Positions 1 to 64,000 of a stretch of DNA of 64,000 nucleotides are shown one piece after another (position 1 is the stretch's first letter; each line of letters begins with the position of its first letter). The notes under the pieces were generated by a model. The model was given only the letters and a program-made list of their open reading frames with translations. It was not told the origin of the DNA and searched no databases. The DNA comes from an uncultured Candidatus Nitrosopumilus sp. (lineage in GTDB: Archaea > Thermoproteota > Nitrososphaeria > Nitrososphaerales > Nitrosopumilaceae). The translations under genes and the position numbers were made by a program. The stretch is from NCBI GenBank assembly GCA_905612485.1, contig CAJQSE010000026.1, positions 40,050 through 104,049 on the forward strand. Direction: 5' to 3'.

Positions 1-2
1 CT

Positions 3-866
3 TTACTTCAAGAAAAAAAATATTCAGTTGTAGTTGCAGCTGCTGATACTTTTAGAGCTGGTGCTATAGAGCAATTACGAGAACACACTAATCGTTTAAA
101 TCTAAAACTTGTTGCACAAAATTATGAATCTGATCCTGCAGCTGTTGCTCGTGATGCTGTTCTATATGCAAAATCTCACAAAACAGATTGTGTATTAATT
201 GATACTGCAGGCAGGATGCAAACAAGTAAAAATTTGATGGAACAAATTGAAAAAATTATTAAAGTTGTAAACCCTGATATGACTATTTTTGTTGGTGATT
301 CCTTAGCTGGTAATGATACTGTAAATCAAGCACGTGAATTTCATAAATACGTAAAGTTTGATGGTTCCATTTTAACTAAAAGTGATGCTGATGCAAAAGG
401 TGGTGCTGCATTATCTATTGCAAAAGTTACATCTACCCCTGTTCTTTATTTGGGTACTGGACAAGAATATTCTGATTTAAAATCTTTTGATAAAGACATC
501 TTTTTGGAAACTGTATTTGGTTCATTAGGTGATGTAAAAATAGAAAAAATTGATGTATCTACACCAGAACCTGAACCAACATCAGAACCTGAACCAACAC
601 CTAAACCTATCTCTGATGATCCATTTTATGGAATCAAGGATAATGAAATTGCAAAATATTCTGATTTATTTGACATACCTCCACCAGAATCTGATGCTAA
701 AGCCATCAAGTTAGGCAATAAAATTCGTCAATGGATTAAAGATGGTAAACCTAAACCTGGAGAATCTAAAGTAATTTCATTTAATGATGAAGCAGAGATA
801 CATAAACAAGATAAAGAAGAAGAATCTAAAAAGAAACGAGGATTATTTGGACGGTTTAAAAAATGA
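3..866 (+). CDS. ftsY: FtsY, signal recognition particle receptor GTPase (5' end cut by window)
   Basis: SRP-receptor GTPase that docks SRP-bound ribosomes at the membrane and hands them to SecY. The reading frame is open from base 3, so the N-terminal domain and P-loop lie outside the window. Visible parts are the DTFRAGAIEQL segment, DTAGR (G3, visible residues about 67-71), TKSDADAKGG (G4, about 125) and the closing LGTGQEYSDLKSFD. The GTPase fold should end near visible residue 176. About 110 further residues follow: a PEPEPTSEPEPTPKP linker, a short folded-looking stretch, and a basic end KKKRGLFGRFKK. FtsY usually carries its acidic extension at the N terminus, so this tail is unusual. 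The last 4 bases overlap argF. Confidence 0.93.
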   Translation, partial: LLQEKKYSVVVAAADTFRAGAIEQLREHTNRLNLKLVAQNYESDPAAVARDAVLYAKSHKTDCVLIDTAGRMQTSKNLMEQIEKIIKVVNPDMTIFVGDSLAGNDTVNQAREFHKYVKFDGSILTKSDADAKGGAALSIAKVTSTPVLYLGTGQEYSDLKSFDKDIFLETVFGSLGDVKIEKIDVSTPEPEPTSEPEPTPKPISDDPFYGIKDNEIAKYSDLFDIPPPESDAKAIKLGNKIRQWIKDGKPKPGESKVISFNDEAEIHKQDKEEESKKKRGLFGRFKK

Positions 867-1777
867 AAATTAAAACAAAAGATTTACTTACATTAGCGGA
901 ATTAACTCCAAAAGAATTTTTGGGATTAATTGATCATTCCATTAAATTAAAAAAAGAATTAAAAAAAGGTGGAAACAAACCTGTCTTAAAAAATAAAACA
1001 CTAACAATGATTTTTCAAAAACCTTCAACTCGAACACGTGTAAGTTTTGAAATAGGAATGTATCAGTTAGGAGGCCATACAATTAATTTATCATTAAATG
1101 ATACACAACTATCTCGTGGTGAATCAGTTGAAGATACTGCAAAAACTCTTTCACGATATACTGATTGTATAATGGCTCGTGTTTATGATCATTCTTTACT
1201 TGATAAATTATCTGAACATGCAAGTGTTCCTGTAATTAATGGATTATCTGATTCATTTCACCCTTGTCAGATTTTGGCAGATTTTATGACAATTAAAGAA
1301 AAGAAAAAAACCCTCAAGGGATTAAAAATTGCTTGGATTGGAGATGGCAATAATGTATGCAATTCAATGATTTATGGTGCAGCTTTATCTGGTGCTAAAA
1401 TGTCTATTGCAACTCCTAAAGGATTTGAACCAAACAAATCAACTGTTAAAGTCTCTCAAAATTTAACTGATATTGAATTAACTATTGATCCACTAACAGC
1501 AGCTAAAAATGCTGATGTGGTTGTAACTGATACTTACTCTTCAATTCATAATAACGATTCAAAAAGAATCAAAAAATTTATTCCAAAATACCAAGTTAAT
1601 AATAAAATCATGAACCTTGCAAAGAAAAATGCGATCTTTTTACATTGTCTTCCTGCAAAACGTGATCAAGAAGTTACTTCATCTGTAATAGATGGACCTC
1701 AATCTGTAGTTTGGGATGAGGCAGAAAATAGACTTCATACTCAGAAAGCTTTGCTTTGTGCATTACTTCACGCTTAA
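863..1777 (+). CDS. argF: Ornithine carbamoyltransferase
   Basis: Makes citrulline from ornithine and carbamoyl phosphate in cytosolic arginine synthesis. The carbamoyl-phosphate loop STRTR is at residues 55-59, followed by the HPCQ motif near 135 and the HCLP ornithine-binding motif near 262. The length of 304 aa is normal for the family. The HCLP loop favours ornithine over aspartate carbamoyltransferase. The start overlaps the ftsY stop (ATGA), so the two are probably co-transcribed. Its place between ftsY and ribosomal genes is not the usual archaeal context. Confidence 0.95.
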   Translation: MKIKTKDLLTLAELTPKEFLGLIDHSIKLKKELKKGGNKPVLKNKTLTMIFQKPSTRTRVSFEIGMYQLGGHTINLSLNDTQLSRGESVEDTAKTLSRYTDCIMARVYDHSLLDKLSEHASVPVINGLSDSFHPCQILADFMTIKEKKKTLKGLKIAWIGDGNNVCNSMIYGAALSGAKMSIATPKGFEPNKSTVKVSQNLTDIELTIDPLTAAKNADVVVTDTYSSIHNNDSKRIKKFIPKYQVNNKIMNLAKKNAIFLHCLPAKRDQEVTSSVIDGPQSVVWDEAENRLHTQKALLCALLHA

Positions 1778-1779
1778 CG

Positions 1780-1787
1780 TATATAAT
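1780..1787 (+). promoter_or_regulatory. TATA box for the rpl18 ribosomal unit
   Basis: TATATAAT lies 27-34 bases before the rpl18 ATG. That is the archaeal TATA-to-start distance expected for a transcript with almost no leader. It suggests that the ribosomal genes begin a new transcription unit here rather than reading through from argF. Confidence 0.6.
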
Positions 1788-1813
1788 AGCAGTTTCAAAG
1801 TCAGATCCTGTAG

Positions 1814-2296
1814 ATGGCCTATTCAAAAATATTGAGACGACTTAGAGAGCAAAAGACCAATTATAGAAAACGTGGTACCATGTTGATGGGTAAGCGTGCT
1901 TTCATTACTGTAAATATTTCAAATGAGAATACACAAGTTCAAGTTCTTAAACCTGGCATGACTGGTGACACTGTTGTTGCATCTGCACATTCTAGATATT
2001 TACTTGAAAAAGGTTGGAAAGGTTCTAGAAAAAGTGTACCTGCAGCATATCTTACTGGCTATTTGGCAGGTAAGAAAGCATTAGGTAAAGGTGCAAAAGA
2101 TGCAATTATGTATACTGGTACTAAACGATATACACAAAGAATGGCAGCAGCTTTGAAGGGAGTTATTGATGCTGGTCTTCAAGTTCCTGCTGACTCTGAA
2201 TCATTTCCTGCTGATGAAAGAATCAATGGTGACCATCTTACTGTTAAAAATGAAGTTTCTAAAATTAAATCTGCAATAGATAGTGAGGTCAAATAG
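1814..2296 (+). CDS. rpl18: Large ribosomal subunit protein uL18
   Basis: Binds 5S rRNA in the central protuberance of the large subunit. The 160-aa protein has the archaeal L18 pattern: an N-terminal YRKRGTMLMGKR region, then the TGYLAGKKALGKGAKDAIMYTG core. It is the first gene of the local ribosomal unit and follows a TATA box almost directly. In most archaea rpl6, rpl32e and rpl19e precede it; here argF does, so the cluster is broken at this point. Rps5 follows after two bases. Confidence 0.96.
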   Translation: MAYSKILRRLREQKTNYRKRGTMLMGKRAFITVNISNENTQVQVLKPGMTGDTVVASAHSRYLLEKGWKGSRKSVPAAYLTGYLAGKKALGKGAKDAIMYTGTKRYTQRMAAALKGVIDAGLQVPADSESFPADERINGDHLTVKNEVSKIKSAIDSEVK

Positions 2297-2298
2297 AA

Positions 2299-3027
2299 AT
2301 GAGTCAAACAGCACAATCTAAACCCGGACAATCTAAACCCGGACAAGGCGGAAGAGGAAGAGGTCCACCAGTATATGGACGCGGTCCACCTGGAGCAGCA
2401 GCTACACGTCCTAGAAGACCTCGAAGAGAACCTGAAGTAGAAATTTGGGTCCCAAAAACTATTTTGGGACAAAAAGTTGAATCTGGAGAAATTACTTCTA
2501 TTGAAGAAATTCTAGAATCTGGGTTAAGAATTCAAGAATCTGGAATTATTAAAAAATTATTACCTGATTTAAAAAGTGAAGTTGTTGATGTAGGTATTAT
2601 TCAAAAAATGACGTCCAATGGACAATCTACAAGATTCAAAGCAATTGTTGCAGCAGGAAATGAAAATGGTTATTTAGGAATTGGTCAAGGAAAATCAAAA
2701 CAAATGAGAATTGCTATTGAAAAAGCAACTAGTCAAGCTTTTCTAAATATACAACCAATTAAAATGGGATGTGGTAGTTGGGAATGTAAATGTGATCAAA
2801 AACATTCTGTTCCATTCAAAGTAAAAGGAAAAGGTGGAAGTGTAACTATTGAAATTATTCCTGGACCTCGTGGTTTGGGTCTTGTTGCAGGTGGAAAAAT
2901 TAAGAGATTATTAGAATTAGCAGGTCTTAAGGATGCATGGACTACCGCAAAAGGTTCTACTCCTACAATGAACTCAACTTCAAAAGCCGTACTGGATTGT
3001 CTTAGACAGACATTCAGTCAGGGATGA
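2299..3027 (+). CDS. rps5: Small ribosomal subunit protein uS5
   Basis: S5 of the small subunit, which acts in decoding fidelity and mRNA entry. The core from about residue 45 has the S5 double-stranded RNA-binding domain and the GNENGYLGIGQGKSKQ and GPRGLGLVAGGKIK segments. An N-terminal tail of about 40 residues is rich in Gly, Pro and Arg and probably disordered. A GAGGTCA ribosome-binding site precedes the ATG. The end overlaps the rpl30 region. Confidence 0.96.
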   Translation: MSQTAQSKPGQSKPGQGGRGRGPPVYGRGPPGAAATRPRRPRREPEVEIWVPKTILGQKVESGEITSIEEILESGLRIQESGIIKKLLPDLKSEVVDVGIIQKMTSNGQSTRFKAIVAAGNENGYLGIGQGKSKQMRIAIEKATSQAFLNIQPIKMGCGSWECKCDQKHSVPFKVKGKGGSVTIEIIPGPRGLGLVAGGKIKRLLELAGLKDAWTTAKGSTPTMNSTSKAVLDCLRQTFSQG

Positions 3028-3032
3028 TAAAA

Positions 3033-3500
3033 ATGGTAAATGCCTATCTTGTTGTTAGAATTAAAGGTCAAGCCGATTGTCCGTATTGGGCTACAACTAC
3101 TATGACTTTATTAAAATTAGATAAAAAATACCGTGCAACAATCTTACCTGCCAAAGATAATACTTTGGGAATGTTAAAAAAAGTACAACATTATGTTTCT
3201 TGGATTGAAATTGATGCATCTTTAGCACAAGAATTAATTGAAAAGAAAGCCAGAAAAGGTGGTTATCAAAAAATTACTGATGAAGATCTAAAAGAACTTG
3301 GATTTGCAAATACTGCAGAACTTGGAACTGCTTTGGCTGATGGAAAAGCTACATTATCAAAATTATCCCCACTAAAACCTTGGTTTGCTTTAGCACCTCC
3401 AGTACATGGATTCAAAAGAAGTACCAAGAAACTATATGGACAAAAAGGAGTTCTTGGCGCTAACAAAGAACTTGATACTATTGTTAGGAGAATGATTTAA
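3033..3500 (+). CDS. rpl30: Large ribosomal subunit protein uL30
   Basis: Archaeal-length L30 (155 aa) with the AYLVVRIKGQAD start, an IEIDASLAQELIEKKA middle and the FKRSTKKLYGQKGVLG end. I chose ATG 3033 over the track's ATG 3024. GGGATGAT stands about 4-5 bases before 3033 as a ribosome-binding site, while 3024 would overlap the rps5 stop and add only MIK. Either start gives the same mature core. Confidence 0.93.
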   Translation: MVNAYLVVRIKGQADCPYWATTTMTLLKLDKKYRATILPAKDNTLGMLKKVQHYVSWIEIDASLAQELIEKKARKGGYQKITDEDLKELGFANTAELGTALADGKATLSKLSPLKPWFALAPPVHGFKRSTKKLYGQKGVLGANKELDTIVRRMI

Positions 3501-3501
3501 C

Positions 3502-3948
3502 ATGGCAACTAGATTACGAAAAACTCGAAGACTTAGAGGTGGCAGACACATGGGATGGGGCCAGGTAGGTCAACACCGTGCAAGCGGTCACAAAGGTGGT
3601 CTTGGAGTTACGGGTTTTCAAAAACATCATTACAGTAGTTTGTTAAAAGATGAACCAGATCACTATGGTCATGAATCAAGTAAACCACCTCATCCAAATA
3701 TTACAAAAAAATGGACTAGTGTAAGAGACCTAGATGATTTATTCACTAAATTTGGTAAAGAAGAAAGTGGGAAAAAAGTCGTAGACCTTGAAAGTGCAGG
3801 ATACGAAAAACTTCTTGGTGGTGGAAAAATCACTAATGCTTATTCTGTAAAAGTAGGAAACTTTACTGCATCAGCTGAAGAAAAATTAAAAGCTGTTGGT
3901 GGAGAAATTTTTCAATCTAAAACAGAAGAAAAAACAGCTGAGGCTTAG
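3502..3948 (+). CDS. rpl15: Large ribosomal subunit protein uL15
   Basis: L15, a 23S rRNA-binding protein with a long basic, Gly-rich N-terminal extension (RKTRRLRGGRHMGWGQVGQH). The C-terminal part (SAGYEKLLGGGKITNAYSV) is the globular L15 domain. At 148 aa it has the normal archaeal length. GGAGAATGAT precedes the ATG. SecY follows 10 bases downstream, the conserved spc order. Confidence 0.96.
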   Translation: MATRLRKTRRLRGGRHMGWGQVGQHRASGHKGGLGVTGFQKHHYSSLLKDEPDHYGHESSKPPHPNITKKWTSVRDLDDLFTKFGKEESGKKVVDLESAGYEKLLGGGKITNAYSVKVGNFTASAEEKLKAVGGEIFQSKTEEKTAEA

Positions 3949-3958
3949 GTAACTGAAA

Positions 3959-5392
3959 ATGGCTGAAGGTACTTTAACTTCTATAATTAGAAAAATGGTT
4001 TTCAAAGCAGAACCCTACTTACCCCAAGTTCCAAAACCAAAAAAGAAAATTCCATTACAGACTAGATTACTTTGGTGTGGTGTTGCATTACTTATCTACA
4101 TGGTAATGGGACAAACTCCACTATTTGGAGCAACAGCTCCTGAATTTGATTTTCTAGCATTTGCTAGGGTTATTTTTGCATCCCAACAAGGTACTTTGGT
4201 TGAATTAGGAATTGGGCCGATTGTAACTTCTGGACTCTTGATGCAATTGTTGAGAGGTTCTGATATTTTGAAATTTGATTTCAAGAAACCAGAAGAAAGA
4301 GGCATTTTTCAAACCGCAACAAAAATGGTAACTTACGTTGTAATTGTAGCTGAATCTATTGTTTATGCTGTAGCAGTTTATGGTAGTGCTACATCTGAAC
4401 CGTATGTTCTGTATGTGATAATAGGGCAGTTGATGGCGGCGTCGATCATAATTATGTTCTTAGATGAATTAATCCAAAAAGGTTGGGGACTTGGTAGTGG
4501 AATCAGTTTATTCATTATGGCCGGTGTTGCTCAACAAATTCTTTGGAGTCTGCTTAGTCCGTTACCTGCGGGTGATGGTGGAATGATTGGTATTATTCCA
4601 TATCTTATAGAATCAATAATTGGTAGTGGTGATTTAGGAAATGTATTATTCCGTTCAAATCAACTGCCGAGTATTTTTGGACTTTGTCTTACTGCTGGAA
4701 TAATTTTGATACTTGTATTTACTCAAGGTATGAAAATTGAAATCCCAATTGTTTCTACAAAATATAGAGGATTCCAGGCTGTTTATCCTATCAAATTGAT
4801 GTATGTTTCTAATATTCCAGTAATTTTAGCATCTGCATTAACTGCAAACGCTGTGTTTGTATTCCAAATGATTTGGTCAAACTTTAACCCGCGTAACAAT
4901 AATTTCTTTGTGAATTTTATAGCGCAATTTGATCCTACTAGTCCGTCTACTCCAATTGGTGGACTTATTTACTATGTCACACCACCACGTGGTTTAGATG
5001 TTGCAGCCTTAGATCCAATGCGTGCAGTAGGATATGTTTTATTTATGATTGGAATTGTAGTTGTATTTGGTAAACTATGGGTTGAACTTGGTGGTTTATC
5101 GCCAAAGAGTGCAGCTCAAAACTTACTTGATGCAGATGTACAAATTCCTGGATTTAGAAGATCAAACAAACCAGTTGAAGCATTACTAAACAAGTACATT
5201 CCATCTGTTACAATTCTTGGCTCTATGATTTTGGGTCTCTTAGCAGGAGTATCTGATGTTCTTGGTGTATTTGGATCTGGAATTGGAGTGTTACTTATGG
5301 TGGATATTATGATTAATTATTACACACAATTAGTTAGAGAACAAGTAGAAGTTGTTATGCCGCGGTTGGGTGCCATACTTGGTAGAAAATAA
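3959..5392 (+). CDS. secY: SecY, protein-conducting channel
   Basis: Central pore of the Sec61/SecYEG translocon, the destination of nascent chains brought by SRP and FtsY (ftsY lies at the window start). The 477-aa protein has about ten membrane segments, the plug region after TM1 (GATAPEFDFLAFARVIFASQQG), and the conserved cytosolic loops around KIEIPIVSTKYRGFQAVYPIK and PGFRRSNKPVEALLNKYI. The N-terminal YLPQVPKPKKKIPLQTRLLW start is archaeal. A GGTAACTG ribosome-binding site precedes the ATG. Confidence 0.97.
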   Translation: MAEGTLTSIIRKMVFKAEPYLPQVPKPKKKIPLQTRLLWCGVALLIYMVMGQTPLFGATAPEFDFLAFARVIFASQQGTLVELGIGPIVTSGLLMQLLRGSDILKFDFKKPEERGIFQTATKMVTYVVIVAESIVYAVAVYGSATSEPYVLYVIIGQLMAASIIIMFLDELIQKGWGLGSGISLFIMAGVAQQILWSLLSPLPAGDGGMIGIIPYLIESIIGSGDLGNVLFRSNQLPSIFGLCLTAGIILILVFTQGMKIEIPIVSTKYRGFQAVYPIKLMYVSNIPVILASALTANAVFVFQMIWSNFNPRNNNFFVNFIAQFDPTSPSTPIGGLIYYVTPPRGLDVAALDPMRAVGYVLFMIGIVVVFGKLWVELGGLSPKSAAQNLLDADVQIPGFRRSNKPVEALLNKYIPSVTILGSMILGLLAGVSDVLGVFGSGIGVLLMVDIMINYYTQLVREQVEVVMPRLGAILGRK

Positions 5393-5957
5393 AAAAATCC
5401 TCATGGTTGGAATCCCTGGTGTTGGGAAAAGTACCTTGTTAACAACAATAGTTGAAATCTTAAAGAATCATAAAAAAAATGTAATTGTAATTAATTATGG
5501 AAGTTTAATGTTTGATGTTGCTAAAAAAAATGGATTAAAAGAGAGAGACGATTTAAGAAAATTATCTGTAACTGAACAACAACGTCTTCAAAAAATTGCT
5601 GCAGAAACAATTGCTACTCATAAGGAAGAAATTGTAATCATCGATACTCATGCATTCATTAACTCCCCTGAAGGATATTATCCTGGACTACCTGAACATG
5701 TTTTAAAAATTATCAAACCTAGCAATTTTGTTTCTGTATCTGCAAAGCCTGAAGAGATTTACAATAGAAGAATGAAAGATGACACTCGAAATAGAGATAA
5801 AATAACACTAGCTAACATTAAGAAGGAGCTTGATTATCAAACTGGTATGATTTCTGCATGCGCTGTAATTACTGGCTCCCCAGTTAGACATGTTTTTAAT
5901 AGTGAGGGGAAGATTGATGAGGCAGCAGATAAAATAATCAAGGCAATAGGACTGTAA
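5379..5957 (+). CDS. adkA: Archaeal adenylate kinase
   Basis: Converts AMP + ATP to 2 ADP. The archaeal AdkA type has the P-loop GIPGVGKST and no bacterial LID zinc knuckle. I chose TTG 5379 (reading M-V-E-N-K-K-I-L-M-V-G), which gives 192 aa, the usual AdkA size, and overlaps secY by 14 bases. The track start at 5352 would add nine residues read from the secY coding region. AdkA between secY and the EMC3-like gene is the standard archaeal order. Confidence 0.93.
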   Translation: MVENKKILMVGIPGVGKSTLLTTIVEILKNHKKNVIVINYGSLMFDVAKKNGLKERDDLRKLSVTEQQRLQKIAAETIATHKEEIVIIDTHAFINSPEGYYPGLPEHVLKIIKPSNFVSVSAKPEEIYNRRMKDDTRNRDKITLANIKKELDYQTGMISACAVITGSPVRHVFNSEGKIDEAADKIIKAIGL

Positions 5958-5959
5958 AC

Positions 5960-6592
5960 ATGGATTTTAACTTTATTCTACTCTTTATTGACTCGGCATT
6001 TCTCCAACTACCTGAATTTCTTGGTGGTGAAGGCAGAATGGCACTTGGCAGTGATGACCCTATGGTCAAGGGTTTGATTCTTACTATGTTTGCTGTAACT
6101 GGATTTGGTATTTTGCTTAATATTTTTAATTCTGCAGTTAGAAGAAAAATGGTTGATCAAACTAAACTAAAAAGAATTATGAAGGAAACTAAAGCATGGC
6201 AAAAAGAAAGAATGTCTGCAATGAGAGCTAAAGATCAAGCAAAATCTGCAGAACTAGGAAAAAAATCTTCGTACATGAACAAAATGTCTATGGAGATGAT
6301 GCAAATGAATATGAAACCAATGATGATTACATTTGTACCTTTAATTCTAATCTTTTATCTTGTATTGCCCGTACTATTCTCTTACACTGTAGCTATTTCT
6401 CCAATACCACTTAATGTAATTCCTGGAGATATGTTCCAACTAACTTGTACTGCAGAACAAGCTTTAGATACAACAAACATCTGTTTTGGTAAAGAAAATC
6501 ATATAATGCTTTGGGCTTGGTACTTCCTTTCTTCTATTGCATTTAGTGGAATCATTATGAGACTTACTAAAACCTCAATGGATCTAGGTTGA
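5960..6592 (+). CDS. EMC3/TMCO1 (DUF106) membrane insertase, YidC-like
   Basis: Archaeal member of the Oxa1/YidC/EMC3 superfamily, thought to insert simple membrane proteins. The 210-aa protein has a membrane segment at about 35-53, a highly basic Met-rich cytosolic helical pair (KLKRIMKETKAWQKERMSAM onward, about 58-115), a hydrophobic stretch at about 120-150 and a last one at 183-202. The location directly after secY-adkA is conserved and supports a role beside the translocon. Confidence 0.9.
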   Translation: MDFNFILLFIDSAFLQLPEFLGGEGRMALGSDDPMVKGLILTMFAVTGFGILLNIFNSAVRRKMVDQTKLKRIMKETKAWQKERMSAMRAKDQAKSAELGKKSSYMNKMSMEMMQMNMKPMMITFVPLILIFYLVLPVLFSYTVAISPIPLNVIPGDMFQLTCTAEQALDTTNICFGKENHIMLWAWYFLSSIAFSGIIMRLTKTSMDLG

Positions 6593-7149
6593 CAAAATCT
6601 ATTGTCATATCTGGCCCTCCTGCAGTCGGAAAAACAACTGTTGCTAAAGGATTAGCTAAAGAATTTAATTTTCAATATCTCAGCGGTGGAGATGTTTTAA
6701 AAGAAATGGCCAAAGAACAGGGATTTAATTCTGATGGTGATGATTGGTGGGATACTCCTGAAGGAATGAAATTTTTAAATCAGCGTGAACAAAATTCTGA
6801 ATTTGATAAAAATTTAGATAAAAAATTAACTGACTTGTTTAATCAAGGTGGTATGGTGATTACTAGTTATACATTACCTTGGTTAATTGAAAATGGTGTG
6901 AAAATATGGCTAGAAGGTTCTCATGAGAGTAGTACAAAGAGAATGCAATCTCGAGATAATATGAGTTCAGAAAATGCACATGAGATAACAAAAGCTCGTT
7001 TTGATAAAAATAAAGCATTATACAAAAACCTCTATGGTTTTAGTTTTGGTGAGGATAAAGACGTATTTGATGTAATCATTAATACTGATAATTTAACTGC
7101 GAATCAAGTAATAGATGTTACAACAGAAACTGTGAGAAAACTACTATGA
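6589..7149 (+). CDS. cmk: Cytidylate kinase (archaeal type)
   Basis: Phosphorylates CMP/dCMP. P-loop GPPAVGKTT is at residues 9-17 and the LSGGDVLKEMA segment follows, as in archaeal Cmk. Length 186 aa. The start is TTG within a TTGA overlap with the previous stop, and its end overlaps cbf5, so translation is probably coupled. An archaeal AdkA paralogue is the only real alternative, and that gene is already present upstream. Confidence 0.92.
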   Translation: MTKSIVISGPPAVGKTTVAKGLAKEFNFQYLSGGDVLKEMAKEQGFNSDGDDWWDTPEGMKFLNQREQNSEFDKNLDKKLTDLFNQGGMVITSYTLPWLIENGVKIWLEGSHESSTKRMQSRDNMSSENAHEITKARFDKNKALYKNLYGFSFGEDKDVFDVIINTDNLTANQVIDVTTETVRKLL

Positions 7150-8147
7150 CTCTAAAACAACTTGAGAATCTAATTGAAATTGATCAGGATATTACTGATG
7201 ATGCTTATGGAACATATTATGATAAACGAACTATTGAACAATTATTGAACAATGGACTTATTATTTTAGATAAACCTCCAGGACCTACAAGTCATGAAAC
7301 TGTAGCATGGACAAAACGAATTTTGAAACTTGAAAAGATTGGCCACAGTGGAACTTTGGATCCTCAAGTTTCAGGAGTTCTACCATTAGGATTAGGTGAA
7401 GCAACAAAAGCTCTAGGCGTTTTACTATATGGTCCTAAAGAATATTATGCATTAGGTAGACTGCATTCATTACCATCTAAGGAAAAATTGGCTGAAATAA
7501 TTGAAATGTTTACTGGTGAAATTTTTCAAAAACCACCTCAACGTTCTGCTGTTGTTAGACAAACTAGAACTAGAACTATCTATGAATTAGAAGTAATTGA
7601 ACAAAAAGAAAGATTACTCCTAACTAGGATTTTATGTGAAGCCGGAACTTATATTCGAAAATTATACTATGATATTGGTGAAGTTTTAGGTCCTGGTGGA
7701 ACAATGGTTGAACTTCGAAGAAGTAGGGTGGATCAATTTCATGAAAAAGATGGCTTAGTAACTTTGCATGAATTAGCTAATGCATTTGCCATCTGGGAAG
7801 AAAAAAAAGATGATAGCAAATTAATGGGAATGATAAAACCAGTTGAATTTGCTCTAAGTGAATTAAAGTCTGTAGTAATTCGTGATTCAGCAGTTGATGC
7901 AATGTGCCATGGGGCTCAACTTGCAATTCCTGGTGTTTTACAAATATCTTCATATTTGAAAGCAGGTGATATTGTTGGAATTTATACGCAAAAAGGTGAA
8001 GCTGTTGCATTAGCTGAATCCACAATGGATGAGGAAGAGATTCGTGATGCTACAAAGGGATATGCATTTGTCACAAAGAGAATAATCATGGCTCCAAATA
8101 CATATCCAAAAAAATGGCGAACAAAACCTATTGCTCCAAAGGATTAA
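7146..8147 (+). CDS. cbf5: Cbf5/TruB, tRNA and rRNA pseudouridine synthase
   Basis: Catalytic subunit of H/ACA RNPs, also able to make U55 of tRNA alone. The 333-aa protein has the conserved GHSGTLDPQVSGVLPLGLG motif holding the catalytic Asp, the LDKPPGPTSHE segment, and a C-terminal PUA domain (about 245-320, SAVDAMCHGAQLAIPGVL). The 4-base overlap with cmk and its place at the end of the spc cluster are typical of archaea. Confidence 0.96.
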   Translation: MTLKQLENLIEIDQDITDDAYGTYYDKRTIEQLLNNGLIILDKPPGPTSHETVAWTKRILKLEKIGHSGTLDPQVSGVLPLGLGEATKALGVLLYGPKEYYALGRLHSLPSKEKLAEIIEMFTGEIFQKPPQRSAVVRQTRTRTIYELEVIEQKERLLLTRILCEAGTYIRKLYYDIGEVLGPGGTMVELRRSRVDQFHEKDGLVTLHELANAFAIWEEKKDDSKLMGMIKPVEFALSELKSVVIRDSAVDAMCHGAQLAIPGVLQISSYLKAGDIVGIYTQKGEAVALAESTMDEEEIRDATKGYAFVTKRIIMAPNTYPKKWRTKPIAPKD

Positions 8148-8173
8148 AACATCCTAGATCTATTTTCTAAGAA

Positions 8174-8620
8174 TTGTTAGCAAAAAGTCTCACTATTTTT
8201 ATCACTGTTGGTATAATTGCTGGATTTGGAATTGGTATTTACACAATTGATTATAAAACTAATAACCAATTAGTTTTTGTTGATGGTTCTTCTATTTCTA
8301 TAGTTACTGAAAAATTTGATTTTAAACAAGATGAGTTGATAGAAATTAAAATTATCAATTCTGGAACTAACTCATTAACTTTTTTGAATTCATCATGTGA
8401 TTTGAAAATTACTGGTTTGTTTGGAATTCTAATTTATTCTCCTGTCTACCCTCCCGTATCTTTTACTCTTGATCCTATGGGTGAAGTTATTCTTTCATGG
8501 GATCAAATTAAAAATAATGGTGAATTTGTATCTGATGGTGTTTACAAAATATTTGTACACGGAATTGATTCAGATGGAAATACTGTTGAAAAATCAGCTA
8601 CCGTAAGCATTTGGAAATAA
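8174..8620 (+). CDS. Membrane-anchored hypothetical protein with beta-sandwich-like domain
   Basis: Unassigned. TTG start gives one N-terminal hydrophobic segment (about residues 4-24, SLTIFITVGIIAGFGIGIYTI), so the rest probably lies outside the membrane. That part is rich in short beta-like strands (ELIEIKIINSGTNSLTFL) and has the look of an intracellular-proteinase-inhibitor or DUF4352-like beta sandwich. That likeness is my impression only. The short gap after cbf5 has no clear promoter, so it may be co-transcribed. Confidence 0.6.
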   Translation: MLAKSLTIFITVGIIAGFGIGIYTIDYKTNNQLVFVDGSSISIVTEKFDFKQDELIEIKIINSGTNSLTFLNSSCDLKITGLFGILIYSPVYPPVSFTLDPMGEVILSWDQIKNNGEFVSDGVYKIFVHGIDSDGNTVEKSATVSIWK

Positions 8621-8687
8621 TTTTCCTTCTAGATAATAACACAATTTATAATCACATTTTATGAAATAGAATTGTCGCAAGACTTCT

Positions 8688-8789
8688 GCCGAGGTCGCCT
8701 AGCCTGGTAGGGCGCGCGCCTGGAAATTGTTAAACCATAAAGCGCGTTCTCGCAAGGGAACGGGAGTTCAAATCTCCCTCTCGGCGCCA
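8688..8789 (+). tRNA. tRNA-Ser (anticodon GGA), with a 15-nt intron and encoded CCA
   Basis: Acceptor GCCGAGG pairs with TCTCGGC (one G-T pair). The D stem is GCCT/GGGC, the anticodon stem CGCGC/GCGCG, and the loop CTGGA-A...A carries anticodon GGA. A long variable arm (TTCTC-GCAA-GGGAA) identifies a class II tRNA, and the T arm is GGGAG-TTCAAAT-CTCCC. Discriminator G is followed by a genomic CCA. The anticodon loop closes only if about 15 bases after position 37 are removed. An upstream TATA-like ATTTATAAT sits around 8644-8652. Confidence 0.93.
8726..8740 (+). other. Intron in tRNA-Ser anticodon loop
   Basis: Fifteen bases between positions 37 and 38, the canonical archaeal tRNA intron site. 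Removal restores a 7-base loop and a perfect 5-bp anticodon stem. The intron is too short for the full relaxed bulge-helix-bulge to be judged by eye, and the exact cut points could shift by a base or two in the A-rich junctions. EndA at 38853-39416 is a candidate subunit of the splicing enzyme. Confidence 0.82.
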
Positions 8790-8791
8790 TT

Positions 8792-10102
8792 TTATTTTTC
8801 TAATTTTTCAATAATATCATTAAATTTCCAAGGTCCACATTGTGCCTCCATGTCTTCATTTTCAAATAAGCCCTTTTTATGTAATTGATTTATTACATAT
8901 GCTGAAAACGGCAATACTCCTGTTGCCCCTGGTGAATTATAATTTAAAATATGAAATGATGTGTCCTCTTCAAGTAAAATCACATCTGGAACAAACTTTC
9001 CATTTTCATTAATTACTGATGATCTAATTCCTGCAGTTCCTTTTTCTGTAATTTCTTTTGGATTAATTTTTGGTAAGAATTTCTTTACTCTTTCAATCAT
9101 TACTGATTTTGACATTGATGATTGTATTTCACTAAAAACCAGTTCTTGAAATTGTTTGTCAAATATTGCTTTTCTTGCACCTGAACCAAGCATTTCAAAT
9201 ACTTTTGGTATGAACTTTTTGATATTTTCTGTAGTATCATATCCATATGGACTAAAGACTGGAACTGCATTTGGTCCAATTTCACAACTTCCATCAACTC
9301 GAATTATCCAATGAGGATCTAAAAATGGATAGTCTGGGAATTCTGGAACCGAATAGACGCTGGTTTTAGTTAAATTATGATATTTTTTTGGAGTTCTCCA
9401 ATATTCTCCTCTAAAATGTACGTCTGTAAGGTTTTTTGCAATTTTGATATCATGTGCAATATCAATTGCCTTACCTCCTGCGGCATTAATCAAAAAATTT
9501 GTAAAAATTTTATGATCTTCATTAATTGTTATTTCCCATTTATCGTTGATTTTTTTTATTCGAGTTATTTTTTTATCAAAAAGAAAATTAATTCCATTTT
9601 CTTTACTATCTTTCATGATTGAATTTGTTAGTATGGAATAGTCTGTTGAACCATCTCTATGTGCATAAAGAGCTGCCTCGCATTTTATTTCTGGTTCAAT
9701 TTTCTTAAGTTCTGCTTTATCTATTAGTTCAATATCCTTTTCTTCAAGTCCATTTTGTTTTCCCCATTTTAGATATTTTTCAAGAACTTTGATTCCTTTT
9801 TCATCTAGTGCAACTTCTATTACCCCATCTTCTTTGAATGGTAAATTTTGTAATTTAGAATATTCTTTCCACATTTCATAACCATGAAATGCAGCATTTG
9901 CAAATAGTTTTTTCTTTTCCGGATTGTATAGGTATGGTGCATGAACTTTTCCAGTATTTCTACCACTAGTATGATGTGCAACACTATGCTCCTGTTCAAT
10001 CACTGCAATTTTTTTTGATTTATTTAGAAATGATAAAAAATATGAAAGCGAGGTACCTAAAATCCCTCCACCAATTATAATTAAATCAAAATCATCTTTC
10101 AA
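8792..10102 (-). CDS. FAD-dependent oxidoreductase, L-2-hydroxyglutarate oxidase-like
   Basis: DAO-superfamily flavoenzyme of 436 aa. The N-terminal Rossmann motif is LIIIGGGILGTSLSYFLS, followed by VIEQE and the HHTSGRNTGKVHAPYLY segment, which resembles LhgO (L-2-hydroxyglutarate oxidase/dehydrogenase). The late TAGIRSSVINENG...VPDV and NYNSPGATGVLPFSAYV segments are also LhgO-like. LhgO recycles the side product L-2-hydroxyglutarate to 2-oxoglutarate. Other DAO substrates (glycerol-3-phosphate, sarcosine) cannot be excluded. Its 3' end lies 2 bases from the tRNA. Confidence 0.78.
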   Translation of the reverse strand: MKDDFDLIIIGGGILGTSLSYFLSFLNKSKKIAVIEQEHSVAHHTSGRNTGKVHAPYLYNPEKKKLFANAAFHGYEMWKEYSKLQNLPFKEDGVIEVALDEKGIKVLEKYLKWGKQNGLEEKDIELIDKAELKKIEPEIKCEAALYAHRDGSTDYSILTNSIMKDSKENGINFLFDKKITRIKKINDKWEITINEDHKIFTNFLINAAGGKAIDIAHDIKIAKNLTDVHFRGEYWRTPKKYHNLTKTSVYSVPEFPDYPFLDPHWIIRVDGSCEIGPNAVPVFSPYGYDTTENIKKFIPKVFEMLGSGARKAIFDKQFQELVFSEIQSSMSKSVMIERVKKFLPKINPKEITEKGTAGIRSSVINENGKFVPDVILLEEDTSFHILNYNSPGATGVLPFSAYVINQLHKKGLFENEDMEAQCGPWKFNDIIEKLEK

Positions 10103-10184
10103 TTAATTTTAGTTTGTGTTAGTTGATATTAAATTGAATCTATGACGCTTAAGATTAATATCTGATATAATTTTCAGTTTAATT

Positions 10185-10460
10185 ATGATGCCAGATAAAT
10201 GCTCAGTTACAGAGGAAGGAAAACAATGTGTCAATCCCCCTGAATTCATTGTATCTATTGTTGATGGAAAAGATGAATACATGTTTGGTTTAACCTGTCA
10301 AAAACACAAATCTGTTGTAACTGGTAAACTTGGACTTTTACAAAATGAGGGAAAAATACACAGTGGAAAAATTAGTTTTACTCCAGTAAAATCAATAGGA
10401 ACTGACTGTGTTCATGGTGATGTTGATGATTTTGTTCAAATTGATATGAATAAACTCTAA
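10185..10460 (+). CDS. Small Cys/His hypothetical protein (91 aa)
   Basis: Unassigned. Cys at 6 and 14 and the later CQKHK suggest a small metal-binding knuckle, followed by a beta-rich tail. The start is ATG 10185 or the adjacent ATG 10188. The gene is divergent from the flavoenzyme across an 82-base gap and followed after 43 bases by another small gene on the same strand. No family recognised. Confidence 0.6.
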   Translation: MMPDKCSVTEEGKQCVNPPEFIVSIVDGKDEYMFGLTCQKHKSVVTGKLGLLQNEGKIHSGKISFTPVKSIGTDCVHGDVDDFVQIDMNKL

Positions 10461-10503
10461 TCAATATGAAAAATTATAATAATTTACTTTTCTTAAAATA
10501 ATT

Positions 10504-10878
10504 ATGCTTTTTGAACTATTATCTGATATAATTAAAGTTGATGATGTTTTACTAATTACAAAAAATATTGGTGCAACCTGTGAAATTCGTAGTAATTCTC
10601 TTGCTATACGTCAAAAAGAAAAATGGATTACAATTGGAGATAACGATGGGCCTGCACATATGCACATCAATTCTGAGATGATACAATTTGCAGAATTTAT
10701 CCAAGAACAAAGACCTGATAAAATTAGTTTTAGCATAAGATTTTTTGATGAAAATAATGAGCGTATTGTGGCTGCATTTTTCACAAAAATGTATGATGAA
10801 TCAAAAAATTTGATTTCTGAAAGAAAAGATTTCTATGATTCATTACATGAAAAATATTCTTCAAAAATTAAATTTTAA
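10504..10878 (+). CDS. Hypothetical protein (124 aa), possibly heme-utilization-like fold
   Basis: Unassigned cytosolic protein. The central WITIGDNDGPAHMHINSEMI and later SFSIRFFDENNERIVAAFFTKMY recall single HemS/ChuX-type domains, but this is an impression without alignment. It is preceded by TTTACTTTTCTTAAAATAAT-like AT-rich sequence. Two small hairpins lie just downstream. Confidence 0.55.
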   Translation: MLFELLSDIIKVDDVLLITKNIGATCEIRSNSLAIRQKEKWITIGDNDGPAHMHINSEMIQFAEFIQEQRPDKISFSIRFFDENNERIVAAFFTKMYDESKNLISERKDFYDSLHEKYSSKIKF

Positions 10879-10885
10879 AAAAAAT

Positions 10886-10927
10886 CTTGTCTGAAAAAGA
10901 CAAGCAAAAAAGTATCAGTTTTCTGAT
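10886..10927 (+). terminator. Two tandem small hairpins followed by a T-rich run
   Basis: A perfect 7-bp stem CTTGTCT-GAAAA-AGACAAG (10886-10904) begins 8 bases after the stop of the 124-aa gene. A second 5-bp stem ATCAG-TTTT-CTGAT (10914-10927) leads into a long T/C tract. Archaeal termination mainly needs the T-run; the hairpins may protect the 3' end. Confidence 0.45.
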
Positions 10928-11004
10928 TCTTTTTTCTTTTTCTCTTTTTCAGTTTGTATTTTTGCTAATTCTAATTCTTCGTTAGTATGTTTGAATTTTT
11001 TCAA
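10915..11004 (-). CDS. Possible 29-aa highly charged helical peptide
   Basis: TTG-started frame not in the ORF track, with 29 residues almost all Glu/Lys/Ala/Leu, ending KEKEKKKKESEN. The frame is plausible, but composition alone can produce it in A-rich DNA. It overlaps the second downstream hairpin and has no clear ribosome-binding site. Reported because this gap otherwise holds only hairpins. Low certainty. Confidence 0.2.
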   Translation of the reverse strand: MKKFKHTNEELELAKIQTEKEKKKKESEN

Positions 11005-11073
11005 CTTAATTCTATATCATAATTTCAATATAAAAACTCAACATTTTATTGGGTTAACACTTACTCGTAATGA

Positions 11074-12042
11074 TTAATATCCTATTGAATAAATTGGTTT
11101 TTTACCATTCATTCCTAAAATTAAATTCTTGGTAGTAATTTCTGCCATTTTGATTCTAGTTTCTTTTGTAGAACTTCCTACATGTGGTGCTAATACAATA
11201 TTTTCTAATTTAAGAAATGAGTGGTTTTTTTTAATTGGTTCTGTTTCAAATACATCTAATCCTGCACCTCCAATTATTTTTAGTTTTAATGCTACTACAA
11301 GATCTTTTTCATTTACAATCTTACCTCGTGATGTATTGATCAAAAATGCTGTTTTTTTCATTTTTTTAAAAATTTTCATATCAAACATTTGATTGGTTTC
11401 TTTTGTATGTGGAACATGAATCGAAATAATGTCACTTTGAGTAATTAATTTGTCAAATGTAGTATATTTCACTCCTAATTTTTTTTCCTCTATTTTAGAA
11501 ATTTGTTTTCTATTGTGGTATATTATTTTCATATCAAATGCTTTTGCTCTTTTTGCAAGTGTTTTTCCAATTCTACCTAAACCAATTATGCCTAAAGTTT
11601 TACCTTGAAGGTCTAATCCCACATAATCATATGCTCCATAGATTTGTCTCCATTTTCCTTTTCTAATTATTCTGTCACCTTCTGAAATTCTTCTTAACGA
11701 ATCAATCAATAATGCAAATGCCATGTCTGCAGTTGCATCTGTTAAAACTTCTGGAGTATATCCAACTCTAATTTTCTTATCTTTTGCAAATTTTGTATCG
11801 ATATGATCATACCCGACACTAAATGTACTAATTACTTTGAGATTTTTTGCTGATTGAATTATTTCTTTATTAATTTGATCATATGGAAAACAGATTAAAC
11901 CATCTACTTGTTTAATTTTAGATTTCAATGTACTTTGAGGTATGGGTATTTTTCCTGTATGGATTTCAACTTGAAATTTCTTTTTTAATTCTTTTAATGC
12001 AAAATCATGTAATGTTCTTGTAAGAAATATTTTTTCTTTCAT
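11074..12042 (-). CDS. D-isomer 2-hydroxyacid dehydrogenase (glyoxylate/hydroxypyruvate reductase type)
   Basis: NAD(P)-dependent reductase of 2-oxoacids, 322 aa. The nucleotide motif GLGRIGKTLAKRAKAF is near residue 152, and catalytic Arg (INTSRGKIV), Glu (VFETEP) and His (APHVGSST) are all present. The second Rossmann strand ends in HNR rather than Asp, which in this family suggests NADPH preference and glyoxylate or hydroxypyruvate as substrate. The exact substrate cannot be read. It is divergent from the mini zinc protein at 12095. Confidence 0.88.
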   Translation of the reverse strand: MKEKIFLTRTLHDFALKELKKKFQVEIHTGKIPIPQSTLKSKIKQVDGLICFPYDQINKEIIQSAKNLKVISTFSVGYDHIDTKFAKDKKIRVGYTPEVLTDATADMAFALLIDSLRRISEGDRIIRKGKWRQIYGAYDYVGLDLQGKTLGIIGLGRIGKTLAKRAKAFDMKIIYHNRKQISKIEEKKLGVKYTTFDKLITQSDIISIHVPHTKETNQMFDMKIFKKMKKTAFLINTSRGKIVNEKDLVVALKLKIIGGAGLDVFETEPIKKNHSFLKLENIVLAPHVGSSTKETRIKMAEITTKNLILGMNGKKPIYSIGY

Positions 12043-12094
12043 CAGTCTTCAGATTTATCTCAAACCATTTATACGATTTCTTTGTATCTTCATT

Positions 12095-12241
12095 ATGTCT
12101 TCTAAGATTGAAGAGGAAGAAGAATTTGCTATTTGTGTGGATTGTGGCAATTCTATTGAAAAATGTATATGTGTATGTCCTTATTGTGGTGAACGTGATA
12201 AATGTGAATGTGCATTATTTGATGCGGCTACAGGTGGATAA
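12095..12241 (+). CDS. Mini zinc-ribbon-like protein (48 aa, 8 Cys)
   Basis: Not in the ORF track. ATG 12095 to TAA 12241 encodes an acidic start (SKIEEEEEF) and then eight cysteines: CVDC (14, 17), C24, C26, C28, C31 and C37, C39. Pattern CxxC-CxCxCxxC-CxC suggests one or two structural zinc sites. A TTTATACG TATA-like element stands about 25 bases upstream. It is 53 bases before korA on the same strand. Function unknown. Confidence 0.72.
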   Translation: MSSKIEEEEEFAICVDCGNSIEKCICVCPYCGERDKCECALFDAATGG

Positions 12242-12294
12242 TTGAATAATTATTTACCATATGGTTATTATTTGAAAAAAGGATGTGAATTATT

Positions 12295-15154
<2,860 letters not shown>

Positions 15155-15163
15155 TTTTATTTT

Positions 15164-15715
15164 TTAGTTGATTTTTTTTTGAATTTCTTTCCAGACGTCT
15201 CCTCCAAATTTATATTCTTTATTTTTTGATTTTGCTGTATCTAATCTCCATCTAACTGACTCCACATCAAATTTGTAATTAATTTCTTTAACTCCTGTTG
15301 GAAGTTTTTGAGGATCAAGATGATGTTGTAATAATTCTATGACAAAATCCATTTTCTCTACTGCATTGTTAAACCATTGTTTATCAATCACATCAACTGT
15401 AAATACAATTTTTGGGTTTCCTGCAAAATTGATTTTAATTTTTAATGCATTACGTCTTCCACGTCTTCTTTTGTATTCTTTTAAAACATCTTTTACTTGT
15501 TCCCAGCGTTTAAAATCAAACCATTTGAAAAAGGCTTCATTAAATTCTAATGGAATGTCAATATTAAGAAAACTTACAAAATTCTCATCATTATTTTCTA
15601 TTTCTTCTTGTAGTACTGTAAATCTAGAATTTAGAAATCCATAAAGAACTTCTATCTCCCACGGTGAAATGCCATAATATTCTAATTTTGTTTTTAGAGG
15701 CTCAGACAATAACAC
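15164..15715 (-). CDS. Hypothetical protein (183 aa)
   Basis: No family recognised. Soluble, with an alternating helix/strand look, a basic patch (KEYKRRRGRRNALKIKI, about 80-96) and the C-terminal YKFGGDVWKEIQKKIN. The basic stretch could bind nucleic acid, but that is speculation. It converges on korB with a 9-base gap and has its own AT-rich upstream region shared divergently with the 115-aa gene. Confidence 0.7.
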   Translation of the reverse strand: MLLSEPLKTKLEYYGISPWEIEVLYGFLNSRFTVLQEEIENNDENFVSFLNIDIPLEFNEAFFKWFDFKRWEQVKDVLKEYKRRRGRRNALKIKINFAGNPKIVFTVDVIDKQWFNNAVEKMDFVIELLQHHLDPQKLPTGVKEINYKFDVESVRWRLDTAKSKNKEYKFGGDVWKEIQKKIN

Positions 15716-15789
15716 AATTTATTTAAATTTGTAATTAAATCTTCAATTTTCATCTAAATTTAACTTCAAAATATTAAAATTATATAGAT

Positions 15790-16137
15790 ATGCCATTTAG
15801 GTTACTTATGAAGAAAGAATTTGTTGTAAAAAGCATTGATTCAGCCCCTGATGGAGCACCATATGTTGTACTTTCACTATCCTCCCTAAAAGATCTTAAA
15901 GGAGGAACTCAAAATTCACCTGCTACTCTTGGTTCTCCAAAGGTAATGGGATTTTCAAACATGAATGATATGATGAAAGACCTTAACAAGATGATGTCTG
16001 GTGCTGGTGGTGGCATGGGAATGCAATCCGGAATTACTCAATTAAAACTTGAAATGCATGAATACAAAGAGATGGGTCTTTCAGTTGGAGATAAAGTATT
16101 TCTTGAATTAACTAAAGCAGAAACACTTGGTGTTTAG
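15790..16137 (+). CDS. Hypothetical protein with Met/Gly-rich insert (115 aa)
   Basis: No family recognised. Two beta-rich ends (EFVVKSIDSAPDGAPYVVLSL and LKLEMHEYKEMGLSVGDKVFLEL) flank a flexible insert MNDMMKDLNKMMSGAGGGMG. The layout suggests an OB or small barrel fold interrupted by a loop. ATG 15790 and ATG 15808 are both possible; TATATAG (15782-15788) just before the first makes the second ATG a reasonable choice. Confidence 0.65.
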   Translation: MPFRLLMKKEFVVKSIDSAPDGAPYVVLSLSSLKDLKGGTQNSPATLGSPKVMGFSNMNDMMKDLNKMMSGAGGGMGMQSGITQLKLEMHEYKEMGLSVGDKVFLELTKAETLGV

Positions 16138-16169
16138 ATACTTTTTTGAATTAAATTTTTTAATTATTG

Positions 16170-16718
16170 TTAAATGGTATTGAAAAATTTCCAACCATAC
16201 AACACCATTACCGTTCCAATTACAAATAACATTGGCTTCCATGCAAATACAGGAATTCCGGGCGTTGCAAGTTTAACTTTATAATTATCTACAACTGTTG
16301 TAATATTTTTCTTTATTTTATCATGCCAGATATTGTAATCTATTTGATATTTTTTTAAAATCTCTTCTACTTCATAAACTACTGGAGTTCTTTGTGAAAA
16401 TAAATGTTGAAGATAATCCCTTGATACTTCAACTTCTGCATGAATACCAATTTTTCCATCTGCTAAATCTATCATTCTGATGTGCATTTCCCATGGTTTT
16501 TTTAATTTCAAATTTATACCACTACCAATTTGGTCTGGTTGTTTATGTTCTAGTTTTACTTTGGTAAATCCTTCGGCTGTAAAAATTTTCATTAATTCTT
16601 CAAAACTTTTTTTGACAACGATATGAAGTTGCTCTACTCCTTTGTTATCCACATGGATTTTGTGCTTTAATCCATCGATAAATGAGATCGTTTTTGGATA
16701 TTTTGTCAAATATTCCAT
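16170..16718 (-). CDS. Hypothetical tail-anchored membrane protein (182 aa)
   Basis: No family recognised. A soluble part of about 155 residues is followed by one hydrophobic segment at the C terminus (FAWKPMLFVIGTVMVLYGW), so the protein is probably anchored with its bulk in the cytosol. It contains many His/Lys residues and the LHIVVKKSFEELMKIF helix. It precedes no operon partner; cofE lies upstream on the same strand with a 46-base gap. Confidence 0.7.
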   Translation of the reverse strand: MEYLTKYPKTISFIDGLKHKIHVDNKGVEQLHIVVKKSFEELMKIFTAEGFTKVKLEHKQPDQIGSGINLKLKKPWEMHIRMIDLADGKIGIHAEVEVSRDYLQHLFSQRTPVVYEVEEILKKYQIDYNIWHDKIKKNITTVVDNYKVKLATPGIPVFAWKPMLFVIGTVMVLYGWKFFNTI

Positions 16719-16764
16719 GTTTTTTATCTCGAATTCCTCTATTTAAAAAAACTTACCTTATACC

Positions 16765-17541
16765 CTAGTTTTTTGGGGGATTTGTAAGACCTCTAACGTA
16801 AATACATTGTTCTGGTGCAATTGCCATTTCTGAAGAATTAATTTTTCTATCTGTAAGTTTTGCTCCAGAATCCCTAACTATTGCAAATGGTTTTGATTCT
16901 GCACCTTCTCCCATTTTGTAATTTGCAATTGTTGCAAGATTATCTGCAACTGCTTGAAATGTAACTTTCAATGGATTCCCATCTAGATCTTTTTTGGATC
17001 TCATATCTAACACTGGTTCTATTCCCGCACATGATACTGCAACTCCTGATGTTCCAATTCTTACTGGCATCAATCTACTGTCTACTAAAATTACTCCGAC
17101 ATGAATTAATAATTTCAAGAAAACTTTTCTTCGAATTTGTTCTGCAATTAGATATGGATCTGTTGGATATAGTATTGCTTTACCTTTTTTTGCATTTGAT
17201 TTATCGATTCCAGCATTTGGTGCCATAATATTGTCTGCTGATGTAATAACAAATCCTCCAATACCTCCAAAAATTTTATCTGATTCTCTAATGATGATTT
17301 CTGCAATTCCTGGTTTTAATTGATATTCATCTGCAATCTTCATACCGTATTTTGATGTTTTGATTTTTTCCAAATCTATAATTCTTCCTTGTGAATTTGA
17401 GATGTATTTTGTTGAAATTATTATGACGTCTCCTTCTTGTAATTTTGTCTCATTTTTTTGCAGAGTCTTTTCTAATGCCTCAAAAATATCGAATTCATTT
17501 TCCATTCTTTCTGCTAGTAGTGGTAATACTGTTAATTGCAT
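16765..17541 (-). CDS. cofE: Coenzyme F420-0:L-glutamate ligase
   Basis: Adds gamma-linked glutamate to F420-0 in the last step of F420 synthesis. The 258-aa protein has the CofE pattern: an EGDVIIISTKYISNSQGRII start, SADNIMAPNAGID and YPTDPYLIAEQIR in the middle, VGVILVDSRLMPVRIGTSGVAV and the DNLATIANYKMGEG end. The last two match the fold that binds GTP and metal. F420 use is known in these archaea, and a DDN-like F420 candidate enzyme lies at 44864-45196. Confidence 0.93.
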   Translation of the reverse strand: MQLTVLPLLAERMENEFDIFEALEKTLQKNETKLQEGDVIIISTKYISNSQGRIIDLEKIKTSKYGMKIADEYQLKPGIAEIIIRESDKIFGGIGGFVITSADNIMAPNAGIDKSNAKKGKAILYPTDPYLIAEQIRRKVFLKLLIHVGVILVDSRLMPVRIGTSGVAVSCAGIEPVLDMRSKKDLDGNPLKVTFQAVADNLATIANYKMGEGAESKPFAIVRDSGAKLTDRKINSSEMAIAPEQCIYVRGLTNPPKN

Positions 17542-17614
17542 AATATTCTATACATTCTATTTCTTTTTTATTGTTCTGAAAAGCTTTTAATCCTAAGAGC
17601 AAACTTTTTGAATT

Positions 17615-18886
17615 ATGAATATAGTTGAGAAGATCCTTGCACGTGCTTCAGACAAGTCCTCAGTTGCCCCCGATGATGTGATTTTCGCTGATGTTGATAA
17701 AGTCATGATGCATGATGTATCTGGACCTGGTGTGATCAAGGTTTTTGATAAATTAAAAAAACAAGGAATTGCAGTTGATAAATTATGGGATCCTACTAAA
17801 GTTTGGGTAGCTGAAGACCACTTTGTACCCTCAGCTGATAAAATGTCTGCAGAAAACATTGTAAAATTATCAAATTTCACAAAAAAATATGGCATTGAAA
17901 AACATTTCAAATATGGAATGGGTCAATACGGTATTTGTCATACTCTATCTCATGAAGAAGCAATGGTAATGCCTGGTGATGTTTATGTTGGTGGTGATTC
18001 TCACACAAATACAACTGGTGCTTTAGGAGCATTTGCATGTGGTTTGGGTCATACTGATATTGCTTATGTTTTATTAAATGGAAATATTTGGTTTAAAGTT
18101 CCAGAAACTTATTATTTCAAACTAAATGGAAAATTACCTGATCATGTAATGGCTAAAGATTTGATTCTAAAAATTATTGGAGACATTGGAAATGATGGTG
18201 GTGCATATAGGACCATGCAATTTGGTGGAAGTGGAATTGATGAAATGTCTGTTGAAAGTAGATTAACTTTATGTAATATGACAACTGAAGCAGGAGCTAA
18301 AAATGGAATTGTAGAACCTGACCAAAAAGTAGTTGACTATCTTTCCCAAAGAGGAGCCACAAATTTTAATTTAGTTACTGGTGACTCTGATGCAGAATAT
18401 TCTAAAATCTTTGAATATGAAAGTTCAGAAATGGAACCTATGATTGCAAAACCCTTTTCACCTGATAACACCTGTGTTGTAGGAGAAGCTCCATCAGTTG
18501 AATTAGATAAATCATACATTGGTTCTTGTACTGGTGCAAAATACGAGGATTTAGAAGCTGTAGCAAAAATACTCAAAGGACGAAAAGTAAAAATCAGAAC
18601 TGAAATTTTACCTGCTGCAATTTCAATTTATCAACGTGCTATGGAAAATGGACTGTTGAAAATTTTCTTAGATGCTGGTGCTACAGTTGGTCCACCTACT
18701 TGTGGTGCCTGCTGTGGTGCTCATATGGGAGTCTTGGCAAAAGATGAAATTTGTATCAGCACTACTAATAGAAACTTCCCTGGAAGAATGGGGCATGTTG
18801 AATCTCAAACCTATCTTACATCTCCAATGGTAGCAGCAGCTTCTGCAGTTACTGGAAAAATTACTGACCCTAGAGATTTGATATGA
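17615..18886 (+). CDS. leuC: Isopropylmalate/homoaconitate dehydratase large subunit, archaeal type
   Basis: Aconitase-family [4Fe-4S] hydratase, 423 aa, the short archaeal LeuC/HacA form. Cluster ligands are visible in YIGSCTGAKYEDL and GPPTCGACCGAHMG, with VGGDSHTNTTGALGAFACGLG in the active site. The archaeal type can act on isopropylmalate (leucine) or homologues such as homoaconitate. It forms a pair with the small subunit that overlaps its stop. A longer bacterial-type pair follows, so the two probably differ in substrate. Confidence 0.9.
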   Translation: MNIVEKILARASDKSSVAPDDVIFADVDKVMMHDVSGPGVIKVFDKLKKQGIAVDKLWDPTKVWVAEDHFVPSADKMSAENIVKLSNFTKKYGIEKHFKYGMGQYGICHTLSHEEAMVMPGDVYVGGDSHTNTTGALGAFACGLGHTDIAYVLLNGNIWFKVPETYYFKLNGKLPDHVMAKDLILKIIGDIGNDGGAYRTMQFGGSGIDEMSVESRLTLCNMTTEAGAKNGIVEPDQKVVDYLSQRGATNFNLVTGDSDAEYSKIFEYESSEMEPMIAKPFSPDNTCVVGEAPSVELDKSYIGSCTGAKYEDLEAVAKILKGRKVKIRTEILPAAISIYQRAMENGLLKIFLDAGATVGPPTCGACCGAHMGVLAKDEICISTTNRNFPGRMGHVESQTYLTSPMVAAASAVTGKITDPRDLI

Positions 18887-19374
18887 AAGGAAATATCATA
18901 AAATATGCTCGTGATAATATTGACACTGATGTAATTATTCCTGGTGAATACCTCAAAGTTCATGATTATACAGAACTTGCAACTCATGCCATGGAGGGAT
19001 TAGACCCTGACTTTCATTCTAAAGTAAAGGAAGGTGATTTCATTTTATCTGGAAAGAATTTTGGATGTGGGTCTAGCCGAGAACATGCTCCAATAGCATT
19101 ATCTCATTCTGGAATAAAAGCAATTCTTGCTTTATCTTTTGCAAGAATTTTTTATCGAAATTCTGTAGATGGTGCATTTTTGCTACCTATTGAAATTGAT
19201 CAAGATGCATATGATGGAATTTCTGAAGGTGATGAAATTGATATTGATGTTTCAAAAAATGAAATAAAAAATATCACAAAAAATCAAACATACAAAATGA
19301 AACCATTTTCTGAAATTATTGGAAAAATAATTGCAGCCGGTGGATTATTCAAGTATAAACCAGATCAGGATTAA
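18883..19374 (+). CDS. leuD: Isopropylmalate/homoaconitate dehydratase small subunit, archaeal type
   Basis: Swivel-domain partner of the preceding large subunit, 163 aa. It carries [14 protein letters not shown] and the [19 protein letters not shown] loop. The residues between these, which set substrate choice in archaeal homologues (around [13 protein letters not shown]), are present as YTEL. I cannot assign specificity from that. ATGA overlap with leuC indicates coupled translation. Confidence 0.9.
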
Positions 19375-19375
19375 A

Positions 19376-20791
19376 ATGGGTAAAACACTTTTTGAAAAAA
19401 TTTGGGAGTCTCATATTGTTGTTGAAAAACAAAATGAACCAGATTTAATTTATATTGACAGACATCTTGTCCATGAGGTGACATCTCCTCAAGCATTTGA
19501 TGGACTACGTATGAATAATAGAAAAGTAAGACGTCCAGATTTGACAATTGCTACCATGGATCATAATGTTCCAACTAGTGACCGCTCTTTACCCATATTG
19601 GATCAAACTTCTGCTGTTCAAATTAAAACACTTGAAAATAATTGCAAAGATTTTGGAATTAAATTATTTGATATTAACAGCCCAAATCAGGGAATTGTGC
19701 ATGTTATAGGCCCTCAATTAGGCATAACTTTGCCTGGTTCTACTATTGTTTGTGGTGATAGCCATACTTCAACTCATGGAGCATTTGGTGCATTGGCATT
19801 GGGAATTGGAACTAGTGAAGTTGAACATGTATTGGCATCTCAAACTTTATGGTTGGAAAAGCCAAAAACATTTGAAGTTAGAGTTGAAGGAAAAAGAAAG
19901 AATCCACATGCCGTAACTGCCAAAGATATTATTTTATCAATAATCAAAAATATTGGAACTGCTGGTGGAACTGGCACTGTTATTGAATATCGTGGTGAAG
20001 GAATAAGTGATCTTTCTATGGATCAAAGAATGACAATTTGTAACATGTCAATTGAAGGAGGAGCTCGTGCAGGATTAGTTGCACCTGATCAAAAAACTTT
20101 TGATTATTTACGAGGTCGAGAATACACTCCAAAAAATTATGAATCTCTTGTAGATTCTTGGAGAGATATTCTCAAAACCGATTCTGATGCAACCTTTGAT
20201 AAACAATTCATCTTAGACATTAATGATATTGCACCTCAAGTAAGTTGGGGAACCAACCCTGGAATGACCTGTGATATAGATGAACCAATTCCATCCCCTG
20301 ATAAATTTTCTAATGGTGATGTTAATCAAAAGAAAGGTGCTGAAAAAGCCCTTGAATACATGGCTCTTGAATCTGGAACTATGATTGAAGATATTAAAAT
20401 TGATAGAGTGTTTATCGGCTCTTGTACTAATGCAAGATTAGAAGATCTTATTGAAGCATCCAAAATAATTCAAGGACAAAAAGTTGCACCAAATGTAAGT
20501 GCAATGGTAGTTCCTGGTTCTCAAATGGTGAAAAAACAAGCTGAAGAGATGGGTTTGGATAAAATCTTCCTTGATGCTAATTTTGAATGGAGAGAGGCTG
20601 GATGTAGCATGTGTTTAGGTATGAACCCTGATATTTTATCCCCTGGTGAACGTTGTGCTAGTACTTCAAATAGAAATTTTGAAGGTAGACAAGGTAATGG
20701 TGGTAGAACTCATTTAGTTAGTCCTGTAATGGCTGCTGCTGCTGCAATTAATGGTCATTTTGTAGATGTTAGGAAATTGGATTTGAATTAA
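19376..20791 (+). CDS. leuC: 3-isopropylmalate dehydratase large subunit, bacterial type
   Basis: Second large subunit, 471 aa, the bacterial LeuC form starting [15 protein letters not shown]. It has [38 protein letters not shown] and [10 protein letters not shown] cluster motifs. I moved the start from TTG 19331 to ATG 19376, directly after the leuD stop; this matches the family N terminus. It is the better candidate for leucine synthesis of the two pairs. Confidence 0.93.
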
Positions 20792-20792
20792 A

Positions 20793-21377
20793 ATGAAACC
20801 TTTTCAAAATGTAAAAAGCATTGTAACCCCACTTGATAAGGTCAATGTTGACACTGATCAAATTATTCCAAAACAATTTTTAAAATTAATTCAAAAGTCT
20901 GGATTTGGTAAATTTTTATTTTTTAATTGGAGATATGATGAAAATGAAAATCTAAAATCTAATTTTGTTTTAAATGATTCAAAATACGTTGGTTCAAAAA
21001 TTCTAGTGGCAGGTGATAATTTTGGATGTGGTTCTAGTAGAGAACATGCTGTCTGGGCTTTAGATGATTATGGTTTTTCTGTAATAATATCTTCATCTTT
21101 TGCAGATATTTTCTTTAGCAATTGCTTTAAAAATGGACTATTGCCAATTTCATTAGAATCAAAAATGGTAGAAAAATTATTACAAGAAACTAATATAATT
21201 GAGGTGGATTTGGAACATCAAATAATTAAAACTCCTTCTGAAGAAATACCTTTTGAAATTAATTCTTACAAGAAAAAAATTCTCTTGGAGGGATTGGATG
21301 ATATTGCACAAACTTTTCAATTTGAAGATAAAATATCTGAATTTGAAGAAAAATCTACAGTCCCATCTGTTTTATGA
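20793..21377 (+). CDS. leuD: 3-isopropylmalate dehydratase small subunit, bacterial type
   Basis: Bacterial-type LeuD, 194 aa, with NVDTDQIIPKQFLK and [18 protein letters not shown] plus the longer C-terminal half absent from the archaeal-type paralogue at 18883. It starts one base after the leuC stop. The 3' end overlaps the convergent nucleotidyltransferase by 23 bases. Confidence 0.93.
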   Translation: MKPFQNVKSIVTPLDKVNVDTDQIIPKQFLKLIQKSGFGKFLFFNWRYDENENLKSNFVLNDSKYVGSKILVAGDNFGCGSSREHAVWALDDYGFSVIISSSFADIFFSNCFKNGLLPISLESKMVEKLLQETNIIEVDLEHQIIKTPSEEIPFEINSYKKKILLEGLDDIAQTFQFEDKISEFEEKSTVPSVL

Positions 21378-22068
21378 TTTTCTTTACTAATTTCTTATTT
21401 CTCTCTACAATCATTGGTGATTCTACATCTATCCACTCTTTATCTACAACATCATAGGCGCTTACTTTACCTTCTTTCGATAATGGCTGTAAGATATCAT
21501 ATGACAAGTTGATTTGTTTTTGCTTTTGCTTTATTTTTTGAATAACTTCTTTTCCAAGTATGTAGATTCCAAAGCATTCTGATAATTGTAATTTCATTAA
21601 TGGTTTTTCTTTGAATTCTGTGATTAATCCATCTTTTACTACGGCAAATCCTGTTTCTTCTTTTCTTTTTGTTCTAGTCGCAATACATACTGAACTGTTT
21701 TTTTCTTTGAATACGTCTCTCATTTTTTTTATATCTACTGCACATAGATTATCTACAAACCATAATAGAAATTCTGATTCATTTTTGAGCTCTTTTTCAA
21801 TATGGAGTAAATCTCCTCCCGTACCACTTTGTGAATCCTGAACAAATTTTATATTTTTTTGATCTCCGTAGTAGTTTTTAATTTGACCCCCTAATCCATT
21901 GTAATCTGAAATTATGATTATTTCTTTTATGAAATTAAATGATTTTAGATATCTTACAACATAATCTATCAATGGTTTATCGTTAATTGGGGTCATTGCT
22001 TTTGGAAAATATTCTGTATATGGTTTTCCACGGGTACCTTTGCCCCCTGCTAAAATTACAGCTTTCAC
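21355..22068 (-). CDS. Nucleotidyltransferase (NDP-sugar pyrophosphorylase-like)
   Basis: Transfers a nucleotidyl group to a sugar-1-phosphate. N-terminal KAVILAGGKGTRGKPYTEYFPKAM is the signature loop (GGxGTR) with the following PK Lys, and the metal-binding Asp is in WFVDNLCAVD. 237 aa, so only the catalytic Rossmann domain and no hexapeptide-repeat domain. Sugar is unknown. It ends the rps9-rpl13-rpl18e-rpo3 unit at the position where rpoN (Rpo10) usually sits in archaea. Confidence 0.85.
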   Translation of the reverse strand: MKAVILAGGKGTRGKPYTEYFPKAMTPINDKPLIDYVVRYLKSFNFIKEIIIISDYNGLGGQIKNYYGDQKNIKFVQDSQSGTGGDLLHIEKELKNESEFLLWFVDNLCAVDIKKMRDVFKEKNSSVCIATRTKRKEETGFAVVKDGLITEFKEKPLMKLQLSECFGIYILGKEVIQKIKQKQKQINLSYDILQPLSKEGKVSAYDVVDKEWIDVESPMIVERNKKLVKKIIKQMGL

Positions 22069-22071
22069 AGT

Positions 22072-22518
22072 CTAACGGTATGATTTCTGCTTTCTTCTTC
22101 TTGCACCCGGTCCGCCAAATTTCTTTGGTTCTTTTTGTCTGGCATCTCCGCTTACTAGATATTTATCAAAATCAGCGATTCTTTTTCTTAGGTCTTCTCT
22201 AGTTGATTTTGGGAAAGGATGATCTTTTGGCTCTTTTTTAGATTTTGTCCAGCCTATGAGTGCTCTAGTAATTGCAGTTGCAATTGCACTGGCTTGCCCC
22301 ATGAAACCTCCACCTCTTACTCTTACTGAAATATCAATTTTATCTCTTAAATCACCTATAATTTCAATTGGTGCTAAAATAACTTCACGAGCAGTTTCTT
22401 GTGGAATCATTTCGATTGGAACATTGTTAATTCTAATTTTACCTACACCTTTTGTAATGTAGATGTGAGCACTAGCTGTTTTTCTAGTTGCAAAATAAAT
22501 CTCAGTTTTTGGAATCAT
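22072..22518 (-). CDS. rps9: Small ribosomal subunit protein uS9
   Basis: S9, whose C-terminal tail contacts P-site tRNA; the tail here ends RRRKQKSYR, with the invariant SYR-type ending (-KSYR). Also visible are RKTASAHIYITKGVGKIRINN and VRGGGFMGQASAIATAITRALI. 148 aa. Lies 1 base after the rpl13 stop, the conserved archaeal pair. Confidence 0.97.
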   Translation of the reverse strand: MIPKTEIYFATRKTASAHIYITKGVGKIRINNVPIEMIPQETAREVILAPIEIIGDLRDKIDISVRVRGGGFMGQASAIATAITRALIGWTKSKKEPKDHPFPKSTREDLRKRIADFDKYLVSGDARQKEPKKFGGPGARRRKQKSYR

Positions 22519-22519
22519 A

Positions 22520-23029
22520 TCATTCAGTCCATCCTATTACTCTACATAATTCTGCTAATGCTGTATAATTAGATGCTTCTCTTTTGATTAATGCTTTCTC
22601 AAATTGAATTTTTTCAATTGGTTTTGTATCATTTGGTACACCAATGTAAGTTCGAAGTCTTTGAAATGCTAATTTACCTGATGGTTTTCTATCATATGGT
22701 AGCATTTGACGAATCATTTTTGCCATAAGTGTATCTGGTCTTCTGTAGTGTACAGGACCATGTTTGTAATTGATAATACTGTTAATTTCTAAAAATTCTC
22801 TATATTCTTTAATTTGATTAGCTCTTGTTCCACTCATCATAATTTTTTCACAATTAATCACTGTAACTCTTTGTCCTTGTAATAGTAACTTTGCAACATT
22901 TGATGCTAATCTACCTGCAATGTGGTTTGTTGCATCTACTACAATTGGTCTATCTGTTCTAATGACTATCTCTTGTTTAGAAGTATTTGAATTTCTTCCA
23001 GCAGGTCTGTTAATTCTTCCATTAGCCAA
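22520..23029 (-). CDS. rpl13: Large ribosomal subunit protein uL13
   Basis: L13 with VDATNHIAGRLASNVAKLLLQG, KIMMSGTRANQIKEY and KHGPVHYRRPDTLMAKMIRQML. The 169-aa length includes an extra 26-residue polar N terminus (GRINRPAGRNSNTSKQEI) before the core. Overlaps rpl18e by 8 bases. Confidence 0.96.
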   Translation of the reverse strand: MANGRINRPAGRNSNTSKQEIVIRTDRPIVVDATNHIAGRLASNVAKLLLQGQRVTVINCEKIMMSGTRANQIKEYREFLEINSIINYKHGPVHYRRPDTLMAKMIRQMLPYDRKPSGKLAFQRLRTYIGVPNDTKPIEKIQFEKALIKREASNYTALAELCRVIGWTE

Positions 23030-23369
23030 GTAGTACGACTCCTTTGCCTGTAGGATTTTGTTTGATTAAATCTGTATATGAAATTAATTTTCCGCCATTT
23101 TCTAATACTTTTGCTGCTGCAGCATTTGAAATTGAAAATGAGCATAATGTAATTTTATGTGATACATTTCCTGTTCCTAGTACTTTGCCTGGAAATACAA
23201 CTGTATCATTTTCTTTAGTTAATTGGCTGATTCTATTCACGTTGATATCTCTTCTTGCTATTGATGGTTTCAATGCATATTCTGCTAGTTTTCTCCAAAT
23301 TGGAGCATCGTTCTTTGCTGATGCTTTTCTAAGATCGCTTGCCATACGTATAACAACTTGATTAGTCAT
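23022..23369 (-). CDS. rpl18e: Large ribosomal subunit protein eL18
   Basis: Archaeal/eukaryotic L18e, related to L15. Typical segments are APIWRKLAEYALKPSIARRDINV, VVFPGKVLGTGNVSHKITLC and FSISNAAAAKVLENGGKLIS. At 115 aa it has the normal archaeal length. Sits between rpo3 and rpl13 in the conserved order. Confidence 0.96.
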   Translation of the reverse strand: MTNQVVIRMASDLRKASAKNDAPIWRKLAEYALKPSIARRDINVNRISQLTKENDTVVFPGKVLGTGNVSHKITLCSFSISNAAAAKVLENGGKLISYTDLIKQNPTGKGVVLLG

Positions 23370-23414
23370 GTGAATAATCCGGCTTAAAACCCAAATATAA
23401 TGTCTATGCTTGTA

Positions 23415-24080
23415 TTATTCTTCAAGATTGTTGATCATGTCTTTGAATTCAACAACTCTTCTGCTTACTTCTTGTACACCTTCAAGAACAATTTGCTCTG
23501 GATTTAGTGCCCCTGTTGATTCTACTGTGAGAATTTTCTCATTATCTTTGTTGGTATCTGTAAGTGTTGATATATTTGAGGAATTCCATTTTGCATGCTC
23601 TGTTCCACGTCCTAGTCTTGCATAACATTCAAGTTTAATTTTTTGACCTGGAGCTAATTGTATAATTGGAATTTTTTCTGAAACTGGCTTTACTGTCTCA
23701 TCTTCAGATGATAATTCATTAGATAATACTGTTCTAGTTTCTTCTGATTTTCCAGAATCTAAAACTAGTAGAATTTTACAGTTTGAACAACCTGATTCGC
23801 TTTGACAATCACATTTTGTTGGTTCATTAAATCTGTTCAAGTCTGTTTTTAATGGAATTAAACCTAATCTGTGTGCTAATCCTTCATCTGGTAATACTGA
23901 TGTATTTTCAATAATGTCTACTGTATCAATTGCAAAAACTGGAACTCCATTTAGACATACACGCCTAAGTGCATTTGCATATTGTAGTGGAATTCCTTTT
24001 AGCTTAATAGCTATTTTCTGAGAATCTTTACTAATTACGTCTAATGATGACAAATCTTGTTGAAAATCGTCAAAGTGCAC
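23415..24080 (-). CDS. rpo3: DNA-directed RNA polymerase subunit Rpo3 (RpoD)
   Basis: Assembly platform subunit, homologue of half of the bacterial alpha dimer. The GTG-started 221-aa protein carries LKGIPLQYANALRRVCLNGVPVFAID and the insert domain with CDCQSESGCSNCK, four cysteines of the kind that bind an Fe-S cluster or metal in archaeal Rpo3. It is the first gene of this minus-strand unit; rps4 and rps11, often upstream, are absent. Confidence 0.95.
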   Translation of the reverse strand: MHFDDFQQDLSSLDVISKDSQKIAIKLKGIPLQYANALRRVCLNGVPVFAIDTVDIIENTSVLPDEGLAHRLGLIPLKTDLNRFNEPTKCDCQSESGCSNCKILLVLDSGKSEETRTVLSNELSSEDETVKPVSEKIPIIQLAPGQKIKLECYARLGRGTEHAKWNSSNISTLTDTNKDNEKILTVESTGALNPEQIVLEGVQEVSRRVVEFKDMINNLEE

Positions 24081-24140
24081 ATAAAAATCTAGCTAGTTTT
24101 ACGTATAGATAAATACCAAATTATAATATGTATTTTAGAA

Positions 24141-24827
24141 TTGGCTGATACAACTGTAGTTAGATATTCATTTGAGGGGGAAAAATTTGAAATTTTAGTA
24201 AAGCCTGATCCTGCCTTGGATTACAAACTTGGTAAGAAAAAAGATATTTCTGCTGTTTTGATATCTGATGAAATTTATACTGATTTTGGCAAAGGTACTA
24301 AGCCATCTATGGAGAAATTACTTGCAGCTTTTAAAACTGAAGATAAAACTGAAATTGCTCAAATAATGTTTGAGAAAGGAGATCTAAATCTTACTACTGA
24401 TCAAAGAAGGAAAATGATTGATCAAAAAAGAAAACAAATTGTTGAATTTATTGCTAAAACATACGTTGATCCTAGAACTCATTTACCTCATCCTCCATTA
24501 CGAATTGAACTGGCAATGAAAGATGGTCGTATTACCATTGAACCTCAGAAAAGTGTTGAAGAACAAGTAAATGATATTGTTGAAAAATTGCGTTCAATTA
24601 TTGCTTTAAAATCTGAAAATCTACAATTAGAAATTATAATACCTGCACAATATGCTTCTCAATCTTATTCTGTTTTAAAATCTGTTGGTTCTCTAAAAAA
24701 AGAAGAATGGCAAAATAATGGTTCATTAAAAGCAATACTTGAAATACCCGCAGCAGCAAGGCCAAATGTGATTGACAGATTAGGTTCTATTACAAAGGGT
24801 TCTGCATCTGTTGAGGTAATGAAATAA
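24141..24827 (+). CDS. sdo1: Ribosome maturation factor SBDS/Sdo1
   Basis: SBDS protein, needed in late large-subunit maturation (removal of aIF6). The 228 aa cover the three SBDS domains: FEGEKFEILVKPDPALDYK start, EKGDLNLTTDQRRKMIDQKRKQIVEFIAKTYVDP middle and a C-terminal ferredoxin-like domain. TTG start. It heads the exosome operon and overlaps rrp4 by a base, the standard archaeal arrangement. Confidence 0.95.
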   Translation: MADTTVVRYSFEGEKFEILVKPDPALDYKLGKKKDISAVLISDEIYTDFGKGTKPSMEKLLAAFKTEDKTEIAQIMFEKGDLNLTTDQRRKMIDQKRKQIVEFIAKTYVDPRTHLPHPPLRIELAMKDGRITIEPQKSVEEQVNDIVEKLRSIIALKSENLQLEIIIPAQYASQSYSVLKSVGSLKKEEWQNNGSLKAILEIPAAARPNVIDRLGSITKGSASVEVMK

Positions 24828-25507
24828 TGGCAGATAAGAGAAAATACGTTATTCCTGGTGATGTAATTACTAGTGGGCCTTTTAGACCTGAACAAAATGT
24901 TATACTTGAAGGAAATGATATAATTGCTACCGCTGTTGGTATTTCTGAAATTTACGATGATTCTGTTAAAGTCATTCCTTTAACTGGAAAATATCTTCCT
25001 AAAATTAATGATCTTGTAATTGGTAAAGTTGTTTCTCATACTTCACTATCTTGGGAATTGGATATCAATTCTTGTTATACTGGATTTTTGCCAGCAATGG
25101 ATGTCTTCGGACGAGATTTCTCAACTCATGCTGATGAACTTTCAAGTAAACTCAAAACAGGCGATCTTGTAGCTGCTAGAATTGCTAATTTTGATAGAAC
25201 AAGAGATCCTCTCATAACAATCTCTGATAGGGACTTGGGTAAAATCGATGACGGTGTATTGGTAAAAATTTCAACAAGTAAAGTTCCAAGATTAATTGGA
25301 AAGAAAGGTAGTATGATTCAGATGATTGAAACGGGCACAAATGCTGCTGTAACAATTGGTCAAAATGGCTGGGTTGTAGTTTCTTGTGAATCTGCTGAAG
25401 GATTATCTAAAGCCAAAAAAGCCATTGAAATGGTTAATGAAAAAGCACATATTGCTAATTTAACGGATTTAATTAAAGACATGTTAGATGGAAAGGATGA
25501 ATCATAA
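24827..25507 (+). CDS. rrp4: Exosome RNA-binding subunit Rrp4
   Basis: Cap subunit of the archaeal 3'-5' exosome. N-terminal domain VIPGDVITSGPF, an S1 domain (NDLVIGKVVSHTSLSWELDI, about 60-130) and a KH domain with KVPRLIGKKGSMIQMIE (about 150-165). 226 aa. Its TAA/ATG overlaps with the neighbours imply one mRNA with sdo1, rrp41 and rrp42. Confidence 0.96.
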   Translation: MADKRKYVIPGDVITSGPFRPEQNVILEGNDIIATAVGISEIYDDSVKVIPLTGKYLPKINDLVIGKVVSHTSLSWELDINSCYTGFLPAMDVFGRDFSTHADELSSKLKTGDLVAARIANFDRTRDPLITISDRDLGKIDDGVLVKISTSKVPRLIGKKGSMIQMIETGTNAAVTIGQNGWVVVSCESAEGLSKAKKAIEMVNEKAHIANLTDLIKDMLDGKDES

Positions 25508-26241
25508 TGGGTGGACGAGATGCAACCATGGTTCTATTGGACGAGAACGGCATTCGCTGTGATGGACGTAAAATAGACGAACCACGAAAAATCATGATTA
25601 GAGCTGGTGGATTAAAAAACGCTGATGGCTCTGCTTACATTGAATTTGGTGATAACAAAATTTTAGTTGGTGTATTTGGACCGAGAGATGTTCATCCAAA
25701 ACACATGTCAAATACTGATACTGGAATTCTAAGAGTTAGATATCACATGGAGCCATTCTCTGTTGATGAAAGAAAAAGACCAGCACCTTCAAGAAGAGAA
25801 ATTGAAATTTCCAAAGTTATCAAAGAAGCATTAGAACCTGCTGTTATGTTAGAAAAATTTCCAAGAACTGCTGTTGATGTATTTATTGAAGTTTTACAAG
25901 CTGATGGTGGAACTAGATGTGCTGCACTTACTGCAGCATCTGTTGCATTAGCTGATGCTGGTATTCCAATGAGAGATATGGTTGCAGCAATTGCATCTGG
26001 TAAAGTTGCAGATACTATTGTTCTTGATGTTAACAATGAAGAAGATCAAGCCGGTCAAGCAGATATGCCAATTGGTTACATGCCAAGTCTTAAGAAAATT
26101 ACATTATTGCAATTAGACGGTGTTTTAACTCCTGAAGAATACAAAAAATGTGTAGATGTTGGAGTTAAAGGATGTGAAGTTGTTTATGAACTTCAAAAGA
26201 AAGCACTACACGACAAATATTTTGGGAATAGTGGCGATTAG
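25507..26241 (+). CDS. rrp41: Exosome catalytic subunit Rrp41
   Basis: RNase PH-like phosphorolytic subunit carrying the active sites of the hexameric ring. Visible are GIRCDGRKIDEPRKIMIRAG, MEPFSVDERKRPAPSRREIE (RNA and phosphate contacts) and LQADGGTRCAALTAASVAL. 244 aa. Confidence 0.96.
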   Translation: MGGRDATMVLLDENGIRCDGRKIDEPRKIMIRAGGLKNADGSAYIEFGDNKILVGVFGPRDVHPKHMSNTDTGILRVRYHMEPFSVDERKRPAPSRREIEISKVIKEALEPAVMLEKFPRTAVDVFIEVLQADGGTRCAALTAASVALADAGIPMRDMVAAIASGKVADTIVLDVNNEEDQAGQADMPIGYMPSLKKITLLQLDGVLTPEEYKKCVDVGVKGCEVVYELQKKALHDKYFGNSGD

Positions 26242-26243
26242 AT

Positions 26244-27062
26244 ATGGCAACTGTTTCCGTTATTGATGAATTAAAGAAGGCACAAATTCTTGCATTATTA
26301 GAAGAAGGAAAAAGAGTTGATGGACGAGCATTTGATGAACCTCGAGAATTAAAAATTGAAATTAATGCAATTCCTAAAGCAAACGGTTCTGCAAGAGTTT
26401 ACCTTGGTGATACCGACGTTTTATGTGGAGTAAAAATCCAACCAGACAGACCTTTCCCAGATATGGGTGACAAAGGCATCTTTATGTGTACTGCTGAACT
26501 ATTGCCACTTTCACATCCTACTGTTGAAACTGGACCACCACAAGCTCCTGTTATTGAATTGGCAAGAGTTGTTGATAGAGGAATTAGAGAAAGTCATATG
26601 GTTGATGTTACTCAGTTAGTAATTGAAAAAGACAAATCTGTAGTTGGTGTATTTGCAGATATTGTGGTAATTGATTATGATGGAAATCTCTTTGATGCAT
26701 GCTCTTATGCTGCAACTGCTGCTTTACTTACATCAAAAACTCCAACATGGGAGATGGTTGATGATCAACCTTCAGTTGTTGAAGGTGGAGAAAAACAATT
26801 ACCTGTAAGCACAATCCCTGTATCTATAACAATGGGAAAAATTGGAAATCATATTGTTGTTGATCCTAATGGTGATGAATGGGCTAGTATGGCTTGTAGA
26901 GTTACAATAACTACTGATTCTGATGGTAACATCTGTGCATTACAAAAAGGTGGTAGTGATGGATTCACTCAAGAAGAAATTAATCAATGCGGTGATTTAT
27001 CTATTAAAATTGGTGCCAAAATTAGAGAACAATTAAAATCAGCACAACAAGAGAGTCAATAA
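26244..27062 (+). CDS. rrp42: Exosome subunit Rrp42
   Basis: Non-catalytic RNase PH-like partner of Rrp41 in the ring, 272 aa. It has GKRVDGRAFDEPRELKIEIN, LPLSHPTVETGPPQAPVIELARVVDRGIRES split over the usual positions, and DACSYAATAALLTS. Starts two bases after rrp41. Confidence 0.96.
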   Translation: MATVSVIDELKKAQILALLEEGKRVDGRAFDEPRELKIEINAIPKANGSARVYLGDTDVLCGVKIQPDRPFPDMGDKGIFMCTAELLPLSHPTVETGPPQAPVIELARVVDRGIRESHMVDVTQLVIEKDKSVVGVFADIVVIDYDGNLFDACSYAATAALLTSKTPTWEMVDDQPSVVEGGEKQLPVSTIPVSITMGKIGNHIVVDPNGDEWASMACRVTITTDSDGNICALQKGGSDGFTQEEINQCGDLSIKIGAKIREQLKSAQQESQ

Positions 27063-27063
27063 A

Positions 27064-27276
27064 ATGGCTAAAGCAAAAAAATCTCTAAAAGGGTTAGGAG
27101 CACGTTACGGAATTAAACTTAGAAAACAATACACAAAAGTTCACTTTACATTAAAACAAAAAAGAATTTGTCCTGAATGTGGTTCACAAACATTTAGTAG
27201 AGATGCTGTTGGAATTTGGTCTTGTAAAAAATGCAACTATAAAGTAGCTGGAACTGCATATGACATTAAACTATAG
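27064..27276 (+). CDS. rpl37ae: Large ribosomal subunit protein eL43 (L37Ae)
   Basis: Zinc-ribbon ribosomal protein, 70 aa, with CPECG...CKKC as the two metal-binding knuckles and the LGARYGIKLRKQ N terminus. Located after the exosome genes as in most archaea. Overlaps pcc1 by 17 bases. Confidence 0.96.
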   Translation: MAKAKKSLKGLGARYGIKLRKQYTKVHFTLKQKRICPECGSQTFSRDAVGIWSCKKCNYKVAGTAYDIKL

Positions 27277-27505
27277 TGCAAAAGTCACTGTAGATGCTAA
27301 AGATAAAACAACTGCAATTTATGATTCTGTAAATACCGATAATGAATTTTATCCCGAAAATCCTGTTAAAACTAAAATAAAGTTGGATAAAAAACTAGTA
27401 ATTTCTGCTGAAACTGATCAAATTGCACATCTCAGAGCAAATCTGAATTCAACACTTCGACTAATTCAAGCTAGTTACGATTCAATTGAATCGGTAAAGA
27501 TATAA
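27260..27505 (+). CDS. pcc1: KEOPS complex subunit Pcc1
   Basis: Small dimerizing subunit of KEOPS, which makes t6A37 in tRNA. The 81-aa protein ends with the Pcc1 helix (ETDQIAHLRANLNSTLRLIQ) and has the KTKIKLDKKLVIS strand pair before it. The start overlaps rpl37ae by 17 bases, and the position in the exosome/L37Ae operon is conserved. Kae1 and Bud32 are not in this window. Confidence 0.85.
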   Translation: MTLNYSAKVTVDAKDKTTAIYDSVNTDNEFYPENPVKTKIKLDKKLVISAETDQIAHLRANLNSTLRLIQASYDSIESVKI

Positions 27506-27528
27506 TCCAATTAAATTTCTGAATATAC

Positions 27529-27927
27529 ATGTCTGCTCCACAAATGCCACCATGGCTTCAAGAACAAATTATGAAATTACAACAATCTCAACAGAATTTA
27601 CAATCTATTATGACTCAAAGACAACATCTTGAAATGGAAAAAGCAGAAACTGAAAAAGCCCTTGAAGAATTAAAGAAAATTACTGATACCGATTCTGTCT
27701 TTAAACAAGCAGGAACTGTTTTAATTAAATCTGATAAAAAAATACTAGTTGATGAATTAGAAGAAAAAGTTGAATTATCAAAAACTAGATCAACTGTTCT
27801 TGAGAAACAAGAAGTTCGTGTAAAAGAAACTCTCAAAGAACAAGAAGCAAAAATTACTGAAATGATGAAAAGTGGTGCTACACCTCCTCCTCCTCCAGCA
27901 GCAACTAAAGATAACCCTAGAAAATAA
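27529..27927 (+). CDS. pfdB: Prefoldin beta subunit
   Basis: Holds unfolded chains for the thermosome. The 132-aa protein has two long coiled-coil helices (QEQIMKLQQSQQNLQSIMTQ and ELEEKVELSKTRSTVLEKQE) linked by a beta hairpin around VFKQAGTVLIKSDKKILV. Pro-rich C-terminal end (TPPPPPA). Follows pcc1, the usual place for pfdB. Confidence 0.93.
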   Translation: MSAPQMPPWLQEQIMKLQQSQQNLQSIMTQRQHLEMEKAETEKALEELKKITDTDSVFKQAGTVLIKSDKKILVDELEEKVELSKTRSTVLEKQEVRVKETLKEQEAKITEMMKSGATPPPPPAATKDNPRK

Positions 27928-27980
27928 TTTCTCTAGTCTATTTCATACAAGATATTAACAATTCATTACAAATACTATTT

Positions 27981-28661
27981 ATGAAATTAGAAAATCTTCG
28001 AATTATTGTAGATGAACGTGAACGAAAAAGTGGAATTCCTGATTTACTCAAAGCTATTGGTATGGATGTTGAAATGAAAACACTTCTTATTGGTGACTAT
28101 ATTGTTGCCCCTGAAACTATTGTTGAAAGAAAAAGTATCAAAGATTTGATGGCTTCCGTTTTTGACGGGAGACTATATGATCAATGTACTAGACTTAAAG
28201 AACATTTTCAACATCCTATAGTTTTGGTTGAAGGTAATGTTGATGAAGTTGAAGAAATTACTGATAATCCTTTAGTTTTCTATGGAGCTCTCTCTAGAGT
28301 TGCACTTGAATTTAAAATTCCAATAATTCCAACTCCTAGTGCATCCCATACTGCTAAATTATTGGTTTCCATGTGTTCTAAAAAAGATGGTCCTACAGGA
28401 CCTTATCTGAAAAAAATTAAAAAATCATCTAATTTAGAAACTCAACAATTATCGACACTTTGTAGTTTACCTGGAATTGGTGAAAAATTTGCAGTTCGAA
28501 TGCTTGAAAAATTTGGAACTCCATTGAAAGTTTTTAGCGCAACTACTTCTGAACTAGCAAAAGTTGAAGGGTTGGGTGAAACTCGTGCAAAAAAAATTAA
28601 AAATATGTTAACTACTAAAAATAAACTTCAAAAAGAAAGTACCCAAAAGACACTGACATAA
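27981..28661 (+). CDS. XPF/ERCC4-type structure-specific nuclease
   Basis: 226 aa: ERCC4 nuclease domain with IVDERERKSGIPDLL, IGDYIV and VERKSIKDLMASVFDGRLYDQ (the GDx(n)ERKx(3)D catalytic motif), then a tandem helix-hairpin-helix domain (SLPGIGEKFAVRMLEKFG and KVEGLGETRAKKI). This is the short crenarchaeal/thaumarchaeal XPF without a helicase; such enzymes cut flaps and forks and usually work with PCNA. No obvious PCNA-binding end is seen. Confidence 0.92.
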   Translation: MKLENLRIIVDERERKSGIPDLLKAIGMDVEMKTLLIGDYIVAPETIVERKSIKDLMASVFDGRLYDQCTRLKEHFQHPIVLVEGNVDEVEEITDNPLVFYGALSRVALEFKIPIIPTPSASHTAKLLVSMCSKKDGPTGPYLKKIKKSSNLETQQLSTLCSLPGIGEKFAVRMLEKFGTPLKVFSATTSELAKVEGLGETRAKKIKNMLTTKNKLQKESTQKTLT

Positions 28662-28716
28662 CTATCGCTGTAATTTTATTTCATGAATTTTTATACTATA
28701 CATTTTAAGGAAATTT

Positions 28717-29535
28717 ATGGATAATCGTGTAAATGTTGCAGTTGTAATTGGTGTTGTATTTGTATTGGCCTTTGCTGTAACTTTAACTCAAAGTGAAAAT
28801 CAAGTTGAATCTCAAATTATTGAAGATGAGATTTCTGAAGAATTAATTTATGAGTGGCTGAAAAAATATGATCCATCTGAACAAACAATCTCTGTTTCTG
28901 GCAGTGCTACGGTATCTTCAAATCCTGATACCTTAATTATCGTGCTTGGAGTTGAATCTGAAGCCAAAACTGCCCATGAATCCCTATCTAAAAATTCTAA
29001 TTCATTAAATTCTGTAATCTCTTCCTTATCTAATTCTGGAATTTCTGAAGATAATGTTCAAACATCCAATTTTTCAATTTATCCATTATATGATAACATA
29101 AAAGATTCTGATGGAAATTGGCAACAAATTCTAAATGGATATCGTGTTTCAAATATTTTATCAATTCAAACTGAAAAAATTGATTCTGCTGGAGATATTA
29201 TTGATGTTGCAGTTTCTTCTGGAGCAAATCGTGTTGACAATGTTTCATTTCAATTATCTGACGATAAGTTACAAAAAATTAGTGATGATTTGATTGCAGA
29301 TGCAATTAATGATGCAACTCAAAAAGCAGAAAAAGCACTTGTACCATTAAAACAAAAAATTGTTGGAGTAAAATCTGTAATTATACATGATAATGTAGTG
29401 CCTTACTATGATAATCCAATGCGTACATCATTTGATGGATTTGCAGAACCCTCTATGAAATCTGCGCCAATTATGTCTGGTAATGAAGAGATCACAACTA
29501 ATGTTAGCGTTGTATTTTATATCTCACAACAATAA
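28717..29535 (+). CDS. SIMPL (DUF541) domain protein, exported
   Basis: One N-terminal hydrophobic segment (about 7-24, VAVVIGVVFVLAFAVTLTQ) works as signal or anchor; the rest is an extracytoplasmic SIMPL domain (ISVSGSATVSSNPDTLIIVLGVE near residue 60, then VSNILSIQTEKIDSAGDIID). Role of SIMPL proteins is poorly known. 272 aa. A TATA-like TTTTTATACTATAC lies upstream, so it has its own promoter. Confidence 0.85.
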   Translation: MDNRVNVAVVIGVVFVLAFAVTLTQSENQVESQIIEDEISEELIYEWLKKYDPSEQTISVSGSATVSSNPDTLIIVLGVESEAKTAHESLSKNSNSLNSVISSLSNSGISEDNVQTSNFSIYPLYDNIKDSDGNWQQILNGYRVSNILSIQTEKIDSAGDIIDVAVSSGANRVDNVSFQLSDDKLQKISDDLIADAINDATQKAEKALVPLKQKIVGVKSVIIHDNVVPYYDNPMRTSFDGFAEPSMKSAPIMSGNEEITTNVSVVFYISQQ

Positions 29536-29549
29536 TTTTTTTACAATTA

Positions 29550-30026
29550 TTATTTTAACAATTTTCTCTTTAATGTAGTTCCACAAATTGAACATTCTTT
29601 TCCACCTTGATAACTTGCTTTACATCCTGGACAATAGTGAATCCATTTTCCAACATCTTTGATTCCTTTTGTCATAATTGGCACAATGCTTAATCCTATA
29701 TTTTTGCCAACATTAGAAATTGCAAAATCATCTGTAATAATTTGACCTTTTGTTTCCATCCCTAATGCAATAATTGAAATATCTTGTTTTGACAATTGTG
29801 GAAAATCCCCTGTTTCTTTTGCTGCTTTAATTGCAGCCTGAGTTGATTGCTCATCTGGTTCTCTAATTTTCAGCCTGTTTGTTCCAAGTAGTGTTCCAAG
29901 TGCATCATAATTTTTCTTAATGTGTTGTATCTCATCATAAACCAGAGATGTAGTGTAACAATCTTCAGATGATCTAAATGGGACTCCTGCATAAAATGCA
30001 CTAGCGTCTAAAATTCTAAAATCCAA
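29550..30026 (-). CDS. nob1: rRNA endonuclease Nob1 (PIN domain plus zinc ribbon)
   Basis: Matures the 3' end of 16S rRNA in archaea. PIN domain acidic residues are seen in LDASAFY, the CYTTSLVYDEIQ helix and ITDDFAISNV, and the C-terminal zinc ribbon is CPGCKASYQGGKECSICG. 158 aa, normal for archaeal Nob1. Overlaps nadK by 11 bases. Confidence 0.92.
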   Translation of the reverse strand: MDFRILDASAFYAGVPFRSSEDCYTTSLVYDEIQHIKKNYDALGTLLGTNRLKIREPDEQSTQAAIKAAKETGDFPQLSKQDISIIALGMETKGQIITDDFAISNVGKNIGLSIVPIMTKGIKDVGKWIHYCPGCKASYQGGKECSICGTTLKRKLLK

Positions 30027-30831
30027 GTTTACTCATTTGTCTTAACCCTCTTTTTTTCAATCTAATGAAAACTGCTGGACTTTTGTATTTTTTAATAATT
30101 ATTGATTCTTCATATCCTGCAGATTTTACAACTTGTGCATCTATTGCAATATTACAATCTTGAGAACAAATGATTTCAATTTTTTCATCTGGAACAACTA
30201 ATGATGCTAATCTGTAAACTGGTGCAACTGGTGTAATGATTAAAACATCTAAACTTTCGTGTAATATTGGACCTCCCAATGAAAATGAATGACCAGTTGA
30301 TCCACTAGGTGTTGCAATAATTACGCCATCCATTTTTTGTTTTACTGTATCATTTTGAAATTTAATTTCAATTTCTGCAGTTTTAGTTAAGTTTGCCCTA
30401 CTAATGTAAATTTCATTTAACGCGGGTGGAAATTCTTTTCCTCCACATGATGCAGTTACTCTGGTTCTTTTATCTAGGAAAAATCTATCTTCTAAAATTT
30501 CATTTATTGCTTCATCAATTTCTTCAATTGTAATTTCTGCTAAAATACCTCTATTGCCTCCAACATTAATTGTTAAAATCGGTGTTTCATTTTCTAAATT
30601 TCGAAAAACTCGAAGTGTTGTTCCATCTCCTCCTAAAGTAATCACTAAATCTAATTTAACATTCTTAATTTCTTCAAGTGTTTCTATTTGTTTTGTTCCT
30701 TCTACACTAACTGGTGAAATTGTATATACTGTTGATTTTTTTGCAAGTAATTTACTTGCCACATCTCTTGCAGCATTTTCTGAATCTTTATTTCCAACTT
30801 TGCTTACTATTGCGACATTTTCTAGTTTCAA
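30016..30831 (-). CDS. nadK: NAD kinase
   Basis: Phosphorylates NAD to NADP. GGDGTTLRVFR is the diacylglycerol-kinase-fold GGDG motif near residue 69, and IATPSGSTGHSFSLGGPI is the second conserved NAD-binding motif. 271 aa. Paired with nob1 through an 11-base overlap. Confidence 0.94.
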   Translation of the reverse strand: MKLENVAIVSKVGNKDSENAARDVASKLLAKKSTVYTISPVSVEGTKQIETLEEIKNVKLDLVITLGGDGTTLRVFRNLENETPILTINVGGNRGILAEITIEEIDEAINEILEDRFFLDKRTRVTASCGGKEFPPALNEIYISRANLTKTAEIEIKFQNDTVKQKMDGVIIATPSGSTGHSFSLGGPILHESLDVLIITPVAPVYRLASLVVPDEKIEIICSQDCNIAIDAQVVKSAGYEESIIIKKYKSPAVFIRLKKRGLRQMSKLGF

Positions 30832-30921
30832 GTAAGTTCTTTTGAATTGTATTTACATAAAAATGATATTTTTAGGCACGTCTGTAAAAACAATTAAGTA
30901 TGAAAACGAAGTAATTCAATC

Positions 30922-31008
30922 ATGAGTTACGCACATCTTAAAGTTTTAGTTGATACTGAATGGTTGTCTCAAAATCCTCCAAACAAAAATAGAAAATTTG
31001 AAGGTTAA
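30922..31008 (+). pseudogene. Possible N-terminal remnant of a rhodanese-type sulfurtransferase
   Basis: ATG 30922 opens a 28-codon frame reading MSYAHLKVLVDTEWLSQNPP, which looks like the first 20 residues of thiosulfate sulfurtransferases (which start MSYAHPEVLVDTEWL or similar). The frame then stops at TAA 31006. No later rhodanese segment (active-site Cys loop) is seen in any plus frame before the ferredoxin gene. A TATA-like AATTAAGTAT about 28 bases upstream could still drive it. Likely a decayed copy or a short decoy of it. Confidence 0.4.
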
Positions 31009-31021
31009 GGCTGATAATGGT

Positions 31022-31186
31022 ATGATTCATGATGTGGATGGAATTGGATATTGGGTACCACTTCGTTGGTATTTTTCTAAAAATTTCTATAATTTGCCTA
31101 CAGTTTTAATTCATGCAAATGCCATGGAAAAAAAATACACTGAACTTCGAGAACTAACTTGTCCTCAAGATAACCTTTTTAACTAA
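31022..31186 (+). CDS. Short hypothetical protein (54 aa)
   Basis: Frame of the track entry 30950-31186. I prefer ATG 31022, with AAGGCTGAT nearby as a possible ribosome-binding site, because the earlier TTG lies inside the rhodanese-like frame. Codon composition looks coding. No family recognised. It could be a real small gene or out-of-frame debris of the remnant upstream. Confidence 0.35.
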   Translation: MIHDVDGIGYWVPLRWYFSKNFYNLPTVLIHANAMEKKYTELRELTCPQDNLFN

Positions 31187-31206
31187 ATCCTAATCACAAA
31201 AAATAG

Positions 31207-32154
31207 ATGTCATTACTTTTAAAAGATCGTGTTTGGTCTATGGAGGCCCCAACTGTAAAACGTGGTGTCTACCCATTACACGGTTTTAAACTTGGACTAT
31301 ACAGATTACCAATTAAACTTGAAGATCCTGTTGAAATAAAATCTGTTCATGATGGTTTGAAAAAAGCATTTGAAATGGACCTCTATGCTGATAGAATTTA
31401 CGCTACATACCGTTGGAAGGAACAAAACATGGCTGACCCTGATGCAAAAGGATACGAAGAAGTTGATTTATCCGTAACAGTAGAAATTGTAACTGGTGAA
31501 GTTGTTGATATTATTTATCAAGTATTTCCAATTGAAAAATTCGGAGATCCTAATTGGGTTAAAGATTATAGAAAGAAAGCAGACCATTTTGCAAAAATGG
31601 TAATTGATACTATTTTACGTAATACCATTTTGGCAGATAAGATGATTTCACATCTTGTAAAATCTGAAAAGATTCCTGAACTTACTGCTATTCAAAGACT
31701 TGAAGAACTAACACCTTTGGCTAAAATTGTTCTTGGTGCTAAACCAAAACCAATTGAAGCTACAGATGATGAGGAAGAAGAAGATGATGGTTCTATTGAA
31801 ATTCCAGATGGAGCAAAACTTGGACCAATCGACGTTGATTATAAATCAAAAATTAAACCTTCTGCTGTATACGAAGCTCCTGAACATACTATCAAAACTT
31901 GGGGTCGTAAAGGTACCAGTAATGGTATAATGGGTATTTGGGGTGAATTTGTTTCAGTAGATTATGATATTTGTATAGGTGATGGGGGGTGTCTTGAGGC
32001 TTGTCCAGTTGGAGTCTATGAATGGTTTGATACTCCTGGAAATCCTGGTTCCGAACAAAAACCATTGATGTCAAAAGAACCTGATTGTATTTTCTGTCTT
32101 GCATGTGAGAATGTTTGTCCTCCACAAGCAATCAAAATTTATGAAGCCAAATAA
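31207..32154 (+). CDS. Dicluster ferredoxin with a long N-terminal domain
   Basis: 315 aa. The last about 75 residues are a ferredoxin with CIGDGGCLEACPVGVYEW and CIFCLACENVCPPQAI, the archaeal zinc-type ferredoxin pattern with two cluster motifs. The first about 180 residues form an unassigned domain (WKEQNMADPDAKGYEEVDLSV region), joined by an acidic linker (TDDEEEEDDG). Possible electron carrier for KorAB or other ferredoxin enzymes; the N-terminal domain might bind a partner. Much longer than ordinary ferredoxins of about 100 aa. Confidence 0.85.
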   Translation: MSLLLKDRVWSMEAPTVKRGVYPLHGFKLGLYRLPIKLEDPVEIKSVHDGLKKAFEMDLYADRIYATYRWKEQNMADPDAKGYEEVDLSVTVEIVTGEVVDIIYQVFPIEKFGDPNWVKDYRKKADHFAKMVIDTILRNTILADKMISHLVKSEKIPELTAIQRLEELTPLAKIVLGAKPKPIEATDDEEEEDDGSIEIPDGAKLGPIDVDYKSKIKPSAVYEAPEHTIKTWGRKGTSNGIMGIWGEFVSVDYDICIGDGGCLEACPVGVYEWFDTPGNPGSEQKPLMSKEPDCIFCLACENVCPPQAIKIYEAK

Positions 32155-32205
32155 TTGCATTTCTTGCAACTATAAATATCGACTACTACTTTTGAGCAGA
32201 TAAAG

Positions 32206-34272
32206 ATGGCTGGAAATCCTTTCACTCAAATAGTTTTTGATTTGTTCATTATCTCTGCTATTTTAATTACTGCATACACTTGCAATTTTTATTATCTTGT
32301 TTTTCTTGCTAATAAAAGAAATACGATTGCTAAAACTGTTGATATAGGAACTCCTTCTGTAACAATCCAACTTCCAATTTACAATGAAAAATATGTTGCA
32401 AAACGACTTGTTGACGCTGTTTGCAATTTGGATTATCCTAAAGATCAAATGACTATCATGGTTTTAGATGACTCTGATGATAATACTGTTGATGTACTTG
32501 AAAAAACTGTTAACTATTACAAAACTCAAGGATTTCAAATTGAACATGTACGACGTGGAACACGAAAAGGGTACAAAGCTGGTGCTTTAAAATATGCAAT
32601 GCAAATTACTGATTCTGAACTTGTAGCAATATTTGATGCTGATTTTATTCCTCCAACCTGGTTTCTTAAAAAAGCAATTCCACATTTTTCAAAACCAAAT
32701 ATTGGTTTGATTCAATGTCGTTGGGGTCATGTGAATGAAAATTATTCTACTATTACACAGGTACAGGCACTTAGTATTGATTTTCATATGCTTATTGAAC
32801 AAAAAGCAAAAAGTAATTCACATTTGTTTATGAATTTTAATGGTACTGCTGGAATTTGGAAACGTGATTGTATTGAAGATGCTGGAGGTTGGCATACTGC
32901 AACTTTAGTTGAAGATCTTGATCTAAGTTACAGAGCACAAATGAAAGGATGGAAATGTGTCTTTTTACCTGATATTGTAGTTGATGCGGAACTTCCTGCA
33001 CAAATGAATGCTGCAAAAAGACAACAATTCCGTTGGGCAAAAGGTTCCATTCAATGTGCAACAAAATTACTTTTTGATATTGCTGTAAAACGTAAAGTTT
33101 CCATTGAGGCAAAGATTCAAGCTTTCATTCAACTTACACGTCATATTGTTTATCCGTTAATGTTAATACAATTTTTAGCCTTACCTGTTCTTTTGGCAGG
33201 ACAAGTTAATCTTTATGTTGTTAGTTTTCTACCTATCATTACATTTGCAACATATCTTGCAATGGGACCTGGTGCATATATTCTGATTATTCAAAACATG
33301 TATGGTAAATCGTGGAAGTCTAAAGTTAAGCTATTGCCTGCATTATTGATATACAATGCTGGAATGTCTGTAAATAATACAGTTGCAGTTTTTGATGCAG
33401 TCTTTGGCAGGAAAAATGAGTTTCTTAGAACTCCAAAATATGGAATAATCAATAAAAATGATGATTGGAAAGGTAAGGCATATAATTTACCTTTTACACA
33501 AACCACTCTTTTGGAAATCTTTTTTGGTGTCTATGGTACATTGGCAATTTTCATTTCAATATTTTCAAACAATCCTGTGTTTGTACCTATTATTGCAATT
33601 CAAACCATTGGATTTTTCTATATTGCTTACATGAGTTTGGCTCATACTCAATTTAAAAGAAATAAATCAAGTGAACAACGTAAAATGACGAAGAAAGAGA
33701 AAATGGCAAGTACTGTTTACAAATTATCAATGGTTGGAATTTTGGGATTAATTATTTTTGGAGGATTTATGGCAATTAATGGATATAATTCAGACATTTA
33801 TCCTCTGGATAGGATAAGAGGACATTTTGATGGTATTATAGGCTCGTCTGATCCAGATACCATTCGTGCTCATTTAATTGCAATCCAATTAGATTTGGAA
33901 CCAATGTTGGAGAGATTGCCTGAAACTACTGATACTCATAGTCAAATTATTTCTAAAAATCCAGTTTGGATGTTTCCAACTGAATCAACTAATTTTATTA
34001 GAATACAAAATGATGTAAATTCCATGCTGCAAAGTGTTAACACTCTTTCAACTATTCCTCAAGATAATTCTGCATATCATACTGGAATGCTTGACATAAA
34101 TGATAGGGCTTTTCTATTACGCCTTAACATTATGGATGCAACTCCATACATGTATGTGAGTATTGCAAATGTATTTTCAAGTATAATCTGGATTGCTGTA
34201 ATTATTGGAATCTTTACTGCACTAAAAAGGAAGAGAACTCAACTTAAAGAATCTGATACAATTGGCGTTTAA
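32206..34272 (+). CDS. Family 2 glycosyltransferase, processive type, membrane-bound
   Basis: 688 aa. A first membrane segment (about 10-30) leads to a cytosolic GT2 domain: VLDDSDDNTVD, IFDADFIPP, LVEDLDLSYRA and the QQFRWAKG (Q-x-x-R-W) motif typical of cellulose/hyaluronan-synthase-like enzymes. Several membrane segments follow, then after about residue 520 an outside-facing stretch of roughly 120 residues and a last membrane segment before the basic ALKRKRTQLKE end. Makes a surface or secreted polysaccharide, or a lipid-linked sugar. The product is not readable. Its 3' end overlaps the convergent coiled-coil gene by 4 bases. Confidence 0.88.
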   Translation: MAGNPFTQIVFDLFIISAILITAYTCNFYYLVFLANKRNTIAKTVDIGTPSVTIQLPIYNEKYVAKRLVDAVCNLDYPKDQMTIMVLDDSDDNTVDVLEKTVNYYKTQGFQIEHVRRGTRKGYKAGALKYAMQITDSELVAIFDADFIPPTWFLKKAIPHFSKPNIGLIQCRWGHVNENYSTITQVQALSIDFHMLIEQKAKSNSHLFMNFNGTAGIWKRDCIEDAGGWHTATLVEDLDLSYRAQMKGWKCVFLPDIVVDAELPAQMNAAKRQQFRWAKGSIQCATKLLFDIAVKRKVSIEAKIQAFIQLTRHIVYPLMLIQFLALPVLLAGQVNLYVVSFLPIITFATYLAMGPGAYILIIQNMYGKSWKSKVKLLPALLIYNAGMSVNNTVAVFDAVFGRKNEFLRTPKYGIINKNDDWKGKAYNLPFTQTTLLEIFFGVYGTLAIFISIFSNNPVFVPIIAIQTIGFFYIAYMSLAHTQFKRNKSSEQRKMTKKEKMASTVYKLSMVGILGLIIFGGFMAINGYNSDIYPLDRIRGHFDGIIGSSDPDTIRAHLIAIQLDLEPMLERLPETTDTHSQIISKNPVWMFPTESTNFIRIQNDVNSMLQSVNTLSTIPQDNSAYHTGMLDINDRAFLLRLNIMDATPYMYVSIANVFSSIIWIAVIIGIFTALKRKRTQLKESDTIGV

Positions 34273-35669
34273 GAAATATTTAGATCATTTCTAATCTCAT
34301 CTACTGCTCTAATTCCATAAATGTCTCTTACTTGTTGAATTCTAACTGATTCTTTTAACATGTCTCTCCCAATAGCATTTGTTAGAATTGAATATACATC
34401 ACTAAATCTAATTTCCCATTTATCTGCACAATCTAAAATTTTACTAACTGCCCATTGTCTAACTTCGTAAGGTAGAGGTATTTTTTCACCTGATTCAATT
34501 GATATTTTATCAAATAGGTTTACAATTTCTGAAGTAAGACTTGCCATTTTTTCTAAATCTTTTGATTCTCCGTATTTTGACTCTGTATTCATTCTGATGT
34601 TTGATTGGTATTCTGATAGTTTCAGTAATGCCATCATTTCCTTTGATGAATCACTAGATGCTTTGTTTGTAACATTTCTAACTGATTGGATTTCTTGAAA
34701 TAATTTTTCAGATTTTTTATGAAATTCTGCTGTAGATGCATCTTGTCTTTTTAGAGTGTTTGCTGTTGAATCTGCTCTTTTTGATAATGAACCAATCTCA
34801 GTCTCAATTTTATCTATTTTGCCTCCTAATTCTTTAATTGATTCTAAACTGATGACATCACTGGAATTTACACTTGATGAGACTGTCTCAAATTGTTGTT
34901 TGAGACCATCTATTATGCCTCCTAATGAGTCAATTTTTGATGCTTTTGATGATATTACATCAATTGAAATTTTGATTGCTTCTAATTCTGCATTGAGATT
35001 TGATGTGCCCGCTACTCCTTCAATTATTTTTTCAAATTCTTGTTTAAGACTTGAAACTACTTGAGTTCCTGTACTCAGATTCTCCGTTTTTTCAGAAATT
35101 TCTTCTATATTTTCTTTTAATTTATTCATCTCAGATGTAATTTCTAAAAATGAATTAGTCTTTCCAGACACTTCTCTTAGATCATCTCTTACTTCATCAA
35201 TTCTTTGAGCAATTTTAATAATCATCTGAGAATTATTTGTAATTGAATTCATACTTTCATCAACTTTTTGAGATATCTCTTGAGTTTTTGATGTTTTTTG
35301 TATTTCTGAAATTTTATTTAATTCATTTTCAAGTTTTTCAGTTTGATTGTTGATTTTATTAATTAAATTGGATTGTGTTCTAACTTGATTTAATCCTGCA
35401 TATAATTTCTGTGTATCATCTTCTATTATGTTAATTTGTTTTGATTGTTTTTGAATATGCTCTAATGTTGATGTTAGTGTATCTATCATTCCTTTCATTG
35501 ATACAAGGACTTTTTGATTTTCACCAAAAATTTTTGACATCACTTTAATTTCTTTTTGTAATGCCTTATTGGAATCTGAAACTGATGCTACTTTCTTTAA
35601 AACTGTTGCTGGATTTGGTTGTCTTTTAACAGTCTTGATTACTTTTTTCTTACTTGTTTTAGATGCCAT
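34269..35669 (-). CDS. Long coiled-coil protein (466 aa)
   Basis: No enzyme motif. A basic N terminus (SKKKVIKTVKRQPNP) is followed by about 300 residues of Gln/Glu/Lys/Ser heptad-like sequence with repeated INNQTEKLENEL-type blocks, then a distinct C-terminal domain of about 110 residues (IPLPYEVRQWAVSKILDCADKWEIRFSDVYSIL). The C-terminal part suggests a conserved folded domain. Could be a structural or chromosome-associated protein. It faces the GT2 gene convergently. Confidence 0.75.
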   Translation of the reverse strand: MASKTSKKKVIKTVKRQPNPATVLKKVASVSDSNKALQKEIKVMSKIFGENQKVLVSMKGMIDTLTSTLEHIQKQSKQINIIEDDTQKLYAGLNQVRTQSNLINKINNQTEKLENELNKISEIQKTSKTQEISQKVDESMNSITNNSQMIIKIAQRIDEVRDDLREVSGKTNSFLEITSEMNKLKENIEEISEKTENLSTGTQVVSSLKQEFEKIIEGVAGTSNLNAELEAIKISIDVISSKASKIDSLGGIIDGLKQQFETVSSSVNSSDVISLESIKELGGKIDKIETEIGSLSKRADSTANTLKRQDASTAEFHKKSEKLFQEIQSVRNVTNKASSDSSKEMMALLKLSEYQSNIRMNTESKYGESKDLEKMASLTSEIVNLFDKISIESGEKIPLPYEVRQWAVSKILDCADKWEIRFSDVYSILTNAIGRDMLKESVRIQQVRDIYGIRAVDEIRNDLNIS

Positions 35670-35731
35670 ATTACATGAATTAAGAAACTAATAATAAAAA
35701 AAGTTAGGTGTAAAATAAAAAATGTAAAGAG

Positions 35732-35839
35732 TCACTTGTTTACAACTTCTGGTTCATGAAGTAATTCATGAAATGTCTTTTCAGCAAGACCATTTGTTGT
35801 CTCAATGAATCCTCTGGGACAATATTCGCATTGAATCAT
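35732..35839 (-). CDS. 35-aa CxxC mini-protein
   Basis: Not in the ORF track. ATG 35839 to TGA 35732: it begins MIQCEYCPRGFIE, so one CxxC knuckle near the N terminus, then a helix-like KTFHELLHEPEVVNK. With two more ligands from His residues (H24, H28) it could bind a metal. A TATA-like TTATTAATAG sits at about 35862-35871 and a 14-bp palindrome lies between it and the start. Unknown function. It is part of the 429-base gap between the coiled-coil gene and the antiporter. Confidence 0.6.
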   Translation of the reverse strand: MIQCEYCPRGFIETTNGLAEKTFHELLHEPEVVNK

Positions 35840-35847
35840 ATAGTACT

Positions 35848-35861
35848 GTACGGTACCGTAC
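35848..35861. promoter_or_regulatory. 14-bp perfect palindrome, operator candidate for the 35-aa gene
   Basis: GTACGGTACCGTAC is a perfect dyad 8 bases before the ATG of the 35-aa gene (minus strand), between its TATA-like sequence and the expected transcription start. In archaea a repressor bound there blocks initiation. The 14-bp symmetry is unlikely by chance in AT-rich DNA. The regulator is not known. Confidence 0.6.
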
Positions 35862-35896
35862 TATTAATAATTGGGTTATTCCAATGTAACCAAAAA

Positions 35897-35961
35897 TGCA
35901 GTCAGTTACCCCAGGTCATATCTCTTCATTTTAATCAGCTGACCTACTCATCACTCTGCAG
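35897..35961 (-). ncRNA. Box C/D guide sRNA
   Basis: Read on the minus strand: TGCAG, then C box GTGATGA, a 9-base first guide (GTAGGTCAG), D' box CTGA, spacer TTAAA, C' box ATGAAGA (one mismatch to RUGAUGA), a 17-base region ending CCTGGGGTAA, D box CTGA, and CTGCA. The flanking TGCAG and CTGCA pair to form the terminal stem of a K-turn. A TATA-like CTTTATG stands about 25 bases upstream. Such RNAs direct 2'-O-methylation of rRNA or tRNA; the second guide could pair with the conserved UACCCCGGG stretch of 23S rRNA near the peptidyl-transferase centre (inference, with a G-U pair). Confidence 0.72.
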
Positions 35962-36098
35962 TTAGATTAAGATTTCTAGGCATAAAGAGTTTCAAATTGA
36001 TAACTTTTTGACAATAATAATTTTTTAGATTTTTATTAATTTTATTTCTAAATTTTTATTGTATAATCACTTTTTAATGAAATTCGTTAATTGATTAT

Positions 36099-37427
36099 AT
36101 GCAAAATCTTTTACTTCAATTAGATCCTACTACAATTCAAAATTCTCTTACTTCTACAGCTAATACTTTGATTGAACAAATAACTCCTGAACTTCCTCAT
36201 ACAAGTTTTGTAACTGATTTAGCTTTTATCATGATTATTGGGGCTATAGTTACACTTGCATTTTTTAAAATTAAACAACCTTTGATAATTGGATATCTTT
36301 TTGCTGGAATGCTTATTGGTCCTTTGTCTCCTCTTTGGACTTGGATTTTACCTGAAAGTACTTCATCTCCTGCATTGTTAGATGGTGTTGGAATTTTATC
36401 TGATATTTCTGCACTAAATCTTTTTTCTGAAATTGGTGTTATCTTATTATTATTTGTAATTGGAATTGAATTCCCATATGCTAAAATCAAATCTATTGGA
36501 CGAGTAGCTGTAGGTGTTGGTTCTATTGGATTATTCTCTACATTAGGTGTTTTGTTTTTTACTTCAACTGCACTAGGTCTAGAATTTATGGATGCATTGT
36601 TTATTTCTGCAGCTTTATCTGTATCTAGTACTGCAATTATTGTTAAACTTTTAGAAGAGACGGGAAAAATCAAAAAAGGATCTTCTATACTTATTTTGGG
36701 TATCTTAATTGTAGAAGATATTATTGCTGTAATTTTAATTTCTACATTACAATCTGTTGCTTTAGTTGGAACTGTATCTGTGGAATCTATTGTTGTTATT
36801 GTGTTAGTTGCAGTTGGTCTTATCGTAGGAACGTTTACTCTTGGAACACGTGTTATCCCTCCTCTAATTGATAGAGTTGCAGCTGCAGAAAATCGGGAAA
36901 TTCTACTCTTGAGTGTTCTTGGTCTCTGTTTTGGTTATGCTTTACTTGCAAATATTGTGGGATTATCTGTAGCAATTGGTGCCTTTTTGGCTGGTGTTTT
37001 GGTTGCTGAGTCAAAATCAGCTGAAGTTGCAAAATTACTTTCTAGTCCTATCAAAGATATGTTTGTGGCAATATTTTTCATTTCAGTTGGTGCATTGATG
37101 GATGTTTCACAACTTGAAAATTATATTTTCATTGCAATTGCTTTGATTGCAATTGCTACTGGTATGAAGTTTGGTGGTAACATGTTAGGTAATTTTATTT
37201 TCAGACAAAAACGTGGAAAGGCACTTCGCTCTGCATTCACTTTAGCCGCCCCTCGTGGTGAATTCTCCATTGTAATTGTAAAAGTTGGAGTTGACATTGG
37301 TGCAGTAAGTGCCTTCTTGTTCCCACTTGTGGGTATTATTGCAATTATCACTGCATTTATTTCTCCATTTTTAATGAAGGCTAGTGACAAAATTATACCT
37401 GTATTAGAGGAAAAAGAAGATGCCTGA
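36099..37427 (+). CDS. CPA2-type cation/proton antiporter (Kef/NapA-like)
   Basis: 442 aa with about 12-13 membrane segments. Typical CPA2 stretches are IKQPLIIGYLFAGMLIGP, FSEIGVILLLFVIGIEF, DALFISAALSVSSTAIIVKLL and GLSVAIGAFLAGVLVAES. No cytosolic TrkA-N domain follows, so it is the short membrane-only form. Transported ion (Na+ or K+) cannot be read. Overlaps the next gene by 8 bases. Confidence 0.92.
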   Translation: MQNLLLQLDPTTIQNSLTSTANTLIEQITPELPHTSFVTDLAFIMIIGAIVTLAFFKIKQPLIIGYLFAGMLIGPLSPLWTWILPESTSSPALLDGVGILSDISALNLFSEIGVILLLFVIGIEFPYAKIKSIGRVAVGVGSIGLFSTLGVLFFTSTALGLEFMDALFISAALSVSSTAIIVKLLEETGKIKKGSSILILGILIVEDIIAVILISTLQSVALVGTVSVESIVVIVLVAVGLIVGTFTLGTRVIPPLIDRVAAAENREILLLSVLGLCFGYALLANIVGLSVAIGAFLAGVLVAESKSAEVAKLLSSPIKDMFVAIFFISVGALMDVSQLENYIFIAIALIAIATGMKFGGNMLGNFIFRQKRGKALRSAFTLAAPRGEFSIVIVKVGVDIGAVSAFLFPLVGIIAIITAFISPFLMKASDKIIPVLEEKEDA

Positions 37428-37848
37428 TGAATTACAAAAAATGTTAGATAATGTTCATGATGGAATTACAACTTTTGATTTTGAAGGTAAAGAAACTCCT
37501 TGTATAATAATTGAAGAAGAAAAATATGGTCTAATTAGAGCCAAGATTGAAGGACAACCTTTTTCTGTTAATACCGATCTTAATATTCTTCAAGATGGAT
37601 TGGGAAATGTTTTTGTTGAAATTATTTTAACATTTTCAGTAGGTAATATTTCTGAAAAATTTCTTATCAATGCAAAAACTAATTTAAAATTCTTTGAAGT
37701 TTTAGTAAATACCTCTATGCTTGTACTTAATTCACCTGAATCAAGATATGGCCAAGATAATGTGATAGCAATCCAATTACCTCGTCCTGAAAAGGCACAT
37801 GATGCACTTGAAATTATTAAAACTGGATTAATATCTAAAAATCAATAA
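37420..37848 (+). CDS. Hypothetical protein coupled to antiporter (142 aa)
   Basis: No family recognised. It is soluble and beta-rich with a repeated hydrophobic pattern (CIIIEEEKYGLIRAKIEGQPFSV). The overlap with the antiporter gene suggests a linked role, perhaps as a regulator, but nothing in it shows this. It ends 1 base before the tRNA-Gly 3' end. Confidence 0.65.
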   Translation: MPDELQKMLDNVHDGITTFDFEGKETPCIIIEEEKYGLIRAKIEGQPFSVNTDLNILQDGLGNVFVEIILTFSVGNISEKFLINAKTNLKFFEVLVNTSMLVLNSPESRYGQDNVIAIQLPRPEKAHDALEIIKTGLISKNQ

Positions 37849-37849
37849 G

Positions 37850-37926
37850 TGGTGCAGTTACCGGGATTTGAACCCGGGTCACGTACTTGGCAAGCACGAG
37901 TACTAACCAGACTGTACTATAACTGC
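37850..37926 (-). tRNA. tRNA-Gly (anticodon GCC), encoded CCA
   Basis: On the minus strand: acceptor GCAGTTA/TAACTGC, D arm GTAC-loop-GTAC, anticodon stem CGTGC/GTACG (one G-T) with loop TTGCCAA, anticodon GCC, T arm CCGGG-TTCAAAT-CCCGG, discriminator A then genomic CCA. No intron. Upstream (higher coordinates) a TATA-like CTTAAAAAC is seen. The TAA of the plus-strand gene lies directly next to it. Confidence 0.95.
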
Positions 37927-37990
37927 AACAATTCAAAGAGTTGAATTTGCAGATTTAAGCGTTTTTAAGCTTTCATTGTTATGGTAATTC

Positions 37991-38254
37991 ATGGATGACA
38001 TTCTTTTGAAGAAAATTGAACAAAAAATTCAAGATAGTATTTCAAATAAAGACGACATTAAAGAATTGATTAAATTACTTTCATCAATTGATAATTCCAA
38101 ATCTTTTGCATTGGGTATTGTTGTGGGTAGATTATACAATACTTTTTTCTATCAAAGTAAAAGAATTCTCAAACGAGATCCTACAAAACAAGAATTTGAA
38201 GATTTTTTAAAATTTATTGGAAATAAGAAATCTGATTTAGAACATCTATGGTGA
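37991..38254 (+). CDS. Hypothetical protein (87 aa)
   Basis: All-helical small protein with no recognised family: KKIEQKIQDSISNKDDIKEL and FALGIVVGRLYNTFFYQSKRIL. The 3' end overlaps the convergent rpl10e by 9 bases. Own TATA-like sequence in the tRNA/gene gap. Function unknown. Confidence 0.65.
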   Translation: MDDILLKKIEQKIQDSISNKDDIKELIKLLSSIDNSKSFALGIVVGRLYNTFFYQSKRILKRDPTKQEFEDFLKFIGNKKSDLEHLW

Positions 38255-38755
38255 TGATTTATTCCATTCAATTACTTTGATTGTTGGAGTACCTGGTAAT
38301 TTGACACATGATCCGTGAAGTGCTTTCTTTGCAGCGGTTAGATGTGCTTCTCCATTAACGTATAATTCCATAATACATTGTCCTTGTCTTACTCTTGCAC
38401 CTAGACTGGTTGCTTTACCCCATGACCTTCTCATTCCTTCTGAAACCCTATCTGCACCTGCAGTAGCAATTTGTTTGTTTTCTCTTAAGAGATTATGCGG
38501 GTAAATTCTGAGTCTTGAATAGTAACCTGTTTCACCAGTTGTTTTTTCTAGTGTTTTGTTTGCTGCTAATCTAGTAGATTCAATTGCCATATGTCTAATT
38601 TGAAGTCGTTCATTCATCAATAATTGAACACAATATTCGTAGGTACCCCTCTTACCGCCTTGAAATTTTGCAATTTTAATTTGTGGTTTGCCTTTGATGT
38701 ATTCTTTTCTTGTGAATACTTGACCTTTTCCATCTCTATAATTTGCACCATGCAT
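38246..38755 (-). CDS. rpl10e: Large ribosomal subunit protein uL16 (archaeal L10e)
   Basis: Near the peptidyl-transferase centre. I shortened the track ORF to the internal start MHGANYRDGKGQVFTRKEYI at 38755. Conserved parts are RLQIRHMAIESTRLAANKTLEK, YYSRLRIYPHNLLRENK and the EGMRRSWGKATSLGARV loop. 169 aa, close to the archaeal norm. TATA-like GTTAAAATATGG is about 27 bases upstream, so the mRNA is nearly leaderless. Divergent from endA. Confidence 0.95.
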   Translation of the reverse strand: MHGANYRDGKGQVFTRKEYIKGKPQIKIAKFQGGKRGTYEYCVQLLMNERLQIRHMAIESTRLAANKTLEKTTGETGYYSRLRIYPHNLLRENKQIATAGADRVSEGMRRSWGKATSLGARVRQGQCIMELYVNGEAHLTAAKKALHGSCVKLPGTPTIKVIEWNKSSP

Positions 38756-38852
38756 GATAATCTCAACCAAGAATCCCCATATTTTAACGGTTAGCAATTT
38801 TTCAGTTCTTTTTCCAATGCTTATATGGAAATCTTCCATTTTTCTCATCATT

Positions 38853-39416
38853 ATGGATGAAACTCCTGAAGTTAATGGTGATCTAATTTTAGATCAAGTC
38901 TGTATTTCTAATAAGAATATGATTCATGATCTTGAACAAAAGGGATTTGGTGAAATTGAAAATGGTAAATTAATTCTCAAATCATTTGAGACTCTATATT
39001 TATTATATACTCATAAATTATTTCTAAAGAAAAACAAAAAACAAATCAATTTTGATGCTTTCATGGGAATCTGTCAAAAAACAAATTCTGAAATTCTTAC
39101 AAAATTTTTGATATTTCGTGATTTGAAAACTAGGGGATATATTGTAAAAGATGGTTTTGGATTTGGTTCTGATTTTAGAGTTTATGAGAGAGGACATTTT
39201 GGTGAAAAAGGTGCAAAATTTCTAATTTTTGGTCTCAATGAAGGGCAACAAGAGAAGATGGGGGCATTACAAAAGAAAATTGATGAAATTACTCAAATGG
39301 GAAAAGAACCTATCATTGCAGTAATTGAAAGACGTGGTGAAGTGATTTATTATAAAATTAATAAAATGAACTTTTTTGAAAATAAATCCAGGTTAAAAGA
39401 TTCTTTTGAATTTTAA
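38853..39416 (+). CDS. endA: tRNA-splicing endonuclease subunit
   Basis: Cuts bulge-helix-bulge introns such as the one in tRNA-Ser above. I use ATG 38853 (187 aa) with TTATAT 24-30 bases upstream. The C-terminal catalytic domain has FRDLKTRGYIVKDGFGFG, DFRVYERG (catalytic Tyr) and the IIAVIERRGEVIYYKI strand with a Lys just before it (GKEP). In homologues a His follows as HS-YLV; here GAKFLI occupies that place, and the nearest His is 6 residues earlier (GHFG). So it may be a modified catalytic or a structural subunit of an alpha2beta2 enzyme. Confidence 0.88.
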   Translation: MDETPEVNGDLILDQVCISNKNMIHDLEQKGFGEIENGKLILKSFETLYLLYTHKLFLKKNKKQINFDAFMGICQKTNSEILTKFLIFRDLKTRGYIVKDGFGFGSDFRVYERGHFGEKGAKFLIFGLNEGQQEKMGALQKKIDEITQMGKEPIIAVIERRGEVIYYKINKMNFFENKSRLKDSFEF

Positions 39417-40069
39417 ATTTGCGTAACCCATTTTGATGAATATTTTAAAAGATTATTTTCTTCTGCATACATAAAATCACAAACATCCACATACTTTGTT
39501 TTATTTTGCCATAAATCTTCAAAGTCTTTCATTTTTCTTTCAACTCTTGTTTTATCATTCCATGATGTAAAAACATCAACTGATTCAAAATCCCTAGTTT
39601 GATTCGAAAATGATTCTTTTGATGTTCCTGTAAATGCTACTTGTTGGTCCTCCTCATCTCTAAAAATTCCAATTCTTTCTGAGAATCCATCTGCAATTAG
39701 TTCTGAATTTGGAATTGCAATTTTTAATTCAATTTGTCCATTATTTACTATGTTTTGTAATTTCTGAATTTTACTATTTTTAATGAATTTTCCTTCAAAT
39801 GATTTTGTAAATTTTTCAGAAAATAATTTTGTAAATATGTTGAGATCTTCTGTCTTGTATCTATGACCTGTTATCATTCTCAGTTTTGCTTTACCTGCAT
39901 TAAAATTATCAAATGCCATTGATATTGTGGCTAGTGCTTGAATTGATAAAAAATTCACACATCTATCATATTGAATACAATTACTTAAACACGGAAAGAA
40001 GAATTCTGCAACAATATCATCTACATCTGAACGATATTCTTCTTTGAGATTAATATTTTTTAGACTCAT
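39413..40069 (-). CDS. Stand-alone phospholipase D-like domain protein, degenerate active site
   Basis: 218 aa resembling the PLD-like N-terminal region of certain SNF2/DEAD-helicase proteins seen in restriction and defense contexts: CIQYDRCVNFLSIQALATIS, QIELKIAIPNSELIADGF, IGIFRDEEDQQVAFTGTSKES and FESVDVFTSWN. In such proteins the HxK motif precedes GIF-D; here it reads SERIGIFRD, so His and Lys are lost. No helicase part follows; the frame just ends. Converges on endA with a 4-base overlap. Function unclear. Confidence 0.65.
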   Translation of the reverse strand: MSLKNINLKEEYRSDVDDIVAEFFFPCLSNCIQYDRCVNFLSIQALATISMAFDNFNAGKAKLRMITGHRYKTEDLNIFTKLFSEKFTKSFEGKFIKNSKIQKLQNIVNNGQIELKIAIPNSELIADGFSERIGIFRDEEDQQVAFTGTSKESFSNQTRDFESVDVFTSWNDKTRVERKMKDFEDLWQNKTKYVDVCDFMYAEENNLLKYSSKWVTQI

Positions 40070-40124
40070 AGAATATGATTTATGATTTTAATATTTAAGG
40101 CAATAATTTATAAATTAATTTAAG

Positions 40125-40199
40125 TGCTCCCATCGGGATTTGAACCCGAGTCTTTGGCTTGAGAAGCCAAAATGCTTAACCGGACTACACTATAGGAGC
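40125..40199 (-). tRNA. tRNA-Glu (anticodon CTC)
   Basis: On the minus strand: acceptor GCTCCTA/TGGGAGC, a D arm with TCCGGTTA loop, anticodon stem TTGGC/GCCAA with loop TTCTCAA giving anticodon CTC, T arm CTCGGG..CCCGA with TTCAAAT, and discriminator A. CCA is not encoded (next bases CT), unlike the other two tRNAs here. Upstream TATA-like TTTAAATTA is about 26-30 bases away. Confidence 0.94.
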
Positions 40200-40309
40200 T
40201 TGATGAAAAACTACTCCGTCTTAATTTAAAGGAAATGTTTTGAGTTTGAATAAAGTTGTAAAACTTTATGACTTGATTCCTTTATAGAAAAACTGTCTCA
40301 TCTAATCAT

Positions 40310-41194
40310 ATGGATTTACAAAAATTCATTGAGACACAGGAATTGTCTAATTTTCCTATTGGATTGGGTGGATGTAGAACTATGGATTATTTTTTTGATT
40401 CTTGTGATTATGATCTTATGGTTTTTGATGAAAATTCTTCTAATAACCAAATTATTTCATTTGAGAATAATTTAATTACTATCCATCATGCATCACTATC
40501 TGAAACAAATACTAAAAAACTTCTTCAATATGATAAATTGAATATTATTCAAGATGATTCTTGGAATTTGAAAATATTTCTTTCTAAAATTTCTCAAAAG
40601 AGAACTTTGCTATTTTCTGATTTTGCAAAAAACTCTTTAATTGAATCTCTTTTTTGTTGTCAAAAAACTAAGGATGGCATTGACAATAATGATGTATTTG
40701 CAGCATGTTGGCAAAAATGTGCTTCTTATTATTTAGCTGATGCCTTATCTTCTTTAAATAATAATCCATCAAGCCCTTCTCACATGCTTGGTTCACTTCG
40801 TAAATTTAAAAAAAATTCTATCAATAATCATATTTCTAGCATTTTGGATACCATTGGAATTGAAAGAGCTACTCCCACATTATTAGAACGTATGTTAAAA
40901 TCTACTATTGGTTTTTCTGATTTAGTTGAGAAAAATAATCATTCTGAATTAATTCAACAAAAATATGATTTTTTCTTAAAAAATTCAATGCTTTCTGATT
41001 GTTACTTTTATCTTGGATATGTCAACAAAGAAAATTTTATTCTAATTAAGGATGAATTGAATAGAAAGCAGGATCTAATTCATATTCTGAAAATTGCCTT
41101 TGACATTGAATCTAATTCAAATCTTCTTTCACAACAAGCTAAAACCATTCAAACTAGTTGTAATGATATTCTTGAGATAATTTCAAGTACATGA
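40310..41194 (+). CDS. Hypothetical protein, possible nucleotidyltransferase fold (294 aa)
   Basis: No family confirmed. The N terminus GLGGCRTMDYFFDSCDYDLMVFD is laid out like the G-x-D-x-D strand-turn-strand of pol-beta nucleotidyltransferases, followed by beta-rich sequence and then mostly helical sequence to the end. Such proteins can be antitoxin or tRNA-related enzymes; nothing here decides it. Sits alone after the tRNA-Glu promoter. Confidence 0.6.
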   Translation: MDLQKFIETQELSNFPIGLGGCRTMDYFFDSCDYDLMVFDENSSNNQIISFENNLITIHHASLSETNTKKLLQYDKLNIIQDDSWNLKIFLSKISQKRTLLFSDFAKNSLIESLFCCQKTKDGIDNNDVFAACWQKCASYYLADALSSLNNNPSSPSHMLGSLRKFKKNSINNHISSILDTIGIERATPTLLERMLKSTIGFSDLVEKNNHSELIQQKYDFFLKNSMLSDCYFYLGYVNKENFILIKDELNRKQDLIHILKIAFDIESNSNLLSQQAKTIQTSCNDILEIISST

Positions 41195-41244
41195 TTCAGT
41201 ATTATGCACTAACCTTTTAAAACAAGTGATGTTCTTGGTTTATC

Positions 41245-41391
41245 ATGGTAGATCAAGCATGTGGTTGCGAAGCTGACAGCGGCGACCCAGATTACTCATG
41301 TGACTGTGCAATGCAAGGAGCTTGCATATGCAGTGCAGATTGCAAATGTACAACTGACGTTTGTAAAGAAGCTGTTTCACAAATGAATTAA
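41245..41391 (+). CDS. Metallothionein-like protein (48 aa, 9 Cys)
   Basis: Not in the ORF track. ATG 41245 to TAA 41391. Cysteines at 6, 8, 19, 21, 27, 29, 33, 35 and 40 form four CxC pairs plus one, in an otherwise acidic Asp/Ala/Gly chain with no long hydrophobic stretch. This is the composition of a metallothionein (Zn/Cu/Cd store). A TATA-like CTTTTAAAAC stands about 25-30 bases before the ATG. Closest neighbours do not explain it. Together with the next small gene it fills the 524-base gap before the secreted protein. Confidence 0.7.
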   Translation: MVDQACGCEADSGDPDYSCDCAMQGACICSADCKCTTDVCKEAVSQMN

Positions 41392-41427
41392 AACAGCTAA
41401 TTACAACCTAATTTTTTATTTTTTAAT

Positions 41428-41595
41428 TTAATCGTCTTCTTGCTCAAAGCCCCAAGATTTTACTAATTCTTTTTGGAACTTGTCTGCTTGTTTTTCATCT
41501 AATGGAAATCCACAATTTTTATGAGTAGGAACAACTGTCATTCCATCAAGTTTGAATTCTACTTCAAACAAGTGAACTTTAGAACATTCGCACAT
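41428..41595 (-). CDS. Small CxC protein (55 aa)
   Basis: Not in the ORF track. ATG 41595 to TAA 41428. It starts MCECSKVHLFEVEFKLDGM and goes on with a HKNCGFPLDEKQA segment and an acidic end GFEQEDD. Two Cys at 2 and 4, one at 28, with His at 8 and 25. Codon use and frame look coding. Convergent with the metallothionein-like gene. A metal role is possible, not shown. Confidence 0.65.
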   Translation of the reverse strand: MCECSKVHLFEVEFKLDGMTVVPTHKNCGFPLDEKQADKFQKELVKSWGFEQEDD

Positions 41596-41718
41596 TTCTA
41601 TTTTTTTTGAACATTCCTCTATATTTGCCTATTTGAATTAAATTTTAATACCTATTTTTAGTATTTTTTGATTATTTGAATAACGTTTAACTATCGCTTT
41701 TACTAATTTTTTTTAGAT

Positions 41719-43236
41719 TTGAAGACGATATTATCAATTCCAATTATTCTTGTATTATTTTTAGGAATAACTATGACTTCATCTGCATATGGACAGATTG
41801 AAGCTGGTGGTGTAAGTTCTGATACGCTCCCAAAAGGAACTACATGGTATGCTGGTGAGGGACTCAAACAAGGTGATTTTTTTTCTTATTCCACATGTTT
41901 TGTTGATTACAAAGAATGTACAAATTTTGAGATGGACTTTTGGATTAAAGGTGATAAAAAAGTTGGTAGTGAAACCAAGTGGTTAGCTGAAGTTGTTGTT
42001 TATGATGGAAATAAAGTAATTGTTGGTGAAATGGAGTTGGGTAAAATTGCTCCAGAACCTACTGGTGGCACTCCTGAATTGGGTATTTACCGTGGTGCAT
42101 TCAAGTCCTCTATTGCTTGGCTATCTGCTTTTGCAACATCTGATGGAAGTTCTGGAGGGAAAGGTCCTAAAGGATTTGATGAAGTATCTTGGGGTAAAAT
42201 TGGAAACATTGGTGGTCAACAAGTTGTTCCATTAGCTATTGAAACTATTACAGTTCCTGCAGGAACTTGGGAAACTGTAATAATGTCTTGGAAAACAGGA
42301 GGGGCTGTAAGTAAAGTTTGGATTGCAGATGATTTTCCATTTCCAATAAAAGCTAAAACCTACACTCATGTTGCTGAAGGTATTCCTCCACCAGAGTATG
42401 ATTTTCAATTGTTAAAGTATAAAGAAAATGTACAACAATCTCCATTTGTTGGAATTGAATCTACTGTAGATGATCTAATTGCTGCTGGATGTGACACTGA
42501 TATTGAAAAGGAAGTAATTCATAAAAAATCTACCACGAACTTCAAATATCAAGTTCATATTTTCTATGGACCTGAATATCCAGTTCAAGGATGTGAGATA
42601 CAATTTCTAGTTAATTTCTTAAAATTTAGTGATGAAACTGAATTTTTGAACCAAGTACAATATGATATTTTTGTTGTAGATGATAAAGGCATTCGAACAA
42701 GATCTATTGCACAAGAAGAGGGTAGACAATTCCTTTACTCTCCATCTGGTCAAGCTCTAATTGATTTTGTTATTAAAGAGGATCCTGGAACTGCAAATTA
42801 TGTAATTTGGGTTTATGGCTTAGCCCCAAATGGAATTGTTCCATCTGGACCTTCTGATTATCTCCAAATAGAGGTTCCAATTTATGCTTCAGATGGAAGT
42901 ATACCTGTTGCAAAAATCCCCTCTTGGATTAAAAATAATGCCGGTTGGTGGGCTGATGGCACCATAGATGATAAATCATTTATACAAGGAATTCAATTTT
43001 TAATTAAAGAAAAAATAATGAAAATTCCAAAAACCACCCAAGGAACTGGGGGAAGTTCTAACGACATCCCCTCTTGGATTAAAAATAACGCCGGCTGGTG
43101 GGCTGATGGCACCATAGATGATGAATCCTTTATCCAAGGAATTCAATTTTTAATTAAAGAAGGAATTATGAAAGTTCCACAACCTTACCAGAGTAATACT
43201 TCTACTGGTGCTGAACCTCCAGCCTGGTATAATTAG
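41719..43236 (+). CDS. Secreted protein with two C-terminal SWIKNNAGWWADG repeats
   Basis: 505 aa, TTG start, N-terminal signal peptide of about 26 residues (ILSIPIILVLFLGITMTSSAYGQ). A beta-rich body follows, with Cys at about 59 and 65 and Cys pairs later, then two near-identical 38-residue repeats (IPSWIKNNAGWWADGTIDD...) at about residues 400-437 and 450-487. This repeat is, from memory, common in secreted proteins of Nitrosopumilus relatives; function unknown. The protein ends EPPAWYN, with no clear sorting motif. Confidence 0.85.
   Translation: MKTILSIPIILVLFLGITMTSSAYGQIEAGGVSSDTLPKGTTWYAGEGLKQGDFFSYSTCFVDYKECTNFEMDFWIKGDKKVGSETKWLAEVVVYDGNKVIVGEMELGKIAPEPTGGTPELGIYRGAFKSSIAWLSAFATSDGSSGGKGPKGFDEVSWGKIGNIGGQQVVPLAIETITVPAGTWETVIMSWKTGGAVSKVWIADDFPFPIKAKTYTHVAEGIPPPEYDFQLLKYKENVQQSPFVGIESTVDDLIAAGCDTDIEKEVIHKKSTTNFKYQVHIFYGPEYPVQGCEIQFLVNFLKFSDETEFLNQVQYDIFVVDDKGIRTRSIAQEEGRQFLYSPSGQALIDFVIKEDPGTANYVIWVYGLAPNGIVPSGPSDYLQIEVPIYASDGSIPVAKIPSWIKNNAGWWADGTIDDKSFIQGIQFLIKEKIMKIPKTTQGTGGSSNDIPSWIKNNAGWWADGTIDDESFIQGIQFLIKEGIMKVPQPYQSNTSTGAEPPAWYN
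42916..43029 (+). repeat. Intragenic repeat copy 1
   Basis: 114 bases (38 codons) encoding the first SWIKNNAGWWADG unit. Copy 2 begins 150 bases later. Most bases are identical between copies, including third positions, so the duplication is recent or kept uniform by conversion. Confidence 0.85.
43066..43179 (+). repeat. Intragenic repeat copy 2
   Basis: Second 114-base unit, differing from copy 1 mainly in a few codons (DDKSF versus DDESF, EKIMKIP versus EGIMKVP). Separated by a Gly/Ser-rich spacer (TTQGTGGSSND). Confidence 0.85.
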
Positions 43237-43298
43237 AGCCTAAATTTTTGATGTTCTACATTCAAATTATTGATTTTTCATTAATTTTTTGATAACAA

Positions 43299-43658
43299 AT
43301 GGTAGGTCTTTTCAAACAACCAAAACGTCATTTAAAAAAATTAATCAGAGATGGGGAATATACTGATGCAATTGTATTTGGAAAAAATTTAGAACCTGAA
43401 TATTCTGATGATTCTGATTTTATGTTCATTATGGGGAGTATCTATTTTATTGTAGATGATGTAAAAAAGGCATTACCTTATTTTGAAAAATCTTTTCAAC
43501 TAAATGCAGATGATGTTGAAATGCTTACTCTAAAAACTAATGTTCATTTGGCATTACAACAAAAAGATGAGGCCATAAATTGTTGTAAGAGAATTATAAA
43601 ATTAGAGCCAAAAAATTCTGAAGCTGAATCCTTACTTGAACAATTAGAAAATATTTAG
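43299..43658 (+). CDS. TPR-repeat protein (119 aa)
   Basis: Short helical-repeat protein with two or three tetratricopeptide units (DSDFMFIMGSIYFIVDDVKKALPYFEKSF and AINCCKRIIKLEPKNSEAESLL). TPRs bind other proteins; partner unknown. Ends 2 bases before the convergent 159-aa gene. Confidence 0.8.
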   Translation: MVGLFKQPKRHLKKLIRDGEYTDAIVFGKNLEPEYSDDSDFMFIMGSIYFIVDDVKKALPYFEKSFQLNADDVEMLTLKTNVHLALQQKDEAINCCKRIIKLEPKNSEAESLLEQLENI

Positions 43659-43660
43659 AA

Positions 43661-44140
43661 TTATTGATTTTTTTTCATTTCATATGCATTTTCCATTAAC
43701 CAATTACAAAATGCTGTAACATTTTCATCAAATTCAGTCCATATGTGAACTGAATGAGGTAAAATATCTATTTTCCAATTATCTGTAAAAACTCTAACCC
43801 CCTCTTTATTTTCATACATGTATGCATCTTCTGTTTTTACATCCCCTAGCATCTCTATTGCTTTTTGTTTAATGATTTCTCTATCTATTGGAAATCTTTC
43901 TCTTTCATAATCTATAATTAAACTCAAATCTCTTTTTCCATACATTTCAAATTCTTCTATTCTTCCTTGTTTTGGAAAATTTACAATTAGTTTGATGTTG
44001 TACATTTTACCAACTTCTTTTCCAATTTCTACTATTCTCTTGTATCCTAAACCTGGATTTTTTTTGATAAGAAATATGATTTGCGCAAGTTCTTTTTTTA
44101 ATTCATTTTGTAAGTCTGTAATTAATTCTGAGAATATCAT
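43661..44140 (-). CDS. Hypothetical protein (159 aa)
   Basis: No family recognised. An N-terminal helical region (LITDLQNELKKELAQIIFLI) is followed by an alpha/beta part with IVNFPKQGRIEEFEMYGKRD. Contains no enzyme motif I know. Convergent with the TPR gene. Confidence 0.65.
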   Translation of the reverse strand: MIFSELITDLQNELKKELAQIIFLIKKNPGLGYKRIVEIGKEVGKMYNIKLIVNFPKQGRIEEFEMYGKRDLSLIIDYERERFPIDREIIKQKAIEMLGDVKTEDAYMYENKEGVRVFTDNWKIDILPHSVHIWTEFDENVTAFCNWLMENAYEMKKNQ

Positions 44141-44222
44141 TAATTATTATCTGAAAAATTCCTATTATAATCATTAATTTCAGTCAAGATTAGTTTTTTT
44201 AGAACTATAATAGATTTAGAGT

Positions 44223-44867
44223 ATGGCAATGCCTGAAGGTTATGATGGAATGAGAACTGGTGATGAATCCGAAAGAACTGATGATCCTAATGAATACAAG
44301 CGTACATGCATTGATTTTATTGAAGATATTTCTCACGATTATGAAGCTTGGGTTGATTATTACAAATTACCTGAAGATGAAGATAAACGAAGACGTGCAG
44401 GAATTCATGCAACCATAACTCGAACAAATGAATGGTTAGCAAAAGTTGCACAATCTATCAAAGCAGTAGATGTTATAATGAATGACGGAATTCAAAAGAT
44501 GGCTGAATCTACAGCTGGTAAACCTCTTGAAATTGGAGTTTTTGTAAATCAAAAATCAGGATACACTGAAACAAAACCTGGAATTATTGATGTAATTATT
44601 AAAGGACATCCTAGAAAAAATAGAAAAATGAAACTTGGTTATCATTTCAAAGATGATAGATTCCGTATTGAATCTACATGCGGTGCATACTTGGAAGAAA
44701 ATAATTTACCAACTGTGGAATCTAATGAGTTGGATCTTCATTTAAAACTTCATGCAGAAAATGGTAAGCCTCGTGATGTAATTTCATTTACTGTTACTGT
44801 TAGTGAAATTGAAAATGATGTTGAATTTGATAGACGTGGTGTTTCTACAGTAGTTCATTTAGTTTAA
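44223..44867 (+). CDS. Hypothetical protein (214 aa)
   Basis: No family recognised. An acidic start (GMRTGDESERTDDPNEYKR) leads into helical residues up to about 90 and then a beta-rich C-terminal half (EIGVFVNQKSGYTETKPGII, KLGYHFKDDRFRIESTCG). A TATA-like ACTATAATAG is just upstream. Ends overlapping the convergent flavin-barrel gene by 4 bases. Confidence 0.68.
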   Translation: MAMPEGYDGMRTGDESERTDDPNEYKRTCIDFIEDISHDYEAWVDYYKLPEDEDKRRRAGIHATITRTNEWLAKVAQSIKAVDVIMNDGIQKMAESTAGKPLEIGVFVNQKSGYTETKPGIIDVIIKGHPRKNRKMKLGYHFKDDRFRIESTCGAYLEENNLPTVESNELDLHLKLHAENGKPRDVISFTVTVSEIENDVEFDRRGVSTVVHLV

Positions 44868-45196
44868 TTTTTATTATTAGAATCTAATGTAACTTCAATG
44901 GCAACTCTTTTTTCGTCCGCACGTTTTTCTCCAGGATATTTTAATTGAGAAATTTTTTGATTTAATTCATCATCTGTAACTAGAGATGCTTTTCCAGTAA
45001 ATTCCATATTATTATATTGAATTTTTACTTCAGAATTTGTAATTGCATTTTGAAACCAATCTCCATCTGGACGATGTCTTGAAAAATAGATTTTTTTATT
45101 ATATTTTACAGCCCTTAGCCATACTGAATGAGGGTTTCCTGTTTTCCTTCCTTTTGTAATTAGAATTGGTCTGAATCTTTCTTCTGAAATTTCCAT
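44864..45196 (-). CDS. Split-barrel flavin/F420-dependent reductase (DDN-like)
   Basis: 110 aa with ILITKGRKTGNPHSVWLRAVKYNKKIYFSRH and DGDWFQNAITNSEVKIQYN, the pattern of deazaflavin (F420)-dependent nitroreductase-like or pyridoxamine oxidase-like barrels. F420 is likely made here (cofE in window). The substrate is unknown. Short for the family. Confidence 0.7.
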   Translation of the reverse strand: MEISEERFRPILITKGRKTGNPHSVWLRAVKYNKKIYFSRHRPDGDWFQNAITNSEVKIQYNNMEFTGKASLVTDDELNQKISQLKYPGEKRADEKRVAIEVTLDSNNKN

Positions 45197-45330
45197 GCCT
45201 ACTATAATCTGTCAAGTAATTTAATCCCATTGATAGAAATTTCTGATATTTGAAAAATCGGCGAAAAAATTATCTTAGGAATGACTAAAGAAGAATTTTA
45301 AAATATTGAATGATTCTTTTTTATTATATT

Positions 45331-45423
45331 CTATTTTTTTACACAAATTGCACAAACAGGACTTCCATCCTCAAGTGTAATATCTACATTTGATGAGTGA
45401 CATTTTTGACATAATCCTTTCAT
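45331..45423 (-). CDS. 30-aa zinc-finger mini-protein
   Basis: Not in the ORF track. ATG 45423 to TAG 45331. Two CxxC knuckles: CQKC (5, 8) and CAIC (24, 27), separated by SSNVDITLEDGSPV: a complete four-Cys zinc ribbon in 30 residues. Lies in the about 320-base gap before the ABC transporter; the rest of that gap shows nothing more than AT-rich sequence. Confidence 0.65.
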   Translation of the reverse strand: MKGLCQKCHSSNVDITLEDGSPVCAICVKK

Positions 45424-45517
45424 ACTTCATGTTCGCAAAATACTCTTTTTAAATTTTTTATGAGTAGTTTTTGATCTAATACTTAGTAATTTATAATTCT
45501 CAAAATGGATTAAGTTA

Positions 45518-46516
45518 TTGTATGCTATAGAAACAAAATCTCTTACTAAATCATTTGGAGATCTAGTTGCAGTAAATGATGTCTCTTTTTCAGTAGAAAA
45601 AGGAGAAATTTTTGGATTTTTGGGACCTAATGGTGCTGGAAAAAGTACTACCATGATGATTTTTACAACTTTACTAAAACCTACATCTGGAAAAGCTTTG
45701 ATTGCAGGTTTTGATGTGATGAAAGATGCCAAACATGTTAGAGAAAATATTGGATTTGTACAACAAGAAACTACTGTTGATGAATATCTAACTGGACGTG
45801 AAAATCTATTATTACAAGCAAAATTAAATCATATTCCAAAAAATGAAATTAATCAAAGAATTAATGAAGTTTTAGAATTAATTGAACTTTCAGATAAACA
45901 ACATCAAGCTGTCGTTACATATTCTGGCGGTATGCGAAAGAGGTTAGATATTGCTGGAGGCCTTTTACATCATCCAAAAGTCTTGTTTCTTGATGAACCT
46001 ACTGTTGGATTAGATATTCAAACTAGGAGAAAAATTTGGCAATATATTAAAAAAATTCACATTGAATTTGATATGACTATTTTTCTTACTACTCACTATA
46101 TGGAAGAGGCAGATAATCTATGTGACCGAATTGGAATTATAGATGGTGGTAAGATTCAAGTCATTGATTCTCCTCAAAATATGAAAAATGCTTTGGGCAA
46201 TGAAATTATTTCACTAGTTGTAAATAATAATAACAATCATGATTCATTTTTAGCAGAATTAAAAAAGATTAAATTTATCAAAAAAATTAATGAGGAAGAT
46301 TTAAAATTAATTCTTTTTACCTCAAATGGAACCGAAGTTATTCCAAAAATTTTTCAAATTTCATCTGATCTTGAAATTAAAATTACTACCATATCTCTAA
46401 CACAACCCACACTTGATGATGTTTTCATTTCTTACACTGGACATGAAATTAGAGATGACAAGTCAAAATTTAATCGAAAGATTGAACATGCAAAAATGAA
46501 GAGGTTACGAGCATGA
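45518..46516 (+). CDS. ABC transporter ATP-binding protein (DrrA-type)
   Basis: 332 aa: Walker A GPNGAGKSTT, signature YSGGMRKRLDIA, Walker B VLFLDEPTVGLD, and a C-terminal extra domain of about 90 residues (DUF4162-like) seen in drug/antibiotic and lipid exporters. The TTG start is favoured because the frame with the nearby ATG is closed. Overlaps the permease by 4 bases. Confidence 0.93.
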   Translation: MYAIETKSLTKSFGDLVAVNDVSFSVEKGEIFGFLGPNGAGKSTTMMIFTTLLKPTSGKALIAGFDVMKDAKHVRENIGFVQQETTVDEYLTGRENLLLQAKLNHIPKNEINQRINEVLELIELSDKQHQAVVTYSGGMRKRLDIAGGLLHHPKVLFLDEPTVGLDIQTRRKIWQYIKKIHIEFDMTIFLTTHYMEEADNLCDRIGIIDGGKIQVIDSPQNMKNALGNEIISLVVNNNNNHDSFLAELKKIKFIKKINEEDLKLILFTSNGTEVIPKIFQISSDLEIKITTISLTQPTLDDVFISYTGHEIRDDKSKFNRKIEHAKMKRLRA

Positions 46517-47298
46517 ATAGTATAATGTACGACACATATACGATTTTTTGGCGTGAATTAAAGAGATACAAAAAATCTAGAAGTGGAGTTTTAATTAGAT
46601 TAATTCAACCTGCCATTTGGATAATTGTAGTTGGAAATATTTTTTCAGAGACTCAACCATTAATTCAATCGGTAGGATTTGAAGGTGAATATATTGAATT
46701 TATGGCTCCTGGTGTCATTATCTTGACTGCCATTTTTACAAGTATTTTTGGTGGAGTTAACACACTTTGGGATCGAAGATATGGTTTTATGAACAAGGCA
46801 TTAACTTCACCAATTTCACGTTCTGCAATTGCTTTGGGAAAAATGTCTGCTATTTCTTTAATTGCAGCTTTACAAGCAAGTTTGATTATTGGAATTGCTT
46901 TAGCTATTGGTGTTACATTTCCAAACCCATTAATGATTATTCCAATAATGGGGATTGTTATTTTATTCTCACTGGGTTTTTCGGGAATATCTGTTACTCT
47001 TGCAGCAACTGCAAAATCCCAAGAAACTTTTTGGGGAATGATAAATTTACTTGGCATGCCATTATTCATGTTAAGTCCTGCATTATTCCCATTAGAATTA
47101 TTACCAAATTGGCTTGCTGTAATTGCAAAATTGAACCCTGTTACTTATACTGTTTTGTTAGTTAGAGAATTAATGACTGGTGTTTCTGAAGGTGGTATCC
47201 CAATATTGATTAGTATTGGAGTTATCTTTGCATTTGTAATTGCAATGGTGGCCATTACAAGTTATGTGTTTACTAGAGAAGTAAACAAACCATTTTAA
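46513..47298 (+). CDS. ABC-2 type transporter permease
   Basis: 261 aa with six membrane segments and the ABC-2 pattern (MAPGVIILTAIFTSIFGGVN, LTSPISRSAIALGKM, AKLNPVTYTVLLVRELMTG). Partner of the ATPase upstream; likely a homodimer. Exported compound unknown. Confidence 0.92.
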   Translation: MNSIMYDTYTIFWRELKRYKKSRSGVLIRLIQPAIWIIVVGNIFSETQPLIQSVGFEGEYIEFMAPGVIILTAIFTSIFGGVNTLWDRRYGFMNKALTSPISRSAIALGKMSAISLIAALQASLIIGIALAIGVTFPNPLMIIPIMGIVILFSLGFSGISVTLAATAKSQETFWGMINLLGMPLFMLSPALFPLELLPNWLAVIAKLNPVTYTVLLVRELMTGVSEGGIPILISIGVIFAFVIAMVAITSYVFTREVNKPF

Positions 47299-47396
47299 GA
47301 AAAAATAACAATTACATATTTTTTAACAATTCAATAGTGATCAATCACAAATTACTTACGATCAACTGTGTCTATATAGAACAATATACTTTATGG

Positions 47397-47413
47397 AGAC
47401 TTTCCTTAAGTCT
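47397..47413. promoter_or_regulatory. Inverted repeat upstream of the DUF47-PiT operon
   Basis: AGACTT-TCCTT-AAGTCT, six-base arms with a five-base spacer, perfect pairing. It starts about 25 bases after the TATA-like CTATATAG (47372-47379) and ends 20 bases before the DUF47 ATG, so it overlaps the expected transcription start. A repressor site for phosphate uptake is a reasonable guess. A GTGATcaATCAC element lies further upstream. Confidence 0.4.
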
Positions 47414-47433
47414 TAACATATCTGTTGATTGTT

Positions 47434-48063
47434 ATGGGACTATGGTTATCTTGGATTAAATCCAATGAAAAAGAACTTTTAAAAATTTTAGATAATTTGG
47501 CAAAAAAAGCAGTTGAAATCTCTGAGGCTGTAGTGATTTTATTTGATGATCTTACTAATGTTGAGCAGGCAGCAAAAATTCACCAATTAGAAACTGAAGC
47601 AGATGTTTTAACACGAGATATATTTTCAGAGTTAAATAAAACGTTCATTACACCTCTAGATCGTGAAGATATGCAAAGAATTGCATCAAAAATAGATGAT
47701 GTGATTGATTTCATGGATGGTATTGCTGCTAGAGTGTTTAGTTACAAAATTACTTCTTCCCCACCATACTGTAAAGAGATGGCAATAGAGTTGGTCAAAG
47801 CTACAAAAGAAGTGAAATACATGATTTCAAAATTACAACGAATTAAGGATTCTAAAGATATGATTCAACATTGTCGAAATACTAGTGACATTGAACATAT
47901 TGTAGATGATTTGTATAAAGAAGCAATTAGAGAATTATTTGAAAGTGATGATGCAATTAAAATCATCAAACTAAAAGATATCTATGAAACAATGGAAACT
48001 GCATCTGACCGATGTGTAGATGTATCTGATGTTATTGAAGATATTGTTTTGAAATATACCTGA
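47434..48063 (+). CDS. DUF47/PhoU-like accessory protein of PiT
   Basis: 209 aa from ATG 47434 (the track's TTG 47425 adds MIV). All-helical protein with EADVLTRDIFSELNKTFITPLDREDMQRIASKIDDVIDF split over its middle, typical of DUF47 proteins next to PiT permeases, which they help control. Nine bases separate it from pit. Confidence 0.92.
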   Translation: MGLWLSWIKSNEKELLKILDNLAKKAVEISEAVVILFDDLTNVEQAAKIHQLETEADVLTRDIFSELNKTFITPLDREDMQRIASKIDDVIDFMDGIAARVFSYKITSSPPYCKEMAIELVKATKEVKYMISKLQRIKDSKDMIQHCRNTSDIEHIVDDLYKEAIRELFESDDAIKIIKLKDIYETMETASDRCVDVSDVIEDIVLKYT

Positions 48064-48072
48064 GATGATTGA

Positions 48073-49059
48073 ATGTTAGAGATAGCAATAGCAGCAATAA
48101 TTATTGCATTAATATTTGATTTTGTAAATGGGTTTAATGACTCTGCAAATTCAGTTGCTACTGTAATTGGAACTCGTGTTTTAAAACCAATTCATGCCGT
48201 AAGTTTATCTGCTGTAATGAATTTCATTGGTCCACTTGTTTTTGGAGTTGCAGTTGCACAAACAATTGCAAAAGGAATTGTACAACCCGATGATATTACA
48301 GTGTACATAATTATAGGTGGATTGTCAGGTGCTATCGGATGGAGTACCCTTTGTACTTATTTTGGATTACCAATTTCTAACAGTCATTCTTTAATAGGTG
48401 GAATAATGGGTGCAGGAATTGCAGGATTAGGATTTGAAAAATTAGTTTATGGTGGATTAACTAAAGTTTTTGCAGGAATTGTAATTGCTCCAATTGGAGG
48501 GCTAATTGTTGGTCTTTTGTTAACTGGCTTAATAATTACAATATTTGCAAATCGTAAACCTGCGCCTGTAAACAAAACATTTGGTAGATTACAAATTATT
48601 TCCTCAGCATGGTTTGCTTTAACTCATGGTGCAAATGATGGCCAAAAAACTATGGGTATTATTGCCTTAATTTTATTTTCTGCAGGAATGATTCCTGAAC
48701 TTGACATACCTCTTTGGGTAATTTTTGCTGCAGCAGCTGCCATGGGACTTGGTACTTTCTTTGGCGGATACAAAGTAATCAAAACATTGGGAGTTAAAAT
48801 CACTAGGCTTCGACCATATCAAGGATTTGCAGCAGAAACAGGTGGCGGTATAATGTTGGCAGCTTTTGCAATATTGGGAATACCTGCCAGTACCACACAT
48901 GCTATTACAGGAACAATTATGGGTGCAGGCGCTGCTAGACGAAAACGAGCTGTAAGATGGAAAGTAAGTAGACAAATTATTTTCTCATGGATAATCACGA
49001 TTCCTGGTGCAGCTGGAATGGCAATTGGATTTACTTATCTGATTCATCTCTTTGTATAG
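48073..49059 (+). CDS. pit: PiT family inorganic phosphate transporter
   Basis: 328 aa, about ten membrane segments, both PiT signatures: FVNGFNDSANSVATVIGTRV near the start and LTHGANDGQKTMGIIAL in the second half. Imports phosphate with a cation. Likely co-transcribed with the DUF47 gene. Confidence 0.95.
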   Translation: MLEIAIAAIIIALIFDFVNGFNDSANSVATVIGTRVLKPIHAVSLSAVMNFIGPLVFGVAVAQTIAKGIVQPDDITVYIIIGGLSGAIGWSTLCTYFGLPISNSHSLIGGIMGAGIAGLGFEKLVYGGLTKVFAGIVIAPIGGLIVGLLLTGLIITIFANRKPAPVNKTFGRLQIISSAWFALTHGANDGQKTMGIIALILFSAGMIPELDIPLWVIFAAAAAMGLGTFFGGYKVIKTLGVKITRLRPYQGFAAETGGGIMLAAFAILGIPASTTHAITGTIMGAGAARRKRAVRWKVSRQIIFSWIITIPGAAGMAIGFTYLIHLFV

Positions 49060-49105
49060 TTTACATTGATTTTTATTTCAGCAATTTTTTTTCCAGATCC
49101 TACTA

Positions 49106-50191
49106 ATGGATATTTTACAATTAATCCAATCGAATCTTCTTACTCCTATAGTTCTATTTTTCCTATTTGGAATTATTGCAGCAAGAATAAAATCTGATTT
49201 AAAAATTCCAGAAGCAATCTCTGAATTTTTACCCATCTATCTTCTTGCCGCAATTGGACTTCACGGTGGAATCCAAATGAGAACTACTGGATTTGAAAAT
49301 ATGCTTATTCCTATGTTGGTTGCCATTGGACTTTCATTATTGTTTACATTAAATCACTATCAAATTTTACGTAAATTAGGGAAATTCAATATTTTTGACT
49401 CTTATGCATTAGCATCTACTTATGGTGCAGTTGGTGCTGTAACTTTTTCAGTTGGATTATCTTTTCTTAAAAATCAGGGAGTAACATCTGAAGGTTATCT
49501 TGCAGCTGTTTTGGCAGTTTTAGAACCTGTTGCATTTATCTTGGCAATATTTTTGACAAACATGGCAGTCTCTAAACAGATCAATATTAAAAAACAATCA
49601 TTCACTAATGATTCTAAATCTGATATTGATGTTGGGTTAAATGAAACAAAAATCAAACTTTCTAAGGTATTGCGTGAATCAGTTACTGGTAAAGCTATAG
49701 TTATCTTACTTGGTAGTATTGTAATTGGATACATAATTGGTGAAGATGGATTTGGTCCTATCAAATTTGTTTTTGATGAGTTGTTTACTGGAGCAATTGT
49801 AATTTTTATGATTGAAATGGGAATTATTGCAGGTCAAAGATTAGATGACATCAAAAAAGTTGGGATTTTTCTTACATCTTTTGCTATAATCATGCCTACT
49901 TTTAATGGAATAATTGGTGTTGTGGTAGCCACATTGATGGGTCTAAGTTTGGGTGGTTCAGTAATGTTTGGACTTCTATTAGCTAGTGCATCATTTATTG
50001 CAGCTCCTGCTGTTTTGCGTAATGCAATCCCACAAGCAAATCCTAGTCTTTACATTACATCTGCATTAGGAATTACATTTCCTTACAACATCATTGTATT
50101 ATTACCAATCATGTTTGCAGTTGCATCATTTTTACATAATCTTGATGGATCGATAGACTTATTCAATTATTCATTTAAGGATTTGATATGA
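49106..50191 (+). CDS. sbtA: SbtA-like sodium/bicarbonate symporter (DUF897)
   Basis: 361 aa with about ten membrane segments and the SbtA repeats: FLFGIIAARIKSDLKIPEAI, LAAIGLHGGIQM and ASTYGAVGAVTFSVGLSFL. A hydrophilic loop of about 35 residues around 170-205 splits the two halves. Bicarbonate is the inorganic carbon form used by the thaumarchaeal 3-hydroxypropionate/4-hydroxybutyrate cycle, which fits. A PII-like protein follows through an overlapping ATGA. Confidence 0.88.
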   Translation: MDILQLIQSNLLTPIVLFFLFGIIAARIKSDLKIPEAISEFLPIYLLAAIGLHGGIQMRTTGFENMLIPMLVAIGLSLLFTLNHYQILRKLGKFNIFDSYALASTYGAVGAVTFSVGLSFLKNQGVTSEGYLAAVLAVLEPVAFILAIFLTNMAVSKQINIKKQSFTNDSKSDIDVGLNETKIKLSKVLRESVTGKAIVILLGSIVIGYIIGEDGFGPIKFVFDELFTGAIVIFMIEMGIIAGQRLDDIKKVGIFLTSFAIIMPTFNGIIGVVVATLMGLSLGGSVMFGLLLASASFIAAPAVLRNAIPQANPSLYITSALGITFPYNIIVLLPIMFAVASFLHNLDGSIDLFNYSFKDLI

Positions 50192-50490
50192 AGCTATATC
50201 CTGTAAAATTACTTACAATTACTTGTGAAATTCTAGCACAAAAAAATATTATGGAAATTCTAACTAAACATGAAATTACTGGTTATACAATTTATGAAGT
50301 AAATGGTAATGGTGCACGTGGATTACGTGGTCAAGGTTTTAAAAATGAAAAAAATGTTAAAATTGAAATAATTTTGCGTGAAGCAAAGTTGCAAGATATT
50401 GTTGAGGAGGTTTCTAGAACCATGTTTGCTAATTTTGCCATCGTACTTTATGTTAGTGACGTTGGCGTATTACGTACTGAAAAATTTTAA
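50188..50490 (+). CDS. sbtB: PII-like regulator, SbtB type
   Basis: 100 aa PII fold: the LLTITCEILAQKNIMEILTK strand-helix and T-loop-like YEVNGNGARGLRGQGF at about 36-52. Such proteins bind adenine nucleotides (cAMP, AMP, ADP) and gate SbtA. Its ATGA overlap with sbtA supports the pair. No Cys-rich or uridylylated T-loop Tyr as in GlnB is seen. Confidence 0.82.
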   Translation: MKLYPVKLLTITCEILAQKNIMEILTKHEITGYTIYEVNGNGARGLRGQGFKNEKNVKIEIILREAKLQDIVEEVSRTMFANFAIVLYVSDVGVLRTEKF

Positions 50491-50786
50491 CAACAGTTTT
50501 TATCTGAACATAGATTTGGAATTTCTTTTGATGTTTTTGTAACCTTTGTTATTAATTCTGATAATTGACTACTGGAAATCATATACATTGCTTTTTTTCC
50601 TTCATCTCTTGATTTGACAATCCCACATTTTTTTAATGTCTTTAGATGATGTGATACTAATGGCTGATCCTTTTTTAGTTCATTCACAAAATCATTCACA
50701 CACAATTCATTATTTTTTTGTAATAATTCTAAAATTTCAAATCTTGTTTCATCACAAATACATTTTAAAAGACTAATTCCATTCAT
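50487..50786 (-). CDS. arsR: ArsR family transcriptional regulator
   Basis: 99 aa winged helix (CDETRFEILELLQ, DQPLVSHHLKTLKKCGIVKSRDEGKKAMY). Cys at 9 and 11 near the N terminus and a C-terminal Cys cluster (CSDKNCC). The latter probably senses As(III) or a thiophilic metal. Divergent from arsC across a 40-base gap. Its 3' end overlaps sbtB by 4 bases. Confidence 0.88.
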   Translation of the reverse strand: MNGISLLKCICDETRFEILELLQKNNELCVNDFVNELKKDQPLVSHHLKTLKKCGIVKSRDEGKKAMYMISSSQLSELITKVTKTSKEIPNLCSDKNCC

Positions 50787-50826
50787 ATCAATTTAAATTT
50801 ATATAAACTAATATTTATGTTATATT
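50787..50826. promoter_or_regulatory. Divergent arsR/arsC promoter gap
   Basis: Forty bases of almost pure A/T holding TATA-like sequence in both directions (TTTATATAA, AATATTTAT) and a perfect AATTTAAATT dyad. Both genes must start from it, so ArsR bound here could control both. Confidence 0.45.
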
Positions 50827-51240
50827 GTGAATTTACCTAAAAATATTCTATTTGTGTGCGTAGAGAATGCTGGAAGAAGTCAGATGGCTGAGGCATTTTT
50901 TAAAAAATATGCTAAAAATCAATTCAATGTGGTTAGTGCTGGAACATCACCATCATCTAATCTTAATCCTATTGTTGTTTCAGTAATGGATGAAATTGGA
51001 ATTGATTTGAAAAATCAACAACCCCAATTATTGTTAGACTCTATGATTGAAAATTCCCATAAAACTGTCAATATGGGATGTATGGATGAGGAATCATGTC
51101 CATCATTATTTGTAAAAGATGTGGATGATTGGAATGTTGATGATCCTAAAGGAAAATCTATTGACGATGTAAGAAAAATTCGTGATCAAATTAAACATGG
51201 TGTTTTGAATTTACTTAATTCTCTTGAAAGTGATAATTAA
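50827..51240 (+). CDS. arsC: Arsenate reductase, low-molecular-weight phosphatase type
   Basis: 137 aa. P-loop CVENAGRSQ (C-x5-R) near residue 10, with FKKYAKNQFNVVSAGTSPSS after it and GCMDEESCPSL (second and third redox Cys) near 85. Reduces arsenate to arsenite with thiols. GTG start (TTG two bases earlier also possible). The next gene's ATG overlaps the last stop base. Confidence 0.85.
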   Translation: MNLPKNILFVCVENAGRSQMAEAFFKKYAKNQFNVVSAGTSPSSNLNPIVVSVMDEIGIDLKNQQPQLLLDSMIENSHKTVNMGCMDEESCPSLFVKDVDDWNVDDPKGKSIDDVRKIRDQIKHGVLNLLNSLESDN

Positions 51241-51944
51241 TGACTTATTCTAATTTACAAATTTTTACTGTAGAATTAATTGGAACTTTTATTCTTGTAG
51301 TTTTTGCAACTGGTTCTATTGTTTATGATGTTGAATTTTTTGATGGTGATTTGGGAATTCCTTTTGCAGCTGTTGCCCCATTCATTGCATTATTAATTGG
51401 AGTTTATTCTTTTGGAAAAATTTCTTTGGCTCACTTTAACCCTGCAGTTACTATTGGGTACTATGTTACAGGACATATAACAAAAATTCAAGTTTTGTAT
51501 TATTTAATTGCAGAAATTATTGGTGCTTTATTGGGTTCACTTTTTGTTTTAATTTTTATTGGCGAGAAAGCAAATCTTGGAGCCAATGCTCCTAACTATG
51601 ATTTTTCAATCTTTTTGATATTTTCAGTAGAAGTTTTAGCTTCCATGATGCTTATGGGTGTAATTTTCTATGTTGTATATACGAAAGGTCTTCGAGGATT
51701 TAGTGGTGTTGCAATTGGTGGAATTGTTGCATTAGATATTTTATTTTTAGCCTTTATCTCTGGTGCCTCTATGAACCCTGCTAGGGCACTTGCACCTGCA
51801 TTATTATCTGGAACTTTTGGTGACTTGTGGCTATATTGGAGTGCACCGTTTATTGGAACTTTGATTGCAGCATTTCTATTTCGTGATAAATTTCAAGCCC
51901 AGAGAGCTCAAATTAGGAATAATAATGACCATGTTGTAGATTGA
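51240..51944 (+). CDS. MIP family channel (aquaporin/aquaglyceroporin)
   Basis: 234 aa with six membrane segments and both half-helix motifs: HFNPAVTIGYYVTGH and GASMNPARALAPALL (NPA-R selectivity). In bacterial ars operons such channels (AqpS) let arsenite out; the overlap with arsC suggests the same. A general water/glycerol/ammonia role is also possible. Overlaps hemL by 4 bases. Confidence 0.88.
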   Translation: MTYSNLQIFTVELIGTFILVVFATGSIVYDVEFFDGDLGIPFAAVAPFIALLIGVYSFGKISLAHFNPAVTIGYYVTGHITKIQVLYYLIAEIIGALLGSLFVLIFIGEKANLGANAPNYDFSIFLIFSVEVLASMMLMGVIFYVVYTKGLRGFSGVAIGGIVALDILFLAFISGASMNPARALAPALLSGTFGDLWLYWSAPFIGTLIAAFLFRDKFQAQRAQIRNNNDHVVD

Positions 51945-53224
51945 GTATGCCTACTTCTAGGGAACTATTCAATGATGCAAAAAGAGTGATTCCTTCAGGG
52001 GTCAATAGCCCTGTTCGATATTTTGATCCTTATCCATTTTTTACAAAAAAAGCAAATGGTGCATACATTTGGGATGAAGACAATAGACGTTACATTGATT
52101 TTTGTAATGCATATGGTGCGTTACTTTTAGGACATAGAAGAAAAGAAATCATTACATCTGTAACTAAACAACTTTCAAAAGGAACTCTGTATTGTACTCC
52201 AACTGCATCTGAAGTAGAATTATCACAATTAATTATTGGGAATTTTCCATCTATGGATAAAGTCAGATTAATGAACACTGGTGGTGAAGCTACAATGACT
52301 GCAATTAGATTAGCTCGTGGTTACACAAAAAAGAAAAAAATTATTAAATTTGAAGGATGTTATCATGGTGCACATGATTCTGTTTTAGTAAAAGCAGGTT
52401 CTGGTTCAGTACATAATGGTATTTCTGTATCTGATGGTGGATTAGATGAAGTTTCCAAAAATACATTGGTTGTTGAGTATAACAATATTGAAGATTTACA
52501 AAAAACAATTTCTAAAGATAAAGACATTGCTGGTGTTATTGTTGAACCAATTTTAGCTAACATGGGATTAATTTTACCTGAAAAAAATTTTCTTTCCGAT
52601 TTGAGGAAAATTACTAAAGAAAATAACATCCCATTAATTTTTGACGAGGTTGTTACTGGCTTTAGAGTGTCACCTGGTGGAGCACAAGAACATTTTGGTA
52701 TCAAACCTGATATCACGACTTTAGCTAAATCTTTGAGTAATGGATTTACAATATCTGCTGTTGGCGGTAAAAAAGAAATCATGAACTTACTTTCTCCTGA
52801 AGGAAAAGTATACCAAGCAAGTACTTTTGCTGGAAATCCTATCTCTGTTAGTGCTGCAATTAGTTCTATTAAGACAATAAATAAAATCAAAAATAAACTC
52901 TATTCAAAACTTGAAAGATTTAATTTATTATTTTCCACCGCACTTGACGATATGGCAACTGATATGAGAATTCCTCATCAAATTAATTTTACAGCCTCAA
53001 TGTTTCAAATTTTCTTTACAAATACGCCTGTAATTGACTATAAAACATCAAAAAAAGCAAACGGTAAAAAATTCCAAAAATTATTTAAAACTCTATTGAA
53101 ACAAGGAGTCTTTATTCCACCTTCTCAATTTGAAGTTGTTTTCTTATCTGATGCTCATACTGAAAATGATCTAAACAAAACATTAGATGCATATCATACT
53201 GCATTAAAGTCGGTGAAAAATTGA
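51941..53224 (+). CDS. hemL: Glutamate-1-semialdehyde aminotransferase
   Basis: Makes 5-aminolevulinate from glutamate-1-semialdehyde in tetrapyrrole synthesis, PLP-dependent. 427 aa with IPSGVNSPVRYFDPYPFF, MNTGGEATMTAIRLARGYT, FDEVVTGFRVSPGGAQ and the PLP Lys in TTLAKSLSNGF. TTG 51941 or ATG 51947. It overlaps the channel gene and hemC, so it is read as part of the same mRNA. Confidence 0.95.
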   Translation: MSMPTSRELFNDAKRVIPSGVNSPVRYFDPYPFFTKKANGAYIWDEDNRRYIDFCNAYGALLLGHRRKEIITSVTKQLSKGTLYCTPTASEVELSQLIIGNFPSMDKVRLMNTGGEATMTAIRLARGYTKKKKIIKFEGCYHGAHDSVLVKAGSGSVHNGISVSDGGLDEVSKNTLVVEYNNIEDLQKTISKDKDIAGVIVEPILANMGLILPEKNFLSDLRKITKENNIPLIFDEVVTGFRVSPGGAQEHFGIKPDITTLAKSLSNGFTISAVGGKKEIMNLLSPEGKVYQASTFAGNPISVSAAISSIKTINKIKNKLYSKLERFNLLFSTALDDMATDMRIPHQINFTASMFQIFFTNTPVIDYKTSKKANGKKFQKLFKTLLKQGVFIPPSQFEVVFLSDAHTENDLNKTLDAYHTALKSVKN

Positions 53225-54156
53225 AGTATGTAGTTGGTGCAAGAGGTAGTAAATTATCTATAGCTCAAACCAATTGGATTATTTTAGAATTAAAAAAAGT
53301 AAATCCTGATTGTGAATATGAAATTAAACCAATTACTACTAAAGGTGATACTGATACAAGACCACTATTCACTATTGAACAAAAAGGTATTTTTGAAAAA
53401 GAAATTGATAAGGCAGTTGCAGAAAAAGAAATTGATTTTGCAGTACATAGTCTCAAAGACGTTCCTTCTCAATTAACTGATAATTTAATAATTGCATCAA
53501 TTCCAAAACGTGAAATAGTAAATGATGTATTCATTTCATCTGACGGTTCATCATTAGATGAAATAAAACCTGGTTCTGTAATTGGAACAAGTTCACTGAG
53601 ACGTGCTGTCCAGGTCAAACGAAAAAGATCTGATGTTACTGTTAAATCTATTAGAGGTAATATTGAAACTAGAATTAAGAAAGTATTTGGCGAAGATTAT
53701 GATGCTGTAGTACTTGCACATGCAGGAATTTCTAGATTGGGAGTTGATGTAAAGTTTACATCTTTATCTACTGAAGATTTCTCTCCTTCACCTGGTCAGG
53801 GTGCTCTTGCAATTGTTGCAAGAATTGATGATCCTCAAACAATTGAAATGCTAAGAAAAATTGAAGACCCTGTTACTCGATTGGAAATTGAGGCTGAACG
53901 TGCTTTATCTGATTTTATTGATTCTGGATGTAGATTTCCTTTAGGTGCATATGCCAAATCAAATGGCTCTGAAATGACATTAACTGTATATGCTTTTTCT
54001 GTTGATGGTAAGCAATCTCTACAAGTAACTCATTCTGGAGATAAAAATTATCCAAAATTATTGGGTAAACGTGTAGGTGAGGAATTACGTAGTAAGGGCA
54101 TTAATGATCTTGCATTAAATTGGAGACAGAAAGTGGAGGAATGGAATAAGACATGA
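53221..54156 (+). CDS. hemC: Porphobilinogen deaminase
   Basis: Builds hydroxymethylbilane from four porphobilinogen. 311 aa: ARGSKLSIAQTNWI, TKGDTD, GTSSLRRAVQVKRKRSD, SPGQGALAIVA and DSGCRFPLGAYA, whose Cys holds the dipyrromethane cofactor. TTG start overlapping hemL by 4 bases, ATGA into cobA. Confidence 0.95.
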   Translation: MKYVVGARGSKLSIAQTNWIILELKKVNPDCEYEIKPITTKGDTDTRPLFTIEQKGIFEKEIDKAVAEKEIDFAVHSLKDVPSQLTDNLIIASIPKREIVNDVFISSDGSSLDEIKPGSVIGTSSLRRAVQVKRKRSDVTVKSIRGNIETRIKKVFGEDYDAVVLAHAGISRLGVDVKFTSLSTEDFSPSPGQGALAIVARIDDPQTIEMLRKIEDPVTRLEIEAERALSDFIDSGCRFPLGAYAKSNGSEMTLTVYAFSVDGKQSLQVTHSGDKNYPKLLGKRVGEELRSKGINDLALNWRQKVEEWNKT

Positions 54157-54893
54157 TCGGTAAAGTGTATCTTGTTGGAGCAGGTCCTGGAGATAGTAAG
54201 TTAATTACTCTGCGGGCTGTTGAATTAATCCAAAAAGCTGATGTTGTTTTGTATGATAGATTAGTTAGTAAACAAATTATTTCGATGATTCCTAAAACTG
54301 CAAAAAAAGTCTATGTTGGACGTGCAGTGGGTGATGATACAACTCATCAAAATACTACTAATGATCTAATGGTTGAATATGCAAAATCTAAAAAAAATGT
54401 TGTCAGACTTAAGGGCGGTGATCCAATAATTTTTGGACGTGGCGGCGAGGAAGCTGAATTTCTAAAAGATCATAAAGTAAAATATGAAATTGTCCCTGGA
54501 ATTACTTCTGGTATTGGTTCTGCAACATATGCTGGAATCCCATTAACTCATAGAAGATATTCTTCATCAGTAGTTTTTGTAACTGGACATGAGGATCCTG
54601 AAAAGAAGCAAGAGATTGTTAAATGGAAAAATCTTGCAAAATCTGTAGATACCATAGTGATCATGATGGGATTGTCTAGAATTGATGTTATTTGTAAACA
54701 ACTTATTTTAGGAGGCATGGATAAAAAAATGCCAGTAGCTGTAATTCAAAATGGAACAACTCCCCAACAAAAAATGATAAAAGGAAATGTTACAAATATT
54801 GCAAAAAAAGTTAAAGAAAATAAAATTATTCCTCCTACAAATATAATTATTGGTAAGGTAGTTGATTTATCTGATATTATTGGGTGGAAATAA
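54153..54893 (+). CDS. cobA: Uroporphyrinogen-III C-methyltransferase (SUMT)
   Basis: Makes precorrin-2 with SAM, entry to siroheme, cobalamin and the archaeal heme route. 246 aa: VYLVGAGPGDSKLITLRAVE, GGDPIIFGRGGEEAEFL and VPGITSGIGSATYAGIPLTHR. Only the methyltransferase domain, with no fused HemD or CysG part. Confidence 0.95.
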   Translation: MIGKVYLVGAGPGDSKLITLRAVELIQKADVVLYDRLVSKQIISMIPKTAKKVYVGRAVGDDTTHQNTTNDLMVEYAKSKKNVVRLKGGDPIIFGRGGEEAEFLKDHKVKYEIVPGITSGIGSATYAGIPLTHRRYSSSVVFVTGHEDPEKKQEIVKWKNLAKSVDTIVIMMGLSRIDVICKQLILGGMDKKMPVAVIQNGTTPQQKMIKGNVTNIAKKVKENKIIPPTNIIIGKVVDLSDIIGWK

Positions 54894-55693
54894 TGCTTAG
54901 TGGTAAAACTATTGCAATAACTCGTTCACACGATGATGCTTCAGAATTTATTTCACTTGCAAAAGAAAATAATGTCACTGCTATACCATTACCTACAATT
55001 GAATTAGTAAGTAAGGGTGAAAAAATTGTTGATGACTTTTTAGAGTCTGTCTCTAAATACAATCCTGATTATTCTGTTTTTATGAGTTCAAAAGCTGTAA
55101 AATTATTATTTGACACTGCAAAACAATTGGGAAAACTTGAAAAATTACAATTAGCAGTTGCAAATACTACTGTAATGTCTGTTGGACCTAAAACTTCTCT
55201 CACACTTGAAGCTCAAGGAATTAAAGTAAATCATCAACCTACGACTTTTTCATCTGTTGGTGTGGGTGAGGAATTTACAAAACTTAATGCTGTTGGGAAA
55301 AAAGTTATTGTTCCACGTAGTGGTGCATCAACCCCTTTTCTAAAAGAACTACTTTCAAAAATTGGAATTGATGTATTAGAAATTTATCTGTATGATGTTT
55401 GTGCTTTTAGAGATACTGCTCAATGGAATGGGTTTAGAGAATTATTTTCTCAAAATAAAGTTGATGGTGTAGTCTTTACTAGTGCATCGTCTGTTAGGGG
55501 ATTTTTTGAAATAATGTCTAAAGATTATGCTGAGGATGTATTACTTGACAATCTTACAAAATTATCTGTTGTTTCAATTGGCCCATTTACTTCAGATGAA
55601 TTAAAAAAATTTAAAGTCAAAAATACTGTTGCAGAAGTTCATACTGTTGCAGGTGCATTTGATGCCATGAAGACTACTTTGAACATGATTTGA
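54893..55693 (+). CDS. hemD: Uroporphyrinogen-III synthase
   Basis: Closes the ring to uroporphyrinogen III. I use ATG 54893 (266 aa), whose first base is the last of the cobA stop; the track GTG 54884 adds three residues. Sequence is poorly conserved as usual for HemD, but KTIAITRSHDDASEFISLAKEN, VFMSSKAVKLLFDTA and VPRSGASTPFLKELL plus context identify it. Confidence 0.88.
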   Translation: MLSGKTIAITRSHDDASEFISLAKENNVTAIPLPTIELVSKGEKIVDDFLESVSKYNPDYSVFMSSKAVKLLFDTAKQLGKLEKLQLAVANTTVMSVGPKTSLTLEAQGIKVNHQPTTFSSVGVGEEFTKLNAVGKKVIVPRSGASTPFLKELLSKIGIDVLEIYLYDVCAFRDTAQWNGFRELFSQNKVDGVVFTSASSVRGFFEIMSKDYAEDVLLDNLTKLSVVSIGPFTSDELKKFKVKNTVAEVHTVAGAFDAMKTTLNMI

Positions 55694-55741
55694 GTGTGAT
55701 TTAGCTCAAGCTATTTAGCTCTACCTATTTTTCCTCATGTA

Positions 55742-55753
55742 TTTATAATATAA
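55742..55753 (+). promoter_or_regulatory. TATA box of the suf operon
   Basis: TTTATAATATAA stands 17-28 bases before the sufB ATG, close enough for a nearly leaderless mRNA. Upstream, after the hemD stop, a direct repeat TTTAGCTC (two copies 14 bases apart) is followed by a T-run that could end the hem transcript. Confidence 0.5.
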
Positions 55754-55769
55754 CGGAGTTATTTTACAC

Positions 55770-57170
55770 ATGGCAACAGAAAATCTAGATATTGATTATA
55801 CAAAATATGATTTTAAAGACTCAACAGAAATGTATGTCCATCTTAGTAAAAAAGGACTCTCTAAAGATACTGTAATTGAAATTAGTAAAATGAAAAATGA
55901 GCCACAGTGGATGCTAGATTTTAGATTACGTTCTTATGAAATCTTTATGAATAAACCAATGCCAACTTGGGGTGGTGATCTTAGTACTATCGATTTCCAA
56001 AATATCTATTATTATGCTAAAGCATCTGAAAAAGTAGCAAAGAATTGGGATGATGTTCCAGATAATGTTAAAAAAACTTTTGATAAACTTGGAATTCCAG
56101 AAGCTGAGAAGAAATTTTTGGCAGGTGTTGGTGCACAATACGAATCTGAAGTTGTTTATCATAGTTTAAGAGAAGATTTGGCAAAACAAGGTGTTTTGTT
56201 TTTAGATACTGATCAAGCTTTAATTGATCACCCTGAATTGTTCAAAAAATATTTTGGTAAAATTATCCCTCCAGAGGATAACAAATTTGCAGCATTAAAC
56301 AGTGCAGTATGGAGTGGTGGCTCATTTATCTATGTCCCACCAGGTGTTCATATTGACATGCCTTTACAAGCATACTTTAGAATTAATGCTGAAAATATTG
56401 GTCAATTTGAAAGAACATTAATCATTGTTGATGAAGGCGCAGAAGTACATTACATCGAAGGTTGTACTGCTCCTGTATATTCTTCTGAATCACTTCACTC
56501 TGCTGTTGTTGAACTTGTTGCACACAAAGATGCAAAATTAAGATACACTACTATTCAAAACTGGAGTTCTGATGTTTACAATCTTGTAACAAAACGTGCT
56601 TATGCATATGAAGGTGCAACCGTTGAATGGATTGATGGAAATATTGGAAGTAAATTAACAATGAAATATCCTGGTGTTTATCTTATGGGTGAAAGAGCTT
56701 ATGGTGAAACACTATCTATTGCATTTGCAGGTAAAGGTCAACATCAAGACACTGGAGCTAAAATGGTACATCTTGCACCAAATACAACTTCTAAAGTTAC
56801 ATCAAAATCTGTAAGCCGATTAGATGGACGTTCAACTTATAGGGGAATGCTACATGTTGCAAAAGGCGCTACTGGTGTAAAATCTACTGTTAGATGTGAT
56901 GCATTGTTAATGGATGATACATCAAAAACTGATACTTATCCGTACATGGTAATTGATCAAGAGGATGCAACAATCACTCACGAAGCTACTGTTGGAAAAA
57001 TCGGTGATGAACAAATTTTCTATCTTATGTCTAGAGGATTTAGTGAGGAAGATGCATTATCATTAATTGTTAATGGCTTTATGGAACCATTTACAAAAGA
57101 ATTGCCAATGGAATATGCAGTTGAATTAAACAGACTCATTAAATTAGAAATGGATGACTCTGTGGGATAA
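55770..57170 (+). CDS. sufB: Fe-S cluster assembly scaffold SufB
   Basis: 466 aa, with [20 protein letters not shown] and [23 protein letters not shown] and the C-terminal [17 protein letters not shown]. Core of the SUF scaffold together with SufD. The SufC ATPase normally next to it is not in the window. Confidence 0.96.
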
Positions 57171-57195
57171 TATCCCAATTTTTATCTGATTAATA

Positions 57196-58596
57196 ATGTC
57201 TCAAGAAATACTTTCAAAATTAAGCACTGCTCATATTGATAAAATATCTTTATCTGGAAATGAACCTGATTGGCTTAAAAATTATCGAAGAAATTCATTA
57301 ATTATCTATGATGATCTCCCAATTGAAACATCTCCATTATACAACAAGTATACTGATGCAAAAAAGATGGATCCTGCAAAAGTATCTCTATCTACTACTA
57401 CTACTGAAACAATACCTGCTTTTCTTCAAAAAAGATTAGGTGAATTAGAAAATGAAATTTGTATTATTCAAATTGGAACCAACATTCATAGAATTAATTT
57501 ACCTGATGAATTAAAATCAAAAGGACTTGTAATCTCTTCAATATCTGATGCCATTCAAAATAATTTTGAATTAGTAAAAAATGCATTAGAGGCATCAAAT
57601 TCTAATGATGATAAATTTACAGCTTTGAATAATGCTGCTTTTAATTCTGGAATATTCATCCACATACCACGTAATTTTATTTTAGATAAACCTATTTACT
57701 TTTTGACATGCCTTTCTGAAGATGGTCATTCAACAATTTCTAGAAATATTATTTTTGCAGATGAAAGCAGTAAATCTATACTTGTTCAAGAATTGTATTC
57801 TGCAAATATTCAAACACAGCAAGCATATATTGAATTAATGAACACAAATGTTGCTGCAAATGCTCAATTGGATGTTACTACTTTACAAATGATGGATCAA
57901 CACGCTGTAACTTTTTCAACAAAACGTATTGACCTCGGACAAGATGCTAAAGTAAACTGGTATTCTGGATTATTTGGTTCAATGTTATCTAGATATAAAA
58001 TTGAATATTTTCTTAATGGTACTGGTGCATCTTCAAATGACTCTGAAGTTATTTTTGGAAATAATGAACAATCATTTGATATTCAAACTAATGTAAATCA
58101 TGAAAGTCCATCTACTGAAGGACGTGTAGTTGAAAAATCTATTCTTCGAAATAAATCTAAATCTCTTTTTAAAGGAATGATTAGAATTAAGGAAAATGCA
58201 ACTAAATCCAATTCTTTCTTATCAGGTCGTTCAATTCTATTAGATCCTGATGCAAAATCCTCATCAATTCCTGGATTAGAGATATTCACCAATGATGTAA
58301 AAGCAACTCATTCTGCATCTGTTGCACAAATTGATGAGGAACAACTTTTCTATCTAAAAACTAGATGCCTCAGTCATGAAGAAGCTGAAAGAACTATTGT
58401 TGAGGGTTTCTTAGAACCTCTTTCAAGAAAAATGTCTTTTCAAGTGAGAGCATGGATTGCATATCTTATTGAATCAAAATGGGATAATCGTGAACTTACT
58501 ATTAACACAGATGAGGAATTGGCAAAGTTTGTTGAAATTGAAGAAACTCGTTATGATGAAAATTCTGAAGTTGAACAACACTACAAGTATCGGTGA
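57196..58596 (+). CDS. sufD: Fe-S cluster assembly protein SufD
   Basis: 466 aa paralogue of SufB with the shared beta-helix and C-terminal AERTIVEGFLEPLSRKMSF, but weaker in the scaffold Cys region. Forms SufBCD. Immediately followed by the small Rieske gene, which begins 4 bases after the stop. Confidence 0.94.
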   Translation: MSQEILSKLSTAHIDKISLSGNEPDWLKNYRRNSLIIYDDLPIETSPLYNKYTDAKKMDPAKVSLSTTTTETIPAFLQKRLGELENEICIIQIGTNIHRINLPDELKSKGLVISSISDAIQNNFELVKNALEASNSNDDKFTALNNAAFNSGIFIHIPRNFILDKPIYFLTCLSEDGHSTISRNIIFADESSKSILVQELYSANIQTQQAYIELMNTNVAANAQLDVTTLQMMDQHAVTFSTKRIDLGQDAKVNWYSGLFGSMLSRYKIEYFLNGTGASSNDSEVIFGNNEQSFDIQTNVNHESPSTEGRVVEKSILRNKSKSLFKGMIRIKENATKSNSFLSGRSILLDPDAKSSSIPGLEIFTNDVKATHSASVAQIDEEQLFYLKTRCLSHEEAERTIVEGFLEPLSRKMSFQVRAWIAYLIESKWDNRELTINTDEELAKFVEIEETRYDENSEVEQHYKYR

Positions 58597-58600
58597 TTTT

Positions 58601-58909
58601 TTGTCTGAATGGATTAAAGCATGCAATTTAGATCAAGTGAAAAAAGGCGAACTTTTTGGTTTTATTAAAGATGATATGAAACTTCTCATAGCAAATCTTG
58701 ATGGCACAATTCATGCTACTGATTTAATTTGTACTCATGCTGATGCAGATCTTTCTACTGGCTTTCTGAGCAAAGAAGGTGTTAGATGTCCATTACATCT
58801 TTCAGTTTTTAATTTAGTTAATGGTAAACCAAATAATCTTCCAGCTGAAACTGCTCTTAAAACATATCCAGTTAAAATTGATAACAACGAAATTTTTGTA
58901 GAGGTTTAA
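58601..58909 (+). CDS. Rieske-type [2Fe-2S] ferredoxin, small
   Basis: 102 aa from TTG 58601 (the track start at 58457 is inside sufD and has no support). Cluster ligands CTHADADLSTG and CPLHLSVFNL form C-x-H and C-x2-H. Like the Rieske components of dioxygenases and nitrite reductase small subunits. In the suf operon it may donate electrons for cluster assembly or serve as a target. Three bases separate it from sufS. Confidence 0.88.
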   Translation: MSEWIKACNLDQVKKGELFGFIKDDMKLLIANLDGTIHATDLICTHADADLSTGFLSKEGVRCPLHLSVFNLVNGKPNNLPAETALKTYPVKIDNNEIFVEV

Positions 58910-58912
58910 AAT

Positions 58913-60157
58913 TTGCAAAGTACTGACGACTCTTTTGAGAATCTTAGAAATGATTTTCCAATTTTAAAAAGAACTGTTAGAGATAACAAACGTCTTGTTT
59001 ATTTAGATAATGCATCTACAACTCAAAAACCTAATCAAGTAATTGATGCTATTACTGATTATTATAGAAATCATAATGCAAATATTCATCGTGCAGTATA
59101 TGCCCTTGCTGAAGAATCAACTGAAGCTTATGAAGCAGCTAGAGATAAAATTGCAAAATTTGTTAATATTAAAAATCGTCAAGAACTTATTTTTGTTAGA
59201 GGAACTACTGAAGCAATTAATTTAGTTGCATATGCATGGGGGAGACCTCATATCAACGAAGGTGATATTATTGTCACCACTGAATATGAGCATCATAGTA
59301 ATATTGTTCCATGGCAATTACTTACTCAAGAAAAACATGCAAAATTAGAATATATTGGAATGGATGATGATGGACAATTAATTTTAGATGATCTTGATAA
59401 ATATCTTGCAACTGGTAAAGTAAAACTTGTAACTTTTAGTTTGATGTCTAATGTTCTTGGAACTATTACTGATGCTGAAAAAATTATTGCAAAATGTAAG
59501 GCTGCAGGTGTCCCTACTTTGATTGATGGTGCTCAAGCTGTACCTCATATGACAGTTGATCTTGATACTTTGGGTTGTGATTTCTTTGCATTCTCTGGAC
59601 ACAAAATGTTGGCTCCTACTGGAATTGGTGTTTTGTGGGTTAGAAAATCTGTATTACAAACAATGAATCCATTTCATGGTGGTGGTGATATGATTAGAGA
59701 AGTTCACAAGTATGAAACTACTTGGAATGATTTACCTTACAAATTTGAAGCAGGAACTCCAAGTATTGCAGATGTTATAGGATTTGGAGCTGCAATTGAT
59801 TATCTTACAAAAATTGGAATGGATAATGTGCGACAACATGAAATTGAATTAACTAAATATGCTATAGATGAATTTTCAAAAGTTCCAGGACTTCAAATCT
59901 ATGGTACTAAAGATATTACAAAACGTGGTGGTGTCATATCATTTAATTTTGCAGATGTACATCCACATGATGTTGCTCAAATAATTGATGGTGAGGGTAT
60001 TGCACTTCGTTCAGGTCATCATTGTGCCCAAGTATTAATGGAGAGACTAAACGTTGCTGCAACTTCTAGAGCTAGTTTCTATATTTATAATACAAAGGCA
60101 GATGTTGATGCTTTAATCAATTCATTAAATATAGTGGCAAAGGTCTTTAAATTATGA
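58913..60157 (+). CDS. sufS: Cysteine desulfurase SufS
   Basis: 414 aa PLP enzyme giving sulfur from cysteine: LDNASTTQKPNQVIDAI, DFFAFSGHKMLAPTGIGVLWV (PLP Lys) and SGHHCAQVLMERL (active Cys). TTG start. ATGA overlap with sufU. Confidence 0.96.
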   Translation: MQSTDDSFENLRNDFPILKRTVRDNKRLVYLDNASTTQKPNQVIDAITDYYRNHNANIHRAVYALAEESTEAYEAARDKIAKFVNIKNRQELIFVRGTTEAINLVAYAWGRPHINEGDIIVTTEYEHHSNIVPWQLLTQEKHAKLEYIGMDDDGQLILDDLDKYLATGKVKLVTFSLMSNVLGTITDAEKIIAKCKAAGVPTLIDGAQAVPHMTVDLDTLGCDFFAFSGHKMLAPTGIGVLWVRKSVLQTMNPFHGGGDMIREVHKYETTWNDLPYKFEAGTPSIADVIGFGAAIDYLTKIGMDNVRQHEIELTKYAIDEFSKVPGLQIYGTKDITKRGGVISFNFADVHPHDVAQIIDGEGIALRSGHHCAQVLMERLNVAATSRASFYIYNTKADVDALINSLNIVAKVFKL

Positions 60158-60597
60158 ATAGTGGTACTGACATCTATCATGAAATGATTGTTGATTATTC
60201 AAGAAATCCTATCAACTATGGAAAAATTGAAAATCATGATGTTACATTTCATGATTCTAACCCCCTATGTGGTGATAGTATTGATATTGATATGAAAATT
60301 GATGATAACAAAGTCACTGATATTAAATTTCATGGAAAAGGTTGTGCCATCTGTATGGCTTGCACTTCAGTTTTAACTGAAATAACTAAGGGAAAATCTC
60401 TTGATGATGTACGAAAAATTGAAAAACATGATATATTGGGTGAATTAGGATTAGACCACTTACAAGCTGTTAGAATTAAATGTGCATTACTTTCTCTTAA
60501 GGTGCTCAAATCTGCATTGTATACCTACCTTGGTTCTAATCTGAATGATGAAACAGGTGTAGATACGCTAAAAACAGAGGCTGAAAATCTGTATTAA
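60154..60597 (+). CDS. sufU: Fe-S scaffold/sulfur-acceptor SufU (IscU-like)
   Basis: 147 aa with the three conserved Cys: NPLCGDSIDI, GKGCAICMACTSV and RIKCALLSL, and Asp after the first. SufU accepts sulfur from SufS. Ends 1 base before the next small gene. Confidence 0.94.
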   Translation: MNSGTDIYHEMIVDYSRNPINYGKIENHDVTFHDSNPLCGDSIDIDMKIDDNKVTDIKFHGKGCAICMACTSVLTEITKGKSLDDVRKIEKHDILGELGLDHLQAVRIKCALLSLKVLKSALYTYLGSNLNDETGVDTLKTEAENLY

Positions 60598-60598
60598 T

Positions 60599-60946
60599 AT
60601 GAGTGATTTTACTTCTTCCATTCCTATTGAATTACAAATACGAAAAATAATTTTTGAAAAATTTAATGATGTTGATACAAAATTTACTAATGATGCTATC
60701 TTTGAAATTCTCAAATCTGAAGGTGACCTTGACCCTTCTTGGATAATTGATGATACTGAATCATTATTTATGGGAATTTGTGATTCTGGTCTTGTGAGAA
60801 ATATCGCACAAAATTTTACTACTATTTTTCTAAAACTATTTGATCCTGTTGAAAAATTTTATTGTGATTCTTGTAATCATGATATCTATCTAGGAACCTC
60901 TGAAGAAAGAGTTTGCCCAAATTCCTCTTGTGCATCTACTCTTTAG
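60599..60946 (+). CDS. Hypothetical protein with C-terminal zinc ribbon (115 aa)
   Basis: A winged-helix-like or all-helical start (NDAIFEILKSEGDLDPSWII) is followed by FYCDSCNHDIYLG and VCPNSSC, a four-Cys ribbon in the last 35 residues. It is read with the suf genes but has no SUF function I know. Its end overlaps pgk by 11 bases. Confidence 0.7.
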   Translation: MSDFTSSIPIELQIRKIIFEKFNDVDTKFTNDAIFEILKSEGDLDPSWIIDDTESLFMGICDSGLVRNIAQNFTTIFLKLFDPVEKFYCDSCNHDIYLGTSEERVCPNSSCASTL

Positions 60947-62165
60947 TTCTATATTTTATTGCCGCATCCTCTAACGCTTTCATCATTGGAAGTTTTTCTC
61001 CAGTCAGATATAATACTAATGCGCCACCTGCTGTACTGATATGATTAATTTTATCTGCTAATCCTTCTTGCTTTAATGCTGTTGTTAAATGTCCACCACT
61101 TACAATTGTTGTTGCCATTGAATTTGCAACTGCATTTAACATTTCTTTTGTTCCATATTTGAAATTCTCTTTTTCAAAAAATCCTGCAGGACCACTAATG
61201 AATACTGTTCCCGCACCTGAAATTAATTTTGAATAATATTCTATTGTTTTAGGGCCTAAGTCCAAAATTTTATCTCCTTTACTAATTTCCCTAACATCCA
61301 TTTCTACTCTTTTCCCATCTTTATCAATTGCAATATCTACTGGAGTTGCAAAAACATCTGGGTAATCCCCTATCAACGAATGTGCTTTTGAAACCATATC
61401 GTTTTCTCTTTTGATTCTTAGAGGGGATTTAATTCGGGCTTGAGCCCGCATAAACACATTTCCAATTAATCCTGTAAGTAAAACATGGTCTGCACGTCCA
61501 TTTTGAATTAGTAATTTGATAGCTTCTAGTCTATCTGATACTTTTGAACCTCCTAGAATAATTACATGGGGTGCTTTTGCAACTGTCATTATTTCATCCA
61601 AATTTCTTACTTCTCTCTCTACGATTCTACCTGCACATGCTGGTAACACCTGTGCAAATCCTACAATAGATGGATGTGATCTGTGTGCACTTGGAAATGA
61701 ATCTAAGACACAAAGATCAAATAATTTTGATAATCTTGAAACCATGATTGTTTTTGCAGCATTTTCTGGTGTAAACTCATAATTTTCTTCAGCACATAAT
61801 CTAAGATTATCTAAAAGTAATATCTCCCCTTCTTCTAAATTTTTAATTGCATTTTGTGCTGCTTCTCCAATAGTATCTTCCACATATTTTATTTTTCTAC
61901 ACATTAATTTCTCAAGAACTTTTGCATGTTTGTCCATTCCTGTATATTCATTATTTCCAACCCTTCCTTGATGAGATGCTATCACCACTTTAGCATCTTT
62001 TAGTGATTCAAGCGTTTCAATGGTTTCTTCAATTCTTTTGGTACCTAAAATTTCCCCCGTTTCTGGATCGATTGGACAATTCATATCCATTCTCACAAAT
62101 ACGGTTTTACCATTTAGATCAAAATCATCTAATGTGAGTACCTTCACAACTTTTCTATTATGCAC
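60936..62165 (-). CDS. pgk: Phosphoglycerate kinase
   Basis: 409 aa, archaeal-type PGK, 3-phosphoglycerate/1,3-bisphosphoglycerate step of gluconeogenesis or glycolysis. It has VFVRMDMNCPID, ASHQGRVGNNEY, FPSAHRSHPSIVGF, VIILGGSKVSDRLEAIK and GPAGFFEKENFKYGT. GTG start; GTG 62147 is a shorter option. Confidence 0.96.
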   Translation of the reverse strand: MHNRKVVKVLTLDDFDLNGKTVFVRMDMNCPIDPETGEILGTKRIEETIETLESLKDAKVVIASHQGRVGNNEYTGMDKHAKVLEKLMCRKIKYVEDTIGEAAQNAIKNLEEGEILLLDNLRLCAEENYEFTPENAAKTIMVSRLSKLFDLCVLDSFPSAHRSHPSIVGFAQVLPACAGRIVEREVRNLDEIMTVAKAPHVIILGGSKVSDRLEAIKLLIQNGRADHVLLTGLIGNVFMRAQARIKSPLRIKRENDMVSKAHSLIGDYPDVFATPVDIAIDKDGKRVEMDVREISKGDKILDLGPKTIEYYSKLISGAGTVFISGPAGFFEKENFKYGTKEMLNAVANSMATTIVSGGHLTTALKQEGLADKINHISTAGGALVLYLTGEKLPMMKALEDAAIKYRTKE

Positions 62166-62287
62166 TTGGTTAAAATCTTTGAGCCGATCACAATTATTTG
62201 TTGAAATTTGTTTGTGTGATATGAGTTATATTTTTGAAGGTTATGTATTAATAAAAATTAAAAGATGTATACTTGAGGTTTAATTAA

Positions 62288-62956
62288 TTGCAAAACTGGC
62301 TTTTTGATATTCGTTCTCGTTCTTTTGTCTTATTGACTGCCCTCTTCCTCATTTTAACTGCCTTTGTATTTTCTGAACTAACTGATGATTTTGATCAAAA
62401 TGTGATTTTTTTCATTTCAGAAAATGTTGGAAATCCTACTCTTGACATTTTTATGCAATATGTTACTGAGAGTGGAGATGTTTTTAACATGATGATATTT
62501 GCAATTATAGTATTATTAATTCCAAAAACTCGTAGAGTTGGAATTACTCTTTTGATTCTAATTGTAATTTCTACTCTTCTTACCGGATACATCAAATGCG
62601 GTGTCGACAGAGATAGACCTGATTTTGAATACCTTGGAGTTGAATTTCCTGTAGAAATTAGCCGTGATACATTTGCATTGTTCTGTGAAGGTGGTTTTGA
62701 TGCTTCATACCCTTCTGGTCATGCAGCTAGATCAATGATATTTGCAATTATCTTAGGATATGCACTATCTGAGAGATTTCCTCGTGGTGCATATTTGATA
62801 TTTATTTATCCTGCAATGATCTCTCTTAGTAGATTGTATGTTTTACAACATTTTCCAATGGATGTAATAGGTGGAACTGTAATTGGAGTGATGCTTGCAG
62901 GTGTTATGGCAAATAGAACAAAATTATACCAAATTTTTGATAAATCAAAATCCTAA
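62288..62956 (+). CDS. PAP2-family membrane phosphatase
   Basis: 222 aa with six membrane segments and the three PAP2 motifs: KCGVDRDRP, SYPSGHAAR and SRLYVLQHFPMDVIGG. Typical lipid phosphatase (undecaprenyl or dolichyl diphosphate) or phosphatidate phosphatase. TTG start. In archaea it may recycle the dolichol carrier used by glycosyltransferases. Convergent overlap of 12 bases with the next gene. Confidence 0.9.
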   Translation: MQNWLFDIRSRSFVLLTALFLILTAFVFSELTDDFDQNVIFFISENVGNPTLDIFMQYVTESGDVFNMMIFAIIVLLIPKTRRVGITLLILIVISTLLTGYIKCGVDRDRPDFEYLGVEFPVEISRDTFALFCEGGFDASYPSGHAARSMIFAIILGYALSERFPRGAYLIFIYPAMISLSRLYVLQHFPMDVIGGTVIGVMLAGVMANRTKLYQIFDKSKS

Positions 62957-63256
62957 TTCTGTTAAAGCTGAATTATCTATCAATACAATTGCAAAATGTT
63001 CATCGTCATAATGATATGTCCAATATTTGACATCCCTTGTTTCATTTTTTTGACGAAGCCCTTTTGTAACTCCTGTTGTAATTGTATATCCAATTCTTTT
63101 TGCAAGTTTAGTTTCTTTTGGCATTAGGACTTTGAAACCTTCTTTTTTATCTTTGAATCCTAAATTTACCATATCTTCCACTGCTAGAATTGCATCATTT
63201 TCATTTTTTAGATCATATACTTTTGTTATTGGTAAATTTTTTGGATGAAAATCCAT
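62945..63256 (-). CDS. Hypothetical protein (103 aa)
   Basis: No family recognised. Beta-rich: KEGFKVLMPKETKLAKRIGY and KYWTYHYDDEHFAIVLIDNS. Overlaps PAP2 at the 3' end. A small regulator or a metabolic-fold protein is possible. Confidence 0.65.
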   Translation of the reverse strand: MDFHPKNLPITKVYDLKNENDAILAVEDMVNLGFKDKKEGFKVLMPKETKLAKRIGYTITTGVTKGLRQKNETRDVKYWTYHYDDEHFAIVLIDNSALTELGF

Positions 63257-63316
63257 AGTTTTGGTAAAATATCATCACTAATATTTTTTAAAATAAGTTA
63301 ATTTGCGATCAATATT

Positions 63317-63333
63317 GGTTAATTTTCTTAACC
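63317..63333. promoter_or_regulatory. Inverted repeat in the gap before the terminal coiled-coil gene
   Basis: GGTTAA-TTTTC-TTAACC, six-base arms with a five-base spacer. It lies 60-76 bases upstream of the start of the gene at 63393, and about the same distance from the gene on the minus strand. Architecture like that at 47397, but unrelated sequence. Could be an operator for either neighbour. Confidence 0.35.
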
Positions 63334-63392
63334 GAAAAGTCAAATCCTAATCATATTAACAACTTAATCGACTCTTTTATTTTAGAACATCA

Positions 63393-64000
63393 TTGACATC
63401 CTTAGAAAAAACAGTAATTGAATTACGTCAAAAGAAGAAAGAAGCAACAAAACTAAAACAAAATGCTGAAACTCAACTTAAGCAACTTCAATCTGCAGAA
63501 AAACGTTCTGCAACTGGTTTACAAAAAATGATTAAACAAATTGAATCTGAAAAAGAAGATGTTTCAGATGTTTCAGAAAACCTTACAAGAAAAAATGCTC
63601 AGGTGGATAGTATTCAAAGATTAGTATCTACTGCTGAAGTTCGTATTAATAGTGAAAAAGAAATTATTGATCAAACTGAACAAGAAATTGAATTTGCTGA
63701 AACTCCTGAAGAAAAACAAAATGCAGAGGCTAGACTGCGCTCATTAAATGATCATATTCAGGAATTAATTTCTGAAATAAAAAGCAGACAAAAAACACTG
63801 AAAAAAATATCTGAACAAGTTTCCACATTTGATGATATCAAATCAAAAATTGCAACACAAATTAAAAAACAAACTAAATCAAAGCCTTCATTTCGTAGTA
63901 CCATTAGTTCAAGTCATCATACTGCAGCAAAAGTTGTAAAAGAAATTGAAAAACGAACTAAAGCTGAAGAAAGAATTACTAAAACTTTGAATAATGCATC
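63393..64000 (+). CDS. Coiled-coil protein, 3' end beyond window
   Basis: Open to the window end, so not in the ORF track. TTG 63393 reads M-T-S-L-E-K-T-V-I-E, then about 200 residues rich in Lys/Glu/Gln/Ala with heptad spacing (ELRQKKKEATKLKQNAETQL). No ATG fits earlier in frame. Could be a structural or chromosome-segregation type protein; the missing C-terminal part would decide. Confidence 0.65.
   Translation, partial: MTSLEKTVIELRQKKKEATKLKQNAETQLKQLQSAEKRSATGLQKMIKQIESEKEDVSDVSENLTRKNAQVDSIQRLVSTAEVRINSEKEIIDQTEQEIEFAETPEEKQNAEARLRSLNDHIQELISEIKSRQKTLKKISEQVSTFDDIKSKIATQIKKQTKSKPSFRSTISSSHHTAAKVVKEIEKRTKAEERITKTLNNA

Follow-up and report, generated by a model that had tools for sequence, protein, structure and literature searches.

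The 64,000-nucleotide stretch of DNA analysed here (the window) carries on its minus strand what we read with high confidence, from comparative sequence data, as an archaeal box C/D sRNA gene of about 64 nt with one D guide directed at 23S rRNA and a D' spacer that would not serve as a guide but take part in strand exchange. Box C/D sRNAs have been catalogued best in hyperthermophiles, and ammonia-oxidizing archaea rank among the most abundant marine microbes. The element lies in an intergenic gap of a source genome of 0.95 Mb that is incomplete (74%), and the features of the locus are the following:

35670-36098: intergenic gap holding the sRNA element, between the coiled-coil and Na+/H+ exchanger genes
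34269-35669, minus strand: coiled-coil gene bordering the gap
36099-37427, plus strand: Na+/H+ exchanger gene (Pfam PF00999, E 1e-48)
35732-35839, minus strand: small ORF of 35 codons with a CxxC motif (MIQCEYCPRGFIETTNGLAEKTFHELLHEPEVVNK), downstream of the sRNA on the same strand
35982-35986, minus strand: TATA-like element TTTAT, starting at -26 from the stem
35897-35960, minus strand: box C/D sRNA core of 64 nt, both arms of the terminal stem included
35956-35960, minus strand: 5' arm of the terminal stem, TGCAG, pairing with 35897-35901 over 5 bp and covarying in relatives
35955-35953, minus strand: bulge A-G-T
35948-35954, minus strand: box C, GTGATGA, with TGATGA invariant in our alignment A2
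35939-35947, minus strand: D' spacer GTAGGTCAG, 9 nt, in a covarying helix with the D side
35935-35938, minus strand: box D', CTGA, from the sequence
35923-35929, minus strand: box C', ATGAAGA (ATGATGA in several other genera)
35912-35918, minus strand: TGACCTG, D-side strand of the internal helix and partner of the D' spacer
35906-35915, minus strand: D guide CCTGGGGTAA, complementary to 23S 2536-2545
35902-35905, minus strand: box D, CTGA, from the sequence and the alignment
35897-35901, minus strand: 3' arm of the terminal stem, CTGCA, covarying in relatives

Read along the minus strand from 35960 to 35897, the element is TGCAG A GTGATGA GTAGGTCAG CTGA TTAAA ATGAAGA GATATGACCTGGGGTAA CTGA CTGCA. 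The initial annotation had placed a guide sRNA at 35897-35961, with the C, D', C', and D boxes in order and with ends (TGCAG/CTGCA) that pair as a terminal stem. Boxes and stem are all present on the minus strand; the element does lie at this place, though its core ends at 35960 and position 35961 is a flanking C. As is characteristic of archaeal box C/D RNAs, the four boxes (C' being RUGAUGA-like) follow each other within 50-70 nt and are enclosed by a terminal stem with a kink-turn. A 3-nt bulge and tandem GA/AG pairs beside the stem make up the k-turn of box C/D RNA, and the geometry is exact in our case: 3 bases (AGT) separate the stem from the first GA of box C, and the GA of box D lies opposite. 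Deviations from the typical form are the ATGAAGA sequence of box C' and guide-side spacers of 9 and 17 nt compared to the usual 10-12. Searching both strands of the window for a stem with C, D', C', and D returned this site only, and the same search on 60 first-order Markov randomisations returned none.

Among relatives, two-sided changes were found at 4 of the 5 pairs of the terminal stem, with ungapped, box-anchored examples including CATAG/CTATG (L044), CCCGG/CCGGG (L066), TCTGG/CCAGA (L107), and GGCGG/CCGCC (L112). Across the whole modelled structure, in an alignment fitted to the covariance model, 91.5% of cells were paired and the covariation score reached 0.353, compared to 0.157 for shuffles and at most 0.073 for slid registers.

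A DNA search recovered the element from 31 of the 36 other genomes of the genus. We also trained a covariance model on 30 sequences, that of the source genome among them, and searched 300 genomes of the order, of which 163 matched (the source genome, at E 1.6e-18 as a training sequence, and 162 further ones). Of the 56 genomes sampled from the genus, 55 are among these matches, as are most of the family's other genera (a minority of its genomes returned nothing); order-wide, 28 of 64 genera are represented, and the signal is clear in two families only. Because the named carriers (Nitrosopumilus, Nitrosarchaeum, Nitrosotalea, Nitrosotenuis, and other Nitrosopumilaceae) belong there, we take the first of these families (f1) to be Nitrosopumilaceae. 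The second (f8), which we infer to be Nitrososphaeraceae, contributes around 40 genomes that match at weaker E-values and whose RNAs have diverged. In other families of the order, the pattern CTGGGGTANCTGA gave just 7 scattered matches among 36 genomes. The initial annotation had named loss of the boxes in relatives with the same neighbouring genes as an outcome that would speak against the sRNA; what we found was the opposite, with boxes and k-turn kept in genus and family. One family member (G288) carries a degenerate copy of the sRNA (L113; box C GCGATAA, guide CCTGTGG, box D CAGA); either the RNA has been lost there or the assembly is in error.

The earlier suggestion that a TATA-like element fits a transcript start at the stem agrees with the TTTAT at -26 and with similar positions in 73 family members, where TATA-like words occur 56 times at -26 to -29 and 20 times at -35. 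In all aligned members of the genus, the element lies upstream of the same small ORF (35732-35839), and further palindromes are found between the two, as might be expected if it were a cis element, i.e., a transcription-factor site or a 5' leader structure of this ORF. We consider this extremely improbable. The ORF has a TATA-like TATTAATA of its own together with an operator-like palindrome, and covariation of the stem as well as guide-target matching are features of an RNA. Moreover, several other genera retain the boxes, the guide, and the TATA-like word without the small ORF downstream, so that we regard the element as a separate gene and not a leader. The surroundings of the sRNA gene differ in several genera and its position relative to its neighbours has shifted; this relocation and the compensatory changes in the stem therefore point to an independent RNA gene.

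The D guide forms 10 of 10 possible Watson-Crick pairs with UUACCCCAGG at positions 2536-2545 of the genome's own 23S rRNA. Pairing of this guide with 23S rRNA had been proposed by eye and holds, with the difference that the best site reads UUACCCCAGG and not UACCCCGGG. It thus has the complementarity of at least 8 bp to rRNA and the paired base 5 that characterise a D guide. G35910, the fifth base from box D, faces 23S C2540, which is the predicted 2'-O-methylation site under the N+5 rule that the base opposite the fifth guide position gets modified (PMC4644070); duplexes of 8-10 bp have been reported to methylate well (PMC7089733). A match in a single genome is weak evidence because a perfect match of 10 or more consecutive bases to 16S/23S is also found at 8 of the window's 490 CTGA sites, and the comparative data must therefore carry the target. 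Counted from the universal GAUAACAGG, which we take to carry the peptidyl-transferase base A2451, the target would correspond to about E. coli 2437-2446, just before A2451, and C2540 to about E. coli 2441. The sRNA very probably directs a methyl mark to one base near the catalytic centre of the ribosome.

Almost all f1 members share the guide CTGGGGTA, and the 23S target TACCCCAG is present in every f1 and outgroup 23S that was read. The four f8 23S sequences read TACCCTAG, and f8 guides are CTAGGGTA, including in genomes whose 23S was read. With UUACCCUAGG in the 23S of this second family, CUAGGG replaces CUGGGG in the guide, and the match after the co-change spans 8 bp. Guide and target thus appear to have changed together between the families in a matched way. 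Since this co-change amounts to one evolutionary event and the f8 RNAs have diverged, we strongly favour the UUACCCCAGG site as the target of the D guide but stop short of certainty. Guide base 1 varies inside the genus, and its 23S target is invariant, so that covariation at this position says nothing for or against the pairing.

A role as rRNA folding chaperone has been proposed for some archaeal C/D sRNAs (PMC4644070), and the 23S of genome G122 offers a 9-bp match to CCCTAGTAC, the sarcin-ricin strand. It is nevertheless very unlikely that the RNA acts as a chaperone or through another such pairing (in f8, e.g., to the sarcin-ricin strand) and leaves the predicted base unmethylated, given that the N+5 position is paired and invariant when the guide is read against the UUACCCCAGG site. 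In the sarcin-ricin match, guide positions 2-3 by box D are unpaired though invariant in f8, for which we rejected this strand as the main f8 target, and one of the matched positions varies.

The initial annotation had counted two guides and called for a pairing search of both against rRNA and tRNA, which gave the 23S match for the D guide and no convincing target for the D' spacer. For the latter, the longest perfect run anchored on box D' was 5 in 16S/23S, and 30 of the 43 tRNAs of a complete relative (G035) yielded no convincing partner. A second guide next to box D', as archaeal box C/D sRNAs have it, was therefore not found; membership in this class stands regardless because orphan D' guides are known among such RNAs. 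The spacer pairs with the side of the D guide instead: its TAGGTCA (35946-35940) is complementary to TGACCTG at 35918-35912, which takes in flanking bases as well as the 5' part of the D guide.

This helix was assessed without gaps in 40 distinct representatives, with box C as the anchor of one side and box D as that of the other. Pairing between spacer bases 3-8 and D-side bases 8-13 is seen in 91% of cells, compared to at most 57% in slid registers, and the pairs occur as G-C/A-U at 5-10, U-A/G-C/C-G at 6-11, C-G/A-U/G-C/U-G at 7-12, and A-U/U-A at 8-13. When each of 15 genera was represented by a single sequence, 0 of 2000 permutations reached the observed pairing, which supports the internal helix as real. 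Together with pair 2-7, it occupies guide bases 7-10, with bases 1-6 remaining unpaired. The f8 spacer is different and, in the register c3-c7/d3-d7, has 77% of cells paired versus 56% in within-spacer shuffles (0/5000), evidence that is weaker because the f8 D side does not vary; this spacer may resemble the rRNA target itself over guide bases 3-7.

Two guides are the rule among archaeal C/D sRNAs (PMC4644070), and the RNA might be a conventional one whose D' spacer guides an undetected second target (tRNA or mRNA), with an incidental match on the D side. The conserved RGGT core of the spacer would fit such a role, and the target comparison for the spacer took in 16S/23S and 30 of the 43 G035 tRNAs. 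We still consider a dual guide unlikely: the rRNA run of 5 is short, the three bases beside D' vary freely, and covariation of spacer and D side in several pair types would not be expected from an external conserved target. The D' spacer is thus probably not a second guide, and the sRNA probably works with a single guide, its other spacer being a self-paired "anti-guide".

The proteins of a box C/D RNP are encoded in the genome, with fibrillarin (E 5e-90) and Nop5 (E 1e-67) adjacent on contig C41 and L7Ae on contig C7. Conserved boxes and k-turn, stem covariation, guide-target co-change, and these proteins together uphold the original proposal, in which a TATA-like promoter of its own serves the gene for a box C/D guide sRNA. 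We infer transcription, RNP assembly, methylation, and strand exchange along the following lines. The RNA would be transcribed from the minus strand by its own TATA promoter and trimmed to the stem, L7Ae would bind the C/D kink-turn and be joined by Nop5 and fibrillarin, and the C'/D' motif would be bound as well. In the free RNA, pairing of the D' spacer with the D guide's 5' half and adjoining flank would keep the guide partly closed. GGGUAA, left open as a toehold, would touch the 23S strand first, the rRNA would then displace the D' spacer from the D guide, and the guide would direct 2'-O-methylation of 23S C2540. We give an even chance to this view of a self-regulated single-guide sRNA, in which a conserved intramolecular anti-guide keeps the guide closed and gives way, via the toehold, to the correct rRNA. 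The internal helix could block off-target pairing of the G-rich guide or aid RNP folding.

Archaeal box C/D sRNAs of Sulfolobus, Pyrobaculum, and Methanopyrus (PMC4644070) resemble the element in length, box order, stem with k-turn, a D guide abutting box D, a target near the peptidyl-transferase centre, and the presence of genes for L7Ae, Nop5, and fibrillarin. The element differs from them by its one working guide, a 9-nt D' spacer that forms a helix with the D side and covaries with it, an own TATA-like promoter, and wide conservation, and its hosts are mesophilic ammonia oxidizers, which are absent from that seven-species catalogue. A single rRNA-targeting guide of two is shared with archaeal C/D sRNAs that have an empty or orphan D' guide, such as the empty one of a Thermoproteus tenax sRNA (PMC4644070). 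Unlike in these, however, the spacer described here has been conserved and shows covariation with the side of the guide, and it is therefore not simply a drifting orphan.

Rfam, searched at gathering and permissive thresholds, held no family for the element beyond a weak covariance-model match to sR3 (RF01133; 13.6 bits, E 0.63) that lies far under the gathering score of 41, and we rejected membership in sR3. While box C/D sRNAs as a kind are well known, we found no description of a conserved helix between spacer and guide, and the open-access literature yielded no paper on such RNAs in ammonia-oxidizing or thaumarchaeal archaea. Small RNA genes have already been annotated in Nitrosotalea devanaterra, with no details given in the passage concerned (PMC4836417), and an earlier unnamed prediction is for this reason possible. 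Since the sRNA occurs in almost every sampled genome of its genus and widely in its family, and since the methylation predicted for it by the peptidyl-transferase centre is precise, it lends itself to direct testing. To judge by the covarying helix, control or folding, and not pairing with a second target, may be what maintains the second half of an RNA of this type; this is relevant to archaeal "orphan" D' guides, for which an explanation is lacking.

The small ORF is kept beside the sRNA throughout the genus and matched no Pfam family above the cut-off. Its start codon is abutted by a near-invariant (within the genus) palindrome, ATAGTACTGTAC-G-GTACCGTACTAT at 35840-35864, that looks like an operator over a TATA element. 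Between sRNA and ORF, a dyad GGTTA-N8-TAACC (35874-35891) is partly kept in the genus and may be either a terminator hairpin or a regulator site. Elsewhere in the window, Rfam detected a tRNA of 99 nt on the plus strand (8688-8786, 41 bits) that was missed by ARAGORN and probably contains an intron.
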